Notes: generated by a model not told the origin, from the sequence alone. 64,000 bases of DNA from Verrucomicrobiota bacterium (GCA_016871715.1 VHCO01000005.1:1-64000); one strand, 5' to 3'; shown: positions 1-64,000, counted from the first letter of the stretch. Numbers and translations are program-made.

Positions 1-1
1 G

Positions 2-772
2 TTCAGCAAGTGGTACAACATACGGCATCAGCGGTTTGGGACGTTGTGGGCGGAACGGTTTCGGAGTGTGCTGGTCGAGGATCAGACGGGGGTGCTGGAG
101 ACGGTGTCGGCGTACATCGACTTGAACGCGGTGCGGGCGGGTTTGGTGGAGGATCCGAAGGATTACCGGCACTGCGGATACGCGGCGGCGGTGGCCGGGG
201 ACGCGAAGGCGCGGTCGGGGTTGTTGAGTTTGTACACGGGCGGGAGTGGGGGAGCGCCTGGGAGCGGGGTTGGGGCGGGAGGGGGCCAGGCGACGCGGGC
301 AGGGGCGGCGGGGGCACCAGGGGAAGATGAAGGGGCAGGGACAGGGACCCGCGGGCAAGATGCCCGCGCTCCATTCTTGGCCGGCGCACAGGCTCCAGAG
401 GGGTTCGAGGAGCCGCGGAAGGCAAGGGTGCGTGAGTGGAAGGAGGTTGGGGCGGAGTATCGGCGGCGGCTGTTTGTGCGTGGGGGTGTGTCTGGGAGCA
501 GCGGGAAAGTGGCGTTGAGTCGGGAGCAGATTAGGCGGGTGTTGAAGAAGGGCGGGGAGTTGAGCGTGGGGGAGGTGTTGCGGCTGCGGATACGGCACAT
601 GACGGACGGGGTGGTGTTGGGTTCAAAGGGGTTCGTGGATGCGGTGTGGTTGGCGCATCGGGAGCGGTTTGGATCCAAGCGGCGGAGCGGGGCGCGGCGG
701 ATTCAGGGCGGGGGAACGGCGCTGGCGGAGTTGAGGGCGTTGCGCGACTTACGGGTGGACGCGATCTGTTGA
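2..772 (+). CDS. REP-associated tyrosine transposase (RAYT, Y1_Tnp/IS200-like), 5'-truncated by window edge
   Basis: Frame 2 is open from base 2 (FSKWYNIRHQRFGTLWAERFRSVLVEDQTGVLETVSAYIDLNAVRAGLVEDPKDYRHCGYA), the typical C-terminal half of RAYT proteins. Confidence 0.8.
   Translation, partial: FSKWYNIRHQRFGTLWAERFRSVLVEDQTGVLETVSAYIDLNAVRAGLVEDPKDYRHCGYAAAVAGDAKARSGLLSLYTGGSGGAPGSGVGAGGGQATRAGAAGAPGEDEGAGTGTRGQDARAPFLAGAQAPEGFEEPRKARVREWKEVGAEYRRRLFVRGGVSGSSGKVALSREQIRRVLKKGGELSVGEVLRLRIRHMTDGVVLGSKGFVDAVWLAHRERFGSKRRSGARRIQGGGTALAELRALRDLRVDAIC
350..375. repeat. REP-like palindrome (GCGGGCAAGATGCCCGC core) lying in frame inside the RAYT ORF
   Basis: CGCGGGCAAGATGCCCGCGCTCCATT; exact reverse complement at 43404-43429. 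Confidence 0.8.
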
Positions 773-883
773 GAGCAGGGGCCGCTGTTGGGTGCACCGG
801 CGTGTCGGCTGAGTGTACCCCGTGGGCAGAGGCGCTTTTGCATTTGCCTCAGGGGTGAGGCTGACCTGTAGAATGCGCCGCAT

Positions 884-1993
884 ATGAGACGGGCCCGGCT
901 TGCATCCGTAGGTGGGTTGGTGATGGTGGCGCTTGGCCTGGTATCGGACTCGATGGCCGCGGCGCAGCTCCTCGACGACCGTGCGATCACCGTTGGATCG
1001 GCGGGCGAGGTAGCGGCCAAGCGCCGGGCTCTCATCCAGTACATTTGGGGAGCGGATGGCTTCCCTGCGCAACGGATGCCGGACCAGGTGGTGACCAACC
1101 TTGCCAGTCCGGTGCGGCAGCTCACTGGGTTAGCGCGCGTGGACGAGTTGCGGATCGACATGGCGCCGGGCCTGCAAGGGTTGGCCTATCATTTCGTTCC
1201 GGCAGAGCCGAATGGCGAGTTGGTGGTGCTGCACCACGGCCACGGCTGCACGTTGGACGACGATCCTTCGCCGGCGGATGTGGGTTACGGCCTGCAACGC
1301 ACCATCCACGCCTTGTTACGGGCGGGCTACGGCGTGTTGGGCGCGTTCATGCCGCATCTGCGGCCGGGGGATTGCACGGGTGGTCACGACGCCATGTTCA
1401 CCAAGCCCACCACGGGCAGTCCCCTCAGGTACTTCATCGAGACCACCGCCGTCAGTCTGAACTACCTCAAGGCGCGGAGCGGTCCCGGGCAATTTCCCGC
1501 GTATGGGGCGTTCCATATGGCTGGGCTGTCGGGCGGCGGTTGGACCACGACGGTGTATGCGGCGATCGACCCGACCATCCGTTGCAGTTTCCCAGTGGCG
1601 GGGTCCATTCCGCTCTACCTGCGGACCGGCGGATCGATTGGCGACCGCGAACAGACGGAGCCGACCTTCTACGCCCTGGCCGGCTATCCGGATCTCTACA
1701 TTCTGGGCGCGACCGGGGAGGGCCGAGCGCAGGTGCAGGTCCTGGTGCGGCGGGACGATTGCTGTTTTGGCCAGGCGCAGCACGACGAGCAGGGCGTCGG
1801 CCGGCCCTACGCGGATGCGATGCGCGAGTACGAACGCCGCGTGGTCGACGCGCTCCACGGCATCGGGCCCGGCAGCTTCCGCTTGGAGATCGACGAGACC
1901 GCGCCTGGCCACATGATCTCGCATTGGGCGATCGAGCGGGTGATCTTGCCCGTGTTGCGCGGTGCCGGTGTCCAGACGCCCTCGGCCCGGTAG
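884..1993 (+). CDS. secreted alpha/beta-hydrolase-like protein
   Basis: N-terminal hydrophobic signal; nucleophile-elbow-like GLSGGG; HHGHGC segment. Confidence 0.6.
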   Translation: MRRARLASVGGLVMVALGLVSDSMAAAQLLDDRAITVGSAGEVAAKRRALIQYIWGADGFPAQRMPDQVVTNLASPVRQLTGLARVDELRIDMAPGLQGLAYHFVPAEPNGELVVLHHGHGCTLDDDPSPADVGYGLQRTIHALLRAGYGVLGAFMPHLRPGDCTGGHDAMFTKPTTGSPLRYFIETTAVSLNYLKARSGPGQFPAYGAFHMAGLSGGGWTTTVYAAIDPTIRCSFPVAGSIPLYLRTGGSIGDREQTEPTFYALAGYPDLYILGATGEGRAQVQVLVRRDDCCFGQAQHDEQGVGRPYADAMREYERRVVDALHGIGPGSFRLEIDETAPGHMISHWAIERVILPVLRGAGVQTPSAR

Positions 1994-2048
1994 GCCGCTG
2001 ACGCCGGGCTAAGACGCCCCAACGCGGACGCCGGAGCAGCTCCGAACG

Positions 2049-4118
2049 ATGAGTGCCGTTCACTACGAATGCCACGACGGGTTGGGCGTGTTACGGTTGG
2101 ACGCTCCACCGGTCAACGTCCTGAGCCTGGCCCTGCTCGAGGATCTTGAAGGCGCGCTCCGGCGCGCGCAGGCCGACGCCCAGGTCCAGGGCCTGGTGAT
2201 CACGGGCGGCACGAGACAGTTCAGCACGGGCGCGGACGTGGGCCTCTTCCGCGCGGTCACCACCGCCGAAGACGCCGTTCGCATCTCGTGTCGGTTTCAG
2301 GCGGTCTTTCAGGCGGTCGAGGACTCCACCAAGCCCGTGGTGGCGGCTCTGGCCGGCCATGTCATCGGCGGGGCGCTCGAGTTGGCGTTGGCGTGTCACT
2401 ACCGCGTTTGTAGGCCGGACACACGGTTCAGTGCGCCGGAGGTGAAGCTGGGCATCAATTCTGGCGCCGGCGGCACGCAGCGTTTGCCCCGGCTGATCGG
2501 TCTCGGGCCCGCACTCGAGCTGCTGCTCACCGGCCAGGTGATAAGCGCGCCGGCCGCGCTCGCCGCAGGTTTGGTCGACTCGGTCTGCTCGGGCGAGGAC
2601 CCGATCGCGAGTGCCGCGGCACTGCTCGAGGCGCGGCCGCCAGTGCGCAAGACACGGGAGCGCGCCGAGAGGCTGAAGGACGCCCAGGCCAATGCGGGGG
2701 CACTGGCTGAGGCGCAGGCTCGCGTGGCTAACGTGCGACCGGGACTGATCGCGCCTGCGCAGATTCTCGCGGCTGTCGAGACCGGGTTGCGCGAGTCGTA
2801 TGCGGCCGGGCTACGTCGCGAGCAGACCGGCTTTGCGGCCTGCCTGCAGACGCAGGCGACGCAGAACCTGATCCATCTGTTCTTTGCCACGCGTGACCTG
2901 GGCAAGGCCCCTGCGCTCGAGGGCGTGCCCGCGGGGCCGGTGGCCAAGGTGGGTGTGGTGGGCGTGGGTTCGATGGGCATCGGGATTGCGCAGGCGCTGC
3001 TTGCCGCGGGCTTACCGGTCGTGGCTCTCGACCAGAACGAAACACTTGTGCGGCAAGGGTCAGACCGAATTCGTCGCGCGCTCACCCACCGCGTGGCTCA
3101 GGGTAAATGCGCGCCCGAGCGGGCCGAGCAGATGCTGGCCTTGCTGCGCCCGACGACGCGATGGGAAGAGCTGGCGGATGTGGATTTGGCGATCGAGGCC
3201 GTCTTCGAGGAGGTGGCAGTCAAGCGCGCCGTGTTCGCCGCGCTCGAGCCGCATTGCCGGCCGGAGGCGATCTTGGCGTCGAACACGTCGACGCTTTCCC
3301 TGGACGAATTGGCGGCCGGGCTGGAACGCCCCGAGCGGCTGATCGGGCTCCACTTCTTCAACCCGGCTCAGCGGATGCCGTTGGTCGAGGTGATCTATCG
3401 GCACGGCACCCCGCCGGCGGTGACGGCCACCGCGCTGCGGTTCGCGAAGGCGATCCGCAAGACGCCGCTCTTAGTGCTGAACCACCCCGGGTTCGTGGTC
3501 AACCGGATGTTCGTGCCTTATGTGAAGGAGGCCTTCTGGTTGCTCGAGGAAGGCGCAGAGCCGCGGGCGATCGATCAGGCGATGGTCGAGTTCGGCTTTC
3601 CGATGGGCCCATTGGTTTTGACCGATCTGGCCGGACTCGATATTTTGGCGCGGACAGACCAGGTGTTGAGCCGGGCCTTTCCGCGACACGGCCCGCTGCC
3701 TTCGGTGGTGGCGCGGCTGGTGGCGGAAGGGCGATTGGGCCAGAAGACCGGCGCGGGTGTTTATCGCTACGAACCAGGCGAGCGGCGCCCGCACGATTGC
3801 GAGGCGACGCGCGAGTTGGTGTGCGCCGTGCGCCGCGAGCAGGGCAGCGCCGCTCGTGCGATCGGCCCGGACGAAATCACGGAGCGTTTGGTGTTGCGGA
3901 TGGCGAATGAAGCTTTCGGGTTGCTCGAGGATGGCGTGGCGCGGCGGGCGGCGGATGTGGACGCCGCGACCGTGTTGGGCTTGGGTTTCCCGGACTTCCG
4001 GGGCGGCATTTTGCGATACGCGCACGAGGCAGGGCTGGGCAACGTCCGAACTCGGCTTGGCGAGCTGGCGCGGCGCTGGGGCGAACGTTTTGCGCCGGGC
4101 GAACTACGAAGCCACTAG
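2049..4118 (+). CDS. enoyl-CoA hydratase / 3-hydroxyacyl-CoA dehydrogenase fusion (FadB/FadJ-like)
   Basis: Crotonase motifs GHVIGGALELALACHYR and PEVKLGINSGAGGTQRLPR; Rossmann motif VGVVGVGSMGIGIAQALLAAG; HFFNPAQRMPLVEV. Confidence 0.93.
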   Translation: MSAVHYECHDGLGVLRLDAPPVNVLSLALLEDLEGALRRAQADAQVQGLVITGGTRQFSTGADVGLFRAVTTAEDAVRISCRFQAVFQAVEDSTKPVVAALAGHVIGGALELALACHYRVCRPDTRFSAPEVKLGINSGAGGTQRLPRLIGLGPALELLLTGQVISAPAALAAGLVDSVCSGEDPIASAAALLEARPPVRKTRERAERLKDAQANAGALAEAQARVANVRPGLIAPAQILAAVETGLRESYAAGLRREQTGFAACLQTQATQNLIHLFFATRDLGKAPALEGVPAGPVAKVGVVGVGSMGIGIAQALLAAGLPVVALDQNETLVRQGSDRIRRALTHRVAQGKCAPERAEQMLALLRPTTRWEELADVDLAIEAVFEEVAVKRAVFAALEPHCRPEAILASNTSTLSLDELAAGLERPERLIGLHFFNPAQRMPLVEVIYRHGTPPAVTATALRFAKAIRKTPLLVLNHPGFVVNRMFVPYVKEAFWLLEEGAEPRAIDQAMVEFGFPMGPLVLTDLAGLDILARTDQVLSRAFPRHGPLPSVVARLVAEGRLGQKTGAGVYRYEPGERRPHDCEATRELVCAVRREQGSAARAIGPDEITERLVLRMANEAFGLLEDGVARRAADVDAATVLGLGFPDFRGGILRYAHEAGLGNVRTRLGELARRWGERFAPGELRSH

Positions 4119-4135
4119 ACGGAGAGCAGACTGTT

Positions 4136-5368
4136 ATGGCGACGACGACTGAACCACGGAGAGACTTCGAGGCGACCAAACACATGAAGGCCCTCATGGG
4201 CAAGTACTATGCCGATCTGACCACGGGCCCGGCCCAGGGCAAGAAGACGGCTTGGTGCACGAGCGTCGGTCCGGCCGAGCTGCTGCGGGCCCTCGGGTTC
4301 AATGTCTATTTCCCGGAGAACCACGGGGCCATGCTCGGCGCGACCCGCATGGCGGCGGACCTCATTCCGCTGGCCAATGCGCGGGGTTTTTCGCCCGACA
4401 TTTGCTCCTACCTGACCAGCGACATCGGTTCCTACCTGAAAGGCGAGAGCCCCTTTCAGAAGATGAAACTCCCGGGGCCGCCTCGGGCGGACGTGCTGGT
4501 GTTCAACACCAACCAATGCCGCGACGTTAAGGATTGGTTCCAGTTCTACGCGCGGGAATGGAAGGTGCCATGCGTGGGCATCCACACGCCACGCTCGCTC
4601 GGGGAGTTGGACGACTCGATCATCGAGGACGTCGCCCGCCAGATCCAGGCGCTGGTCCCGCAGCTCGAACCGATCGCCGGGCAGAAGCTCGACCCGGCCA
4701 AGTTACGGGCGGTGATGGAATGGTCGCGGCAGTGCACGGATCTATGGAAGGCGGTGCTCGAGACGGCGGCGCAGCGCCCGACGCCGATCACATTCTTCGA
4801 CGGCACCATCCAGATGGGGCCGGCGGTCGTGCTGCGCGGCACGCCCGAGGCGGTGGACTATTACTGTACTCTGCTGGCTGAGCTCGAGCAGGGGGTGGCC
4901 AACGGCACAGCGGCTGTGCCCGAAGAACGGTTTCGGATCTACTGGGAAGGGATGCCGATCTGGGGGAAACTCCGCGACCTCTCGACCCAGTTCGCCTCCC
5001 TGCGGACCGCCGTGGTGGCCTCGACCTATTGCAACAGTTGGATCTTCGACGACCTGGATCCGGCCGATCCCTACCGGAGCATGGCGCGGGCGTACTGCCG
5101 GCTGTTCATCTGCCGAAGCGAGGACCGCAAGGAACAGTACCTCGAACAGATGGTCGCCAAGTTCAAGGTGGACGGCATTCTCTATCACGACGCCAAGACC
5201 TGCCCGAACAACTCGAACAACCGCTACCAAATGCCCCAGCGCCTCGAGCAAAAGCTGAGCCGGCCCTACCTGGTCATCAACGGCGACCTCAACGATCTGC
5301 GCCTTTATTCCGAAGAACAGGCCCGGACGAACATCGAGGCGTTCATCGAGCAGCTTGCGGAGCGGTAG
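4136..5368 (+). CDS. 2-hydroxyacyl-CoA dehydratase / benzoyl-CoA reductase family subunit (HgdB/BcrC-type)
   Basis: CTSVGPAELLRALGFNVYFPENHGAMLGA, DICSYLTSDIGSYL, NTNQCRDV, DAKTCPNNSNNRY; family-typical cysteine spacing. Confidence 0.85.
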   Translation: MATTTEPRRDFEATKHMKALMGKYYADLTTGPAQGKKTAWCTSVGPAELLRALGFNVYFPENHGAMLGATRMAADLIPLANARGFSPDICSYLTSDIGSYLKGESPFQKMKLPGPPRADVLVFNTNQCRDVKDWFQFYAREWKVPCVGIHTPRSLGELDDSIIEDVARQIQALVPQLEPIAGQKLDPAKLRAVMEWSRQCTDLWKAVLETAAQRPTPITFFDGTIQMGPAVVLRGTPEAVDYYCTLLAELEQGVANGTAAVPEERFRIYWEGMPIWGKLRDLSTQFASLRTAVVASTYCNSWIFDDLDPADPYRSMARAYCRLFICRSEDRKEQYLEQMVAKFKVDGILYHDAKTCPNNSNNRYQMPQRLEQKLSRPYLVINGDLNDLRLYSEEQARTNIEAFIEQLAER

Positions 5369-5406
5369 CGGCCTGCGCCGCGCACGGCGGTGGGGCCGGC
5401 CTCAAG

Positions 5407-8400
5407 TCTCGTAAGCCGCCGCCGACTACGGAGAAGGCCGAACGGTATGCGGCCCCGGGCACGGAACCGGTGCTGGGCTGGAGACCGGCCGTTGGCCAAA
5501 CCCTGCCGAACACGCATTGGATGCTGGAGCAGAAACTGGGCGAAGGGGGATTCGGTGAGGTGTGGATTGGGCGTCACCAGCACATGAAAGAGCGCCGCGT
5601 GTTCAAGTTCTGTTTTCGCGCGGACCGCGTGCGGACGCTCAAGCGGGAGTTGACGTTGTTCCGGCTGTTGAAGGAACGCGTGGGGGAGCACCCGCATATC
5701 GTGCGGCTGCACAACGTCTATCTGGAGAGTCCGCCCTACTACCTGGAGGAGGAATATGTGGCGGGCGAAGACCTGGGCCACTGGCAGCACGACTGGAGAT
5801 GGTGATCCAAGCCGCTGAGGCTCTGCAAGCCGCTCACGACGCAGGGGTGATTCATCGGGATGTAAAGCCGGGGAACATCTTGGTCAGCGGTCAAGGGCCA
5901 GTGGTCAGGGGCGAGCAGCCATCAGCCCTTAACGAGCAACGATCAACCACTTCCCCGGATTCGTCTCTCGCCCCTCGCCCCTCACCCCTATCCGTGAAAC
6001 TGACCGACTTCGGCATCGGCCAGGTGGTATCGGCGGAGGCCTTGGCGGGGATAACGAAGGCGGGCTTCACGGAGACTTTGTTGGGGGAAGGCTCCTCGTT
6101 GAAGACCGGGACACAGCTCTACATGGCGCCGGAGTTGTTGGCGGGAAAGCCGGCTTCAGCCCGTTCCGACATCTACTCTCTGGGCGTTGTGCTCTACCAA
6201 CTGCTCATGGGCGATCTCACTCGTCCGGTGACCACGGACTGGGCGGACGGTGTTTCGGATCCTCTGCTGCGGGACGACTTGAAGCGTTGCTTCGCGGGGA
6301 ATCCGCAGGAACGGTTCGCAGGGGCAGCGCAGTTGGCACAGAACCTTCGGGATCTGGCCTCGCGTCATGCCGAAGTAGCGCGCCAACACGCCGCCAAGGC
6401 CGAGCGGGACCGGTTGCGTCGTCAAGCGGAACAACGCCGCAGAATCGTCATTGCCGCTGCCGGTCTCGCTGGGCTGTTCATGGTCGTGGCCGTGGCCCTA
6501 GCGTATGGCTTGCGTCAGGCCGAGCAGGCGCGCCAAGTGCAGCGGCTTCACACCTACGCCTCCGACATCAAAGCTGCCCACGCCGAATTGCAGCGCGACA
6601 ATCTGGGGTTGGCCGCGCGGCTGTTGGAGTGTTACTTGCCTGGGGAGGGGGACGAGGATCTGCGCGGAGTCGAGTGGCGCTATCTCTGGCAGCAATGCCG
6701 AGGGGATGCGCGCCGGACTCTCGACCACCCCGACCTCGCTCCCACCGACGCGGCCCTCGCTCCCGATGGCCGTTACCTCGTCACCACGGGCTTGGATCAC
6801 AAGGTCCGGGTTTGGGACCTCGCGGCTGGGAGCGTTCGGCACGTATTCGAGGGAGGGGGTACCCTTTCTCCCAAGATGGCCCTGGCGTTCTCGCCGGACG
6901 GAAAGCGGCTCTTCATGCGAGGCCAGCAGGGAATCGAAGTGCGCGAGACCACGGATTGGAGGGTCGTTCAACAACGGCCGGGCCTGCACGCTGGCTCGCC
7001 GATCGTGGTCTCGGGCAACGGCAGGGTGGTGGCGGGTTTCGTCGGCGACGGCCTCCCGGGGCGGGATTGGCCGGAGGGCTACAGCCTCCAAGCCTGGGAC
7101 CTCGAGACGGACCGCATCCGCGTCCTGACCAATGCCATGGCCGTCTGCTTCAACCTGGCCGTCGATACGCGCGGAACGCGCGTCGCCTATTCCCGGGCAG
7201 TCCCATTGTTCGGCGGACGGAATTCCATCTGCCTGTGGGATGTCCAACAGGGTACCACCGCCGAGTTTGCGCGGGAGGAGGACGTGATGTCGCTGGCCAC
7301 TTCAGCCGACGACCGTTGGCTAGCCTCCGGCCACTACCGAGGCGACGTCTGCCTCTGGGATCTCGACACCCACCGGCTCAGCCTGAGGTTTCGCGCGCAT
7401 CGTGGTTTCATCTACGGCCTGGCGTTTTCGCCCGACGGCCAACGGTTGGCCACGGGCGGGAGCGATCAGTTGATTCGCGTCTGGCAAACCGGGACCACCA
7501 ATAGTCTGCGAACGTTGCGGGGCCACCGAACCGAGGTCTACCGGTTGGCTTTCTCCAGCGACGGGCACACCCTCGTTTCCGTGAGCGGGGATGGAACGGC
7601 CAAGTTCTGGGATGTCCAACTTGGCCAGGCCCCCACGGCTGCCCTCCGCCTCCCAGCCGATGCGACGCCCATCGGACTTCTGCCCGACGGCAGGGCCCTG
7701 CTCACGGTGGGGACGAACGCCGGAGTCGCCCAAGCCTGGCGCCTACCTGACGGCCACCTGCTGCGCTCCTATTCGATGGGCCAGGCCGATGGCCCACCGT
7801 TCGAGACGATCCGATTCTTTCCTCGCCAAGGGTGTGCGCTCGGGATCAGCTCCGACGGCACGGTCCACGTGCGCGACCTGGCCAGGGGTACAGACGGAGA
7901 ACCGGTCTCGTTGGGGGACTCCTCTTTTCGGCCGGACCGCCTGTCGCACGACCGACGGTGGCTCCTGGGATGGGCACCCGACGACCGCCCAGGGATTGGC
8001 CGGCTGGTCCTTTACGATCTGCGTCAGGCCCGCCGAGTTGCAGGTTTTGGGTTCCTGTTCCAATTCGCTTATGGCGCTGCCTTCTCTCCTGACTGCCGTC
8101 GGCTTGCCTTTTCGCGTTTCGACATTGACCAGGCCAAGCAGACGGTCGTCCTCTGGGATCTGACACGCAACCGCCTGCGGCAGACCCTCGGGGAATCCCG
8201 GTGGCCGGTCGGCGCTCTCGCTTTCTCGTCAGATGCAGGGCTGCTGGCCGCGGGCGGCTGGGATTGCTACCTACACCTATCGGAACTCGCCACCGGCAAA
8301 CTCCGGTTTGCGGTGCAAGCCCATGTCCCTGGAGTGGGACGCCTGGCCTTCTCGCCGGATGGCAGGACGTTGGTCACGAGTGGAGGCGACGATGTGCTTC

Positions 8401-8630
8401 GATTCTGGAATGTCGCCACGGGACGAGAAATGCTCGTGATCCAGGATGCCTGGATGCCCTCGGGACGGCGGGAGAGCGGTTATGCAAATTCACACCTTGC
8501 CGGTCAGGCGAGTCTGTTCACCTCCGATCGCCGGATGGTCTGGCAAGATCTCGAGGGCATCATCCACGTCGCCGATTTGCCCACTCTCCACGAGATCGAC
8601 ACTCACCACGGAGCCGCGGGCGCTCCGTGA
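5407..8630 (+). pseudogene. Ser/Thr protein kinase with C-terminal TM segment and WD40 repeats, broken by a frameshift
   Basis: Frame 1 N-lobe (LGEGGFGEVWIGRHQHMKERRVFKFCF...YYLEEEYVAGEDLGHW) stops at 5805; frame 3 carries ARLEMVIQAAEALQAAHDAGVIHRDVKPGNIL...LTDFGIG...APEL, a TM helix and WD40-type repeats. Confidence 0.85.
5884..5993. repeat. repeat-derived in-frame insertion between kinase HRDVKPGN and DFG motifs
   Basis: GTCAAGGGCCAGTGGTCAGGGGCGAG...CTCGCCCCTCGCCCCTCACCCCT; low-complexity, partly inverted; encodes GQGPVVRGEQPSALNEQRSTTSPDSSLAPRPSPLS. Confidence 0.55.
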
Positions 8631-8694
8631 GCAACGGGCGAAGGCCAACGGGGGTGCAAAGGCAACTGGCTATAGATTAGCTGGATACAGAAGT

Positions 8695-8769
8695 TGGTGG
8701 GTTGGCAGGGACTCGAACCCTGGACCAACGGCTTAAAAGGCCGCTGCTCTACCACTGAGCTACCAACCC
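8695..8769 (-). tRNA. tRNA-Lys (anticodon TTT), CCA encoded
   Basis: Reverse strand GGGTTGGTAGCTCAGTGGTAGAGCAGCGGCCTTTTAAGCCGTTGGTCCAGGGTTCGAGTCCCTGCCAACCCACCA; 7-bp acceptor stem, D and T arms, loop CTTTTAA. Confidence 0.97.
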
Positions 8770-8851
8770 GACGCGCCCCCCACCTCGGCGGCCTTCCCAA
8801 CACCCAACACCCGAGACAATCCACCCCGGGCTAGGCCTGGGCCGCTTCCCC

Positions 8852-8884
8852 ATTCGCGTTCGCGTCCGCGTTCGCGCATTCGCG
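8852..8884. repeat. short GC-rich 6-mer microrepeat (TTCGCG/TCCGCG)
   Basis: ATTCGCGTTCGCGTCCGCGTTCGCGCATTCGCG. Confidence 0.7.
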
Positions 8885-9030
8885 ATTGGCGCGCAAGCGC
8901 CTCGGCCGCCGCGAATCGACTGGCGCCTACTATGCCGCACCCCACCGCGCCGGCAAGCGGTTTCGAGATGCCTGTCTTTAGGCTTGCGAAGATGCGCCAA
9001 CGGTGCCGTGAATCATCGGGACAGCGGTCC

Positions 9031-9825
9031 ATGCAATACTTCTGCGGCATCGACATCGGCGCGGCCACGGCCAAGCTCGTCCTCATCGATGAGCAGGGCG
9101 TGACCGTGGCCAAGGCCCTGTCGCGCTCGGGCGTCGATTACGCGAAGGCGGCCGAGCGGAACCTGGCGGAGGCACTGGGGGCGGCGAAGCTCGACCGTGG
9201 CGAAATCGCCTGCACGTTTTCGACGGGGTACGGCCGGGACAACGTGCCCTGGAGCGACGGGCGGATGACGGAGATTGCGTGTCACGGCCGTGGGGCCTGG
9301 CATTACTTGCGGGCGCGGATGACGCTGATCGACATCGGGGCGCAGGACAGCAAGGTGATTCACCTGGACGACCAGGGGCGGCGCACCAGCTTCAAGATGA
9401 ATCGGAAATGCGCCGCCGGGACGGGATCGTTTCTCGAGGAGATCGCGCTGCGACTCGCGTTGCCGGTCGAGGACTTGAACGACCTGGCCGAGCGCTCGAC
9501 GAAGGAGGTCACCCTCGGGAGTTTCTGCACGGTCTTTACTGCCACGGAGATCCTGGCCAAGATCCGCGCCGGCGAGCGGGTGGAAGACATTGTCAAAGGC
9601 GCGTTCCGCTCCGTGGTGAAGCGGATCATGGAAATGGACCTGGCTGACGGCGCGCTGGTGATGACCGGCGGCGTGGTGGCGCACAACCCGTACCTGGCCA
9701 AGCTCGTCGGCGAGGCCTTCGGGCAGCCAGTCCGCGTGCCGCCCGATGCGCAGCACATCGGGGCGTTGGGCGCAGCCCTGTTCGCGCTCGAGAAGGTCAA
9801 ATCTGGAGAAGCCTTATGCTCATAA
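9031..9825 (+). CDS. CoA-substrate-specific enzyme activase (BadF/BadG/HgdC-type ATPase)
   Basis: YFCGIDIGAATAKLVLIDEQG; STGYGRDNV; TLIDIGAQDSKVI; NRKCAAGTGSFLEEIA. Confidence 0.93.
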   Translation: MQYFCGIDIGAATAKLVLIDEQGVTVAKALSRSGVDYAKAAERNLAEALGAAKLDRGEIACTFSTGYGRDNVPWSDGRMTEIACHGRGAWHYLRARMTLIDIGAQDSKVIHLDDQGRRTSFKMNRKCAAGTGSFLEEIALRLALPVEDLNDLAERSTKEVTLGSFCTVFTATEILAKIRAGERVEDIVKGAFRSVVKRIMEMDLADGALVMTGGVVAHNPYLAKLVGEAFGQPVRVPPDAQHIGALGAALFALEKVKSGEALCS

Positions 9826-10745
9826 AGAGTCCCCCCGCGGAGATCACTCGCGACTTCTGGATGTTGGGCACCGCCGAGTACCCGGTCTTTGGCTACCGGG
9901 ACGCGGACGAGTGCGTCTTGTTCGAGGCGAGCGTGAGCGCCGTGGCCCCGGTCATCGCTCGGCAATTGGCGGCCCTCGGTGTCGGCCCGGAGGCCGTCCA
10001 ACAGGTGATCGTCACCCATGCCCATCCGGACCACGTCATGGGCGTGCCGGTGTTGCGGAAGTTGTTCCCGCGACTGACGGTCTTGGCCTCGCCGGTGGCG
10101 GCCAAGACCCTCGGGGTCGAGAAGGCCGTCGCCTTCTTCTGCAAAGTGGACCAGGCACTCGCCGCTGCGCTCCAGACCGCCGGATCGCTTTCCGGAGCGG
10201 ACCAGGCCCAGCCACCGGCGGAGATGCGCATCGGCATCGACCGCACGATCCAGGAAGGCGACACCGTGACGGCAGGGGAAGCCAGTTTCGCCGTGCTCGA
10301 GACGCCCGGGCACAGCGAATGCAGTCTGAGCTTTCACGAGCCGCGCCGAGGCTGGTTAATCGTCTCGGATGCCACCGGCTATTACCTGCCAGAGCACGAT
10401 TGGTGGTGGCCGAATTACTTCGCGAGTTACGGGGCGAACCTCGATTCGATGCGGCGGTTGGCCGAGCTGGGGGCCGAGGTGCTCTGCCTGAGCCACAACG
10501 CGGTCGTGAGCGGGGCGGAGCATGTGGCTGCCTACTTCGCGCGCGCACTTTCCGCCACGGAATCCTATCATCATCGGATCGTCGCGGAGGTCCGGGGCGG
10601 CAAGTCCAGCCGCGCCCTGGCGGAGGAGTTGGGCGCCGAGGTGTATGCGAAGACGCAGTTGCTCGGGTTGGATTTCTTCCAGAAGAACTGCGCTCTGCTG
10701 GTCAAGCAATCCCTGCAACACGAGGGCATCACCGAGCAGGCATGA
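9816..10745 (+). CDS. MBL-fold metallo-hydrolase
   Basis: VIVTHAHPDHVMGVPVL; ETPGHSECSLSF; VSDATGYYL. Confidence 0.88.
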   Translation: MLIKSPPAEITRDFWMLGTAEYPVFGYRDADECVLFEASVSAVAPVIARQLAALGVGPEAVQQVIVTHAHPDHVMGVPVLRKLFPRLTVLASPVAAKTLGVEKAVAFFCKVDQALAAALQTAGSLSGADQAQPPAEMRIGIDRTIQEGDTVTAGEASFAVLETPGHSECSLSFHEPRRGWLIVSDATGYYLPEHDWWWPNYFASYGANLDSMRRLAELGAEVLCLSHNAVVSGAEHVAAYFARALSATESYHHRIVAEVRGGKSSRALAEELGAEVYAKTQLLGLDFFQKNCALLVKQSLQHEGITEQA

Positions 10746-11002
10746 CTGCCTCGACTGAACCGTTCGCACAGTGGCCCTGCAAATTCTGGCTCGGACGCCT
10801 CCGCGAATTCCCCGACGTTATGACCCAGGGGCGGACGCTCAAAGAACTCGAGGAGAAAATGCGGGACGCCTATCAAGTGGGGGTCCTCGACGACGCACCG
10901 AAAGGCTCCGCGGGAGCGTCGCCCTACCCAACGATGAGCCTCTCGGCCCGCAGTAAGCGGCATCGGAGCGATGAGCAGAGAGAACGACCATCCCTCCCGT
11001 AA
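10742..11002 (+). CDS. HicB-like antitoxin-fold ORF, no HicA seen; ATGA overlap with upstream MBL gene
   Basis: KFWLGRLREFPDVMTQGRTLKELEEKMRDAYQ resembles HicB N-terminal domain. Confidence 0.5.
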   Translation: MTASTEPFAQWPCKFWLGRLREFPDVMTQGRTLKELEEKMRDAYQVGVLDDAPKGSAGASPYPTMSLSARSKRHRSDEQRERPSLP

Positions 11003-11696
11003 TGCGAGTGATTCCGGCAGGTCCGGTAGGGCGAGGCTCCTGCCGAGCCAACCGACATCCACCGGCGCAGTTCCGCGGGAGGCCCCTCCTACCGAGGCAA
11101 CGCCTGCGGCTCGGCAGGAGCCTCGCCCTACCGGGGCCTGTCGGCCAAGCGATTCCGAGCTCCACAATCGCCGCAAACCGGCGGAGGGGGTCCGCATCGA
11201 ACTCGGCAGGCCGAACATCGTCTTCGTCACTGTCTGCACGAAGGACCGGGGCGCTTGGCTGGCATGTGAGGAGGCGCAGCGGTTGCTCGTCCAGGTTTGG
11301 CGTCAGGCGGACACGTGGCAGACGGGGCGGTATGTGCTGATGCCGGACCACGTGCATTTGTTCGCCGCGCCGCGCGATTTGCGGTTCACCATCGAGCGGT
11401 GGTTGCAGTATTGGAAAAGCCAGTTCAGCAAGGCGCACAACCATGCCGATTGGGTGTGGCAGTCGAAGGCGTTCCATCATCGGTTGCGCCACGACGAGAG
11501 CTATTCGGAGAAGTGGCGTTATGAACGCGAGAATCCGTTGCGGGCCGGCCTGGTTACCGACGTTGAGCGCCGATCATGCTGCGACGGGTGCCAAGGCCGC
11601 CCGCGGCGCCACATCGCGCTCGATTTGGCGCGCTTTCTCGTACCGCGCCCGCCGCAGGTCGTAATCGGCCTGCAATCCCGTCCACAACTCCGCTGA
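10971..11696 (+). CDS. REP-associated tyrosine transposase (RAYT); true start likely downstream of the ORF start
   Basis: IVFVTVCTKDRGAWL...GRYVLMPDHVHLFAAP (HUH motif HVH)...WQSKAFHHRLRHDESYSEKWRYERENPLRAGLV. Confidence 0.88.
   Translation: MSRENDHPSRNASDSGRSGRARLLPSQPTSTGAVPREAPPTEATPAARQEPRPTGACRPSDSELHNRRKPAEGVRIELGRPNIVFVTVCTKDRGAWLACEEAQRLLVQVWRQADTWQTGRYVLMPDHVHLFAAPRDLRFTIERWLQYWKSQFSKAHNHADWVWQSKAFHHRLRHDESYSEKWRYERENPLRAGLVTDVERRSCCDGCQGRPRRHIALDLARFLVPRPPQVVIGLQSRPQLR
11023..11134. repeat. REP/BIME-like element with perfect 27-bp inverted arms, 5' of the RAYT catalytic domain
   Basis: CCGGTAGGGCGAGGCTCCTGCCGAGCC (11023-11049) and exact reverse complement (11108-11134). Confidence 0.9.
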
Positions 11697-11891
11697 CGTG
11701 CCGAAGTAGCGGGACAGGCGCAACGCGGTGTCGGCGGTGATGCCGCGCTTCTCGAGCACGATCTCGTTGACGCGCCGCGGCGGCACATGCAGCGCGCGGG
11801 CGAGCGCGTTCTGCGACAGGCCATACGGTTTCATGAACTCCTCGCGGAGGATCTCGCCGGGGTGAATCGGGGGCAGCTTGTTCTTGTTCAT
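11574..11891 (-). CDS. higA: HigA-family antitoxin (HTH/XRE)
   Basis: IHPGEILREEFMKPYGLSQNALARALHVPPRRVNEIVLEKRGITADTALRLSRYFGTSAELWTGLQADYDLRRA. Confidence 0.9.
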   Translation of the reverse strand: MNKNKLPPIHPGEILREEFMKPYGLSQNALARALHVPPRRVNEIVLEKRGITADTALRLSRYFGTSAELWTGLQADYDLRRARYEKARQIERDVAPRAALAPVAA

Positions 11892-11893
11892 TT

Positions 11894-12112
11894 TCAGTGG
11901 TAATCGACTATTTCCACGTCGCTCGCGTCCTCGCCCTCCCATCGGAACCAGATTCGCCACTGGTCGTTGACGCGGATGCTGTGTTGCCCGGCGCGGTCGC
12001 CCTTCAAGGCCTCCAGCCGGTTGCCGGGCGGGGCGCGCAAGTCCTGCAGCCGCCGCGACGGTTCATCCGCGAACAGCCGCTCGGTTTCCGGGCAGGCGAA
12101 ACTGCGTATCAT
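11894..12112 (-). CDS. higB: HigB/RelE-family toxin, short variant (apparent in-frame internal deletion)
   Basis: MIRSFACPETERLFADEPSRRLQDLRAPPGNRLEALKGDRAGQHSIRVNDQWRIWFRWEGEDASDVEIVDYH; 72 aa, shorter than the usual ~92 aa. Confidence 0.85.
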   Translation of the reverse strand: MIRSFACPETERLFADEPSRRLQDLRAPPGNRLEALKGDRAGQHSIRVNDQWRIWFRWEGEDASDVEIVDYH

Positions 12113-12275
12113 GTGCGTCCACCATAACGCTCGACGTCATGGACGTCAATCCCCCCGCCCCCCTCACTCAGGTAGCCTGCTGTCTGCGGCGATGATCGGT
12201 CGCTCGATCGCCTCGACCTGCGTGGGTCCCGAAATCGCGTGCCTTCCGGGTGTCTCCTGGTACCCTATCGGCGCC

Positions 12276-13271
12276 ATGACAGGAATTCTGGGAACGGGGC
12301 ACTACCTGCCGCCCAAAGTGGTCACCAACTTCGACCTCATGAAGCGGATGGAGACCACCAACGAGTTCATCGTCGAACGCACTGGGGTCCAGCGCCGGCG
12401 CCACGCCGAGCCGGAGGTGGGGGCGAGCGACTTGGGCGCGCTGGCCGCCCGGGCGGCGGTGGCCGATGCCGGGCTGCAGATGCGGGACATCGATCTGTTG
12501 ATCCTGAACACGATCACGCCGGACCATGCCGATCCGGGCACGGCGTTCTTTCTCCAGGCCAAACTCGATTTGCCCGGGATTGCTGTCTTCGAGATTCGGC
12601 AGCAGTGCGCCGGGCTAATCTACGGCCTGGCCATCGCGGACAGTTTCCTTAAAACGGGCGCGTGCCGGTATGCGCTGATCGTCTGTGCTGAGGTCCTCTC
12701 CAAACGCATCGATGGTTCCTACGACGGCCGCAACATTGGGATTCTGCTGGGCGACGGCGCGGGGGCAGTGGTGGTCGGCCCCAGCGACGACCCAGAGCGC
12801 GGGTTGGCCTCGATCCGACTTCACGCGGACGGCCGCGGGGCTAAGGCGCTGTACTCGGCCGCGCCGGGGACCGGTTCGGGGCGGCCCGAGTACCTGTGCC
12901 CAGACGACTTCGCCGCGGGCCGCATCCATTTCCGTATGGACGGCAAGGCGGTGTTCGAGAATGGCGTGGCGCGCATGTCTGAGGCGGTGTTCGAGTCGCT
13001 CGAGGTCAATGGGCTGAAGCTGGAGCATATTGACCTGTTGATACCGCACCAGGCGAACCTGCGGATGCTCGAGGCGATCGTGGCGCGCGTCGGCGCGCCG
13101 CTCGACCGGGTCTTTGTCAACGTCGAGGAGTATGGCAACATGGCTTCGGCATGTCTGCCCGTCGCGTTAGACCAAGCGCGACGCAGCGGGCGGGTGATCG
13201 ACGGGAAGCGCGTGTTGCTGGTCGCGTTCGGCTCGGGTTTCGTGTGGGCGTCGGCGCTGCTGCGCTGGTAA
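12276..13271 (+). CDS. 3-oxoacyl-ACP synthase III-like (KAS III / FabH family)
   Basis: ILGTGHYLPPKVVTN; catalytic QQCAGLIYG; LLIPHQANLRML; EYGNMASACLPVAL. Confidence 0.92.
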   Translation: MTGILGTGHYLPPKVVTNFDLMKRMETTNEFIVERTGVQRRRHAEPEVGASDLGALAARAAVADAGLQMRDIDLLILNTITPDHADPGTAFFLQAKLDLPGIAVFEIRQQCAGLIYGLAIADSFLKTGACRYALIVCAEVLSKRIDGSYDGRNIGILLGDGAGAVVVGPSDDPERGLASIRLHADGRGAKALYSAAPGTGSGRPEYLCPDDFAAGRIHFRMDGKAVFENGVARMSEAVFESLEVNGLKLEHIDLLIPHQANLRMLEAIVARVGAPLDRVFVNVEEYGNMASACLPVALDQARRSGRVIDGKRVLLVAFGSGFVWASALLRW

Positions 13272-13304
13272 CGCGTTGGGCGGGCGCCGCTGCGCGGGGC
13301 AGAA

Positions 13305-14129
13305 TTGACGGCGCGGTTGGTGGCCCGCATGCTCGGCGGCGGCGTGCTCGAGCGAACCGTGCCCATCCTGACCCATGAACGCGACACCGGCGGGTACTTC
13401 CGGTTGGCGGTCCGCGCGCCGGACATTACCCCGCTGGTTCAACCCGGGCAGTTCGCCCATGTCCGCATCCTGCCCCTCAAATCGGCCCTGTTACGGCGCC
13501 CGTTTAGTATCTTCCAGGTCGCGGGTGAGACCTTTTCGATTCTGTACAAGGCCGTGGGCCAAGGCACCGAAGTCCTGAGCCGGATGCGGCCGGGCGAGGA
13601 GCTGAACGTCATCGCCCCGCTCGGGCGCGGCTTTACCGTCCCGCGAGCGGGCGACTCTCGACCGCTGCTGGTCGCCGGCGGGTACGGGATGGCCGCCCTG
13701 TATCTACTGGCCCAACGCGCTCCCGAGAAAGGGATCGTGTTCGTCGGCGGACGACGGCGTCAGGACATCCTGTGCGTCGATGAATTCCGCGCGCTTGGCT
13801 GGGAGGTCCGCATCACGACCGAGGATGGCAGCCTGGGGGAGCCAGGGCTCGTGACGCAGCCGTTGGTCGAGGAACTGCGGCGCGAGAGCGCCGGGCGCAA
13901 GCTCTTTGCGTGCGGCCCGACCGGGATGTTGCGGGCGGTGGGCCGGATCGCCGAGGAGCGGGGTATGGCGGCGGAATTGTCGATGGACGAGCACATGTGT
14001 TGCGGGGTGGGGGTGTGCCTCACGTGCGTGATCCCCGTGAAGACGAGCGCGGGTTGGGAGTATCAGCGCACCTGCATGGAGGGGCCAGTGTTCGACGCGC
14101 GGCAGGTGGTGTGGGAGACTGATCCGTGA
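13305..14129 (+). CDS. dihydroorotate dehydrogenase electron transfer subunit-like (PyrK-type FAD/[2Fe-2S])
   Basis: RRPFSIFQV; GGYGMAALYLLAQ; MCCGVGVCLTCVIP...RTCMEGPVFD. Confidence 0.88.
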   Translation: MTARLVARMLGGGVLERTVPILTHERDTGGYFRLAVRAPDITPLVQPGQFAHVRILPLKSALLRRPFSIFQVAGETFSILYKAVGQGTEVLSRMRPGEELNVIAPLGRGFTVPRAGDSRPLLVAGGYGMAALYLLAQRAPEKGIVFVGGRRRQDILCVDEFRALGWEVRITTEDGSLGEPGLVTQPLVEELRRESAGRKLFACGPTGMLRAVGRIAEERGMAAELSMDEHMCCGVGVCLTCVIPVKTSAGWEYQRTCMEGPVFDARQVVWETDP

Positions 14130-15034
14130 ACCTCGCTGTCCAAATTGGCAAGCTGACCTTGCAGAACCCGGTGATGGTGGCGTCGGGGACGTTCGGTTAT
14201 GGGGTCGAGTACGCCCGGCTCATCGATCTGAACCGACTCGGCGCGGTGGTGGTCAAGGGGATCCGCCTCGGGCCGGTGCGCGGCAACCCGCCGCCGCGGA
14301 CGGTCGAGGTCACCAGCGGCTTGATCAACGCCATCGGTCTGCAGGGACCGGGCGTGGACGGGTTCATCGAGAAGTACTGGCCGTTCCTGCAGGGGCTGAA
14401 GGTGCCCACCATCATCAATATCTGGGGCACGACGGTCGACGAATACGCCGAGGTGGCGCGGCGCTTTGACGCCCTGGGCGGTGTGGGCGCCCTCGAGCTC
14501 AATGTCTCCTGCCCGAACATCAAAGAGGGCGGTTCGCAGTTTGGCACCGACTGCAAGTTACTGGCCGAGGTGGTGGCGGCCTGCCGGCGCGCGACGACTC
14601 TGCCGCTGATCACGAAACTGAGTCCGAACGTGGTGAACATCGCGCCGTACGCGCGGGCGGCGGAGGAAGCGGGCAGCGACGCGCTGGCGATCATGAACAG
14701 TTACCCGGCCCTGGCGATCGACCTCGAGACCCGCCGACCCAAGCTAGCTAATGTAACCGGCGGCCTGACCGGGCCGTGCATCAAGCCCATCGCCCTCAAG
14801 CTGGTCTGGGACGCCGCCAAGGCGGTCCGCATCCCGATCATCGGCATGGGCGGCATTCAGTCCGCGGCGGACGCCCTCGAGTTCCTGGTGGTGGGGGCGA
14901 CGGCGGTGGCGGTGGGCACAGCCAACTTCTACGAACCGCAAACGGCGCTCGAGGTGATTGCGGGGATGCGGGAGTTCCTTCAACGCAAGGGCATCGAGGA
15001 CGTGCGCGAGTGGACGGGGAGTCTGCGCGCCTGA
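14126..15034 (+). CDS. pyrD: dihydroorotate dehydrogenase B catalytic subunit-like
   Basis: LQNPVMVASGTFGYG; GLQGPGVDGFIEKYWP; ELNVSCPNIKEGG; LSPNVVNIAPYARAAEEAGSD; IGMGGIQSAADALEFL. Confidence 0.92.
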   Translation: MNLAVQIGKLTLQNPVMVASGTFGYGVEYARLIDLNRLGAVVVKGIRLGPVRGNPPPRTVEVTSGLINAIGLQGPGVDGFIEKYWPFLQGLKVPTIINIWGTTVDEYAEVARRFDALGGVGALELNVSCPNIKEGGSQFGTDCKLLAEVVAACRRATTLPLITKLSPNVVNIAPYARAAEEAGSDALAIMNSYPALAIDLETRRPKLANVTGGLTGPCIKPIALKLVWDAAKAVRIPIIGMGGIQSAADALEFLVVGATAVAVGTANFYEPQTALEVIAGMREFLQRKGIEDVREWTGSLRA

Positions 15035-15172
15035 CTAGTCAGCGACGTGGGCCTGGATCCCGTGGAGGACCCGGACGCGGAGCAGTTCCTGTTCGAGTTT
15101 CAATTCACTGGCTCGGCGATGAGGGATCTCGAGCTTCGACCCTGGTGGGCGCGGGGTGGTCGCTCGTAGGGT

Positions 15173-16663
15173 TCAGCGTAACAACAGCAGGGTCGACAGT
15201 GGCACCGAAACGATGCGCGGGTCATCCGAGCCGGGAGCATCCTCGAGGGTCACCAGAAGGCTGAACGGTGCGTGGTAGTGGGCTTTGTCCATGAAGGCCC
15301 GCAGGCCCCGGGTGTCCGCATGGTCGATGCGGCGGCGGTACTTGACTTCGACCGGGATTCGGTGTTCGCCGACCGTGAGAATGAAATCGACCTCTGGCTC
15401 GGCCGCGCGCTCCGGAAAATGATGCACCCCCAGGCCATAGATGGACTTGAAGAAGTACCCGACGGTGCTTTCGGCGATGCGACCGGCGAGATCGTGCAGG
15501 TGAGGGGCAGCGCCTAATCCTTCGGGGGTGAGGGGAATCGGCTCGCGCAGCCAGGCTGCACGCAGGGCATGGTCGCACAGGCAGAGCTTGGGCGCCCCAC
15601 GCTTGCGCTTGAGGCGCAGTTCAAGTGGCTCGATCAACCGCAGCAGCAGGGTGCCGTCCAGGAACCTCAGATATGCGAGGACACGCTGCCAGCCGAGGTT
15701 TGCCCGCAGGGAGCGCTGCAGTTCGGAAAGATAACTGCTCTGCGACGGGGACTGCCCGATGTACGTGCAACCGAGCCGAAAGACCTCGGCTAGGAGGCTC
15801 TCGTCGCGCTTTTGTCCAGGCCCCAGCCGCAGGTCGTGCTGGATGGCTCGCCGCACGACGGTCTCCGTCAGGTGCTCCGCCAGACTCTCCCAAGGTTCCG
15901 TCGGATTCACATGGGCGTAGGGATAAGCTCCGCGCTCGCTGAAAGCGGCAAACACGGCGCGGCGCAACTCTGATTGCCGCTGGCCGGAGGCCCGCAGGGA
16001 GAGCCAGACCTCCTTTTCCTTCAGCGGGGTGAGCCCGTTCTCCGGCAGGGTGGCGTCGAGCGTGCCCAGGCCCCGTACCTGACCGATCTCCCGGAGCAGG
16101 AGGGGACCCATCTCCAGCGTGCGCACCCGGCCTGCCAGACTGTCGCGCCCAGCCTCGATGCGCAGCGCCGAACTGCCGGTCACCATCGCGCGCACGCGCC
16201 CAATGTCCAGCAGGTGCTTCAGTTGCGGACCCCACTCTGCCAGGTTCTGTACCTCGTCGAGGAACACGACGAACGGCGCGGCGTCGTTCGCCGCCTGATT
16301 CATGGTCTTGCCGGCCACGTTTTCCTCGAACCACCGCAGGAGCTCGACCAGCGGCATCGAGAGTTTGCGCAGTTCGGGCAGGTCATCGAACTGAAGCCGC
16401 AGCAATCGCTGCGGGGCCAGGCCGGCCGCCAACTCGGCCGCGATCAGTTGGTTCAGCAGGGTGGTCTTCCCGATTTGCCGTGGCCCGCGCAACACCACGC
16501 AAGGCACGGTGCCTTCGCGAAGGTGCCGCTGGATCGGCTCGAAGGCCCACCGTCGCACGGGCGGCAAGCCCAGCAACGGCTCGCCGCGCCACCATGGGTT
16601 CAGGTTGCGAAGCGTCGTCTCGAGGCCCCGGGAAAGAAGCTGGAAAAGAGTCGCGTCACTCAT
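15173..16663 (-). CDS. AAA-family ATPase with DUF4143-like C-terminal nuclease-like region
   Basis: VVLRGPRQIGKTTLLNQLI (Walker A); FVVFLDEVQNLAEW (Walker B); MVTGSSALRIEAGRDSLAGR; EVDFILTVGEHRIPVEVKYR. Confidence 0.88.
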   Translation of the reverse strand: MSDATLFQLLSRGLETTLRNLNPWWRGEPLLGLPPVRRWAFEPIQRHLREGTVPCVVLRGPRQIGKTTLLNQLIAAELAAGLAPQRLLRLQFDDLPELRKLSMPLVELLRWFEENVAGKTMNQAANDAAPFVVFLDEVQNLAEWGPQLKHLLDIGRVRAMVTGSSALRIEAGRDSLAGRVRTLEMGPLLLREIGQVRGLGTLDATLPENGLTPLKEKEVWLSLRASGQRQSELRRAVFAAFSERGAYPYAHVNPTEPWESLAEHLTETVVRRAIQHDLRLGPGQKRDESLLAEVFRLGCTYIGQSPSQSSYLSELQRSLRANLGWQRVLAYLRFLDGTLLLRLIEPLELRLKRKRGAPKLCLCDHALRAAWLREPIPLTPEGLGAAPHLHDLAGRIAESTVGYFFKSIYGLGVHHFPERAAEPEVDFILTVGEHRIPVEVKYRRRIDHADTRGLRAFMDKAHYHAPFSLLVTLEDAPGSDDPRIVSVPLSTLLLLR

Positions 16664-16737
16664 GGCGTGCGGTGCTCCCGTCCCTCGACCGCCGGCAGGG
16701 CCGGCTGTCGCTGGCACTGGCAGGCGTCGTGGGGCTG

Positions 16738-16795
16738 TGCGGACGTCGCATTTCGCCAGTTGTAGCGGAAAAGGGCGCCGCGTCAAACTCCTGGG
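16738..16795 (-). promoter_or_regulatory. third diverged copy of the mod upstream/start module, 5' of the DUF4143-type ATPase
   Basis: GCGGACGTCGCATTTCGCCAGTTGTAGCGGAAAAGGGCGCCGCGTCAAACTCCTGG resembles 25927-25991 and 24036-24100. Confidence 0.5.
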
Positions 16796-19421
16796 TCAGA
16801 CTCCTGGCCGGGCAGCGTCCAGGATGGTTCTCACGTCGCCTGCTTGGCGCGCGAGCCGGAACTCCCAGTGACCATACCCCGCCTGCGCGTTGACGGCGGC
16901 GCACCACCGTTGCGCGGCCGCTTGTTTCACCTCTGCCAGCGGGTCGTGTCCCTTGGTTTCCAGGATGAGATACCGCTCCCCGGCGGTCTCGAGTCGGAGG
17001 ATGAAGTCCGGCTGGTAATCGTGCATCTGGCCATTGTGCAGGTAGGGGACGGCGAAGCCGAGCCCGGCGTTCTTCACGAAGGCGCGCACCGCCGGATGCG
17101 TGTCAATGAAATATGCCGCCTGCTGTTCCCACTTGCGCGTGTCCGCCACGACGCAGTTGACGTGTGACTTGTGGACCTCGCGCACGTCGCGGGTCGTCCA
17201 GAAATCCACCTCGCGCGTCGAGCCGGGGCCGCGCGACATCTCCAGGCGCGGAATCTCGGGCGCCTCGCCGTTGGCCGCATCGGGCCGGATGGATTCCAGC
17301 AGCACCTCGACCAGCCAGCCGTAGTAGGGCGCGAAGTGGAGGTCGCGCAAGTCGCCGGGCGGCTGCACGGCGACCTCGCTGCGCACGTAACGGTCCACAA
17401 TGGCTGCCATCTGGGGGAAGAGGACCGGTGCCGGCACTTCGCACCCGCGCTGTTGAATGAAGTCCCGGGTTAGCGTTCGAGCCACGTCGAACACCAACTC
17501 TTGCACGCGCAGTTGCGAGCGACGTTCGTTCAGGCTCACCTGATCCTCGCGGCCCGGCCCCAACAGCGAGGGACGGCCGCGGTTGTTCAGGTTCAGTCCC
17601 TTGACCTGCACTTCCGGCGGAATCTGATCGGGCTTGATCAGCACGGCGGGAATACTCCTCCAATCCACCGACACGCGATTGCGCACCGCCTGGGTGTAGC
17701 CCTCGACCCGCGGGAAACGAATCTCCAAATGCGCGCGTTCCGCCAGGGCGTGGATGTGGAACCGTTTGACGGGCGGCGGCGGCGCTCCGTCCGGGTTGGC
17801 CTTGAACGGCACGACCTCGAAGGGCACGCCGCCAGTCGAACACGACGTTGGCCAGCGCCGTGTTCTTACAGACGAGAATGAAAACCGGCGGACGCGGCTC
17901 GTCGTTCTTCTCCCAGGCCGCGCGTTCCGCTTCCCAAAGCCCGGCCAGCATTCCAATCGGCGTGTGCGCCCATTTCAGGACCGCCTCCGGCTTCGGGCTG
18001 GCGTGTTTGCCACCGCGCTCGGCGGGCGTCAGCCGGCCCGGCTGGAGAATCCAGCGCCAGATATTGAAGTAACCTGGAATCTCCGCGCCCGTCGTGTCGC
18101 GGATGGCAAGCTGCGGAATCTTCACCAGACCGGACTCGATGGCGTCCATCAGGCTGAAGTCGCTCACCACCCACGGGAATGGCCGGTTGGTTTCCTGGCC
18201 CACGCGGCCGAGGAAGTACGGCGTGGCTGACAAATCCAGGCAGAAGTTGATCCCGCGCAACTTGTGGATGCGGTCCAGCCCGTCAATCCAGACGGTGGCT
18301 TCCTTGAAAAACTCCTCCGCCTCTTCCGTCTCGCCAAAGTCCTCCTGCTCCTCCTCATCCGGAGTCTCGCGCTTGATGCGGTAGGCGTGATGCGCCTCGT
18401 CGTTCATCACCAGGAGGTTTTGTTTCCCGCCGATCTCCCGGCCCAGGAGGCGGTTGATGAGCGCCGTGTCGCTCTCCACGTAGCGGCGGCTACGGACCTG
18501 GAGCGCGTTGTCCTGTTCGGGACACCCTTTTACGACCTCGATCAAGCCGTTCTCAATCTGCTGAAGCAGCGTCTCGCGCGTCAGGAAACGCGTGCCGCGC
18601 CGCGTGTCGTTCTTCTCTCCAATGCGGATGGTTTCCGTCGTCAGCACCTCCCGCCCGCGCCTGACCACCTTGGCCGCGTCGCCGGTGGTGACGGATTGCG
18701 GCTCGAAGACGTGCCAGTTGGTGACGATGACCCGGCCCTGCCGCAACCGCTCCATGAGATGCCCCGGCACGAGATCGCGCGTGCGGTAGAGGCTGGCCTC
18801 GGCGCGCTCCGGATCGAGTTCGCAACAGCGGTCGCGGATGGTCACGTTCGGCACCACCACCAGCACGGCGTCGGAGAACCGGCCGTCGCTGCGGTCGTTC
18901 ACCTTGTTGAGGATGCTCCAGGCGGCGACCATCCCCATGACGGTTGTCTTGCCGGAGCCCGTGGCCATCTTGCAGGCGTAGCGGACGAAGCCGGCGAACC
19001 CTTCGGCCTTGCGGTCTTCGCTCGGCTCGTCGCGCGGAATTCCGAGGCCCTGCCGGAAGTCCGCCCGCGCCTCGAGCAGGAAGATGACCGTCTCCGCCGC
19101 CTCGATCTGGGCGAAGAACAGCCGCTTCTCCCGTCCTTCGCGCCGCCAGTGCTGGAGCAATTCGAGCGACGTGCGCGTCACGCCCGCATACCCGCTCTCG
19201 CGCCAGGCCTTCACGCGCTCGCGGATGCGGTTGACCAATTGCATCTCGATGGCCAGGCCACCGCGTTCGTCGGTCTCGCGCTTGGGATCGCGGTAGAAGT
19301 AAAGGGCGGGCCGGCGGCCCAGGCGGCGCTCGGCCGGCCGGCCTTCGAGAATCCACCAGTGCTCCTTCGGTTCCTCGAAAGGCGAGTTCAGGATGGGGCT
19401 GGGGACTTCGAAGTTGCTCAT
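16796..19421 (-). pseudogene. type III-like restriction subunit (Res, SF2 helicase + nuclease), internal deletion plus frameshift
   Basis: MATGSGKTTVMGMVAAW (motif I), NDEAHHAYRIK (II), LDLSATPYFLG (III) in one frame to VCKNTALANVVFDW; then frame change to GGVPFEVVPFKANPDGAPPPPVKR...PDFILRLETAGERYLILETKG; no VGRGLRR-type motif VI in either frame. Confidence 0.88.
19343..19421 (-). repeat. res 5'-end module, copy A
   Basis: 69/79 identical to 21314-21392 by hand alignment. Confidence 0.88.
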
Positions 19422-20020
19422 GGGACAGTGGCCAGCCGAATGGCCGCCAAGGCGCGGCGCAGGCTTTCGCTGCGTTGTTGTGCCCGGCTCGGGCGCCAGT
19501 GACATTCAATGAACTCAGTCATTCTCGGGGTGTAGCCTTTGCCCACGATTCCAGAACTGCCCTGCACGGGCACCAAGTCATCTCGAAGCCGGACGGACCT
19601 CGACCGCCGCGCCAAGTTCACCAGCGTCTGCTTTGGATTCGTTTCGGTGTCTGGACTTCGCGGCAGCAACGCTCCAGAGATGCGGAGGAAATCGGCAAGG
19701 GAATCATCCGCCAGAAACCAGCTTTCCAACATCCGCTCGGCAATGCGCAGAACAAAACCAGGATGCCTGGATGGTCTCAGGTGTTTGGCGAGCAGCCCGC
19801 TGGGGCACGGGAATGCCTCCAAGTCAGCCAGTCCCAGCACGGGGCCAAGTTTCGCTGCTGCGCGGTTGTAACGCGGAGCGTCTTGCCAGAAGCGAACCCG
19901 CCCGCCCTTGTCGATGGGTTGCACCCCTTCCGTGCGAGCGCCCGCCGCGGCCAGGAGTTTCAAGCTGGCGGGCACCTCCAGCGCGCCTTCGACTACCACC
20001 AGAGCGAAACCCCGCGTCAT
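19418..20020 (-). CDS. DUF4276/TOPRIM-like (RloB/AbiLii-like) protein paired with an ATPase
   Basis: FALVVVEGALEVPASLKLLAA and IAERMLESWFLADDSLADFL; 4-nt overlaps with both neighbours. Confidence 0.55.
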   Translation of the reverse strand: MTRGFALVVVEGALEVPASLKLLAAAGARTEGVQPIDKGGRVRFWQDAPRYNRAAAKLGPVLGLADLEAFPCPSGLLAKHLRPSRHPGFVLRIAERMLESWFLADDSLADFLRISGALLPRSPDTETNPKQTLVNLARRSRSVRLRDDLVPVQGSSGIVGKGYTPRMTEFIECHWRPSRAQQRSESLRRALAAIRLATVP

Positions 20021-21192
20021 ACGTTCAGCCTGTCAAAGAGAGCCATCTGCCGGGTTTCGGTTCGCGGCAACACGGCTTCGCTGGCCGTGAGACCTGCTTG
20101 CATGAGGCGCACGATCTCGCTGCGAGCCGCGCCCTCAACTACCTGTGCCCCCTCAGCAGCAGGCAGCATCAGCAGGACCTCCTCGGGCGCGATGCCGGCG
20201 TCCATCAGCAGGTGCTCGCTGTGCGTGGTGAGAATGACTTGCCGGCCTGCTCCGCCGACCTGCGCCCGGTGGATAAACGGCGCCAATCGCTTCACAATGG
20301 CAGTGTGGAGTGACAGCTCCGGTTCCTCCAGCAGCAGCGGACCGCCCGGTTCCTGAAGCGACCACAACAGGCCGATCAACCGCAGCGTTCCGTCGGAGAG
20401 TTGGCGTTCGTCTTGATAGGCCCCTTGCGGCCGCCAATGCCGGAACTTGCCTTCCAGGTGCGGTTGCCCGTGCTCGTCTATCTCCAGCCGCAAGTTCTCG
20501 AGTTGCGGTGCAACGGTCTTGAGGACCCGTTCGAGTCGTCGGAGTCGGGCCTTCTGTGTTCTGGGCGTGGTGTTGCGAATCTGATCCAGCAAGTCCCGGC
20601 CGTAAGGATCTGTGCCCAGCGTATCGCCGCGAGGAGACTGTTCCTCCCGCAACAACTGCGGCACCAAATGGAGATAGGCCACCGTGCGGAAGAAGTCTGC
20701 CAGTTCTCGGAAATCCTGATTCGCTCGCAGAACACCGATGGCCGTTTCTTTCAATCGTTCTGGGTCAGTTTCGTCCTGATTGTCCGGTCGGGCCAACTTG
20801 CGCTCCGTTTCCCCAGAGACGCGCAGGCGGTCCACCAGCTCGCGAACCACAACGGGCCGGGGATTCCGGTCGGACTCATGGGCGAAAGCCAACTCGTAGC
20901 GCCACCCGGCTCCCGCTTCATCTTTCACCACCACTCTAATCATCACGTCCGTGTTCAACCCACGCGCATACAAAGACCGAACTTTGCCCATTCCTCCGCG
21001 CTGGTTGACCGCCGGCCCTAGTCCCCCTCCCTCCAGAACGAGATCACGCAGGAAACGGAACACTTGAAGGAAGTTGGACTTGCCGATGGCGTTCGGACCG
21101 ACGATGAAGACCCGATTGGCTAGGTCCACTTCAACGCTCGTGAAATTCTTCCAGTTCTCCAGTTCAACCCGGGCAAAGCGCATTTTGTTCAT
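20017..21192 (-). CDS. AAA_21/RecF-like ATPase (RloA/AbiEii-like)
   Basis: VGPNAIGKSNFLQVFRFLRDL; DGTLRLIGLLWSL; GPLLLEEPELSLHTAIV; ILTTHSEHLLMDAG. Confidence 0.9.
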   Translation of the reverse strand: MNKMRFARVELENWKNFTSVEVDLANRVFIVGPNAIGKSNFLQVFRFLRDLVLEGGGLGPAVNQRGGMGKVRSLYARGLNTDVMIRVVVKDEAGAGWRYELAFAHESDRNPRPVVVRELVDRLRVSGETERKLARPDNQDETDPERLKETAIGVLRANQDFRELADFFRTVAYLHLVPQLLREEQSPRGDTLGTDPYGRDLLDQIRNTTPRTQKARLRRLERVLKTVAPQLENLRLEIDEHGQPHLEGKFRHWRPQGAYQDERQLSDGTLRLIGLLWSLQEPGGPLLLEEPELSLHTAIVKRLAPFIHRAQVGGAGRQVILTTHSEHLLMDAGIAPEEVLLMLPAAEGAQVVEGAARSEIVRLMQAGLTASEAVLPRTETRQMALFDRLNV

Positions 21193-21392
21193 TTCGTCTC
21201 CTCCAATTTCTTCACCACCAGCAATTCATTTCCCCTCGGGTCAATCACCTTCACGGCCACCTGGCCGTGCTCGCCGGCAGGGAAGGGGGCGCCCGGCGTG
21301 GCAGCAGGCTGATCTTCGAGAATCCACCAGTGCGCCTTCGGCTCCTCGAAGGGCGAACTCAGGATGGAACTGGGGACTTCGAAGGTGGTCAC
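21189..21392 (-). CDS. chimeric small ORF: duplicated Res N-terminus joined to a Mod C-terminus-like tail
   Basis: MTTFEVPSSILSSPFEEPKAHWWILED vs Res MSNFEVPSPILNSPFEEPKEHWWILEG; tail GEHGQVAVKVIDPRGNELLVVKKLEETK; GTG start. Confidence 0.65.
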   Translation of the reverse strand: MTTFEVPSSILSSPFEEPKAHWWILEDQPAATPGAPFPAGEHGQVAVKVIDPRGNELLVVKKLEETK

Positions 21393-21416
21393 AGGTAGTA
21401 GCGAGAGGCCGTCGGG

Positions 21417-21626
21417 TCAAGTCTTGCCAGAGGGCGGTGGTTCCTCGCGCCATGCGGCGGCGGGCTCCTTCGGCGCATGGCGTGGCACCTGCCGCACGAG
21501 CCGGTCGCCGTATTGCTTTTCCTCCTCGCGCAGCGCGGCGAAGATGCGGTGAACGTCATAGCCGTATTCGGCGGATAACTCGTCACGAATCCGCCAGATT
21601 TCCTCGATGGGATTCTCGTCTTTCAT
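21417..21626 (-). CDS. small antitoxin-like protein
   Basis: MKDENPIEEIWRIRDELSAEYGYDVHRIFAALREEEKQYGDRLVRQ; ATGA overlap with upstream ORF. Confidence 0.45.
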   Translation of the reverse strand: MKDENPIEEIWRIRDELSAEYGYDVHRIFAALREEEKQYGDRLVRQVPRHAPKEPAAAWREEPPPSGKT

Positions 21627-21907
21627 AGCTCCGGATAAGTTGCCATCAACTCAGATGGGGTGCAAAGCACGGGCAGCGACAGCCCCATCGCCGTGCAAAC
21701 GGCGGCGAGCCGGCGTTCAATCATCTTGTTCAAGATGTGCCGGCAGTTCCATGTCAGCAGGAAATCCATCTCGTGCGCAGCCGCGTAGCCAATGTGGATC
21801 GCGTCGGACGCCGCTCGCGTCGGAATCAAGCCTGCCTCGTCCCACGCCTCGCGCACGAGCCGTTGGCTCAATGGGCCGTTCTCCGGGCCGAACAGGATGG
21901 CGACGGC

Positions 21908-21941
21908 TTTGGAGTGCGGTGACTGGTCACCGCACTCCAAA
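21908..21941. repeat. perfect 16-bp palindrome with 2-nt loop inside mod ORF
   Basis: TTTGGAGTGCGGTGAC-TG-GTCACCGCACTCCAAA. Confidence 0.9.
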
Positions 21942-22343
21942 ACCGCCTCCGCGCTCAGGGCGAGGGTCTTGGCCGGAGGGCGGATGTTCTTCAACGTCAC
22001 GGTCTGGTTGCCGGGCAGGCGCAGCACGGGCGCGCGGCGCAGGACCTCCAGCATCCGCTGCACGTATTGCTCGTGGGATTCGCCCTGCATGCCGGGCGTG
22101 TCCGGTTCGGTGTCCAGGCCCTCGGCGGTGGGGATGGTGGCCTCGAAGGTGAACGGGCCGGTCACGCGCACCACGCCCTTCACGATCTCGGGCCGGTCCA
22201 CCAGCACTTCCTCGGCGGGCGGTTCGTTGTTGGCGATGCTCTTGAGCGTGATGTGCGGGACGATGCCTCCCACTTCCTCGCCCTTCTGGTTCTGTTTGCG
22301 GCGATAGACGAAGCCGTTGGCGGGGCTGTTGGGGAGCGTGCCC

Positions 22344-22414
22344 GTAGCGGCGTCTCGGCAGAGCGCCGCTGTCTCGGTAGGGGAAATGGCGGCGCTCTGC
22401 CGAGACGCCGCTAC
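22344..22414. repeat. REP-like element with perfect 26-bp inverted arms inside mod ORF
   Basis: GTAGCGGCGTCTCGGCAGAGCGCCGC (22344-22369) / GCGGCGCTCTGCCGAGACGCCGCTAC (22389-22414). Confidence 0.92.
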
Positions 22415-23807
22415 GCCGCCGACTGGGTTGATCTGGTAGTAATCGAACGTCGCGGTGAGGAGGCGCTGGCGCGCCAGCGCCAGCGGCACTCTACTGGTGT
22501 CGCAGGTGATCCAACGCCGCCCCCACTGCTCGGCTACATACGCCGTCGTTCCGCTCCCACACGTCGGGTCCAGCACCAAATCGCCGGGGTCGGTCGTCAT
22601 TAAGAGGCAGCGCTCCACGACTTTGGGGTTGGTCTGAACCACATAGAGCTTCTCCTCGTTGAAGCTACCGCTGATGGTGTCGGTCCACAGGTTGTGCGTG
22701 ATGGAGATTGGCAAATCTCCGATAAAGCTCCTGAACTGAATCGAGTTCGTGGTTGCCTGCATCCGGCCAGCCTCAGCGACGCGGTTCAAACCATCGACCG
22801 TTACCTTCCAGTGGGAGTCTGCTGGCGGGCGGCTCCGGGCGAAACGAGCGATACCAAGCGGTATCGCTTCCAGCCTTCCTCCATGACGCCTGTCTCGGAC
22901 TCCTCGCGAGTGAGAGGACGATGGGTTTTGGTGTCAGTCGAAAGCGCAAGCCGATAGAGGTCAAGCGAGTCCAAATCGGCTTTGGGTTTGAACAGTTGCC
23001 GGTATTTCACTTTTTCTTTGTGCTTGGCGTACCAGCAAAGGAAGTCGGCCACGACGGGGAGCGTGCTGCTCGTGGCGTAAGGGGCTTTCTGAACAGTGAT
23101 TATGCAGACACAATTCTCCGCCCCAAACACCTCATCCATCACTTCGCGGACGTGGTGGAGGTTTTCGTCGGAGATTTGGACGAAGATGGAGCCGGTGGGG
23201 GCGAGGAGTTCGCGGGCGAGGAGGAGGCGGTCGCGGAGGTAGGTGAGGTAGGAGTGGAGGCCCAGTTCCCAGGTGTCTCGGTAGGCCTGGACCATCTCGG
23301 GCTCGCGCGTGAGGTCGTCGTCTTCGTTATGCTTCACGTCGCGCTTGCGGATGAAGGGCTGGAAGTTCGAGCCGAACTTTACGCCATAGGGCGGATCCAC
23401 ATAGATCGTCTGCACCTGGCCGCCGAGGGACTCGAAGCGGAGGAGGGAGTTCATCACCACCAGCGAGTCGCCGAGGATGAGGCGGTTGACCCAGCGATCG
23501 CGGTGCTCGTACGCGCGCAGGACCTGGTCGGCCAGGGGCCGGTCGTGACAGGCAAAGAGGTTATTGAGGAAATCGTCCTGCTTCTCGCGGCGGTGGCCTT
23601 TGAGGGTCTCGAGGATGGCCTTGGTCGAGAGCCGTTCGTGGACAAAGAGCGGGAGGGTGGGCACGTCGAACGAGAGGCGCTCGGCTTTGCCGGACCAGTT
23701 CAGGAAAGGGCCGGAGAGGCCGCGCAGGCGGCGCCGGGCGTCGGCGATTTCGGATTTCAGATTCGCGATTTCAGAATCGCGCTGCTTGGAGGCCGGCAGC
23801 TTGGCCA

Positions 23808-23835
23808 AATCCGCAATCCGCAATCCGCAATCCGC
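23808..23835. repeat. 7-bp microsatellite (AATCCGC)x4 inside mod ORF
   Basis: AATCCGCAATCCGCAATCCGCAATCCGC. Confidence 0.9.
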
Positions 23836-24035
23836 AATTTCCGCGATCAGACGCTCGGCGGTCTCGCGGCCGGGGTTTTGTCCGTCCCAGCACAACTCCG
23901 GCGCCAGCGCAGAATCGTAGCGGTAGCTGGCTGGCGCTTTGGCCTTCTTGAAGTGGGCCTGCGTCCCGATCTCGGGGCGTGCGGCGAGGTCGGCCTCCGG
24001 ATGCCGGTAAGTCTGGGCATCCCTGGTTGGCGCGG

Positions 24036-24100
24036 CGTGCTTGCGCGGGCGTGGCATGTCGAGAGTTCTAACGCAAAAGCCGGCGGCGTCAAAGCCCTTG
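24036..24100 (-). promoter_or_regulatory. mod upstream/start module, copy M1
   Basis: About 52/65 identical to 25927-25991; minus strand contains TTTGACGCC...AACTCTCGACATGCCACGCCCGCG. Confidence 0.65.
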
Positions 24101-24143
24101 CTGTCCGGTGGGAAAGGAGGGGAGCCACCCCGGAGGACCTGAC

Positions 24144-25874
24144 TCAGGCGCCCGCGCCACGGCCGACTTCTGCGATCCTGGCAAGCACCGCGCGGACCTC
24201 CGGATCGACTTCCTCGGGACCAAGATGGCGAGCGAGTTGGGCGTAGTCGGACTTGTTCATCGAGTTTGGCAGCCCCAGCTCCTTGAAGAAGCTGCCAAAG
24301 ACCGGGCGCAAGTAGTCCTCGCTCGCCTTCACGGTCCGCCACGATTCATGACGTGGGTCCCGGAGGGCCGCCGGCGCGGTGTTGTCCGTGATCGCCTTTT
24401 CCATCGCAGCTTTGCGGCGTTGCAGCTCGACGCGACCAAAAAGGTCCTCCGCGGTGACGCTCGACTCGGCCCAACGCCGCAACACCTGGGGGGCGCAGAA
24501 GTAGTTCTCGAGTTCGCGCCGGCGCCACTGCAACTCGATCAGCGCGCTTCCAGGGCGCAGGCGGATCTCGGGGCTTTGGTCGTAGAGGGCCAGACCGCGC
24601 AGCAGGGGAAAGGCCTCGCGCAAACCGAAGAAGTGAGCGCGGGCCTTATCGGGCTGGTTGAGGACGTAGTGTTGAAAAGGGCGTTCGAGGGCTCGGGCGG
24701 CCGGCGCATCGCCAACCACCTCGGCCAGGATACGGAGCGCTTCGAGGTCCGTGCTCCCTTCGAGGTAAAGCACCCAGCCGGTCACCTCGGCTTTGTAGGA
24801 TTCCTCGTAGCCCAACAGTGCCAACGCCTTGCGCAACTCGACCGGCTGCCGTACCAGGTGGGGTTGACCCACGAACGCCACGATTTGGTCTCGCTCGGCC
24901 TCGTTGAGGACCACTTCGGAATGGGTTGCCATGATCAGTTGCCCCCCGAACTCGCGGGCCGTGCGCGTCAGTTCAGCGTAGATTTGCGCCTGCCTCAGGA
25001 TCTCCAAGTGCGCATCCGGCTCGTCGATCAGCAGCACAAAACGCGGCTTCCACCGGAGAAACGTGAGCAGCAGCAAGGTCTGCTGGCAGCCGCGGCCGGC
25101 GGCGCTCAGGTCCAGGTCCGTCTTCTGGCCGCCTTCTTGATAGCTCATTTGAATCTCACCGCGCGTGGCGATGTATTCCGGCGCGTTGAGTCGCACACCG
25201 AACAGCCGTTCCATCTGTCCCACCACCCCTCCCCAGTCGCCCTCTGCCGGCTTGTCCTTCTCCCGTTCCCACACTTTCCAACAGAGGTTGCGCAAGACCT
25301 GCGCCGTTTGCGCTTCGCCCAGGGACACTTCAATCGCCCCTTCATCAATCCGCCGCTCGTTGGCCGCCAACCCCGACATGGGCGGCAAATAGGCTACGCG
25401 CACACCCGTGGCTTCCGGGGGGATGGGATTCCGCTGGTCGCCTCCCGGCGACAACCGCGCGGGCCGACAGTGGATGATCTCGTCATTCGAGTAATCGAAC
25501 TCGAGCGGACAGCGCCACGCGACACCATCCGTCACCCCTTCCACCGTGATTTCGACGAGGATGTTCTGGGTGGCCTTGCCGGCCCCGTTGGGCGCCTGAC
25601 GCAGATGCTGGTCTCGCCACAGCAGCGAGGTCTGCGGCACGGGCAACTGCACCAAGTCCCGCCGGTTGATCACCACCCCGACCCGCGCTTTAGCCTTGCT
25701 CTTGGCACCCCGTTTCTCCAGCCAGGTCCGCAGCCCCAGCTCCCACAGGGCCAGCGCCTGGAGCGCCGTGGTCTTCCCCGAGTTGTTCGGCCCAACGAAG
25801 ACCACCGGCGAACCCAACGGAACGTCCACCTCAACAAACCGTTTGAAGTTCCTAATGCGTAGTCGAGTGATCAT
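24144..25874 (-). CDS. OLD-family-like ATPase with TOPRIM-like C-terminus
   Basis: IRNFKRFVEVDVPLGSPVVFVGPNNSGKTTALQAL; LLIDEPDAHLEILRQ; IMATHSEVVLNEAERDQIVAFVG; GWVLYLEGSTDLEALRILAE. Confidence 0.87.
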   Translation of the reverse strand: MITRLRIRNFKRFVEVDVPLGSPVVFVGPNNSGKTTALQALALWELGLRTWLEKRGAKSKAKARVGVVINRRDLVQLPVPQTSLLWRDQHLRQAPNGAGKATQNILVEITVEGVTDGVAWRCPLEFDYSNDEIIHCRPARLSPGGDQRNPIPPEATGVRVAYLPPMSGLAANERRIDEGAIEVSLGEAQTAQVLRNLCWKVWEREKDKPAEGDWGGVVGQMERLFGVRLNAPEYIATRGEIQMSYQEGGQKTDLDLSAAGRGCQQTLLLLTFLRWKPRFVLLIDEPDAHLEILRQAQIYAELTRTAREFGGQLIMATHSEVVLNEAERDQIVAFVGQPHLVRQPVELRKALALLGYEESYKAEVTGWVLYLEGSTDLEALRILAEVVGDAPAARALERPFQHYVLNQPDKARAHFFGLREAFPLLRGLALYDQSPEIRLRPGSALIELQWRRRELENYFCAPQVLRRWAESSVTAEDLFGRVELQRRKAAMEKAITDNTAPAALRDPRHESWRTVKASEDYLRPVFGSFFKELGLPNSMNKSDYAQLARHLGPEEVDPEVRAVLARIAEVGRGAGA

Positions 25875-25948
25875 CTCGCCTCCTCGTGTATCCCTGCCCC
25901 CAGGTAACTCGTCCTGGCTGGCAAGGCGTGTTTGCGCGGACGCGGCAT
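25871..25948 (-). CDS. 25-aa leader ORF derived from Mod N-terminus, ATGA-coupled to the OLD-like gene
   Basis: MPRPRKHALPARTSYLGAGIHEEAR*; mod starts MPRPRKHAAPTRD. Confidence 0.55.
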   Translation of the reverse strand: MPRPRKHALPARTSYLGAGIHEEAR

Positions 25949-25991
25949 TCCTGGAGTTGTAACGCAAATGGCCGCTGCGTCAAACCCCTTG
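25927..25991 (-). promoter_or_regulatory. mod upstream/start module, copy M2
   Basis: TTTGACGCAGCGGCCATTTGCGTTACAACTCCAGGAATGCCGCGTCCGCGC on minus strand. Confidence 0.65.
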
Positions 25992-26126
25992 CGGTGGGCA
26001 TGGCGAACCTGACGGACTGGGCCGAACGAGCGGGCCGGGGTCGGCGCGCCTAGGGGCACCCGCTGAGGAAGACCGCGGGGTTCGCTCGGTTTGACAGTTG
26101 GCGGCGGCGAGACCAGAGTCGCGGCG

Positions 26127-26627
26127 ATGACAGATTTCCAGCTTCAGCCCTGGTGGGGGCGGGTGTTGGTGGGGCGGCATCCGCGGCGCACGCTGGTGCG
26201 CGCGGCGACACTGATCGCGCTGAGTTTCGTGCTGTTCAAGTTCGTCTTCGTCGCGATCCGCGTGACGGGCCAAAGCATGGAACCGACGTACCGGAACGGA
26301 CGTGTCGCGTTGATCAACCGGCTCGCGTACCGGACGCGCGCGCCGCAGCGCGGCGAGGTGGTCAGTCTGCGGCTGCGGGACAGCCGGTTGCTGCTCCTGA
26401 AACGGATCGTGGCGCTCCCGGGCGAAGCGGTCGAGCTGGACGACGGCCGGGTGTTGGTCGACGGGGAGTTGCTGCGCGAGTCGTATGTTCGCGGGGTGGG
26501 GCTCACGCCCATGTCCCATGGCGTTCGCCTGCAGTTGGACGAGTACTTTGCCATGGGCGATAACCGGGAGATCTCGGCTTTCGGCGTGGTTCGGCGGGAC
26601 GAGATCCAAGGAAAGGTGCTCTTTTGA
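26127..26627 (+). CDS. lepB: signal peptidase I
   Basis: N-terminal TM; VTGQSMEPTYRNG; LLLLKRIVALPGE; YFAMGDNREIS. Confidence 0.9.
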   Translation: MTDFQLQPWWGRVLVGRHPRRTLVRAATLIALSFVLFKFVFVAIRVTGQSMEPTYRNGRVALINRLAYRTRAPQRGEVVSLRLRDSRLLLLKRIVALPGEAVELDDGRVLVDGELLRESYVRGVGLTPMSHGVRLQLDEYFAMGDNREISAFGVVRRDEIQGKVLF

Positions 26628-27124
26628 ATCGGTGGGTCGCAGGGCTGCTCTGCGTGGGTCTGGGCGTGTTGGCGTTCCTGACCTACCGCTGGCTCTTCCC
26701 GAGCGACGAGGCGCGCATTCGCCGGCGAGTCGCCGAGGTGGTGGCCGCGGTCAACGTGCGACCGGAGATGGGCCGCCTCGAGCGGTTGGGCGCGGTCAAC
26801 CGTCTGATCAATCAGGTGACCCAAGATGTGACCGTCCGCCTCGGTGACCCCGGCGCGGGCACGCGCGAGATTCAGGGCGCGGCCGATCTGCGGGAAGCGG
26901 TCTCAACCGCCCTGCTACACTTGGAGGCCTTGGCCGTGCAATTGGCCGACCTCGAGGTGAAGGTCGCCCCGGGGGCCGAAACGGCCACGGCTCAACTCGT
27001 GGCCTCGGTCCGAGTGAATGGGAGCGCCGATGTGCAAGTGCACGAGCTGCGGCTGACCCTGAGCAAGATGGCGGGGCGCTGGAAGCTGGCCCGCGTCGAT
27101 CCGGCACCCACGTTGGGTCTGTGA
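26624..27124 (+). CDS. hypothetical membrane-anchored protein
   Basis: ORF with N-terminal TM, 4-nt overlap with lepB. Confidence 0.6.
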   Translation: MNRWVAGLLCVGLGVLAFLTYRWLFPSDEARIRRRVAEVVAAVNVRPEMGRLERLGAVNRLINQVTQDVTVRLGDPGAGTREIQGAADLREAVSTALLHLEALAVQLADLEVKVAPGAETATAQLVASVRVNGSADVQVHELRLTLSKMAGRWKLARVDPAPTLGL

Positions 27125-27136
27125 GGGTCCGAGCCG

Positions 27137-29989
27137 TTGGGCCTCGGGCGCGCCCCTCTAGCCAGAGCTCCTCCGGGGCATTACCTTCCGCGCGGCGATA
27201 GATTCACTTTGAGCATTCAGCACCAGTCTGAGACGGCCTCCAGGCCAAGCGTTGGGGCAACCGTCGCCTCGAGAGCGACGCCGGCGCTGCCGACCGCGGA
27301 AACCGGGCTCGTGCATGGCGCCGCCCCGGGCGCGGCGGGTCTGCCCGAGCTGCTAGCTCCGGCGGGCGACTGGGAGTGCGCGCGGGCCGCGGTCGAGAAT
27401 GGCGCGGACGCTATCTACTTCGGGCTCGAGCGGTTCAACGCCCGCATGCGGGCCCGGAACTTCACCACGGCCGATCTTCCGGAGCTCCTGGCCTTCCTGC
27501 ATCGCCGCGGGGTGCGCGGGTACGTGTCGCTCAACACGCTGATCTTCACCGACGAACTCGCGGCGGCCGAGGCGACGTTGCGCGCGTGCATCGCCGCCGG
27601 TGTGGACGCCGTCATTGTGCAGGATGTGGGCTTGTGCCGGATGATCCGCGCGTTGTCCCCAGATTTTCCCATCCACGCCTCGACGCAGATGACCATCTCG
27701 AGCGCGGCGGGTGTGGCGTTCGCGCGCGAGTTGGGCTGCCAGTTGGCGGTGTTGGCGCGGGAGTGTTCGCTGCGAGAGATCCAGTCCCTCCGGGCCGAGC
27801 AGGCGCAAGCGCTGCCGCTCGAGGTCTTCGTGCACGGGGCGCTCTGTGTGGCCTACTCCGGCCAGTGCCTGACGAGCGAGGCCCTCGGGGGCCGCTCCGC
27901 GAATCGGGGCGAGTGTGCCCAGGCGTGTCGCCTGCCCTACCAGCTCGTCGCCGAGGGTCGAGTCGTCCCGCTGGGTGACCGGCGCTACTTGCTGAGCCCC
28001 AGGGACCTGGCCGGACTCGAGCTGGTGCCTGCGTTGGTCCGGGTGGGGGTGGCCTCGCTGAAGATCGAGGGCCGACTCAAGTCGCCTGAGTACGTGGCGA
28101 GCATCACACGGCTTTACCGCCAAGCCCTGGACGGTGCCGCGGCGCAACTCGGGAATCCCGCGACGCCCCCTGAATCGGCGACGCGCGCGGCGGCGCAGTA
28201 CGAGATGGAGATGGCCTTCTCGCGCGGGCTACACACGGGCTGGTTCCAGGGGGTGAACCACCAGGAATTGGTGCATGGGCGCTTCGGCAAGAAACGAGGC
28301 GTGTTTCTGGGCGAGGTCACTGGCGTCGAGCGGGACCAGGTGTGGGTCAGGTTGGCCGGTCCCTTGGCCGCCGGCGACGGTGTCGTGTTCGACGCCGGCA
28401 CGCCCGATCGCGAAGAGCAAGGCGGCCGCGTTTATGCCGTCGGATCCCAGGCTGCGCGCAGCCGGACAGGGAACGCCCAACCTCGAGTTTCCCGGGCCGA
28501 TCCCAGCCTCGCGGTGGGAGGCGGGGACGGACCGGAAGTCGCGCTCGAGTTCGGGCGCGGGGATGTCGACTTGCAGCAGGTGCGGGTTGGCGATCGGCTC
28601 TGGAAGACGAGCGATCCCCAGCTCGAACGGCGGTTGCGGCATACGTTCACGCAACCTGGCCCGGTGTATCGGCGGCCGATTGTCGCTCAGGTGCGCGGGG
28701 CGGTTGGCCTCCCGCTCAGCCTGACTCTGCGCGATGAAGCGGGTCGCGAAGCGCGCGTCACTTCGGCCCTGCCGCTCGCGCTCGCCACGCGCCAGCCGCT
28801 GACGCCGGCGTTGCTGACGGCCCAGCTCGGGCGCCTCGGCGGCACGCCGTTCCGCCTCGCCCGCGTCGACTGTCAGCTCGAGGGGGCGGTCATGCTGCCG
28901 GTGAGCGAACTGAACCGGTTGCGCCGCGAGGCGGTCGCGCAGCTCGACACGCTCCGCGCGACCCCGAACCACTGGACCCTCGAGCGCGGGCTGGACCGCG
29001 CCGCCGCTGGGAGCTGCCCGGTCGAGGGCGGGGCAAGCGATATAGCCGCCGGCACGGCGCCGGCCGAGTTGATCGTCCTGGTGCGCACCTTAGCGCAACT
29101 CGAGGCTGCCCTCGAACAGGGGGTGACCACTCTCTACTGCGAGTTCGAGGAGCCCAAGCGGTACCGGGAAGCGGTGGCCTGCTTCCGCGATACCCGCCGC
29201 GCGGTTGCTCCCAGCCCGAGCGCCACCCACCCACAGGCGGGCCCCCAACCGGCTGCGGAGGCTCGGCCGGCCGAGCTGTTCCTGGCGCCGCCACGTATTA
29301 GCAAGCCGGGTGAAGAGTGGATTCTACGTTTGGTGCGGTCGGCGGAGGCGGACGGCTACTTGGTGCGAAACTACGATCAGCTCGAGTATTTCCGAGGGCA
29401 CCGATGCGTGGGGGACTATTCGTTCAACGTGGCCAATCCACTGAGCGCGGCGTATTTCTTCGACCGGTATCGGCTCGAACGGCTGACGGCCTCCTACGAC
29501 CTCAACAACCAACAACTCGAGGCGCTGCTCCGGGCAACGCGGCCCGAACGGTTCGAGGTGACCATCCACCAGCACATGCCCATGTTCCACATGGAGCATT
29601 GCTTGTTCTGCGCGTTTCTTTCGGACGGCACGGACTACACCAACTGCGGGCGCCCTTGTGACCGGCGCGAGCTGCGGCTGCGCGACCGAGTTGGAGCCGA
29701 GCACCCAGTCAAGGCGGATGCCGGCTGTCGGAACACGGTGTTCAACGCGCTCGCCCAGACCGGAGCCGAGTACGTGGGCCGGTTGATGGCAGCGGGAGCC
29801 CGGTTCTTCCGAATCGAATTCCTGGATGAACCCAGCGAGCTGGTCGGGCGGACGATCGCCATGTACCGCCAACTGCTCGCGGGAACCATCAGTGGCGCAA
29901 CCTTGTGGCGTGAACTCAAGCTGCGCCACCAGCTCGGCGTAACCCGCGGTGCGCTCGACAAAGGCGACCGGCCAGTCACCGTGCTCTGA
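27137..29989 (+). CDS. U32-family peptidase (YdcP/RlhA-like); start may be ~27312
   Basis: LPELLAPAGDWECARAAVENGADAIYFGLERFNARMRARNF; GALCVAYSGQCLTSEALGGRSANRGECAQACRLPY; SLKIEGRLKSPEYVA. Confidence 0.92.
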   Translation: MGLGRAPLARAPPGHYLPRGDRFTLSIQHQSETASRPSVGATVASRATPALPTAETGLVHGAAPGAAGLPELLAPAGDWECARAAVENGADAIYFGLERFNARMRARNFTTADLPELLAFLHRRGVRGYVSLNTLIFTDELAAAEATLRACIAAGVDAVIVQDVGLCRMIRALSPDFPIHASTQMTISSAAGVAFARELGCQLAVLARECSLREIQSLRAEQAQALPLEVFVHGALCVAYSGQCLTSEALGGRSANRGECAQACRLPYQLVAEGRVVPLGDRRYLLSPRDLAGLELVPALVRVGVASLKIEGRLKSPEYVASITRLYRQALDGAAAQLGNPATPPESATRAAAQYEMEMAFSRGLHTGWFQGVNHQELVHGRFGKKRGVFLGEVTGVERDQVWVRLAGPLAAGDGVVFDAGTPDREEQGGRVYAVGSQAARSRTGNAQPRVSRADPSLAVGGGDGPEVALEFGRGDVDLQQVRVGDRLWKTSDPQLERRLRHTFTQPGPVYRRPIVAQVRGAVGLPLSLTLRDEAGREARVTSALPLALATRQPLTPALLTAQLGRLGGTPFRLARVDCQLEGAVMLPVSELNRLRREAVAQLDTLRATPNHWTLERGLDRAAAGSCPVEGGASDIAAGTAPAELIVLVRTLAQLEAALEQGVTTLYCEFEEPKRYREAVACFRDTRRAVAPSPSATHPQAGPQPAAEARPAELFLAPPRISKPGEEWILRLVRSAEADGYLVRNYDQLEYFRGHRCVGDYSFNVANPLSAAYFFDRYRLERLTASYDLNNQQLEALLRATRPERFEVTIHQHMPMFHMEHCLFCAFLSDGTDYTNCGRPCDRRELRLRDRVGAEHPVKADAGCRNTVFNALAQTGAEYVGRLMAAGARFFRIEFLDEPSELVGRTIAMYRQLLAGTISGATLWRELKLRHQLGVTRGALDKGDRPVTVL

Positions 29990-30068
29990 AGGCCCGCAAA
30001 CCCGCCGCCTGCGGCCCGCGGCGAGAGCCCGGGTTTGCGCTCGCCGGCTCGGCTCGGGCGAAGCCGCT

Positions 30069-30842
30069 TCAGTCGACCCAGCCGCGCAGCTTGTACACCC
30101 ACCAGCCAATCTGCTCGTGGACGTAGTAATCTAACTCCCGGAGCCCGCCCAGTTGGGGAACCACGGCGAACTTCGGGTCGCTGCTCTCGAGCGCCGACAA
30201 CCCCTCGAAATCGCACGCGACAGGCGTCACGTTAACCCCCACAGCGCGGAAGACGGCTTCAGCCCGTTTCATGTGGAAGGCGGAGGTCACGAGGACGATG
30301 CGCTGCCAGCGCCGCTCCTCGATCAGGGCCTTCGTGCGCAGCGCTTCGTCGCGCGTGTTGCGGCAGTTGCCCAAGGTCAACAGGGTCGCGTTGGTGAAAC
30401 CCCAGCGGATCAACCAGTCCTTCACCAGGTCGCTCTCGGCCGGGCCAGGTCGGCCCGGCCGCGGTCCGCCCCCGCCCAGGATCACGGTCGAGGCCGTGCC
30501 GCGGCGAAGCAGTTCCATGACGGTCAGGGCGCGGTCGCTGGCATCGGCCACGTCGATGCCCAAGGGATCATGGCGCGAGGCACGGAGCTGCCCACCCAGC
30601 ATCACGATGGCATCGGCCCGCGGGAGACTCGCGACCTCGACACCCGCATAGGGGCGTTCCAAGCCGGCGAACAAGTACGCTGTCAGGGGGGTGGCGCCGA
30701 AGGCGTAGAGGAAGGCGGCCAGCAGGGCGGGGGCGATCGCGCGCCGCCACTCCCGACGCCACAGCCGCCAGCCGATCAACAGCAACAGCCCCACCCAGAA
30801 GACCCCCAGCAGATGGACGTGGCGCGCTATGGCATGAAACAT
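30069..30842 (-). CDS. YdcF-family (DUF218) protein
   Basis: ADAIVMLGGQL; ILGGGGPRPG; NTRDEALRTKALI; VLVTSAFHMKRAEAVFRAVG. Confidence 0.87.
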   Translation of the reverse strand: MFHAIARHVHLLGVFWVGLLLLIGWRLWRREWRRAIAPALLAAFLYAFGATPLTAYLFAGLERPYAGVEVASLPRADAIVMLGGQLRASRHDPLGIDVADASDRALTVMELLRRGTASTVILGGGGPRPGRPGPAESDLVKDWLIRWGFTNATLLTLGNCRNTRDEALRTKALIEERRWQRIVLVTSAFHMKRAEAVFRAVGVNVTPVACDFEGLSALESSDPKFAVVPQLGGLRELDYYVHEQIGWWVYKLRGWVD

Positions 30843-30885
30843 AGTGATGAGGCCTTGGGATAGACGACTGTTCCGGCGTCGCCCC

Positions 30886-31800
30886 TCAGGCTAAGGGCCG
30901 TAATTCGAGGGAGAAGGCCGCGCTAAACGTCTTCCCTGGCTCGAGCAGAATGAGCTCGTGGTCCTTCACCCGCGTGAAGGCGTTCGACAGCGCCGTCCAC
31001 GGCTCCAGACAATACGACGGCTCATCGACGGCCTTGGACCAGACGGCCAGGAATCGGTACGGCGCGGCGTTCTCCCAGTTCAGGGCCACCTCGAGTTCGC
31101 TGATTGGATCCACCAGCAGGGCCTCGCGCGGCTTGAGGTCGCCGAAGAACAGCGTCCCGGACACATCCTCCTGCACACTCCAGTTCTGGGCGGGGAACGG
31201 CTTGGCGCTGAAGTGCTCGCCGCGGCCATGCATGGTCAACCGCCGCGAATCCGGGATTGCCACAAAGCACTCCTCGCGCCGGCCTTTCGGGGTCAGCGGC
31301 AAGGGAAAGTACGGATGGAACCCCGTGCTGAACGGCAGCGATTCACTCGAGCGGTTCTCGATCTCCTGATCCCACAGCAGGCGCCCATCGAGGAGCCGGT
31401 ACGTAAGGCGGTGACTAAACGCGAACGGGTACTGACTGCGCGTATGGTCGCCGTCCGCCAGCTCCATGGTGAGGGAGGTGGGGGTCGCGTCCAACACCAT
31501 CCACTTCGAGCGCCGGGCGAAGCCGTGCTGGGGCATTTCGTAGCGTCGGCCCTGCCACTCGTAGTGGTGGTCCTTGTCCGGCAAATGGTTGAAGGAAACG
31601 AGCGGAAAGAGGATCGGGTTGCCCATGTGCATCTCGCGCGGGTAGCGCTCCACAATGGCTTGCGAATAATGGAGCGCATCCACCCAGCCTTGCCCCGGCA
31701 ATCGGCGCCGGTAGCGCAGAAGCCAACCCCCTAGCCCAGGCGCGATCCAGGCCTGCGCCTCGTCGCCTTCCTGCAACGTCACATATTCGCGGTCCAACAT
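30886..31800 (-). CDS. aldose 1-epimerase family protein
   Basis: GNPILFPLVSF; MPQHGFARRSKW; LPFSTGFHPYFPLP. Confidence 0.87.
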   Translation of the reverse strand: MLDREYVTLQEGDEAQAWIAPGLGGWLLRYRRRLPGQGWVDALHYSQAIVERYPREMHMGNPILFPLVSFNHLPDKDHHYEWQGRRYEMPQHGFARRSKWMVLDATPTSLTMELADGDHTRSQYPFAFSHRLTYRLLDGRLLWDQEIENRSSESLPFSTGFHPYFPLPLTPKGRREECFVAIPDSRRLTMHGRGEHFSAKPFPAQNWSVQEDVSGTLFFGDLKPREALLVDPISELEVALNWENAAPYRFLAVWSKAVDEPSYCLEPWTALSNAFTRVKDHELILLEPGKTFSAAFSLELRPLA

Positions 31801-31860
31801 CGTTCTTGCCTCTGCATCCGTTGCCGTCCATGCGACCGGCCAGCCGCATATTTCTCAGAT

Positions 31861-32009
31861 ACTCATGAGCCGCTGAGATGGACTCCATGCCGGCGGTAGG
31901 GCGCGCAGTTCTCTGCGCGCCGCGGCTTCTGTGCCCACAGCGGTCTGCGGCGCGCAGAGGACTGCGCGCCCTGCCGGCAACTTGGCGTCTATCCCGAGCT
32001 CTCATCAGG
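31861..32009. repeat. dispersed palindromic repeat family P, copy 1
   Basis: ACTCATGAG...GGGCGCGCAGTTCTCTGCGCGCCGC...GCGGCGCGCAGAGGACTGCGCGCCC...CTCTCATC; ends match copy 2 in inverse orientation. Confidence 0.8.
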
Positions 32010-32166
32010 AACCCCGTCGCACGCCCGCGCGCCGGTTCGCCCCGCCGCTCAGCAGCGGGTCACTGAATCGAGGGCCACAGACTACGACTGAACGAACCGT
32101 ATGTCACGCCTGAACGGCCCTTCTGACCTTGCTCGCCAGCCTCGTATCCGGTAGGACGCCACCGGT

Positions 32167-33315
32167 GTGAAGCCGACTATCTACCTAGATTACAACGCCA
32201 CGACCCCGCTCGATGGGCGCGTCCGCGAATTCATGGAGCCGTATCTCGGGGAGGTGTTTGGCAACCCGTCCAGCGTTCATCACCTCGGCCGCCGGGCGCG
32301 CATCGACTTGGACGCCGCCCGCGACCAGTTGGCTCAGTCTTGGCGCTGCCGCCCGAGCGAGGTCGTCTTCACCTCTGGAGGGACGGAAAGCAACAACCTT
32401 GCAGTCTTAGGCACGGCCCGGCGGCTGGCCAGTCGTGGGCGGCATCTGGTTGCCTCGGCGGTTGAACATCCCGCGGTCCTCGCGCCCTGCCATTACCTGG
32501 CTCGACATGAGGGTTTTGCCCTCACATTGGTCGGCGTGGACGCAGAGGGCCGGGTTGACCCCGGCGCGGTGGCCGCCGCGCTGCGGCCGGACACAATCCT
32601 GGTCTCGGTCATGGCAGCCAACAACGAGATCGGCACGCTCCAGCCCGTCTCGGACATTGGCGCGCTCTGCCGACAGCGCGGCGTCGCTTTCCACACAGAC
32701 GCGATCCAATGGTTTGGCAAAGAACCGTTTACACACATCGGGCAGTTCCAGGCCGACCTCGTCTCGGTGTGTGCTCACAAGTTCCATGGCCCGCGCGGGG
32801 CAGGCGCGCTCTTCATCCGCTCGCCCTTGCAGCCGGAAGCGCTGTCGCTCGGCGGAGGTCAGGAGCACGAACGGCGCGCTGGCACCGAGAATCTGGCGGC
32901 CATCGTGGGCTTGGTCGATGCCTTCTGCCGGTTTGTGCCGGAGCCTGTGTTCGAGTGCGACAAGCTGGAACCCCTGCGAGTGCGTCTAGAAGCAGCGGCG
33001 ATTTCCATCCCCGGGGTCCAAGTCCTTGGCCAGAATACCCCGCGGCTGGCGAACACACTGGCCTTGAGCATCGCCGGTTGCGACAGCCTGTCGGTCTTGG
33101 CCAACCTGGATCTCGAGGGGATCTGTGCCTCAAGCGGCTCGGCCTGCTCGAGTGGCGCCCTGGAACCGTCCCATGTCCTGCTCGCGTTGGGATTGGATGC
33201 CGCTACGGCCCAATCTCTGGTGCGGTTTTCGCTGGGCCGGGGCTCGAACCAGGAGGAAATCGAGCTGGTAGGCCAGCTCTTGCCCGAACTCATTGAGCGC
33301 GCTCGAGGCACTTGA
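32167..33315 (+). CDS. cysteine desulfurase (NifS/IscS family)
   Basis: IYLDYNATTPLD; FTSGGTESNNLAVLG; ANNEIGTLQP; AHKFHGPRGAGALFIR; ASSGSACSSG; GTG start. Confidence 0.94.
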   Translation: MKPTIYLDYNATTPLDGRVREFMEPYLGEVFGNPSSVHHLGRRARIDLDAARDQLAQSWRCRPSEVVFTSGGTESNNLAVLGTARRLASRGRHLVASAVEHPAVLAPCHYLARHEGFALTLVGVDAEGRVDPGAVAAALRPDTILVSVMAANNEIGTLQPVSDIGALCRQRGVAFHTDAIQWFGKEPFTHIGQFQADLVSVCAHKFHGPRGAGALFIRSPLQPEALSLGGGQEHERRAGTENLAAIVGLVDAFCRFVPEPVFECDKLEPLRVRLEAAAISIPGVQVLGQNTPRLANTLALSIAGCDSLSVLANLDLEGICASSGSACSSGALEPSHVLLALGLDAATAQSLVRFSLGRGSNQEEIELVGQLLPELIERARGT

Positions 33316-33484
33316 GGAGGGCCGGGGGGCCGGAGGTGGGGTCCAGGGGTGGAAAGACGCTGAAAAGCCGGTGAACAGGTCCCCTGGGCGGTGAGTAAGC
33401 GGTCTGGACGCCTCGGGTTCCCTCGGGGTCCGCACGGGATTGGGCGGCGTCGGGTGAGGCTAAGTCGTTGCGCCAACCTTGACA

Positions 33485-33550
33485 CTGCAAGTTGTTTCCA
33501 CTATTCACAGCCCATAATAAGAAGCTTCTTTTAAATACAATCAGTCACAG
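33485..33550. promoter_or_regulatory. AT-rich region upstream of dnaN with DnaA-box-like 9-mer and AAGAAGCTTCTT palindrome
   Basis: CTATTCACA (33501-33509) is 8/9 to TTWTNCACA; CATAATAAGAAGCTTCTTTTAAATAC. Confidence 0.4.
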
Positions 33551-33559
33551 TAAGCCTCC

Positions 33560-34669
33560 ATGAAACTCACCATCGCCCGAGAGCAGATCATTCTCGGTCT
33601 CCAGGCCGTGCAGAATGTCGTGGGTACGCGCACCACCCTGCCGATCCTCTCCAACGTGCTGCTGCGTGCTGACGAAGGAGGGCTCGGGTTGACCGCAACC
33701 GACTTGGATGTGACCATCGCGTGCGTCGTCGAGGCGCAAGTGGGCAAGCGCGGAGCCACCACACTCCCGGCCAAACGCTTGTTCAGCATCGTCCGCGAGT
33801 TGGCCACGCCGGAAATCGAAATCGAGGTCGATGAGCGCAACCTCTGTACTTTGCAGTCGGGCGGCTCCTTCTTCCGTATCCACGGGTTGGCAGCGGACGA
33901 TTTCCCGCCGGTGCCCGAGTTGGGCGAACGCAAGAAAGTCGTGGTGCCGCAGGCGAAGTTGAAGGGGATGCTGCGGCGGACGGCCTTTGCCGCCTCGACC
34001 GATGAGACGCGCTACGTGTTGAACGGCCTCTTGTTCAGCCTCAAAGAGCACAAGATCACCATGGTGGCCACTGACGGGCGGCGCCTGGCGTTGACGGACG
34101 AAGAAGTGGATGTGGACCCGGAAAACCAGGCGGAGTACATCGTCCCGACCAAGGCGATCAATGAGCTCAACCGCCTCCTGGTGGGGGATGGGGAGGTCGA
34201 GCTGGTCTCGACCGAGAACCAGGTTGCCTTTACGTTGCGCGATCCCAAGGGCTTCACCGTCTTGGTCTGGTCGAAACTGGTGGACGGGACCTATCCAAAT
34301 TACCGGCAGGTCATCCCGAGCGAATCGCGGGAGCGGGTCAGCCTGCCACGCGAGGAGCTGCTCCAGGCGCTGCGCCGGGCCGAGATCATGACCAGTGACA
34401 AGTCCAACTCCGTCAAGCTGGCGTTCTCGAAAAACAACCTCTCCATCACGGCCAATACGCCGGATGTGGGCGAGGCACGGGAGAGCCTGGCCGTCAACTA
34501 CCGAGGAGTCGAACTGAGCATCGCCTTTAACCCGAGCTTCTTCCTCGAGGCCCTCAAGGCCTTGGACGACGACGAGGTCTTCCTCGAACTAACGGACGAG
34601 CTCAGCCCGGGCGTCGTCAAGACCAACGGGCCGTTCCTCTACGTCATCATGCCGATGCGCATGAACTAG
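33560..34669 (+). CDS. dnaN: DNA polymerase III beta subunit (sliding clamp)
   Basis: MKLTIAREQIILGLQAVQNVVGTRTTLPILSNVLL; RDPKGFTVLVWSKLVDGTYPNYRQVIP; YVIMPMRMN C-terminus. Confidence 0.96.
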   Translation: MKLTIAREQIILGLQAVQNVVGTRTTLPILSNVLLRADEGGLGLTATDLDVTIACVVEAQVGKRGATTLPAKRLFSIVRELATPEIEIEVDERNLCTLQSGGSFFRIHGLAADDFPPVPELGERKKVVVPQAKLKGMLRRTAFAASTDETRYVLNGLLFSLKEHKITMVATDGRRLALTDEEVDVDPENQAEYIVPTKAINELNRLLVGDGEVELVSTENQVAFTLRDPKGFTVLVWSKLVDGTYPNYRQVIPSESRERVSLPREELLQALRRAEIMTSDKSNSVKLAFSKNNLSITANTPDVGEARESLAVNYRGVELSIAFNPSFFLEALKALDDDEVFLELTDELSPGVVKTNGPFLYVIMPMRMN

Positions 34670-35544
34670 CCCATCGCCATTGCCGCCGTCGAGATTTCCA
34701 GCAGTTCGTTGGTGATCATCGACTGGCGCAGCTTGTTGTAGTCTAGGGTCAGATCCTTGATCAACTGCTGGGCATTGTCGGTGGCGTTCTTCATCGCCAC
34801 CATCCGGGCGCTGTGCTCGCTCGCTTTGGCCTCGAGCAAGACCTGGTAGACCCGGAAGTTGAGGTAGTGCGGCAACAGCGCTCCCAACACCGCCTCCGCG
34901 CCCGGCTCGAACAGAAACTCCGCGGCGCCCTTGGTCAGCGCGCCGTGGATCTCGTCCCCGCCGACATCGGTGCTGACCGCCGCGATCTCTCCCACGGGCA
35001 GGAACGACAAAGTCTGCGGCCGCTGCGTCAAGGTCGAGATGAAGTTGGTGAAGAGCAGGTCGACACCGGCCACCTGTTCGTTGAGGAACAAATCGCACGC
35101 GAACCGCGAGATGGCGCGTGCCTCGGCGTAAAGGGGAGTGTCCTTGTAAGTGAACTCAGCCGCCAGCTCGCGTTTGGTGCGGGCAACGAACTGGGCCGCC
35201 TTCCGCCCCGCCGTGATGAAGACCGTGGATTGGCGGTCGCACTGGGCCACTTCGCGCATGAGATTGGCATTGAGGGCGCCGCACAACCCCTTGTCCGAGC
35301 TGATCACGATCACCGCCCGCCGAGCGCCCTCTCGCTGCTCCATGAGCGGGTGGCTGAAATCCCCCACATGGTGCGTCACCTCGGCCAGGACCGAGTTCAT
35401 CAAAGCTGCGTACGGCCGGCCCGCCAGCGCGGCCTCCTGTGCCTTGCGCATCTTCGAGGCCGCCACCATCTGCATGGCCTTGGTGATCTGGGCCGTGTTC
35501 TTGACCGACCGGATCCGGCGTCGAATGTCGCGCGTGCTGGGCAT
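34666..35544 (-). CDS. atpG: F-type ATP synthase gamma subunit
   Basis: TRDIRRRIRSVKNTAQITKAMQMVAASKMRKAQ; SDKGLCGALNANL; ATDNAQQLIKDLTLDYNKLRQSMITNELLEI. Confidence 0.97.
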   Translation of the reverse strand: MPSTRDIRRRIRSVKNTAQITKAMQMVAASKMRKAQEAALAGRPYAALMNSVLAEVTHHVGDFSHPLMEQREGARRAVIVISSDKGLCGALNANLMREVAQCDRQSTVFITAGRKAAQFVARTKRELAAEFTYKDTPLYAEARAISRFACDLFLNEQVAGVDLLFTNFISTLTQRPQTLSFLPVGEIAAVSTDVGGDEIHGALTKGAAEFLFEPGAEAVLGALLPHYLNFRVYQVLLEAKASEHSARMVAMKNATDNAQQLIKDLTLDYNKLRQSMITNELLEISTAAMAMG

Positions 35545-35570
35545 GGGTCAAAAGGTCGACGCCACCGGGG

Positions 35571-37103
35571 CTAGCGGTAGGTCTGCTTGAACTCGGTCAA
35601 CGCCCCCTTCAACTCCGCGCTCAGGGCATCGTCCAGGGTCTTCTTGGCCTGGATCTGCTGCAATAAGGCCTCCTTCCGGCTCGCCAGGTAATCGGTGAGT
35701 TTGGCCTGGAAATCCTTGACCTTGTCCACCGCCACCTCGTCCAGGAAGCCGTTCTGCGCCCCCCACAGGACTGCCACCTGCACCTCGACCGGGATCGGGC
35801 TGTACTGCGATTGCTTGAACACCTCCACGATCCGTTTGCCGCGCTCCAGTTGCGCTTGCGTCTTGGCGTCCAGGTCCGAACCGAACTGCGCAAAGGCCGC
35901 TAACTCGCGAAACTGCGCTAACTCGAGCTTGATGCGGCCAGCCACCTGTTTCATCGCCTTCACCTGGGCGGCCGAACCCACCCGCGACACCGAGATGCCG
36001 ACCGAAATGGCCGGCCGAATGCCCTGGTAGAAAAGGTCCGTCTCGAGGAAGATCTGGCCGTCGGTGATCGAGATGACATTGGTGGGGATGTAGGCCGAGA
36101 CGTCGCCGGCCTGCGTCTCGATGATCGGCAGCGCGGTCAACGAGCCGTTCCCGTTCTTCTCGTTCAGCCGCGCCGCCCGCTCCAGCAGACGGCTGTGCAG
36201 GTAAAAGACATCCCCGGGGTACGCCTCGCGGCCCGATGGGCGCTTGAGCACAAGCGACACCTGCCGGTAAGCCACCGCGTGTTTCGACAGATCGTCATAG
36301 ATGATCAACGCATCCATGGCGTTGTCCATGAACCATTCCCCCATCGCGCAACCCGCAAAAGGCGCTAGGTACTGATTCGTGGCTGAGTCCGACGCCGCCG
36401 CCACCACGATGATCGTGTAGGGCATGGCCCCTTCGTCCTCGAGCACCTTGATGACGCGCGCGATGTTCGACTGCTTCTGCCCCACCGCGACGTAAATCGA
36501 GTAGAGCGGCCGGTACTCTGGGTCCCCAGCCGCCTCGGCCGCCTTGTTCAGCCGCGCGTTGTTGATGATGGTATCGACGCCCAGCGTGGTCTTGCCCGTC
36601 GACCGATCCCCAATGATCAGCTCGCGCTGGCCGCGCCCGATCGGAATCATGGCGTCGATGGCCATAATGCCCGTTTGGACCGGCTGGCTGACCGAACGGC
36701 GCTTGATGATGCCCGGCGCAATCTTCTCGACCGGGTAGAACGTCTGGGTGTCCACCGGGCCCTTCCCGTCCAGCGGCCGGCCTAAGGCGTCCACCACCCG
36801 CCCCAAGAGCGCCTTACCCGCGGGCACCTGCAACAGGCGCCCCGTGGTCCGCACCTCCTGCCCCTCCCGGACGCTGAGGTAGTCCCCGAGAATAATCGCC
36901 CCCACCTCCGTCTCCTCGAGGTTCAAGGCCAAACCCACCACGCCGTCGCCGAAATCGAGCATCTCGTTCAACATCGCGTCGGTCAGCCCCTCGATCTTGG
37001 CCACGCCATCGCCGATCTCGCGGACGATGCCGACATTCTCCTTGCGCACACCGGCCTTCACACCGGCGATTTGCGCTTCGATCTCTTGCAGTAACGTGCT
37101 CAT
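35571..37103 (-). CDS. atpA: F-type ATP synthase alpha subunit
   Basis: [66 protein letters not shown]. Confidence 0.98.
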
Positions 37104-37139
37104 ACGTGCTGGGACTGGCCACCGGGCGCCGCCCGATGG

Positions 37140-37532
37140 TCAAAAGCTCTCTTTAAGTCGAGCTAGCCGGGACTGGATGCTGCCGTCGTAGACATCGCTG
37201 CCCACGCGGACCCGCAGACCGCCCAGCAAAGCCGTGTTCTCGGCAAACGCCACCTCCAAACCCGCCCCGTAAAGGCGCCCCAAACGCGCCTGAACCTCCG
37301 TGCGCTGCGCCTCCGTCAACCGCACCGCGCTCTCGATCCGCGCAGCCCGCCGCTGAACGTCCAGCTTCACCAAGCGCTGGAAGTGCGTCAGGATCGCCAC
37401 GTGCCCGCGCGGGTGTTGGGCGATCACTTGCGCCACCGCCTGGCGGACCCGGCCGGCCTCGAGCAGGCCAGCCACTTGGCAGGCGCGGAACAAGGCCTTG
37501 GCTTCGCGGCGGGCCTGTTTCGAGATTCTCAT
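37140..37532 (-). CDS. atpH: F-type ATP synthase delta subunit
   Basis: C-terminal VRVGSDVYDGSIQSRLARLKESF; position between atpF and atpA. Confidence 0.85.
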   Translation of the reverse strand: MRISKQARREAKALFRACQVAGLLEAGRVRQAVAQVIAQHPRGHVAILTHFQRLVKLDVQRRAARIESAVRLTEAQRTEVQARLGRLYGAGLEVAFAENTALLGGLRVRVGSDVYDGSIQSRLARLKESF

Positions 37533-37547
37533 GGGCAGGACGATACG

Positions 37548-37694
37548 GATGAGAGCCAGGGATCGACTGCAGCTCGCTGGTGGGACGCGCAGTCCCCTGC
37601 GCCCCGCAAACCGCTCGGGACACAGGAGGTCGCGGCGCGCAGAGGACGGCGCGCCCGACCGCCGACATCTAGTCCGTCTCGGTGACTCATGAGT
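37548..37694. repeat. dispersed palindromic repeat family P, copy 2, inside atp operon
   Basis: GATGAGAGCCAGGGATCGAC...GGACGCGCAGTCCCCTGCGCCCCGC...GCGGCGCGCAGAGGACGGCGCGCCC...GGTGACTCATGAGT. Confidence 0.82.
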
Positions 37695-37720
37695 AACGTT
37701 CGCACTGGGCCCCGGGCCCT

Positions 37721-38248
37721 CTAGGCGGCCAATTCGCGGTTCGTCTCTTCGATCAAGCGTTGGTGATCGTCCACGGTGAGGATCTTCCCGGTAACCTTGG
37801 CCGTGGTTTCCACCACCAGGCGGCCCACCTCGCGTCGGAGCTCGAGCTTCATCCGCGCCAGCTCCGCCTCGCTCGCCTCGCTCGCCTTGGCGATGATCTC
37901 GTTCGCGGCCGCCACGGCCTTTTGCGTCTCCTGCTCGAGGACACGCGCGGCCGCCGCGCGCGCCTCTTCGATCAACTTGTTGGCCTGGGCATTCGCCTGG
38001 TTCAGCGCCTCCTGTCGCGCCGCCTCCGTCCGCGCCAGCTCCGCCTGGATCTGAGCTGCCTTGTCCAGACTCTCCTGGATCCGCTGTCGGCGCTCCGCCA
38101 GCACCAGCAGGATCGGCTTATAGGCGAACCGGTGCAGCAAGAAGGCTACAATGCTGAAGCTGACGATCTGAGCGATCAGGTGCGGCCAATCGACCCCAAA
38201 GTCGAGCGCCGTGTCGCTGATCATGTTCGCGAACAGGACGTGCTGCAT
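37721..38248 (-). CDS. atpF: F-type ATP synthase b subunit
   Basis: N-terminal TM LIAQIVSFSIVAFLLHRFAYKPILLVLAERRQRI then coiled coil. Confidence 0.92.
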   Translation of the reverse strand: MQHVLFANMISDTALDFGVDWPHLIAQIVSFSIVAFLLHRFAYKPILLVLAERRQRIQESLDKAAQIQAELARTEAARQEALNQANAQANKLIEEARAAAARVLEQETQKAVAAANEIIAKASEASEAELARMKLELRREVGRLVVETTAKVTGKILTVDDHQRLIEETNRELAA

Positions 38249-38325
38249 AAAACTCGTGAGCGAGGCCGGGCCGGCGGAGCTTCCTCCACCGCGCCCGACC
38301 CCGGTTGATCGTTACCGGACCACGG

Positions 38326-38661
<336 letters not shown>

Positions 38662-39573
38662 TCATGCGTGCGCCTTTTCATGACCTTCTTCGTGGGTGCA
38701 GATCAACAAGGTGAATACCGCCGTCAAGAGCATGAACACCAACGCCTGCACCAACCCCACGAGCACCTCGAGAAAATAAAACGGTATCGGAATCAACCAC
38801 CCCAACGCCGGCACCAGCCGCGCCATCGACTCGAGCATGTTCTCCCCGGCAAAGATGTTCCCGTACAACCGAAAACTCAGTGAGACCGGCCGGAACAAAA
38901 TGGACACCACCTCGAGCAGGCCGACCGCGAAAAACACCACCACCATCAGCACCTTCAGCATACCCGCCGTCTCGCCTTTCGGCCCGAAGATATGCAGAAA
39001 GAACCCCCCCGGCCCGTTCGCCTGCAGCGCCCACACCACCCAGCAGGCGAAGAAAATCAACGCCATCGCCAGCGTCATGTTCATGTCCGCGTTACCCCCC
39101 CGCAACAGCGGCCGGCTAATGTGGTGCAAATGGCCTTCGCTGTCCGGCGTGCCCCAGCCGATCGTGCCCACACCCGGGATGAGCCCAAACCAGTTGGTGA
39201 ACAAGATGAAGATGAACACCGTGGCGAAAAACCAAAACGTCTTCTTCGCCAGCTCAGCACCGATGATGCCCTCCAGAAACTCGTAGAGGCTCTCGACCAG
39301 CCATTCCCAAAAGTTCTGCAGACCGTCCGGCACCGCCTTCAATTGCCGCGTCGCCGCCCGCGCCAACACGATCAGCCCCGCCGCCACCATCCAGGTCACC
39401 ACCATCGAGTTGGTGATAAACCCCCCCTCGCGACCCAGACCCACCGCGCTCTGCGGCAACCCCGCCGCCGCATGTCCGCCCCCGCCCGAGGGCGTCTCCG
39501 CCGCCCACCCGGCCCAGGCTAAGCCCAGCCACAGCAGACTCGCGCAGTACAGACTGAGACGCCGTTTCGTCAT
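38662..39573 (-). CDS. atpB: F-type ATP synthase a subunit
   Basis: VSLSFRLYGNIFAGENML; LEVLVGLVQALVFMLLTAVF; start MTKRRLSLYC at 39573. Confidence 0.95.
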   Translation of the reverse strand: MTKRRLSLYCASLLWLGLAWAGWAAETPSGGGGHAAAGLPQSAVGLGREGGFITNSMVVTWMVAAGLIVLARAATRQLKAVPDGLQNFWEWLVESLYEFLEGIIGAELAKKTFWFFATVFIFILFTNWFGLIPGVGTIGWGTPDSEGHLHHISRPLLRGGNADMNMTLAMALIFFACWVVWALQANGPGGFFLHIFGPKGETAGMLKVLMVVVFFAVGLLEVVSILFRPVSLSFRLYGNIFAGENMLESMARLVPALGWLIPIPFYFLEVLVGLVQALVFMLLTAVFTLLICTHEEGHEKAHA

Positions 39574-39742
39574 GAAAAGAATGAGCCTTCGCGGGCAACC
39601 GATCCCCGGCCCAACACTGTCCAGCTTGGTCGAAGGCGGGCCGTACGTTGCCCAACCGCCTGCCTTTGCACAAGGGTTTTTTTGATACAGTTCCAGCTTC
39701 CCAGCCGCCTCCCACGGCGTACTTTCCTCCTCAGCAACGCCT

Positions 39743-40633
39743 ATGGCGACCTGCATCATCTTCAACCCCGTTGCGCGCGGCGACAAAGCCCGCCGCTTCG
39801 CCTCCGCCCTCGAACAGATGGCCCCGGGCTGCGCCCTCGAACCCACTTGCGGCCCCGGCAGTGCCACCGCTCTGGCCGCCGCCGCCGCCGCCGCCGGCCA
39901 CGACCCGATCGTCGCCGCCGGAGGAGACGGTACGGTGAACGAGGTCCTCAACGGCCTGGCCGTCGAGCCCACCGCCCTCGAGCGGGTGCGATTAGGGGTC
40001 TTGCCCTTAGGGACCGTCAACGTGTTCGCCCTCGAACTGGGCCTGCCCGCCGACCTCCGCCAAGCGATCGCCATCGTCCGCGCCGGACGCGAGACCCGCG
40101 TGGACTTGGCGGTCGCGGACTCCCTCGAGCAGGGAACACCGCGCCGGCGGTACTTCGTTCAGTTGGCAGGGGCCGGCTTGGATGCGCGGGCCATCGAATG
40201 CGTCCGGTGGGACTGGAAGAAGCGGGTCGGACCCCTGGCCTACATCGCTGCCGGCTGCCAGGCCTTGCGTGGACCGCAACCGCAGGTGATTGTCGAGAGC
40301 GACTCCCACCGTGCGGCGGGCAACCTCGTGCTGGTGGGCAACGGGCGGTTCTACGGGGGCCGGATCCCGATGTTCCGTGAAGCCGACCTACGGGACGGTT
40401 TGCTCGAGGTCAGGGTCTTTCCCCGGGCCGATCTGGTTGCCCTGGCGCGATTTGGCTGGCGTTGGTTGCTCCGCCGCGGCACCCCTGCGCCCCACGAGAC
40501 GTGCTTCCGCGCCAACCGGTTCACCCTGCGCTCGGATACCAAGCTGCCCTTCGAGGTCGACGGCGAGAACGTGGGGTGGCTACCCGCCACCTTTAGTGTC
40601 CAGCGCCAAGCCCTGCGCGTGCTCGTGCCCTGA
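39743..40633 (+). CDS. diacylglycerol/lipid kinase family (YegS/DagK-like)
   Basis: CIIFNPVARGDKARRF; VAAGGDGTVNEVLNGL; LGVLPLGTVNVFALELGLP. Confidence 0.92.
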   Translation: MATCIIFNPVARGDKARRFASALEQMAPGCALEPTCGPGSATALAAAAAAAGHDPIVAAGGDGTVNEVLNGLAVEPTALERVRLGVLPLGTVNVFALELGLPADLRQAIAIVRAGRETRVDLAVADSLEQGTPRRRYFVQLAGAGLDARAIECVRWDWKKRVGPLAYIAAGCQALRGPQPQVIVESDSHRAAGNLVLVGNGRFYGGRIPMFREADLRDGLLEVRVFPRADLVALARFGWRWLLRRGTPAPHETCFRANRFTLRSDTKLPFEVDGENVGWLPATFSVQRQALRVLVP

Positions 40634-40936
40634 CCCTGCCCCAGTCCCCGGTGTCTGTTGTCAATTGTCAACTACAACAAATCTGTCAGAAAGAACTCAC
40701 AGAACTCCCCGGACCACGCTTCGAGAACCAGTCCGGCCACCCGGAACCGTCATCGTCATCGTCGTCGTCCTGCGTCCTGGTTCCGTAGTACCGCCGACGC
40801 CGGCGTACCGCCGGTTTTCTAACCGGCTCCCAGCGGCTGGTTTGTCGGTTCAGTTCTACGCGCTGCAGGGAAGCGGCGGGCTGGCGGGCAGCTCCGAGAC
40901 GAAGTTCCGACGCGATGCACTGCACAGAACAGTCCG

Positions 40937-41061
40937 ATGGTGGGGCGCGCAGTCCTCTGCGCGCCGCAAACCGATGTGGGCACTGGAGGCCGAGGCGGGC
41001 AGAGCGCAGAGGACTGCGCGCCCTGCTGCCGACATCTCGTCCATCTCGGTGACTCATGAGT
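40937..41061. repeat. dispersed palindromic repeat family P, copy 3
   Basis: GGTGGGGCGCGCAGTCCTCTGCGCGCCGCAAACCG...GCAGAGGACTGCGCGCCC...CCGACATCTCGTCCATCTCGGTGACTCATGAGT. Confidence 0.82.
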
Positions 41062-41157
41062 GACTCCCCCCCGCAACTCGCCAGGTGCCTTGACTTCGCA
41101 GCTCATGGCGGCATGCTGCACCTCATCATCACCGACCTGACCAGGCAGCAGGAGCCG

Positions 41158-42430
41158 ATGCCGTACCGATACCGATACCATGAGGCATGTGTCTTGCTCG
41201 CATTGCTGGGGGTTGCGCTGGGGGCGGCGCCGCTGGGCGCCTCTGCGAAAGTCGTCTACGTAAGCGGTCAGCAAACCACCAACACCTCTCCCGACGGCTT
41301 GTCCTGGCAACGGCTTTTCCCGCCATCCAACCCGCGATCGAGACGACCGCAGAGGGGGACGAGGTCTGGGTAGCGAGCTCCACCTACTTCGGGAGACTGG
41401 CGGGCGGGGGCGTGCTCTGCTCGAATGCGTCTCCGGTGATTGCTCATAACACGTTCGTCGCCAATATGGCGACTGGGGCCGATACTGACCATGGTGGAGG
41501 TGCGATTTTCTGCTATGACAGTACGGCGCTGCTGCTGCGCAACCGATTCCCGGGGCATACGGCTACCGCGAGCGCCGGGGTTGGTGGGGCCGTCGCCTGC
41601 GTGGGCGGCTCGCCCGTGGTCGTCAGCAACCTGTTCGTGGACAACCTGGCTGGGATCGGGGGCGCGTTGCGCGCCCGCGCTAGCTCTCCGCGAGTTGCTT
41701 ACAACCGCCTAGTGAACAACCGCGCGCGGTTCGGCGGCGGGGCGATCAAGTTTGTCATCTCGTCAGGCGTCATCGAGAACAACTTGATTCGGACCAACTC
41801 TGCGGAGTCCAGCGGTGGAGGCATCACCTGCTGGCTCAGCTCGCCGCAGATCATGAACAACGCGATCCTGGGCAACGTGGGTGGTGTTGGCGGCGGCATC
41901 TACTGCACGCAATCGAGCGAGGCTCGGATCGTGAACAACACCCTGGCTTGGAACCACGCAACGAGAGTGGGGAAAGGAGGCAACCTCTACTCCGAAAGCG
42001 CGTCGGTGACGATCGCCAATAACCTGGTCGCTTTCGGGTCGTCGGGCATCGAGGGTGCTGGCCTGAGCCTGGTCAGCAATTGCGTATTCGGTAATAGCGC
42101 CCGTGATTTCGTCGGCTTCCCAGACCCCACGGGCACCCGCGGGAACATCTCGGTGGATCCGCGACTGCAAGCGACTTCTTCCTTCCCTGGTTTTCACCTG
42201 CTGCCGGATTCGCCCTGCCGCGATGCCGGCGACCTCACCATGATACAACCCACCTTGCAAGACCTGGACGGCCAACCGCGTTGGCTGGGCGCCAGCGTCG
42301 ACATCGGGGCTGACGAATCCAACGGGACGGTGATCGACTCGGCGCCGCCCACCATCCTGCGGGTCAGCCCCGCGGGCGATGACGGCAACGATGGGTCAAG
42401 CTGGGAGCAGTCGATGCGCAAGATGCAAGG
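41158..42430 (+). pseudogene. secreted right-handed beta-helix protein, 1-nt frameshift and 3' truncation
   Basis: Signal peptide + KVVYVSGQQTTNTSPDGLSWQ in frame 1; ATAFPAIQPAIETTAEGDEVWVASSTYFG... and GGGI/NN beta-helix repeats in frame 3; repeat restart ILRVSPAGDDGNDGSSWEQSM then degenerate. Confidence 0.8.
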
Positions 42431-42522
42431 CAAGGGTCAACGCTGCTTTGCACCCCGGGGCAGTAGGCATTCACCGTTTCCGGTTTGGCAAACCCACCCC
42501 TTTCCGTCAGGCTGGGTGAGGC

Positions 42523-43296
42523 ATGCACTGGCCCAAGCTCAGTCGGCGCGCTTGGATGCGTGCGGCGTTCTGGTCGGCCCCAGCCCTCGCCCTCGCGGAT
42601 GCGTTGTGGTTGGAGCCTGGCTGGCTGAAGTTGCGGACATTGCCGCTGACTCGAGGCCCCGCCCGCACCCGGTTCGTCCACTTTACCGACCTGCATCACA
42701 AGGGCGACACCGACCTCCTGCAGGAGCTGGTGCGCGCCATCAACCGGTGGGCACCCGAGTTCGTCTGTTTCACGGGCGATCTCATCGAGGAAACGGAGTT
42801 CCTGGCGGAGGCTTTGGAGGCGTTGCGCGAGATCCAGGCCCCGCTCTACGGGGTACCGGGCAACCACGATTACTGGTGCCAGGCCGACTTCGCGGTCATC
42901 CACCGCGCCTTCGCCGCCACGGGTGGCGGTTGGCTTTTGGATCAAGCCGCCCTCGCTCCCGGTGGCCAGGTCAACCTCCTGGGCGCCTCGTGTCGGCGGC
43001 CATTCCACCTCGAACTCAGGCCCGCCTTGCTCAACGTGGCCTTGATCCATTACCCGGCCTGGGTGGTGAACCTCGGCTCGCGGCGGTTCGACCTTGTCCT
43101 CGCTGGGCATTCGCACGGCGGCCAAGTGCGACTGCCGTTGATCGGTCCGCTCGTCCTGCCCACAGGCGTCGACTCCTACGACCTTGGACTCTATCGAACC
43201 CCCGCCGGCCCCCTCTACGTCGGGGCCGGGGTGGGCTGGTTCTACCTGAACGTGCGGTTCCGCTGCCGGCCGGAAGTCACGCTGATCGAACTCTGA
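42523..43296 (+). CDS. metallophosphoesterase
   Basis: RFVHFTDLHHKG; FVCFTGDLIEE; GVPGNHDYW; LVLAGHSHGGQVRLP. Confidence 0.94.
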   Translation: MHWPKLSRRAWMRAAFWSAPALALADALWLEPGWLKLRTLPLTRGPARTRFVHFTDLHHKGDTDLLQELVRAINRWAPEFVCFTGDLIEETEFLAEALEALREIQAPLYGVPGNHDYWCQADFAVIHRAFAATGGGWLLDQAALAPGGQVNLLGASCRRPFHLELRPALLNVALIHYPAWVVNLGSRRFDLVLAGHSHGGQVRLPLIGPLVLPTGVDSYDLGLYRTPAGPLYVGAGVGWFYLNVRFRCRPEVTLIEL

Positions 43297-43403
43297 CGAA
43301 CTCTGAGGCGTAGGCGTTGTGTCAACGAATAATCTCCTGTCTAATTAGCGTATCGTATAGTCGTCCTGCTTCGGAAAACATGAAACTCGTTGCCAGCAGG
43401 TGG

Positions 43404-43429
43404 AATGGAGCGCGGGCATCTTGCCCGCG
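43404..43429. repeat. REP-like palindrome, same family as 350-375
   Basis: AATGGAGCGCGGGCATCTTGCCCGCG, exact reverse complement of 350-375. Confidence 0.85.
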
Positions 43430-44154
43430 TTCGCGTTGGCAGCGTGTCAACAATCAACTGCCTGTCTAGCCATCGCCCAAATCCTTAGAGAGGTGGAGCG
43501 CGAGCGGTCCTCTCCGCCCAGCGGGTCTGACGACCGCGACTCGCGCCTCGCAAGGCGCCTGCCAGATCTCACCCAACACCGGCTGCGGCAAGTACTTCGC
43601 TAAGGTTTCGGGTAGCCAGAGCCAGTGAACGCGAAGGTCGAAGGTGAGCGTGAGTGACGATGCGAATGCGACCATGGACTCGACTTTGGAGGGAGTGGAG
43701 GGAGGGGAGAAGAGAAGAGAGGAGGGGTCCCGTCGGGTTGGGTTTGCCGGGATTGGCTTGCCGGGATTGACAAAGACGAGCAGCGCGACAGGATCGAAGT
43801 CGACGACCAAACGACCAACCACGACCCGGACCTGCGAGCTAGGAACCCCGCACCGACGCAGGCTGGGGTCGGGCGGGCCCGGGGCCAATGCTAGGGGCTA
43901 AGTGAGCCTGCAGCGGCAGGTTGTGCTGCCGCCGAGTGGCTCGGGGCTGCTGAGCCTGGTTCTGGGTCGCCCGGAACGGAACGGGGGCGGAGAGGCTGAG
44001 GGACAGGTCGAGAGGTCGAGTGGGAGCGGGTGATGGTGATGATGGTGATTGGTGGACGGCTTGCGCGGCTGATGAGCATCAGGGTGGGGTGGGGCAGGTG
44101 TCGCGGACAGCCGTCGGGATCGCAACAGGCGCATCACTTGACGCATCGTGCTTT

Positions 44155-45372
44155 ATGAGAATCAGGTTTGCCGGCAGACGGTTCTGGGAGAACGTCGCGC
44201 GCGTGAAATCGGTTTTGGCTTCGAGCTGGAGGCGAGTCCGACGGTTGATTGGGCGGGTGTGGGGTCGTGACCCCGCGCCGGCTCGGCAGGCGGACGTTGG
44301 GGTTGGACGGAGCCGACGGGAGCTGTTGCGCGCCTTGGGAAGTCTGCCGCTGTTGGGGTGGTTGTCATGGCCTCGAGCGCGGGCGGTGGGGGCCGAGTCG
44401 GTGGATGGCGTCAGTGGCGCCACGATTACGTTGTTCGACAAGTCCGAGGCGGAGGAGTACCTCCGGCTGCGCGGGTTGGACTTACAGAGCCCAGCGGCGC
44501 ATGCACTGCAGGGGCATATGCCCGTGGGCAAGTTGGGCGGGTTAACGCTGGGGCGGCTGATCAGTGGGAGCAACCTGATCAGCATGAATCTGCACGCGCG
44601 GGATTTGGGGTATGTAGGGGAATTGGCGCGTCACTACAACACGCAGGACCGGATCTTCCTGACGCTCAAGAAGCTGGAGGAACAGGGCGTCAACGCCATC
44701 GTCCTGAAGAACCACAACTTCCGCCAGTTCAAGCTGGCCAAGTACTGGACCGACTGGGGGGGCCGGATGAAATGGATCGCCGACGTCATCACGACCGACC
44801 TCAACCAGTATGAGCGGTTGTTGGTGGAGCACCTCGAGCTGGGGGCGGCGGCGGCTTACTTGTGGGGTGGGGCCAGCGACACTTGGTATCACCAGGGGAA
44901 AGCGCGCCAGATCGTGCAGGCCTACGAGATCATGCGACGTTACTCGATCCCCGTGGGTATTGGCGCGCATCGGATCGAGCCGATCGCGTTCTGTGAAGAG
45001 GAAGGTTTGAAGCCGGATTTCTACTTTCTGACGTTGCACCACGATCGCTATTGGTCGGCGCACCCGCGGGGCAACCGGCGGTTCCAAGAGATGTACGAAC
45101 CGGACTCGCCCGACCACGACTTTTACCACGACAACCTCTTCTGCCATGACGCCGAGCGGACTGCGGCGTATATGCAGGATGTCGACGTCCCGTGGATCGC
45201 GTTCAAGGTGCTGGCGGCCGGCGCTATCCCGCCCCGGGACGGTTTTCGCTATGCGTTCCGGAGCGGCGCGGACTTCATCTGTGTGGGCATGTTCGATTGG
45301 CAGGTGGTCGAGGACGCGCGCTTGGTGCGCGATGCCGTGGTCGAGGCGCGGAGCCGGCCGCGCCGGTGGTGA
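44155..45372 (+). CDS. Tat-signal-like hypothetical protein, possibly TIM-barrel
   Basis: SRRELLRALGSLPLLGWLSW near N-terminus; alternating beta/alpha content; no confident family. Confidence 0.6.
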   Translation: MRIRFAGRRFWENVARVKSVLASSWRRVRRLIGRVWGRDPAPARQADVGVGRSRRELLRALGSLPLLGWLSWPRARAVGAESVDGVSGATITLFDKSEAEEYLRLRGLDLQSPAAHALQGHMPVGKLGGLTLGRLISGSNLISMNLHARDLGYVGELARHYNTQDRIFLTLKKLEEQGVNAIVLKNHNFRQFKLAKYWTDWGGRMKWIADVITTDLNQYERLLVEHLELGAAAAYLWGGASDTWYHQGKARQIVQAYEIMRRYSIPVGIGAHRIEPIAFCEEEGLKPDFYFLTLHHDRYWSAHPRGNRRFQEMYEPDSPDHDFYHDNLFCHDAERTAAYMQDVDVPWIAFKVLAAGAIPPRDGFRYAFRSGADFICVGMFDWQVVEDARLVRDAVVEARSRPRRW

Positions 45373-45434
45373 GGTGGATCGGGGTGGTGGCTTGACCTTA
45401 TTGCCGCGCCTGGGCGTAGGGGTATAGTCGGCGC

Positions 45435-46547
45435 ATGTTGCGGTTGGGCACGGTCACGCTCGAGTCGAACTTGTTCCTCGCTCCGCTCGCCGGGTACACC
45501 AATTTGCCGTTTCGGCTGGCGATACGCGAGTTGGGCGGGGTGGGGCTATGCACGACCGACCTGGTGAACGCGCGCTCGCTGCTCGAGCGGAGAGCCAAAG
45601 CCCTCAAGCTCATCGAGACGCGCCCGGCGGATCGGCCCTTAGCGGTTCAACTCTTCGGGGCTGTGGCGGAAGAGATGCGCGACGCGGCGGTTTACCTCGA
45701 ATCGCTCGGCGTAGCGGCGGTGGACATCAACATGGGTTGTCCAGTGCGCAAGGTGTGCCGGGTGGGGGGCGGTTCGGCCATGCTGAACGAGCTGGACAAG
45801 ACCGCCGCTCTGGTGCGGGGCATGGTTGCGGCGGTGCGGATCCCGGTGACGGCCAAGATGCGGCTGGGTTGGGACGACGCCAACTGGACGGCGCCGGACC
45901 TGGCGCGGGCGCTCGAGGACGTTGGGGTGGCGGCGGTATTCGTGCATGGGCGGACGCGGGAGCAGGGGTTCGGCGGCACGGTGAACTTGGCCGGGATCCG
46001 CGCGGTGGTCCGGGCGGTAAACCGGATTCCGGTGATTGGCAACGGGGATGTGACGACGCCGGAGGCGGCGAAGCAGATGCTCGAGGAGACTGGATGCGCC
46101 GGGGTCAGCATGGGCCGCGGGGCGTTCCACAATCCGTGGTTGTTCGTGCAGACCCGGCATTACTTGGAGATGGGTGAACGGTTGCCGGAGCCGGATTTCG
46201 AGCAACGCGTGGTGCTGATGTGCCGGCATCTGGACCTGATGATCGAGGTCTTTGGCGAGGCGCTGGGGTGTCGCATGTTTCGGAAGGTGGCGCCGTGGTA
46301 CGCGCGCCGGTTTGGCCCGGCGGTCGAGTTCAAGAAGCGGGTGGTGACCTGCGCCAGCCGAGCGGAGTTTGACACGATCCTCGCCGAGTACCGGCGGTGG
46401 CGGGAGCAGTTCCTGGACGAGCGAGGTGAGCTGCAGCCACGGTTTCGGCCTGCCCCACTCGCGGCCGCGTTGAAATCGGCGGGCGCGGGCGCGGGCTGCG
46501 CGGGAGGCAGTGTGCCGGTGCCGCGGGGGCCGGTCGAGCGGTGGTGA
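45435..46547 (+). CDS. tRNA-dihydrouridine synthase (DusB-like)
   Basis: LFLAPLAGYTNLPFRLAIRELG; DINMGCPVRKVCRVGGGSAML; VTAKMRLGWDD; VHGRTREQGF; IGNGDVTTPEAAKQML. Confidence 0.94.
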   Translation: MLRLGTVTLESNLFLAPLAGYTNLPFRLAIRELGGVGLCTTDLVNARSLLERRAKALKLIETRPADRPLAVQLFGAVAEEMRDAAVYLESLGVAAVDINMGCPVRKVCRVGGGSAMLNELDKTAALVRGMVAAVRIPVTAKMRLGWDDANWTAPDLARALEDVGVAAVFVHGRTREQGFGGTVNLAGIRAVVRAVNRIPVIGNGDVTTPEAAKQMLEETGCAGVSMGRGAFHNPWLFVQTRHYLEMGERLPEPDFEQRVVLMCRHLDLMIEVFGEALGCRMFRKVAPWYARRFGPAVEFKKRVVTCASRAEFDTILAEYRRWREQFLDERGELQPRFRPAPLAAALKSAGAGAGCAGGSVPVPRGPVERW

Positions 46548-46620
46548 GGCATGAGGCAAGAAAAAGGGAGTGGAGCCGCGGGGGACGAGGCTGGCATAGT
46601 GGGCCTGGAGCACGACGGCG

Positions 46621-47823
46621 ATGAGTATGTTCGAAACAGTTGGGCGCGGGGCCGAGGCGACCGAGCGAAAGGACAACACGCGACGGAAGCTCGAGCGGAT
46701 GAACCGGGCGTTGCGCCACCAAACGCCCGATCGGGTGCCGATCAGCGATTTTTTCTGGGGCAGCTTCACGCGGCGTTGGCGGGAGGAGCTGGGGTTGGCG
46801 GCCGACGCCAATCCCTATTACCATTACGACCTAGATTGGATCGTGACGGTACCGAACATGGACCCGTGGATTCGCCCCTTCCAAACGCTGGCCGAGAACG
46901 CCGAGGAGGTGGTGGTGAAGACCGGGTTTGGCGCGACGCTGCGCAAGCGGTTCGATTTGCCCATGCCGGAGATGCAGGCCTGGGAGGTCGACACCTTCGC
47001 GGCGCTGGAGCGGGTCGAGTTCGATGACCCGCGGGATCCGCGGCGGTTTCTGGCGGCGGGCGACAACCAGATCGCCGGGGTGGGAGACGGATTCCAGCGC
47101 GATTCGCCGGCTTGGCTCGAGACGGTGCGGTCGTTGCGTCCGGACTTCCCCGTGTACGGCAGCATGATCGAGGCGAGCGAATGTCTCACGCGCCTGATCG
47201 GGCAAGGGAACACGCTGCTCTGGATGGCGGAGCATCCGGAGCGCATGGGGGCGGTCATCAACCGGTTAGGGGCGTATTACCTCGAGATGGCCCGGGCCGA
47301 ACTCGAGGCTGGCCGGGGGTTGCTGGACGGGTTTGTGATTTGGGGTGACGTGGCCTACAAGAAGGGGACGTTCATGTCGCCGAACTACTGGCGCGCCTAC
47401 TACAAGCCTTGGGTGGTCAAGATGGTGAAGCTGGCGCAGGCGCACGGTCTGCCGGTGATCTACCACGGGTGCGGCAACGTGAAGGCGCTGTTGCCCGATT
47501 TCATCGCGATGGGCGTCGATGGCTACAACCCGCTCGAGGCGAAGGCGGGGCTGGATGTGGTCCACTTGCGCCGGGTCTACCGCGACCAGCTCGCCTTTTG
47601 CGGCAACAGCGACGTGACGGTGTGGGAGACAGGGGATCGCGCGGCGGTGCGGCGCGAGGTGTTGCGCAAGCTCAACGCCGCCAAGCAGGGCGGGTACGTC
47701 TTTATGTCGGACCACTCGGTGACCAGCGCCGTGTCTGGGCCGACGTACGATTACATCGTGGCCCTGGTGCGCGAGCACGGGCGCTACCCGCTGGCGCTCG
47801 GCGAATTCGACGAGGCAGTTTGA
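46621..47823 (+). CDS. uroporphyrinogen decarboxylase (URO-D) family protein
   Basis: MNRALRHQTPDRVPISDFFWG; GLLDGFVIWGDVAYKKGTFMSP; VIYHGCGNVKALLPDFIAMGVDGYNPLEAKAGLDV. Confidence 0.88.
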   Translation: MSMFETVGRGAEATERKDNTRRKLERMNRALRHQTPDRVPISDFFWGSFTRRWREELGLAADANPYYHYDLDWIVTVPNMDPWIRPFQTLAENAEEVVVKTGFGATLRKRFDLPMPEMQAWEVDTFAALERVEFDDPRDPRRFLAAGDNQIAGVGDGFQRDSPAWLETVRSLRPDFPVYGSMIEASECLTRLIGQGNTLLWMAEHPERMGAVINRLGAYYLEMARAELEAGRGLLDGFVIWGDVAYKKGTFMSPNYWRAYYKPWVVKMVKLAQAHGLPVIYHGCGNVKALLPDFIAMGVDGYNPLEAKAGLDVVHLRRVYRDQLAFCGNSDVTVWETGDRAAVRREVLRKLNAAKQGGYVFMSDHSVTSAVSGPTYDYIVALVREHGRYPLALGEFDEAV

Positions 47824-47881
47824 CGACCCAGTGGGCAGGTCCTGGGGAGCGGCTTTGGCTTCAACCGAAAGGAAACCAGCG

Positions 47882-48220
47882 ATGAAACGTTACGGCATGG
47901 TGCTGGGGCTGCGGCCCGAGCGCATCGAAGAATACAAGCGGTTGCACGAGGCGGTTTGGCCGGACGTGCTCAAGATGATCCGCGAGTGCCACATTCGGAA
48001 CTACTCGATCTACCTGCGCCAACTGGACGACGGCGCCTGGTACCTCTTCAGCTACTTCGAGTACACCGGCAAGGACTTCGCCACCGACATGGCCCGGATG
48101 GCGGCGGACCCGACCACGCAACGCTGGTGGTCGTTCTGCAAGCCTTGTCAGAAACCGCTGGTGGGGCGCGCGGCTGACGAATGGTGGGCGTCTATGGAAG
48201 AGGTCTTCCACATGGACTGA
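47882..48220 (+). CDS. rhaM: L-rhamnose mutarotase
   Basis: RYGMVLGLRPERIEEYKRLHEAVWPDVLKMIRECHIRNYSIYLR; FSYFEYTGKDF. Confidence 0.92.
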   Translation: MKRYGMVLGLRPERIEEYKRLHEAVWPDVLKMIRECHIRNYSIYLRQLDDGAWYLFSYFEYTGKDFATDMARMAADPTTQRWWSFCKPCQKPLVGRAADEWWASMEEVFHMD

Positions 48221-48300
48221 GCAGCGCGAGCGCCGGTGCGCAAGGGGACCTTGTGCCTTGCGCGTTGGCGCGGGCCCCGACCATCGATGGCGCCGCCCTG

Positions 48301-50304
48301 CTACCGGATCACGCCGCGTTTGCGGAGCAGGGCTTCCATGGCCTGATCCATCATCAAGTCGGCCAACGGCCGGGTGGCGTCGTCCAACTCGGCCGTGGCG
48401 GCCTTGAGTTGGGGCACGTGACCGGTTCGGGTGCGGGTGTCTTCGGTGGCGAGGGCCTGCTCGGTGGCGGCCAGCGCGGCCTCGATGCGGGTCCGGCTGG
48501 CCGGGTCGAGTTGGGTGTGGCACTCGGTTAAGCCTTTGCGGGTGGCAGCGATGGTTTCGGCCGCGCGGAGTTTGGCCTCGATCCACTGGCGCGCCTGGAG
48601 ATCGTCGAAGGCGTGGGCGACCGATTCCTCGACCATTCGTTGGACGGCGTCGTCGTCGACGTCGACGGCCGAGCGCATGGGCACGACGACTTGACGGCCG
48701 GTTTTGACGTCGCGGGCGAGCACGTGGAGGATGCCGTTGGCGTCGATCTCGAACTGGACACCGACGCGCGCCACGCCTTTGGGGGCCGGCTCGAACTCGA
48801 GGGTGAACCGCCCCAAGGTCCAGTTGTCGGCGGCCCGCTCGCGTTCGCCCTGGAGGACGTGGATGAGCATGCTGCGTTGGTAATCGACGGCGGTGGTGAA
48901 CAGCTCGCCGGCCTTGATGGGCAGGGTCGAGTTGCGGGGGATGATGACATTCATCAAGCCGCCGAAGGTCTCGAGGCCAAGGGACAACGGCGTCACGTCC
49001 AGCAAGAGCAGGTTTTGGAAGCCGCCGGCGAGGATCTCCGCTTGGATGGCTGCCCCCAAGGCCACGGCCTCGTCTGGGTTCTGGGACGTGTTCAGGCGTG
49101 GGCCCTCGAGCGGCGAAGGATCGATCGGTCCGGCCTGCGGCGCGGCGGTGTCCGGCTCGGGGACGCACCCGAACCAGGCGGCAACGAGCTGGCGCACCAG
49201 GGGCATGCGCGTTTGGCCGCCCACCAGGAGGACTTGATGCAGGTCTTTGGCCTCGAGCTTGGCGTCGGCCAGCGCCCGCAGGCAATGCGGCCGGGTGCGC
49301 TCGATCAGGTCGCACGTCAGCCGCTCGAGCTCCGTTCGTGTCAGGCGGCAACTGAAACTGAAGTCGGGCGTCAAAAAGGGCAGTGCCACCTCGACCTCAG
49401 TCTCGGTCGAGAGTCGAATTTTCGCCTGCTCGGCCGCCTCGCGGATACGCGAGAGCAGGGGTAAGGCGGCGGAAGGCGGCAAGCCACTCCCGGCCGGAGG
49501 CGGAAGAGGGACGGGGGCATCGGACACAGGCGACGCGGGGGGTGCGGCGGGGTCGAGGTAGGTCAGGTCTGGGCCACCGGCGGCTCGGATACGTTCGAGC
49601 AGATGGTCGGCGAGTCGGCGGTCGAGGTCGTCGCCGCCGAGGCGGGTGTTGCCGCTGGTGGCGAGCACTTGGAAGACGCCGCCGTGGAGCTCGAGGATCG
49701 AGAGATCGAAGGTGCCGCCGCCGAGGTCGTACACGGCCAGGCGCGAGCGCTCGCGGAGGCGGTCCAGGCCATAGGCGAGGGCGGCGGCGGTGGGTTCGTT
49801 CACGATCCGCTCGACGCTGAACCCGGCCAGTTCGCCGGCCAGTTTGGTGGCCTGGCGTTGGGCGTCGTTGAAGTAGGCCGGCACGGTGATCACCGCCCCC
49901 GTGACCGGTTCGCCCAGCGCCGCCTCGGCATCGCCCTTGAGCTTCTTGAGCACCTCGGCGGAGACCTCGGCCGGCGTGTAGGTGCGGCCGTGGATTTCGA
50001 GGGTGACCGGCTCGCTGCCTTGGCCGCGGACGGGATAGGTGACGCGGCGTTCGTCGTGGCTGAGCTCTTGGCCGCGCCGACCCATAAAGCGCTTGACCGA
50101 GTACACCGTTTCCGCCGGGCGTAGGATGCGGATGCGATGGGCTGGGCGCCCCACGAGTGGTGGGGCGTCCGGGGCGGGGTAATGCACGACCGACGGTGTG
50201 AGGCGTTGGCCGTCCGGATCGGCGAGGACACCAGGGATGCCAGCGTCCACGACAGCAACGAGGGAATGGGTGGTGCCCAGGTCGATGCCGACGATCTTGC
50301 TCAT
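48301..50304 (-). CDS. Hsp70-family chaperone (DnaK/HscA-like)
   Basis: [82 protein letters not shown]. Confidence 0.95.
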
Positions 50305-50361
50305 GATGCGGGAGCGGGGCCGGGTACTGCGGCGGCTGGGCGGGGTGGGGCGGGGTTAGGG

Positions 50362-53300
50362 TTAGTCGGCCAGGAGATACTGGAGGTCGTCGAGGGTGAG
50401 GCTCTGGGCGAACTTCTCTTCGCCCAAAACGTCTTCCGCGAGCGCGGACTTCTGCCGCTGGAGCGCGCGGATTTTCTCTTCGATGCTGTCTTTGATCAGG
50501 AGGCGATAGGCGAGGACTTTATTGACTTGTCCGATGCGGTGAGTGCGGTCGATGGCCTGGTTCTCGACGGCGGGGTTCCACCAGGGATCGAACAGGATGA
50601 CGTAACTGGCGGCGGTGAGGTTCAGGCCGAACCCGCCGGCGCGGAGCGAGATGAGGAACACGCCGGAGCCGGGGGCGGTTTGGAAGCGTTGGACCAGTTC
50701 ACCGCGGTTTTCGGTTTCGCCGGTCAAGTAGTACACGGGCCAACCCAATTCCTCGAGCATGGGCTTGAGCAGCTTGAGCAGTTCGACGAACTGGGAGAAC
50801 ACCAGGACTTTGTGCCCCTCTTCCATGAGCGGCCCCAGTTGGTCCAGCAACGCGCCGACCTTGGCGCTCTCGGCGCGCGAGTCGGGCTTGGCAAGGGCTG
50901 GGTGGCAGCAGATCTGGCGCAGCCGCATCAGCGAGGCCAGGAAGTGGAACTGTTGTTGCGCCAGTTGTTCCGGGGTCTGGATCCCCAGCAACAATTGCTG
51001 GGCACGCTTCAGTTCGGCCCGGTAGAGCAGCTTCTGCTCGCCCTCGATCTCGCAGTACAGGTCTTCCTCGATGCGGTCAGGCAGGTCTTTAGCCACCTGC
51101 CCTTTGGTCCGGCGCAGCAGGAAGGGGCGCACGCGGGCGGCTAGGCGGCGGCGGGCGAAGGGATCGTCTTTGCGGTCGTAGAGGCGGCCGAACTGCTGGC
51201 GGCTGCCGAGGACGCCTGGCATGACGAAGGCCATCAGGCTCCAGAGGTCCATGAGCCGGTTTTCGATGGGTGTACCGGACAGGACCAAGCGGTTCTCCGC
51301 TCGCAGGGCGCGCGCCACTTGCGCCGTTTGGGATCCGGGATTCTTGATGTACTGGCCTTCGTCCAGGATCACCGCGTGCCACCGGATGGGGACGAGGCTC
51401 TCGCCCAACAACCGGAGTTGAGAGTAGTTGACGACGTGCAGATCGGCCTGGTCGAGGTGCTCGTGGAACGCGTTCAGCTCGCTCGCCGGCCAGAGTTTGA
51501 CCCGCAACTGGGGCGTGAACCGGGCCACCTCGGCTCGCCAGTTGTCCATCACGGACTTGGGACAGACCACCAACACCGGCGCCAACGGCGCATCCGGCGC
51601 GGTGCGGGCAGCGGGATCGGCGGCGGGGTGGGCGGGGTCGCAGCCAGGGTTCGGGCGGTCGCCGTTGTTGCCGCCGGCTGCGGGCGTGGCGGGAGTGCGC
51701 AGCCAGACTAACCAGGCCAGGGCCTGGAGCGTTTTGCCCAAGCCCATGTCGTCGGCCAAGATCCCGCCGAAGCGGTTCGCCGCGAGGTATGCCAGGAAAT
51801 GGTACCCCTCGAGTTGGTAGGGCCGGAGGTTAGCCGTCACTCCGGCCGGCAGGGCGGGCGTGACGCGGGCCTGGATTTCGCTGGCGCGTCGTTGGATTTG
51901 GGCGGCTTGCAGTTCGGGCAGGAACTTCTTAGCGGCGTCATCGGCCAGTTGCAGGGCGTGGAGGCGCTGCGGCTCGGAGGTCAGCTCGTGCGGGGTCAGC
52001 CCCAGGCGGGCGAGGCGTTCGTCTTCCTCTTCGGACAGGTCGAATTGGAGTCGGCGCCAGCCTTTGCCGGGCAGGCGAACGTAGCGGCCCTTGGCATCCA
52101 GCAACAACTTCAACTCCTCCGGCGAGAGCGTCGTATCCGAGGCGTCCAGCACCACTTTGAGGTCGAACCAATCGATGGTGGTCTCGGTGGCTTCGAGGCG
52201 GACTTTGCCGGCGACGGCTTGCTGCGCCAGGGTGGCCAGGTCCCCGACCAGGTGGAGGTGGATCTCGGGGGGGACAGTCTTGAGCCAGGCGGCAAAGGTC
52301 TCTGGGAACTGCCGTGTCACGCGCAGGCTCAGGTACCCGTAGTAGGCTTCCCATCGTAGCCCGAGCGGCTCCATGGCGCGCGGCACGCGATCCAGATCGG
52401 TGCGGTCGTAGTAGACCAGGGCTGGGGCGGTTTTGCGCTTGCGCCGGGTGTCGGACTCGACGGCAATCCAGGACTCCCCGTTCCATTGCTCGCGGTGGAC
52501 CCCGTCTTCGGACTCGGCCAAGACGTAGAACTGGCAGACCTCGGTCTTGCTGCCCGGATAAGTGGGCTGCAGCTCGCAGCGCACGGCCACGCGCAGGGGC
52601 ACTTGCCGGACCCGCTCCTGCACGCGGGGCGGCATATCGAGGCCCAAGCTCCGCAACAGCTCGACACCCGGCTGCGTCTCGAGGGCGGGGGCCGGAATCA
52701 GATTCTCTTGCCTGACGTCGAGCAGCAGACCCGCGGCGGGGGGGCCGTGGTAAACCGCGCTGCTGCTCAAGTAGAGGGGCGGCTCGCCGGGCAAGACCCA
52801 CAGCGGACTCGGGGCCGGTGTCCCATCCGCTTTGACCAAGCGCAGCCGGTAATCGTCGTCATCGTTCTCGGCGGGGGTGAGGACCCAGGCCAGCGACTCG
52901 TGGGCGTGTTCCAGGGGCAGGCCGTTCGCCGCGATGAGCCGCTCGCGCAGCGTCGGGTGTCGCAGCAATCGGCCGACCAGGCGCAGCGCGGCGGTGTCGG
53001 CCAGGCTCAGCCGAGGGTGGGGCGAGACGTTATAGCCGCGTTCAAGGGCGACCTGCCAGAGCAAGCCGGCCTCGGGCGTCAATTCGACAGACCCATCGCG
53101 GTAGCTGGAGTGGAATTGGCGCAGGGGCGCAGGCTTGACCGCCTCGAAACCGTCGCGGCCTGGCCGGCGCCATTCCAGTTCGAGGTTTTCGCCGAGGAGC
53201 CGCCAGCGCAGGTCGTACGCCCCGCTGCCAGCGGCCGCCCGGTGCCGCTCCGCCCTGAAGCCCTGCAGCGACTCGGTCCAGCGCTCGATCGACCGGCTCC

Positions 53301-54018
53301 GGTTCCACTTCCGGAGCTTCTCCTGCACCGGGCCGAGGTCGCTAACCGGCTTCATGAATTCCGGCAGGCGCTTGCCGTGCGACTCGAGGGCATGGGCCAC
53401 GTAGAGCCAGAACTCGTGTTCGGTCTCGGGAAAAGCGGGCCAGAGTTGCAGCGTGTTCCAGCCGTAGCCCCCGAGGTTGAGGCCCAGCTCGTCCAAGTCC
53501 CATTGGTTGAGCAGGCGCGTCTGGCAAACGCGCGTGTAGACCTCGTTGAGCCGTTGCAGGAACACGCGCTCTTGGGGTTTGAGCGAGCGCCCCAAACCCC
53601 GCGCGACGGTGTCGGCTAACGAGGTGTGGCCCGCCGAGCCGTTCTGCGTGCGCTCGGCGGCGCCGCGGCGAAGGAGGGCCGGCTTCTTGCCCGTGCTCAG
53701 GCTGCGCACGGTCGAGAGGTTGTGCTCGGCCAGGAGCGCTTTCATGGCCGCATACAGGTGCGGGCAGTCGTCGCCGTCGTCCGAGGAACATGAGCACCAG
53801 CCGATCCAGCTCTCGTTCCCGGGGCATTCGAGGTGAACAGAGTGTTCTTCGCCATCGACCACGATGGCCTCGTACTCGAGGCCGGGCTCGACACACCGAA
53901 GCTGTTGGACCCGACCGGTCCGGAAGCAGAGTTCACCCGCTTTGATGGCGCGGCTGCTGAATTCTTCCAGGTAGTCGGCGGCGTCCTGAGCGTTAACCAG
54001 TTCGTACATGTCGCTCAT
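50362..54018 (-). CDS. SNF2-family DEAD/DEAH helicase with N-terminal SWIM zinc-finger-like domain
   Basis: GGILADDMGLGKTLQALAWLVWL; AVILDEGQYIKN; LVLSGTPIENRLMDLWSL; VFLISLRAGGFGLNLTAASYVILFDPWWNPAVENQAIDRTHRIGQ; N-terminal WCSCSSDDGDDCPHLYAA. Confidence 0.95.
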   Translation of the reverse strand: MSDMYELVNAQDAADYLEEFSSRAIKAGELCFRTGRVQQLRCVEPGLEYEAIVVDGEEHSVHLECPGNESWIGWCSCSSDDGDDCPHLYAAMKALLAEHNLSTVRSLSTGKKPALLRRGAAERTQNGSAGHTSLADTVARGLGRSLKPQERVFLQRLNEVYTRVCQTRLLNQWDLDELGLNLGGYGWNTLQLWPAFPETEHEFWLYVAHALESHGKRLPEFMKPVSDLGPVQEKLRKWNRSRSIERWTESLQGFRAERHRAAAGSGAYDLRWRLLGENLELEWRRPGRDGFEAVKPAPLRQFHSSYRDGSVELTPEAGLLWQVALERGYNVSPHPRLSLADTAALRLVGRLLRHPTLRERLIAANGLPLEHAHESLAWVLTPAENDDDDYRLRLVKADGTPAPSPLWVLPGEPPLYLSSSAVYHGPPAAGLLLDVRQENLIPAPALETQPGVELLRSLGLDMPPRVQERVRQVPLRVAVRCELQPTYPGSKTEVCQFYVLAESEDGVHREQWNGESWIAVESDTRRKRKTAPALVYYDRTDLDRVPRAMEPLGLRWEAYYGYLSLRVTRQFPETFAAWLKTVPPEIHLHLVGDLATLAQQAVAGKVRLEATETTIDWFDLKVVLDASDTTLSPEELKLLLDAKGRYVRLPGKGWRRLQFDLSEEEDERLARLGLTPHELTSEPQRLHALQLADDAAKKFLPELQAAQIQRRASEIQARVTPALPAGVTANLRPYQLEGYHFLAYLAANRFGGILADDMGLGKTLQALAWLVWLRTPATPAAGGNNGDRPNPGCDPAHPAADPAARTAPDAPLAPVLVVCPKSVMDNWRAEVARFTPQLRVKLWPASELNAFHEHLDQADLHVVNYSQLRLLGESLVPIRWHAVILDEGQYIKNPGSQTAQVARALRAENRLVLSGTPIENRLMDLWSLMAFVMPGVLGSRQQFGRLYDRKDDPFARRRLAARVRPFLLRRTKGQVAKDLPDRIEEDLYCEIEGEQKLLYRAELKRAQQLLLGIQTPEQLAQQQFHFLASLMRLRQICCHPALAKPDSRAESAKVGALLDQLGPLMEEGHKVLVFSQFVELLKLLKPMLEELGWPVYYLTGETENRGELVQRFQTAPGSGVFLISLRAGGFGLNLTAASYVILFDPWWNPAVENQAIDRTHRIGQVNKVLAYRLLIKDSIEEKIRALQRQKSALAEDVLGEEKFAQSLTLDDLQYLLAD

Positions 54019-54351
54019 CGCAAGCCGCAGTGTAGAGCCGGTTCGGCCGGGTACAAGTGGAGAGTGGCCAACCGACGCAGCCGACACGCTGAGCGCTCAG
54101 TGGAACGGCGACCGGTGGGGGACTCACTGGCTCCCTGGTGCCGGCTGCCGGCTGCTGGGGGCTGTGGCGCGCAGGGTTTGGCCACCTCATCGGTCTTCGA
54201 ACCCGTTCCGTGCCAGCGCCTGGCGCAGAATGGTTCTGTCAATGACTAAAAACCCGTCGAGTAGTACTGTTCGACCTGGAGCCTATGTCAACGACGACAA
54301 GAAAGTCACTTAGCTCGGCAGTCTATGATCCGGGGCACTGCATCTGTCTGG

Positions 54352-54470
54352 CTAGTATCCGCGCTGCCGGCAACTCCTTGGCAAGCAACAGAGCAGGGCG
54401 AAGCCGACCCCAAGCAGCAGCCAGGTCGAGGGCTCCGGTACGCAAATGTCGAACGCTTTCAAGAGGTTCG
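54352..54470 (-). pseudogene. orphan PEP-CTERM sorting tail (gene remnant)
   Basis: Reverse strand VPEPSTWLLLGVGFALLCCLPRSCRQRGY*, out of frame with the neighbouring ThuA ORF. Confidence 0.6.
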
Positions 54471-55277
54471 TTGCCGGCGCGGGCCGGCCCAGCGGACGGC
54501 GTTGGCCATGATGCGTTGCACCTCGGGCAGGTAGAAGTCGCGGTAGGTTTCGTGCCCGGGCGAGAAGTAGAACATGCGCCCCCGGCCGATGGTCCAGCAC
54601 AAGCCGACGCGGGTGGGTTCTTCCTTGCCGTCGGGGTAGATGTAGACGCCCTCGAGGGGAACGGCTTCGGGTGTGGGGACCTTGTACGGCTCGCTGTAAC
54701 GCTCGACCTGCGGGAGGGTGAAATCGGCGAGGCCGCGCGCGATGGGGTGCTGGGGGTCTTTGACGACGATCTTGAGTTTGCAGCCGTCGTTCTTGTAGGC
54801 GCTCCAACTGCAGGCCGTGCCCATGAGGCGTTTGTTGGGTTTGGCGAAGTGGGAGGAATGGAGCGAGACAAAGCCCATGCCACCTTCGGTCACGCGCTTG
54901 ACGATGCGGTCGACATATTCGTCTTTGACGTCGCCGTGGCGCTTGTGGCCCCACCAGATGAGCACGTCGCAGCGGTCGAGGGAGTCCTGGGCGCAACCTT
55001 GCTCGGTGCTGGCGAGGTTGGCGGTCTCGACCGTCCAGCGCGGGAGGGACTCTCGCAGGGCAGCGGCGATGACGGTGTTGATGTCGTCGGGATAGACCTT
55101 ATCGACCGGGGCGGTGCCTTCGGACCAGACCACGACGCGGCGGGCGGGAGCGTCGGCGCGCTGCGCCTGGGCGGTGTAGGCGAAGGCAGCGGCCCCCAAG
55201 CCAGCGGCCAGAAAGGCGCGGCGTGAGCAGGCGGAATGGGAGGCGAGGGTGGTGGGGCTAGGATCGGGGATGTTCAT
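54459..55277 (-). CDS. Tat-exported ThuA-like (trehalose utilization domain) protein
   Basis: SRRAFLAAGLGAAAFAYTAQAQ; RRVVVWSEGTAP; DVLIWWGHKRHGDV; GMGFVSLHSSHF; RMFYFSPGHETY. Confidence 0.88.
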   Translation of the reverse strand: MNIPDPSPTTLASHSACSRRAFLAAGLGAAAFAYTAQAQRADAPARRVVVWSEGTAPVDKVYPDDINTVIAAALRESLPRWTVETANLASTEQGCAQDSLDRCDVLIWWGHKRHGDVKDEYVDRIVKRVTEGGMGFVSLHSSHFAKPNKRLMGTACSWSAYKNDGCKLKIVVKDPQHPIARGLADFTLPQVERYSEPYKVPTPEAVPLEGVYIYPDGKEEPTRVGLCWTIGRGRMFYFSPGHETYRDFYLPEVQRIMANAVRWAGPRRQRTS

Positions 55278-55378
55278 AGCGGGCATGGTTGATCTGAGGC
55301 GAACTAAAGGCAAGCGGACAATGGCCGACAGTGGCAAGGGCGAGAAATATCGACGAGATCGAGCGAGCCGGAGCGCGT

Positions 55379-57592
55379 TCACGGGGCGGGGAGCCGCACG
55401 CGGGCGACGGTGTAAGGGGCGAGGTCGATGGTCAACTGGCCGGCGTGGACGGGGAGGCTCGAGTCGGACGGCAGCACGGCCTCTGGGTGTTCGAGGGTAT
55501 TGGCCGCCCAAGGCACCGCCGCGGTCAGGGTGCGGACTGTGGCCATGCCGGCGGCGGGGAAGTCGCGGCACTCGATGCTGAGCCGGATAGGGCCGGTGGA
55601 ACCGCGATGGACCAAGGACAAGAGCAAGGCACCGTCGGGGGCAACGGCGGCGAGGGTATCCAAGGCGCCGAAACTAAGGTTAGGCACGGCGTTGCGTAGG
55701 TCGGGCAACACGCGTGGGGCCTGTTCGAGGGCGCACTCGATTTCGAGAGCGACGGGGGTTGCCTCGGCCAGGGCGGCGAACATGGCTTGGGCGTAATGGC
55801 AGGGGTTGGCCCAAACGCGCTCGCGTTCTTTACGCAAGCCGCCCCCGTGATTGACGGTGGCCGAGTGCGTGACCATGGTGACGAACGGGGCGAGGCGGAC
55901 GCAGGCGTGGTAGATGAGCACGTTGTAGATGGCCTCGGTGAGACTGGCTTGGCCGGGCAGATTGTCGCGGGTCAGGCGGACGGGCGCATTGGGCTCAGGG
56001 GCACGGCTGAGGCGGGCGAAGGTTTGGAGTTCGGTGACGGCGAGGCGGGGTTGGGCGATCCCAGAGCGGGCCAAGTCATCGCGCAGGGCGCTCCAGCGTT
56101 GCTCGAGGACCTCGGGGACGGCCATGAAATCGCGGTGCACGGCGACTGGGTCGGTTGCCGGGGAAACGGTCCCACCGATGAGGGGATGGTCGGTGGTGAC
56201 CTCGAGCCGCGGTCCGGCGCCGGCGATCAGGGTGTCGTTCCAGTCTTTGCCCCACAGGACGGGTGCGCCGCAGGCATAGAGCGTGACGGTGGGATCGACT
56301 TGGCGGAGGGCTTGGGCGAACTGGCGGTAGCGGTCCACATAGCCGGCGGCGGTGGTCCAATGGAACTGCCAACGGCCCCACAGTTCGTTACCGATCTCCC
56401 AGTGTTGGACGCCGTAGGGGTCGGGATGGCCGTGAGCGGCGCGCAATTCACCCATGGGGGTGGCGGTGCTGCCGTTGCAGTACTCGAGCCAGCGAGCCGC
56501 TTCGGCGGCGGTGCCATCGCCGGCGTTGACACAGATCATCGGTTCGCAGCCGACGGCGCGGCAGAAGGCGATGAACTCGTCGGTGCCGAAGGTGTTCGGT
56601 TCGACGCCGCCCCAGGCGTAGTTGGGGCGGGTGGGTCGCCGCTCGATCGGACCGATCCCATCCTCCCAGTGGTACGCGCTGACGAAGTTGCCGCCTGGCC
56701 ACCGGAGCAGCGGCAGATGGGAGTCTTTCAGGAAGCAGATCACGTCGGGGTCGGCCCCGCGCACGTGGTCGATGGGGCGCAGGAAGGCGTGGCGGACGAC
56801 GAACTGGCCGGGGCGGTCGGCGAGGATAGCGAGGCGGTAGGCAACTGTTGGATCGGTCGAGTCAGGCACGGTGAGTCGGCCTTGCAGGCGCGTCCAGGTT
56901 TCGCTGAGGCCGGCGACGAGCGTTTCGTCGCAGGACACGAGCCGGTCGGCGCCTCGGGCGAGGCTGATGCGGAGCGATGACAGGTCGGGTGACCGGGCGT
57001 AGATCTCGAACTCGAAGGTGCGCTGGCGGTGGAGCGGCAGCCAGATCCATTGGGCGAGGCCTTGGCCGGCGGCGCTGGCTTGGAGGCGTTGGGCGCGGCC
57101 GCCGTGCGGGCCGGTGTCTGGGCTGACCGTCACCGCCGCGCGCGGGCCGACGCGGGTCCAGAAGCTGGCCAATCCGTCCCCGTGCGCCTGGACGAGGCCG
57201 TCGAGTTCGGTTTCCGGCCAGCCGAAGCGGGTGGCGAGCCGGCGCAGTTCCTCGTGAATGCGCTGGTCTTCCCAGTGGAACTTGGTCAAGCCGTCGGGCG
57301 ACATTTGGCCGGTCCAGAACGGGTAGTCGGCGAAGGTGGGGTTGCGCAGGATTTGGGCGTCCATGCCGTTGTAGATATTGAAGCCGAGGTGTTCGGCGAA
57401 TTTGCCCGTGATCGCGCGCGGGATGGGGTGCGCGGCGCGTTGGCGGGTGTGGATGCGGAGGATGGCGCGGGAGGGGTCGGTGGCGGGGCGCAGTTGGCGC
57501 AGCGGCGGTCGAGCGGCGGCGGGTACGGGCTCAGCGGCGCGCAGGGAACCGATCGCTGCAACGAGAAGGAGGAAGAGACGCCAGGAGTACAT
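55379..57592 (-). CDS. alpha-L-arabinofuranosidase-like glycoside hydrolase (GH51-like)
   Basis: ITGKFAEHLGFNIYNGMDAQILRNPTF; LLRWPGGNFVSAYHWEDGIGP; QHWEIGNELWGRWQ; signal peptide MYSWRLFLLLVAAIGSLRA. Confidence 0.85.
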   Translation of the reverse strand: MYSWRLFLLLVAAIGSLRAAEPVPAAARPPLRQLRPATDPSRAILRIHTRQRAAHPIPRAITGKFAEHLGFNIYNGMDAQILRNPTFADYPFWTGQMSPDGLTKFHWEDQRIHEELRRLATRFGWPETELDGLVQAHGDGLASFWTRVGPRAAVTVSPDTGPHGGRAQRLQASAAGQGLAQWIWLPLHRQRTFEFEIYARSPDLSSLRISLARGADRLVSCDETLVAGLSETWTRLQGRLTVPDSTDPTVAYRLAILADRPGQFVVRHAFLRPIDHVRGADPDVICFLKDSHLPLLRWPGGNFVSAYHWEDGIGPIERRPTRPNYAWGGVEPNTFGTDEFIAFCRAVGCEPMICVNAGDGTAAEAARWLEYCNGSTATPMGELRAAHGHPDPYGVQHWEIGNELWGRWQFHWTTAAGYVDRYRQFAQALRQVDPTVTLYACGAPVLWGKDWNDTLIAGAGPRLEVTTDHPLIGGTVSPATDPVAVHRDFMAVPEVLEQRWSALRDDLARSGIAQPRLAVTELQTFARLSRAPEPNAPVRLTRDNLPGQASLTEAIYNVLIYHACVRLAPFVTMVTHSATVNHGGGLRKERERVWANPCHYAQAMFAALAEATPVALEIECALEQAPRVLPDLRNAVPNLSFGALDTLAAVAPDGALLLSLVHRGSTGPIRLSIECRDFPAAGMATVRTLTAAVPWAANTLEHPEAVLPSDSSLPVHAGQLTIDLAPYTVARVRLPAP

Positions 57593-57847
57593 GCGGCGGA
57601 CTGTAGCTCGAGGCGGGGGTAACGTGAATCTGGAAGTAAGGGTTGAGCCGCGCCCGCTGAGGGGTGTGTGGACCATGCAGTGCAGGGCCGCGCTTGACTG
57701 CTGGCAACCCTGGATCACGACATCTCCCATGCCGCGGTGGAGGTCATTGCCTGATCCGGGCTCGGCTTGGGAGAGGTTTGGGTCAGCCCCGGTTAGGCGA
57801 TGATTGGGGCGCACGCCAAAGCGTGGACACCCAACCGACCGGCTGAG

Positions 57848-57878
57848 AAAAAAGGGACCGGGCTAGTGCCCGGTCCCT
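57848..57878 (-). terminator. intrinsic terminator downstream of the PA14-like gene
   Basis: Reverse strand AGGGACCGGGC-ACTA-GCCCGGTCCCTTTTTT, perfect 11-bp stem + T-run. Confidence 0.93.
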
Positions 57879-57902
57879 GTGCTCAGGTTGAACTCGGCTC
57901 GG

Positions 57903-60900
57903 TTACGGATTGACCGTGCGGTAGTACCGCTCGGGGTCATTTGCCGTGACGTCCAGCGGGCTGGTGGCACCCGCCACATCCTGCCAACTGGCGGGACTGA
58001 GCGAGCTGCTGGATTGCAGCTTGCCGGTGAAGGTGACGTGCACCTTGCCATCGGGCTGTTGGGCGATGGCGATCGTGGGGGGCGCGACGGTCTTGACGGC
58101 GTAGTAGGCCTTGACGGCGTTCGGGTTGTTTCGGTCGTTGACCGGGATCTTGGTGTTGTTGGCGCCGTAGGTGAAGAACTCGAGGTTCGCGTCGCCGCCG
58201 CCCTGGTACCAGAGAAGGCGGATGGGATAGAGACCCGCTTCGGGCGTGATGAACGCGAACGGAATGTCGCGCGCACCCGCGCCGCGGTCGCGACTGAAGA
58301 GGACGGTGCCGGTGGTTTCGCCCGGCAGCCCGATTTGGACTTTCCAGCCATCATCGCCGTTGATGCCGAACTTCTGGTACCCGGCCGGGAGGTCGAGGTA
58401 AGCGAAGATCTCGGCCGTGGCGTTGTCCTTGGTGGCGCCGGTTCCCGGCAGGCCCGGGATGGGTTGATCCGGGAAGCCCGGTGCACCGGCCATGCCGGCT
58501 AGGTCGATGAAGTTGCCGATCTCGGCACCGGACTGGCCCGGGACGCGCCGGTGGCTCCAGTTGATGATGCCTGGGACCAGGTAGGAACCGTCGGGGCCAG
58601 GGCCGTCGGCGACGACATTAGCGGGTGTGCCGGTCAGTTGCGCCTCGGCGGCCGCGACGGTGTTACCCCCCGGGCGAGCGGCGGTGGATTGGACGACTTT
58701 GGCGCGGAACCCGACGGCGGCGAGGTCGGCCTCGGTCGAGGGCAGGGCGACGCCGGCGGGGACGTCCACGTAGGTGGACACGCGGAAGGTCCAATAGTTG
58801 GTGGTGCCGGCGTAGACCAGGCCGGCGGTGTTGGTGGAGCCGGAAGGCAACGGCGGGTTCGGGGTGTAGACGACGAGTTTGTCGGTCGAGTTCAGGACGG
58901 TGGTGACGGTGGGCGTCACGGATTCACCGTTGAGCACCATGCCGACGGAGCCGCTGCCGAGGTCGGCGACGATGGCGCCGACAGCTTCACCGAAGGGCAG
59001 GTTGACCAGGGCCTGGTCGAACCGCGGTTCGTCGTTGGCGAGGTCGGCTGGGTTGCCTCCGGGCACGGTGATGCGGATTGGGCCCGGGCCAGTCTGTTGG
59101 ATGGTATTCTGCCACAGGGTGGCGTGGGTGGGCATGGGGTAAACAGAGAACTTGACCCACGGTCGGGTGGAGCCGCTGTAGGCGCTGTAAGCGGTGATGG
59201 GGGAGTTCAACTGGCCGCTGTTACCGACCACAGACGGGTAAGCGCCGAAAGGATCGTTGACCAGGATCTGCGTGCCGGTCTGACGATCGAGGCTGAAGAA
59301 CTCGAGGTTGATGCCGCCGCCGCCTTGCCAGAACAAGATGCGGATCGGATAGATGCCGTCTTCGAGGACGATGATGTTGAAGACCGCATTGGGGTAATGG
59401 GCGGGGTTACCGTTCTGTCCGCCCGGGGCGTTGCGCCAGCCGAGCAGGGTACCCAAGGTGTCCTTCACGTTAGGCGCCGAGATGCAGGTCCAGCCATCGT
59501 CCACGTTCACAGCCAGGATATGAGCGCCGGCCTTGAGGTCGAGGTAGGTGGTGAACTCGCAAGCGACGTTGTCTAAGCCCGAATTGGAAGTCCCGGTGCC
59601 TGGCACGCCTGGAATCTGCGTGTCGAGGTTGAAAATGCCCGCATTGGCGGCGACACCACCCGCGCCCGCGGTGGTCGAGTGGTTGAAGTTGAGGACCTCG
59701 AAGATGTCGTAGGTGCCGTCCGGGTTTGGCCCTGCGGCAGCGCGGTTCGGATAAGGCAGGCCGGTGGCCCGGCTGATGTAGCCGTCGGTGAGTTGGATTT
59801 CTGCCCGCGGCATGTTGTTGCCGCCGCCGTTCTGGCCGGTGTAACGGCCGCCGTTGCCTTGGTTGGCGTCACCGGACCGGTCGAGCTGGTGGGTGCGGAC
59901 TTTGAACCCGGCGCCGGTGACTTGCCCCGCCTGGACGCGGTTAGCTAGCGGGATTGGTCGGGTGTAGGGCGGCACGTTAAAGGCCCAACTGTTGCTGACG
60001 GTCTTGACGGTGCCGCCGTCGCTGAGGTCGTTGTAGGTGTAGGTCAGGACGGCGCTGACGGTTCCGGACGGGAGCAGGTTCGCGACCGAACTTGCGCGCC
60101 GGAGAGTGGTGACCCGGCCGGTCTTGGTGGCGGCGATGGTTTGGGTCACGCCGTTGAGGGTAAGGACGGCTGAGCCGGCGTTCAGGGGCGAGCCGCCGTC
60201 AGTAACGTCCAGGACCAGGTCTTGGTCGGCATAGGTCCAGTTGTAGGCCACCGCAGGCAGGGCGCGGGAGATGTAGGGCGGGGTATTGACGCTCTCGCGG
60301 TAGGCCATGATGGGCGTTGGGGCCGTAGCATCGTTGATCAACCGCCGCACCCCGGTCTCATCTAGGAAGAAGAACTCACAGTTCGAGCCGCCGCCCGTCT
60401 CGAACCACATTAGGCGGAACGGATAGAAACCATCCGCGGGAATGACCACATCCATGATGGTATCTGCCGAGGCGCGGTCGCCGGCGGTGCCGAGTTGGGC
60501 GCCGACGACGTCGCCGGGCCCGCGACCGATGGACAAGCGGAAGCCGTCGTCGCTATTGACGCCGAAGCGGTAGCCGCCGGCCTTGAGTTCGAGGATGGTC
60601 TCGATCGAGAAGACGTAACGGTCGGTGGTGTTCTGACTGAAGTTGCCGGTGATGCCGGGGACCGGTTGGTCCTCGAAGGGCGGGGTACTGTTTACGGAGA
60701 AGTTGCCGATGGCCGTGGGTGCGTCCTGGTTCCAGTTCACCACGCCCGGCACGGTGAAGTAGCCTTGGGCATCGGCGGTTCCAATAATGGTCCCGAGGGA
60801 ATCCATCCAGTCGGTCATGGCGGTGTTCGGGTAGGGTTGGCCGATCAGCGGATCGATATAGCCGCCGGCGATCTGGCGTTCGGCATTGAGGAACTGGCCA

Positions 60901-62210
60901 GTGGCCGGGTTCCGGTTGACATCGATCTGGTAGACCTTGGCTTTGAAGCCCGGCTTGGTGGTATCTGCCGAGGCGAGCCGATAAATGGGGTCGATGGCCG
61001 AGGCGGTGCCGACCAGGGCGGTATAGGTGAAGGTGTTGGCGAAGGCGGGCGAGCTGGTGGTGCTGTAGCCCACGACGATGGTATTGACGCCGGCCGACAG
61101 AAAGCCTGTGGGGCCGCGGTAGGTGATGCGGGAGATGTTCCCCGCCTTGACGAGTGAGGGTGTGACGGTGGCGCCGTTGACGGTTAGGGTGACCGAGCCG
61201 GGCTGGACCGAGTAATCCCAGTCTTGCAGGTCAATCGAGACGCCGCCCACCGCGCTGCCCGGGCCGCCCGTCGTTTGGTTCAACATTGCCAACGGCAAAC
61301 AGGCCACCATGTGGGGCTGGCCAGATCTGGTGTCGAGCGGGAAGGTGGTGATCTTGAGGTTGTCGACCCAGTGGTTGTCGGTCGAGCCGCCGGTGCGCGC
61401 GCCGAAGCCGAACCGGGCCGAGCCCGAGGGGCTGCGGGTGAACTCGGTGATGGCGCGGAAGATCGGGACGTTCGTGTAGACCACGACGCTGTTGTACACC
61501 AGGTCAAGGGTGCCGTCGGTGTCCACCCGGATCTTCACTGGCCAGTAGACGGGTGCGCCGCCGGCGGCGGTTTGGGTGCGGATGGTGTTGGCGCTGCCGA
61601 TGGGTTGCGCGCCGGTGGTGGTCGAGGCGGCGCCCACCAGCCGGTGGATCTGAATGGCGTTGTTCCACTTCAGGTCGATGGCGGGGGCTTCGGCCGGGGT
61701 GCCGCCGTTGTTGTAAACGTCGAAGTTGACGGTCAAGCCGCCGATGCTGCCCGGGCCTTCCTCGCTGTAGGCGCCGTCGGCGAAGTCGCCGAAGAAGAAC
61801 GACATGCCGTCGGCAGCGCTGCCACTGCCGATGTAGAGGTCGAAGGTGACCTCGAAGCCGCCGATGGTGGCGCCGAAATCGAAGTCGTCGATGATTGCGC
61901 CGCCCTGCTGACTGCCGGTGGTGTCGGTGAGTTTGAGGACGCCGGTGTTATTGACGCCGCCCGTCGAGTGATCGTAGTTGAGGGCGGTACCGAATAAGTT
62001 CACGCCAATCGGGATGCCCGTATTGAAGTCGGCGTTGAAGGTCGCCGCGCGGCCGGCGACGGCTAGCCCGACCGCGAGCAGGCCTAGACTGATCCGCGCG
62101 CTGGATGGGGCACGTGGCGACGTTCGCCTCGGGACGGTGCGAGGGACGCCGATGCCAAGCGTTAGCGCGCCTGGCGGGATACGGACGGGTTGGGGTGTTA
62201 GGGACTTCAT
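57903..62210 (-). CDS. large secreted protein, L-type-lectin/LamG-like N-terminus and three PA14-like modules
   Basis: YRFGVNSDDGFRLSIG...YPFRLMWFETGGGSNCEFF; HILAVNVDDGWTCIS...YPIRILFWQGGGGINLEFF; QKFGINGDDGWKVQIG...YPIRLLWYQGGGDANLEFF; N-terminal ADGMSFFFGDFADGAYSEEGPGSIGGL. Confidence 0.8.
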   Translation of the reverse strand: MKSLTPQPVRIPPGALTLGIGVPRTVPRRTSPRAPSSARISLGLLAVGLAVAGRAATFNADFNTGIPIGVNLFGTALNYDHSTGGVNNTGVLKLTDTTGSQQGGAIIDDFDFGATIGGFEVTFDLYIGSGSAADGMSFFFGDFADGAYSEEGPGSIGGLTVNFDVYNNGGTPAEAPAIDLKWNNAIQIHRLVGAASTTTGAQPIGSANTIRTQTAAGGAPVYWPVKIRVDTDGTLDLVYNSVVVYTNVPIFRAITEFTRSPSGSARFGFGARTGGSTDNHWVDNLKITTFPLDTRSGQPHMVACLPLAMLNQTTGGPGSAVGGVSIDLQDWDYSVQPGSVTLTVNGATVTPSLVKAGNISRITYRGPTGFLSAGVNTIVVGYSTTSSPAFANTFTYTALVGTASAIDPIYRLASADTTKPGFKAKVYQIDVNRNPATGQFLNAERQIAGGYIDPLIGQPYPNTAMTDWMDSLGTIIGTADAQGYFTVPGVVNWNQDAPTAIGNFSVNSTPPFEDQPVPGITGNFSQNTTDRYVFSIETILELKAGGYRFGVNSDDGFRLSIGRGPGDVVGAQLGTAGDRASADTIMDVVIPADGFYPFRLMWFETGGGSNCEFFFLDETGVRRLINDATAPTPIMAYRESVNTPPYISRALPAVAYNWTYADQDLVLDVTDGGSPLNAGSAVLTLNGVTQTIAATKTGRVTTLRRASSVANLLPSGTVSAVLTYTYNDLSDGGTVKTVSNSWAFNVPPYTRPIPLANRVQAGQVTGAGFKVRTHQLDRSGDANQGNGGRYTGQNGGGNNMPRAEIQLTDGYISRATGLPYPNRAAAGPNPDGTYDIFEVLNFNHSTTAGAGGVAANAGIFNLDTQIPGVPGTGTSNSGLDNVACEFTTYLDLKAGAHILAVNVDDGWTCISAPNVKDTLGTLLGWRNAPGGQNGNPAHYPNAVFNIIVLEDGIYPIRILFWQGGGGINLEFFSLDRQTGTQILVNDPFGAYPSVVGNSGQLNSPITAYSAYSGSTRPWVKFSVYPMPTHATLWQNTIQQTGPGPIRITVPGGNPADLANDEPRFDQALVNLPFGEAVGAIVADLGSGSVGMVLNGESVTPTVTTVLNSTDKLVVYTPNPPLPSGSTNTAGLVYAGTTNYWTFRVSTYVDVPAGVALPSTEADLAAVGFRAKVVQSTAARPGGNTVAAAEAQLTGTPANVVADGPGPDGSYLVPGIINWSHRRVPGQSGAEIGNFIDLAGMAGAPGFPDQPIPGLPGTGATKDNATAEIFAYLDLPAGYQKFGINGDDGWKVQIGLPGETTGTVLFSRDRGAGARDIPFAFITPEAGLYPIRLLWYQGGGDANLEFFTYGANNTKIPVNDRNNPNAVKAYYAVKTVAPPTIAIAQQPDGKVHVTFTGKLQSSSSLSPASWQDVAGATSPLDVTANDPERYYRTVNP

Positions 62211-62445
62211 GGTTGGGTTGCGCTCGAGTGAGCGTTGGGTTGATGGTGGTTCCGAGGCCGGCCGGCAGAGGGTGCCGTTCGACCGCAAGAATTGCCTGCT
62301 CCCACAAAAAACCTCCTCCCGGCCATATGGGATGGAAGCTCGACTGAGCCAAGGCTGGTTATGGGTTGCAAGCGCGCGGAAGAATGGCCTGGGCCAGAAG
62401 CTTGTCAAGGGGTTTCGGCAAGATTGTCCTAGTACCCAGAATCCT

Positions 62446-62733
62446 GAGCGCGGCCATCTTGGCCGCGAGGTAGCGGGTGAGACGCCCGCTCTCCGTTGGG
62501 GAGAGGGAGCGCGGCCATCTTGGCCGCGAGGTAGCGGGCGAGACGCCCGCTCTCCGTCGGGGAGAGGGAGCGCGGCCATCTTGGCCGCGAGGTAGCGGGC
62601 GAGACGCCCGCTCTCCGTTGGGGAAAGGGAGCGCGGCTATGTTGGCCGCGAGGTAGCGGGCGAGACGCCCGCTCTCCGTTGGGGAAAGGGAGCGCGGCTA
62701 TGTTGGCCGCGAGGTAGCGGGCGAGACGCCCGC
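62446..62733. repeat. tandem array, 61-bp unit, 4 full + 1 partial copies, two hairpins per unit
   Basis: Unit GAGCGCGGCCATCTTGGCCGCGAGGTAGCGGGCGAGACGCCCGCTCTCCGTTGGGGAGAGG; starts at 62446, 62507, 62568, 62629, 62690. Confidence 0.95.
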
Positions 62734-62793
62734 GTCTGGAGTTTGGCAAGAGTCAGATGGGGCGGTTTTGCATTTTCGGAAGGTATTCAGTCA

Positions 62794-62982
62794 ATCTGGC
62801 TATGCAGTTGACTCTTGTACGCGCAATCCCCGGCCCGTGGGCATCGCGTCGCCATGTGACGGCGGGCCCAGCGGCATGGTTGCGGCCCGGTTGGCGCTCA
62901 GGCGGCCTATTCACGGCGCGGCATGCCGCCTCCGCGCTTTGCCCGTCGTCACCTACCACAAGAGTAAACTGCATAGCCAGAT
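62794..62982. mobile_element. MITE-like non-autonomous element, 189 bp, 25-bp TIRs, 6-bp TSD CAGTCA
   Basis: TIR ATCTGGCTATGCAGTTGACTCTTGT (62794-62818) vs ACAAGAGTAAACTGCATAGCCAGAT (62958-62982), 24/25; CAGTCA at 62788-62793 and 62983-62988. Confidence 0.85.
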
Positions 62983-62992
62983 CAGTCAATTT

Positions 62993-63808
62993 TCAATTTC
63001 GCATCTGATTTAGGTCCCGTCCGGCTGCCTCTTGCTGGAGCAAACGAATCAGATCACGGGTCGAGGGGCGCGCAGGTTGGATCCGCCGCCAGGCCGGCAG
63101 CCGCGCAAAGGCGTCGGTGCGCCGGTCGCCAAAGACCCGAATGTTGCTCCACAGCAACATGGCGTAGGCCGCAACCAGGAAGGCCGGCGCCCGGGCCACC
63201 GCCTGGGGGTTGCGCACCTGGGCTTGGCCCACGCCCAAGAGAGTCTTCTCGTCGCGGAAGTTGACCTCGACCTCCCAACGGGCCAGATAGGCGGCGATCA
63301 GTTCGGCCGCCGGGGTGCTCAGGTTGGTGGTGATGAGGAAGGCCGGCTCCCGATAGAGCAGTTTGCGGCCTTTTCGCAAGCGGTAACCGGCCGGGCTGAT
63401 GAGGATCAGGCGCAAGGGCCGAGCTTGGCTCACCTTGGGCCAGCAGACTAAAGGCACTTGCTTGTACTTGAGGCTACGGAGTTGGGCGGCAACAAAGAGC
63501 TCGGCGCTTTGGCAGGGCAGGTTGGGGTGCCGGAGGTACTCCTGGGGGGTGGGCAAAACCGGGCTGTACTTGCGCGCCCCGGCCCGCTGTTCGGGGGGCA
63601 GGAAGGCGCGGAACTTGGCGTCCTTGCGCACGCGGGCCACCACGTCGGTGCGCTCGGGTAGGCCACCGAAGAAGGTGCGGTTGGAGTAACTGCCATCGAC
63701 GACATCAATGAGCCAGCGCTGGTGACCGTCGGGTTGGCGGTCCAGATGCTGGCGACAGAAGCCCAACTGGTCCAAGGCGACCAGACTCAAGCGATGTTTC
63801 TTGCGCAC
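62993..63808 (-). CDS. DDE transposase C-terminal part (IS4-like)
   Basis: LIDVVDGSYSNRTFFGGLPERTDVVARVRKDAKF; YLARWEVEVNFRDEKTLLGVGQAQVRN; GTG start, likely part of a longer broken ORF. Confidence 0.8.
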   Translation of the reverse strand: MRKKHRLSLVALDQLGFCRQHLDRQPDGHQRWLIDVVDGSYSNRTFFGGLPERTDVVARVRKDAKFRAFLPPEQRAGARKYSPVLPTPQEYLRHPNLPCQSAELFVAAQLRSLKYKQVPLVCWPKVSQARPLRLILISPAGYRLRKGRKLLYREPAFLITTNLSTPAAELIAAYLARWEVEVNFRDEKTLLGVGQAQVRNPQAVARAPAFLVAAYAMLLWSNIRVFGDRRTDAFARLPAWRRIQPARPSTRDLIRLLQQEAAGRDLNQMRN

Positions 63809-63999
63809 TTCCTTGCAGGCGGCTTGTTCTTGAGCCGAGGCGTCGCCACCAACGCCACCACACGACGCAACACTCCCGGGTAGTCCCGCTTGGATTTGGG
63901 GCCGCGCAACACAATCTCATCATCGCGCAGAATGTTGCCTTGACGCTTCTTGATCCGGCGCCGCTTGACCCGGTAGTCCAGATTGTCCTTGGTGTGTGA
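63787..63999 (-). pseudogene. transposase fragment in a different frame, continues beyond window
   Basis: SHTKDNLDYRVKRRRIKKRQGNILRDDEIVLRGPKSKRDYPGVLRRVVALVA...*. Confidence 0.55.
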
Positions 64000-64000
64000 A

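Follow-up and report, generated by a model that had tools for sequence, protein, structure and literature searches.

An intact HEC-01-type ATPase and TOPRIM-like gene pair within a decayed mod–res operon of a Verrucomicrobiota bacterium

Described systems and the HEC-01 pair

Pairs of an ATPase and a TOPRIM protein that are embedded in restriction loci are often regarded as a backup that guards the host system. The closest described counterpart of the locus considered here is HEC-01. HEC stands for Hma-embedded candidate, the genes concerned lying between Hma genes, and several of these genes confer phage resistance (PMC12111858, PMC12988326, both citing the preprint by Payne et al., 2024). 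Embedding in Hma, which consists of a helicase, an m5C methylase and an ATPase, is the context in which HEC-01 was discovered, not its definition. The class 2 OLD proteins, for example those of B. pseudomallei and X. campestris (6nk8, 6njv), carry an ABC ATPase and a TOPRIM region in one chain and cleave DNA by a two-metal mechanism (PMC6755086). In PARIS, the TOPRIM tRNase AriB is held by a hexamer of the ABC ATPase AriA until the binding of a phage protein sets it free (PMC12409363); PARIS-type pairs occur inside BREX-type loci. AbiL and RloAB are also ATPase and partner pairs, and Gabija combines a single chain that carries both ATPase and TOPRIM, GajA, with the helicase GajB.

The locus lies on the minus strand of a 64,000-nucleotide stretch of DNA, here called the window, from a Verrucomicrobiota bacterium (GCA_016871715.1, VHCO01000005.1:1-64000). 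The original prediction of an ATPase gene and an overlapping partner gene at 19418-21192 is correct (Table 1): the two ORFs are co-directional and adjacent, with a 4-nt overlap that is also kept in four relatives (L002, L003, L004 and L005), and the peptides that had been singled out (GPNAIGKSNF, THSEHLLMDAG, FALVVVEGALE and LESWFLAD) are all found in the two translations. The res ORF opens with an ATG at 19421 that overlaps the stop codon of the partner ORF, and the start of the ATPase ORF is overlapped by the stop codon of a remnant of the mod C-terminus, as in intact loci. The closest relative, L002, is 77% identical in the ATPase and 86% in the partner; the approximate dN/dS of 0.08-0.09 for both genes in this comparison, a rough value because synonymous sites are near saturation, indicates purifying selection. 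Both ORFs are real genes, with close relatives, low dN/dS and matches to curated models.

The ATPase is matched by the PADLOC model for HEC-01A (PDLC04180, E=1.5e-129, residues 4-383) and by Pfam AAA_21 (4e-31), which places it in the AAA_21/AAA_15 ABC class. Its Walker A (GPNAIGKS), signature-like (SDGTLR), Walker B (LLLEEPE) and H-loop (THS) motifs are invariant across five relatives; this complete ABC set, together with the two model matches, bears out the call of an ABC-type ATPase. The AbiLi model also matches (8e-22). Weak scores with the RecF and SMC_N models would be in keeping with a housekeeping repair ATPase of the RecF/SMC type that works with an accessory protein. Such an identity is extremely improbable, given that the RecF equivalog score is 22.5 against a cut-off of 172, that the best models are those of HEC-01 and that the pair is co-located with R-M, OLD-like and PDC-S01-like genes. 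Its distribution is likewise patchy, with the partner profile found in just 9 of 388 genomes of the phylum and the pair in two of 14 sampled genomes of the family, its own genome included; a housekeeping RecF-type ATPase was rejected on these grounds.

The ATPase and the partner match HEC-01A and HEC-01B, respectively, over nearly their full length and the order of the two genes is the same. HEC-01, like this pair, is sometimes embedded in a restriction-type operon, although the host operon here, now decayed, comprised an N6/N4 methylase and a BPTD_3080-type res in place of the Hma genes, and the partner has DxE in its TOPRIM motif. A PADLOC scan of the neighbouring genes gave matches to the MTase_III and PDC-S01 models, with no Hma match among the matches listed. 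PARIS likewise has a separate, co-transcribed ABC ATPase and TOPRIM partner, but the partner here has no AriB match in the PADLOC scan. A resemblance to RloAB or AbiL had also been proposed; it extends to the AbiLi match of the ATPase but not to the partner, which has no match to AbiLii in PADLOC or to RloB or DUF4435 in Pfam. Gabija differs in that GajA is one chain, as against two ORFs here, and the neighbouring helicase is res (NF046055). The suggestion that the pair might be a distinct subtype was overstated, because the PADLOC check identifies it as HEC-01, which is already catalogued. The system is thus catalogued and the principle of embedding is published; the new elements are the decay of the host operon, the relic mod tails, the DxE clade and the finding that the slot was entered twice.

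Table 1. Features of the locus, with positions counted from the first letter of the window.
Feature	Position	Strand	Basis
AAA_14-DUF4143 ATPase, downstream of res	15173..16786	-	PADLOC PDC-S01 match
res pseudogene, C-terminal part, other frame	16796..17830	-	NF046055 positions 638-968, E=1.6e-84
res pseudogene, N-terminal part	17830..19421	-	NF046055 positions 2-481, E=2.5e-164; tblastn with L032 Res 1-440
HEC-01B-type TOPRIM-like partner (predicted nuclease), 200 aa	19418..20020	-	PDLC04194, DUF4276 link, AF2 and Foldseek, motif conservation
HEC-01A-type ABC (OLD-like) ATPase, 391 aa	20017..21192	-	PADLOC PDLC04180, Pfam AAA_21, invariant motifs
Relic of mod C-terminus	21201..21314	-	L003 mod 906-943
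Partial duplicate of res 5' end, in frame with mod tail	21303..21400	-	Alignment; repeat partner at about 19331-19424
69-aa ORF within the replaced 3' third of mod	21417..21626	-	Translation; antitoxin-like by eye only
PIN/VapC-like tail fused in frame to truncated mod	21626..21883	-	By eye
mod pseudogene, second part, other frame	21725..22828	-	L003 mod 404-786
mod pseudogene, N-terminal part (N6/N4 methylase, DPPY)	22816..24057	-	Pfam N6_N4_Mtase, MTase_III; tblastn with L003 mod 1-392
Second ABC ATPase, 607 aa, OLD-like, directly upstream of mod	24144..25967	-	Best PADLOC matches NsnB, AriA, GajA

The partner as a candidate TOPRIM nuclease

The partner is matched by the HEC-01B model (PDLC04194, E=3.7e-47, residues 1-195), to which seven further relatives score likewise. 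It had been described as a DUF4276-type protein, a description that holds only at a distance: a Pfam search with the partner itself gave no match even at E=10, DUF4276 (PF14103), RloB and DUF4435 included. Two relatives of 28-33% identity, L006 and L007, reach 26-28 bits with DUF4276 (E of 1e-5 and 4e-6), below the Pfam gathering cut-off of 30.2 bits, which more distant relatives of HEC-01B exceed. Comparison of a profile of the partner set with one of DUF4276 members (hhalign) gave a probability of 97.9 and E=3e-13, so that remote homology is seen through intermediates and through profiles.

TOPRIM domains are defined by an invariant glutamate, a glycine after strand 2 and a DxD motif, to which OLD proteins add E404, T506, E508 and K562 (PMC6755086). 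The window's partner carries E11, G40, D66-x-E68, E99 and K130. Over 19 relatives, 12 of them close, D66 and E99 are present in all; E11 is found in 18, with aspartate in the remaining one, and position 68 is D or E in 18. G40 is present in 17 and K130 in 15, the latter in all 12 close relatives, and D105 is a further nearly fixed acidic residue. By order and spacing, these residues appear to match OLD E400, D455/D457, E508 and K562, the sequence of a glutamate, DxD/E, a later glutamate and a lysine being that of class 2 OLD. DxE marks the window's clade, where it occurs in all five members; DxD occurs in the seven other close members, and the exchange is a conservative one. E15, the equivalent of OLD E404, is mainly confined to the same clade and is not family-wide. 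The order there is E-x3-E, D-x-E, E, K, with no equivalent of Thr506.

An AF2 model of the partner (mean pLDDT 76.5, pTM 0.78) has a TOPRIM-like order of strands and helices. The best five Foldseek matches in the PDB are all C-terminal nuclease regions of OLD proteins, with modest E-values (0.011-0.18), probabilities of 0.97-0.54 and TM of about 0.43. Searching PDB sequences with two profiles of the partner gave chance-level matches only, and no meaningful match was found among viral predicted structures. Both the motif set and the Foldseek matches support the prediction of a TOPRIM-like partner, and a TOPRIM fold is likely on the strength of sequence and model together. The differences from OLD are that OLD is a single chain, as against two proteins here, that the partner has DxE and lacks the threonine, and that the fold match is weak by E-value.

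The TOPRIM-like protein might alternatively be a non-catalytic subunit that binds nucleic acid or has a regulatory role, with the ATPase as the effector. The DxE in place of DxD, the variability of E15 and the low confidence with which residues 67-89, beside the presumed active site, are modelled are all compatible with such a role. Nevertheless, the near invariance of E11, D66, E/D68 and E99 over a diverse family, and the fact that nucleases are the rule as partners in OLD-ABC dyads (PMC12839542), make it quite improbable. If the partner is a nuclease, a scheme can be drawn by analogy with OLD and PARIS. The ATPase would be co-translated with the separate TOPRIM protein and, as an oligomer, would keep it inactive. 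On detection by the ATPase of an infection signal, which might be a protein of the phage or nucleic acid that the phage has altered, an ATP-dependent rearrangement would free or activate the TOPRIM subunit; this might then cleave nucleic acid, either host tRNA or DNA, in a two-metal reaction, so that phage production stops, probably by an abortive response.

A decayed host operon

The original prediction placed the pair between mod and res. Its position between mod- and res-like sequence is as described, but neither flanking gene is still intact, and the window does not contain the intact mod and res of a functional type III-like R-M system of the BPTD_3080 family. The two frames of res, which encodes a restriction endonuclease of that family (NF046055), meet at about 17830, and at the junction 155 residues have gone (441-595 of L032 Res), including QVIGRGLRR of helicase motif VI. 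A frameshift near 22820 splits mod. Where its residues 787-905 (L003 numbering) would be expected, there are instead a PIN-like tail, a 69-aa ORF and a second, incomplete copy of the res 5' end. Neither the 69-aa ORF nor the PIN/VapC-like tail has a Pfam match. Weaker matches to the tail occur on four other contigs of the same genome, and no such insert was found in the mod–res slot of the other loci examined.

The direct repeats at 21303-21400 and 19331-19424 (minus strand) are two res 5' ends; because they flank the mod tail and the pair, they suggest recombination between operon versions, and the rearranged 3' end of mod looks like the product of such an event between two versions. In the mod reading frame, around 21900 (minus strand), there is also a peptide, VLECGDQSPHSK, of which a similar form, ECGDWSPHSK, is found on the opposite strand. 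The two look like copies of a dispersed repeat inserted into coding sequence, of a type that also occurs in related bacteria. Since the source assembly is fragmented (554 contigs), the single-base frameshifts in mod and res could be errors; the loss of 155 residues from res and the replacement of the mod 3' end are unlikely to be. The host operon has decayed and the pair within it is intact.

Two further ATPase genes lie on the same strand on either side of the operon (Table 1). The C-terminal region of the 607-aa protein resembles TOPRIM by eye (LYLEGSTDLEAL, ALYDQS and RRRELENYF). The stretch comprising this gene, the pair, the R-M remnants and the PDC-S01-like gene looks like a small one-strand defence cluster.

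Relatives and the mod–res slot

The contexts of the pair were compared in 16 loci, the window included. The pair lies directly 3' of this type of mod in four; the mod tail alone remains before it in two, another R-M gene adjoins it in two and it stands alone in eight, so that 10 loci, counting the two with relics only, have no adjoining R-M gene. The order mod, pair, res is intact in L003 (Planctomycetales), whose contig breaks off near the start of res, and in L032, from the same class as the window; in L005 (WOR-3), mod and the pair are intact and the contig ends at the partner, with res beyond view. In L002 and L004, a frayed mod tail precedes the pair. The pair of L033 is 3' of a type IIG-like methylase and that of L035 is 5' of a type III-like mod. 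L031, L034, L036, L037 and L089-L092 have no R-M neighbour in the stretch examined around the pair; the ATPase of L092 appears to be frameshifted. Neither plasmid nor phage collections yielded a relative of the partner, plasmids searched at 1e-20 yielded none of the ATPase either, and viral contigs contained no relative.

Two of these loci have additional features. In L002, an intact gnd lies upstream of the pair and a partial copy of its 3' end downstream (L002:5946-6508 and 8766-9413; 93-94% identical), as if a pair-bearing island had integrated at gnd. The gene adjoining the standalone pair of L004 (L004:8686-11151) has DndB-like and Schlafen AlbA_2-like matches, that to AlbA_2 being below the Pfam cut-off.

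In a tree of the ATPase, the window and L002, L003, L004 and L005 form one clade (99/99), and L032 falls in a separate clade (99/97) with standalone loci. Because the embedded loci thus belong to two supported clades, the pair entered the mod–res slot at least twice. This, together with an intact pair in a broken operon and the absence of an R-M neighbour from most relatives, is why the pair seems to be an autonomous cassette, one that has outlived its host operon. We consider it probable that it is a HEC-01 defence module, composed of an OLD-family ABC ATPase and a separate TOPRIM nuclease and triggered by infection, which has occupied the slot at least twice as an autonomous cassette. Alternatively, the pair might be an obligate guard of the host R-M system, which senses its inhibition or loss, for example through a phage anti-restriction protein, and kills the cell. 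Evidence for this includes how tightly the pair sits in the operon in the window, L003 and L005, all with overlaps of 4 nt, the response of PARIS to Ocr and the proposal that similar modules are backups in BREX loci (PMC12839542). Against it, mod and res are broken in the window and the pair is not, so that loss of the R-M enzymes is evidently tolerated, and the persistence of the pair in the 10 loci without an adjoining R-M gene, two of which retain a mod relic only, weakens it further. A guard role is thus unlikely.

NF046055 has matches in 32 of 289 genomes of the phylum; upstream regions were examined in 20, in six of which this mod is upstream of res, and L032 brings the number to seven. 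The two genes abut in two (L081 and L083) and cargo lies between them in five: HEC-01 (L032), an ABC ATPase with a 180-aa partner whose start is PIN-like by eye (L074), a DUF1828 protein with another ORF (L075), a PadR-like ORF with a further stretch (L078) and a Fic protein (L080). The slot is variable, since the cargo differs among genomes, and this fits the idea of 'guilt by embedding' (PMC12988326) as well as the backup OLD-ABC effectors of BREX loci (PMC12839542). It is possible, though we put it forward only tentatively, that the slot serves as a permanent bay for autonomous defence or toxin modules that can replace one another, and that selection keeps this cargo and not the R-M enzyme. 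The DxE clade of HEC-01 would then have entered this bay, spread with it between phyla and persisted at least twice after loss of the R-M genes and once during their decay, and its DxE site would point to a nuclease that has a substrate or trigger of its own.

That HEC-01 acts alone is argued by an intact pair in a broken operon, by the two relatives that retain only scraps of mod and by the R-M-free majority of its relatives. The choice between a guard and an autonomous cassette thereby becomes directly testable, and structure-function work on the TOPRIM site can draw on variants that naturally carry DxE.
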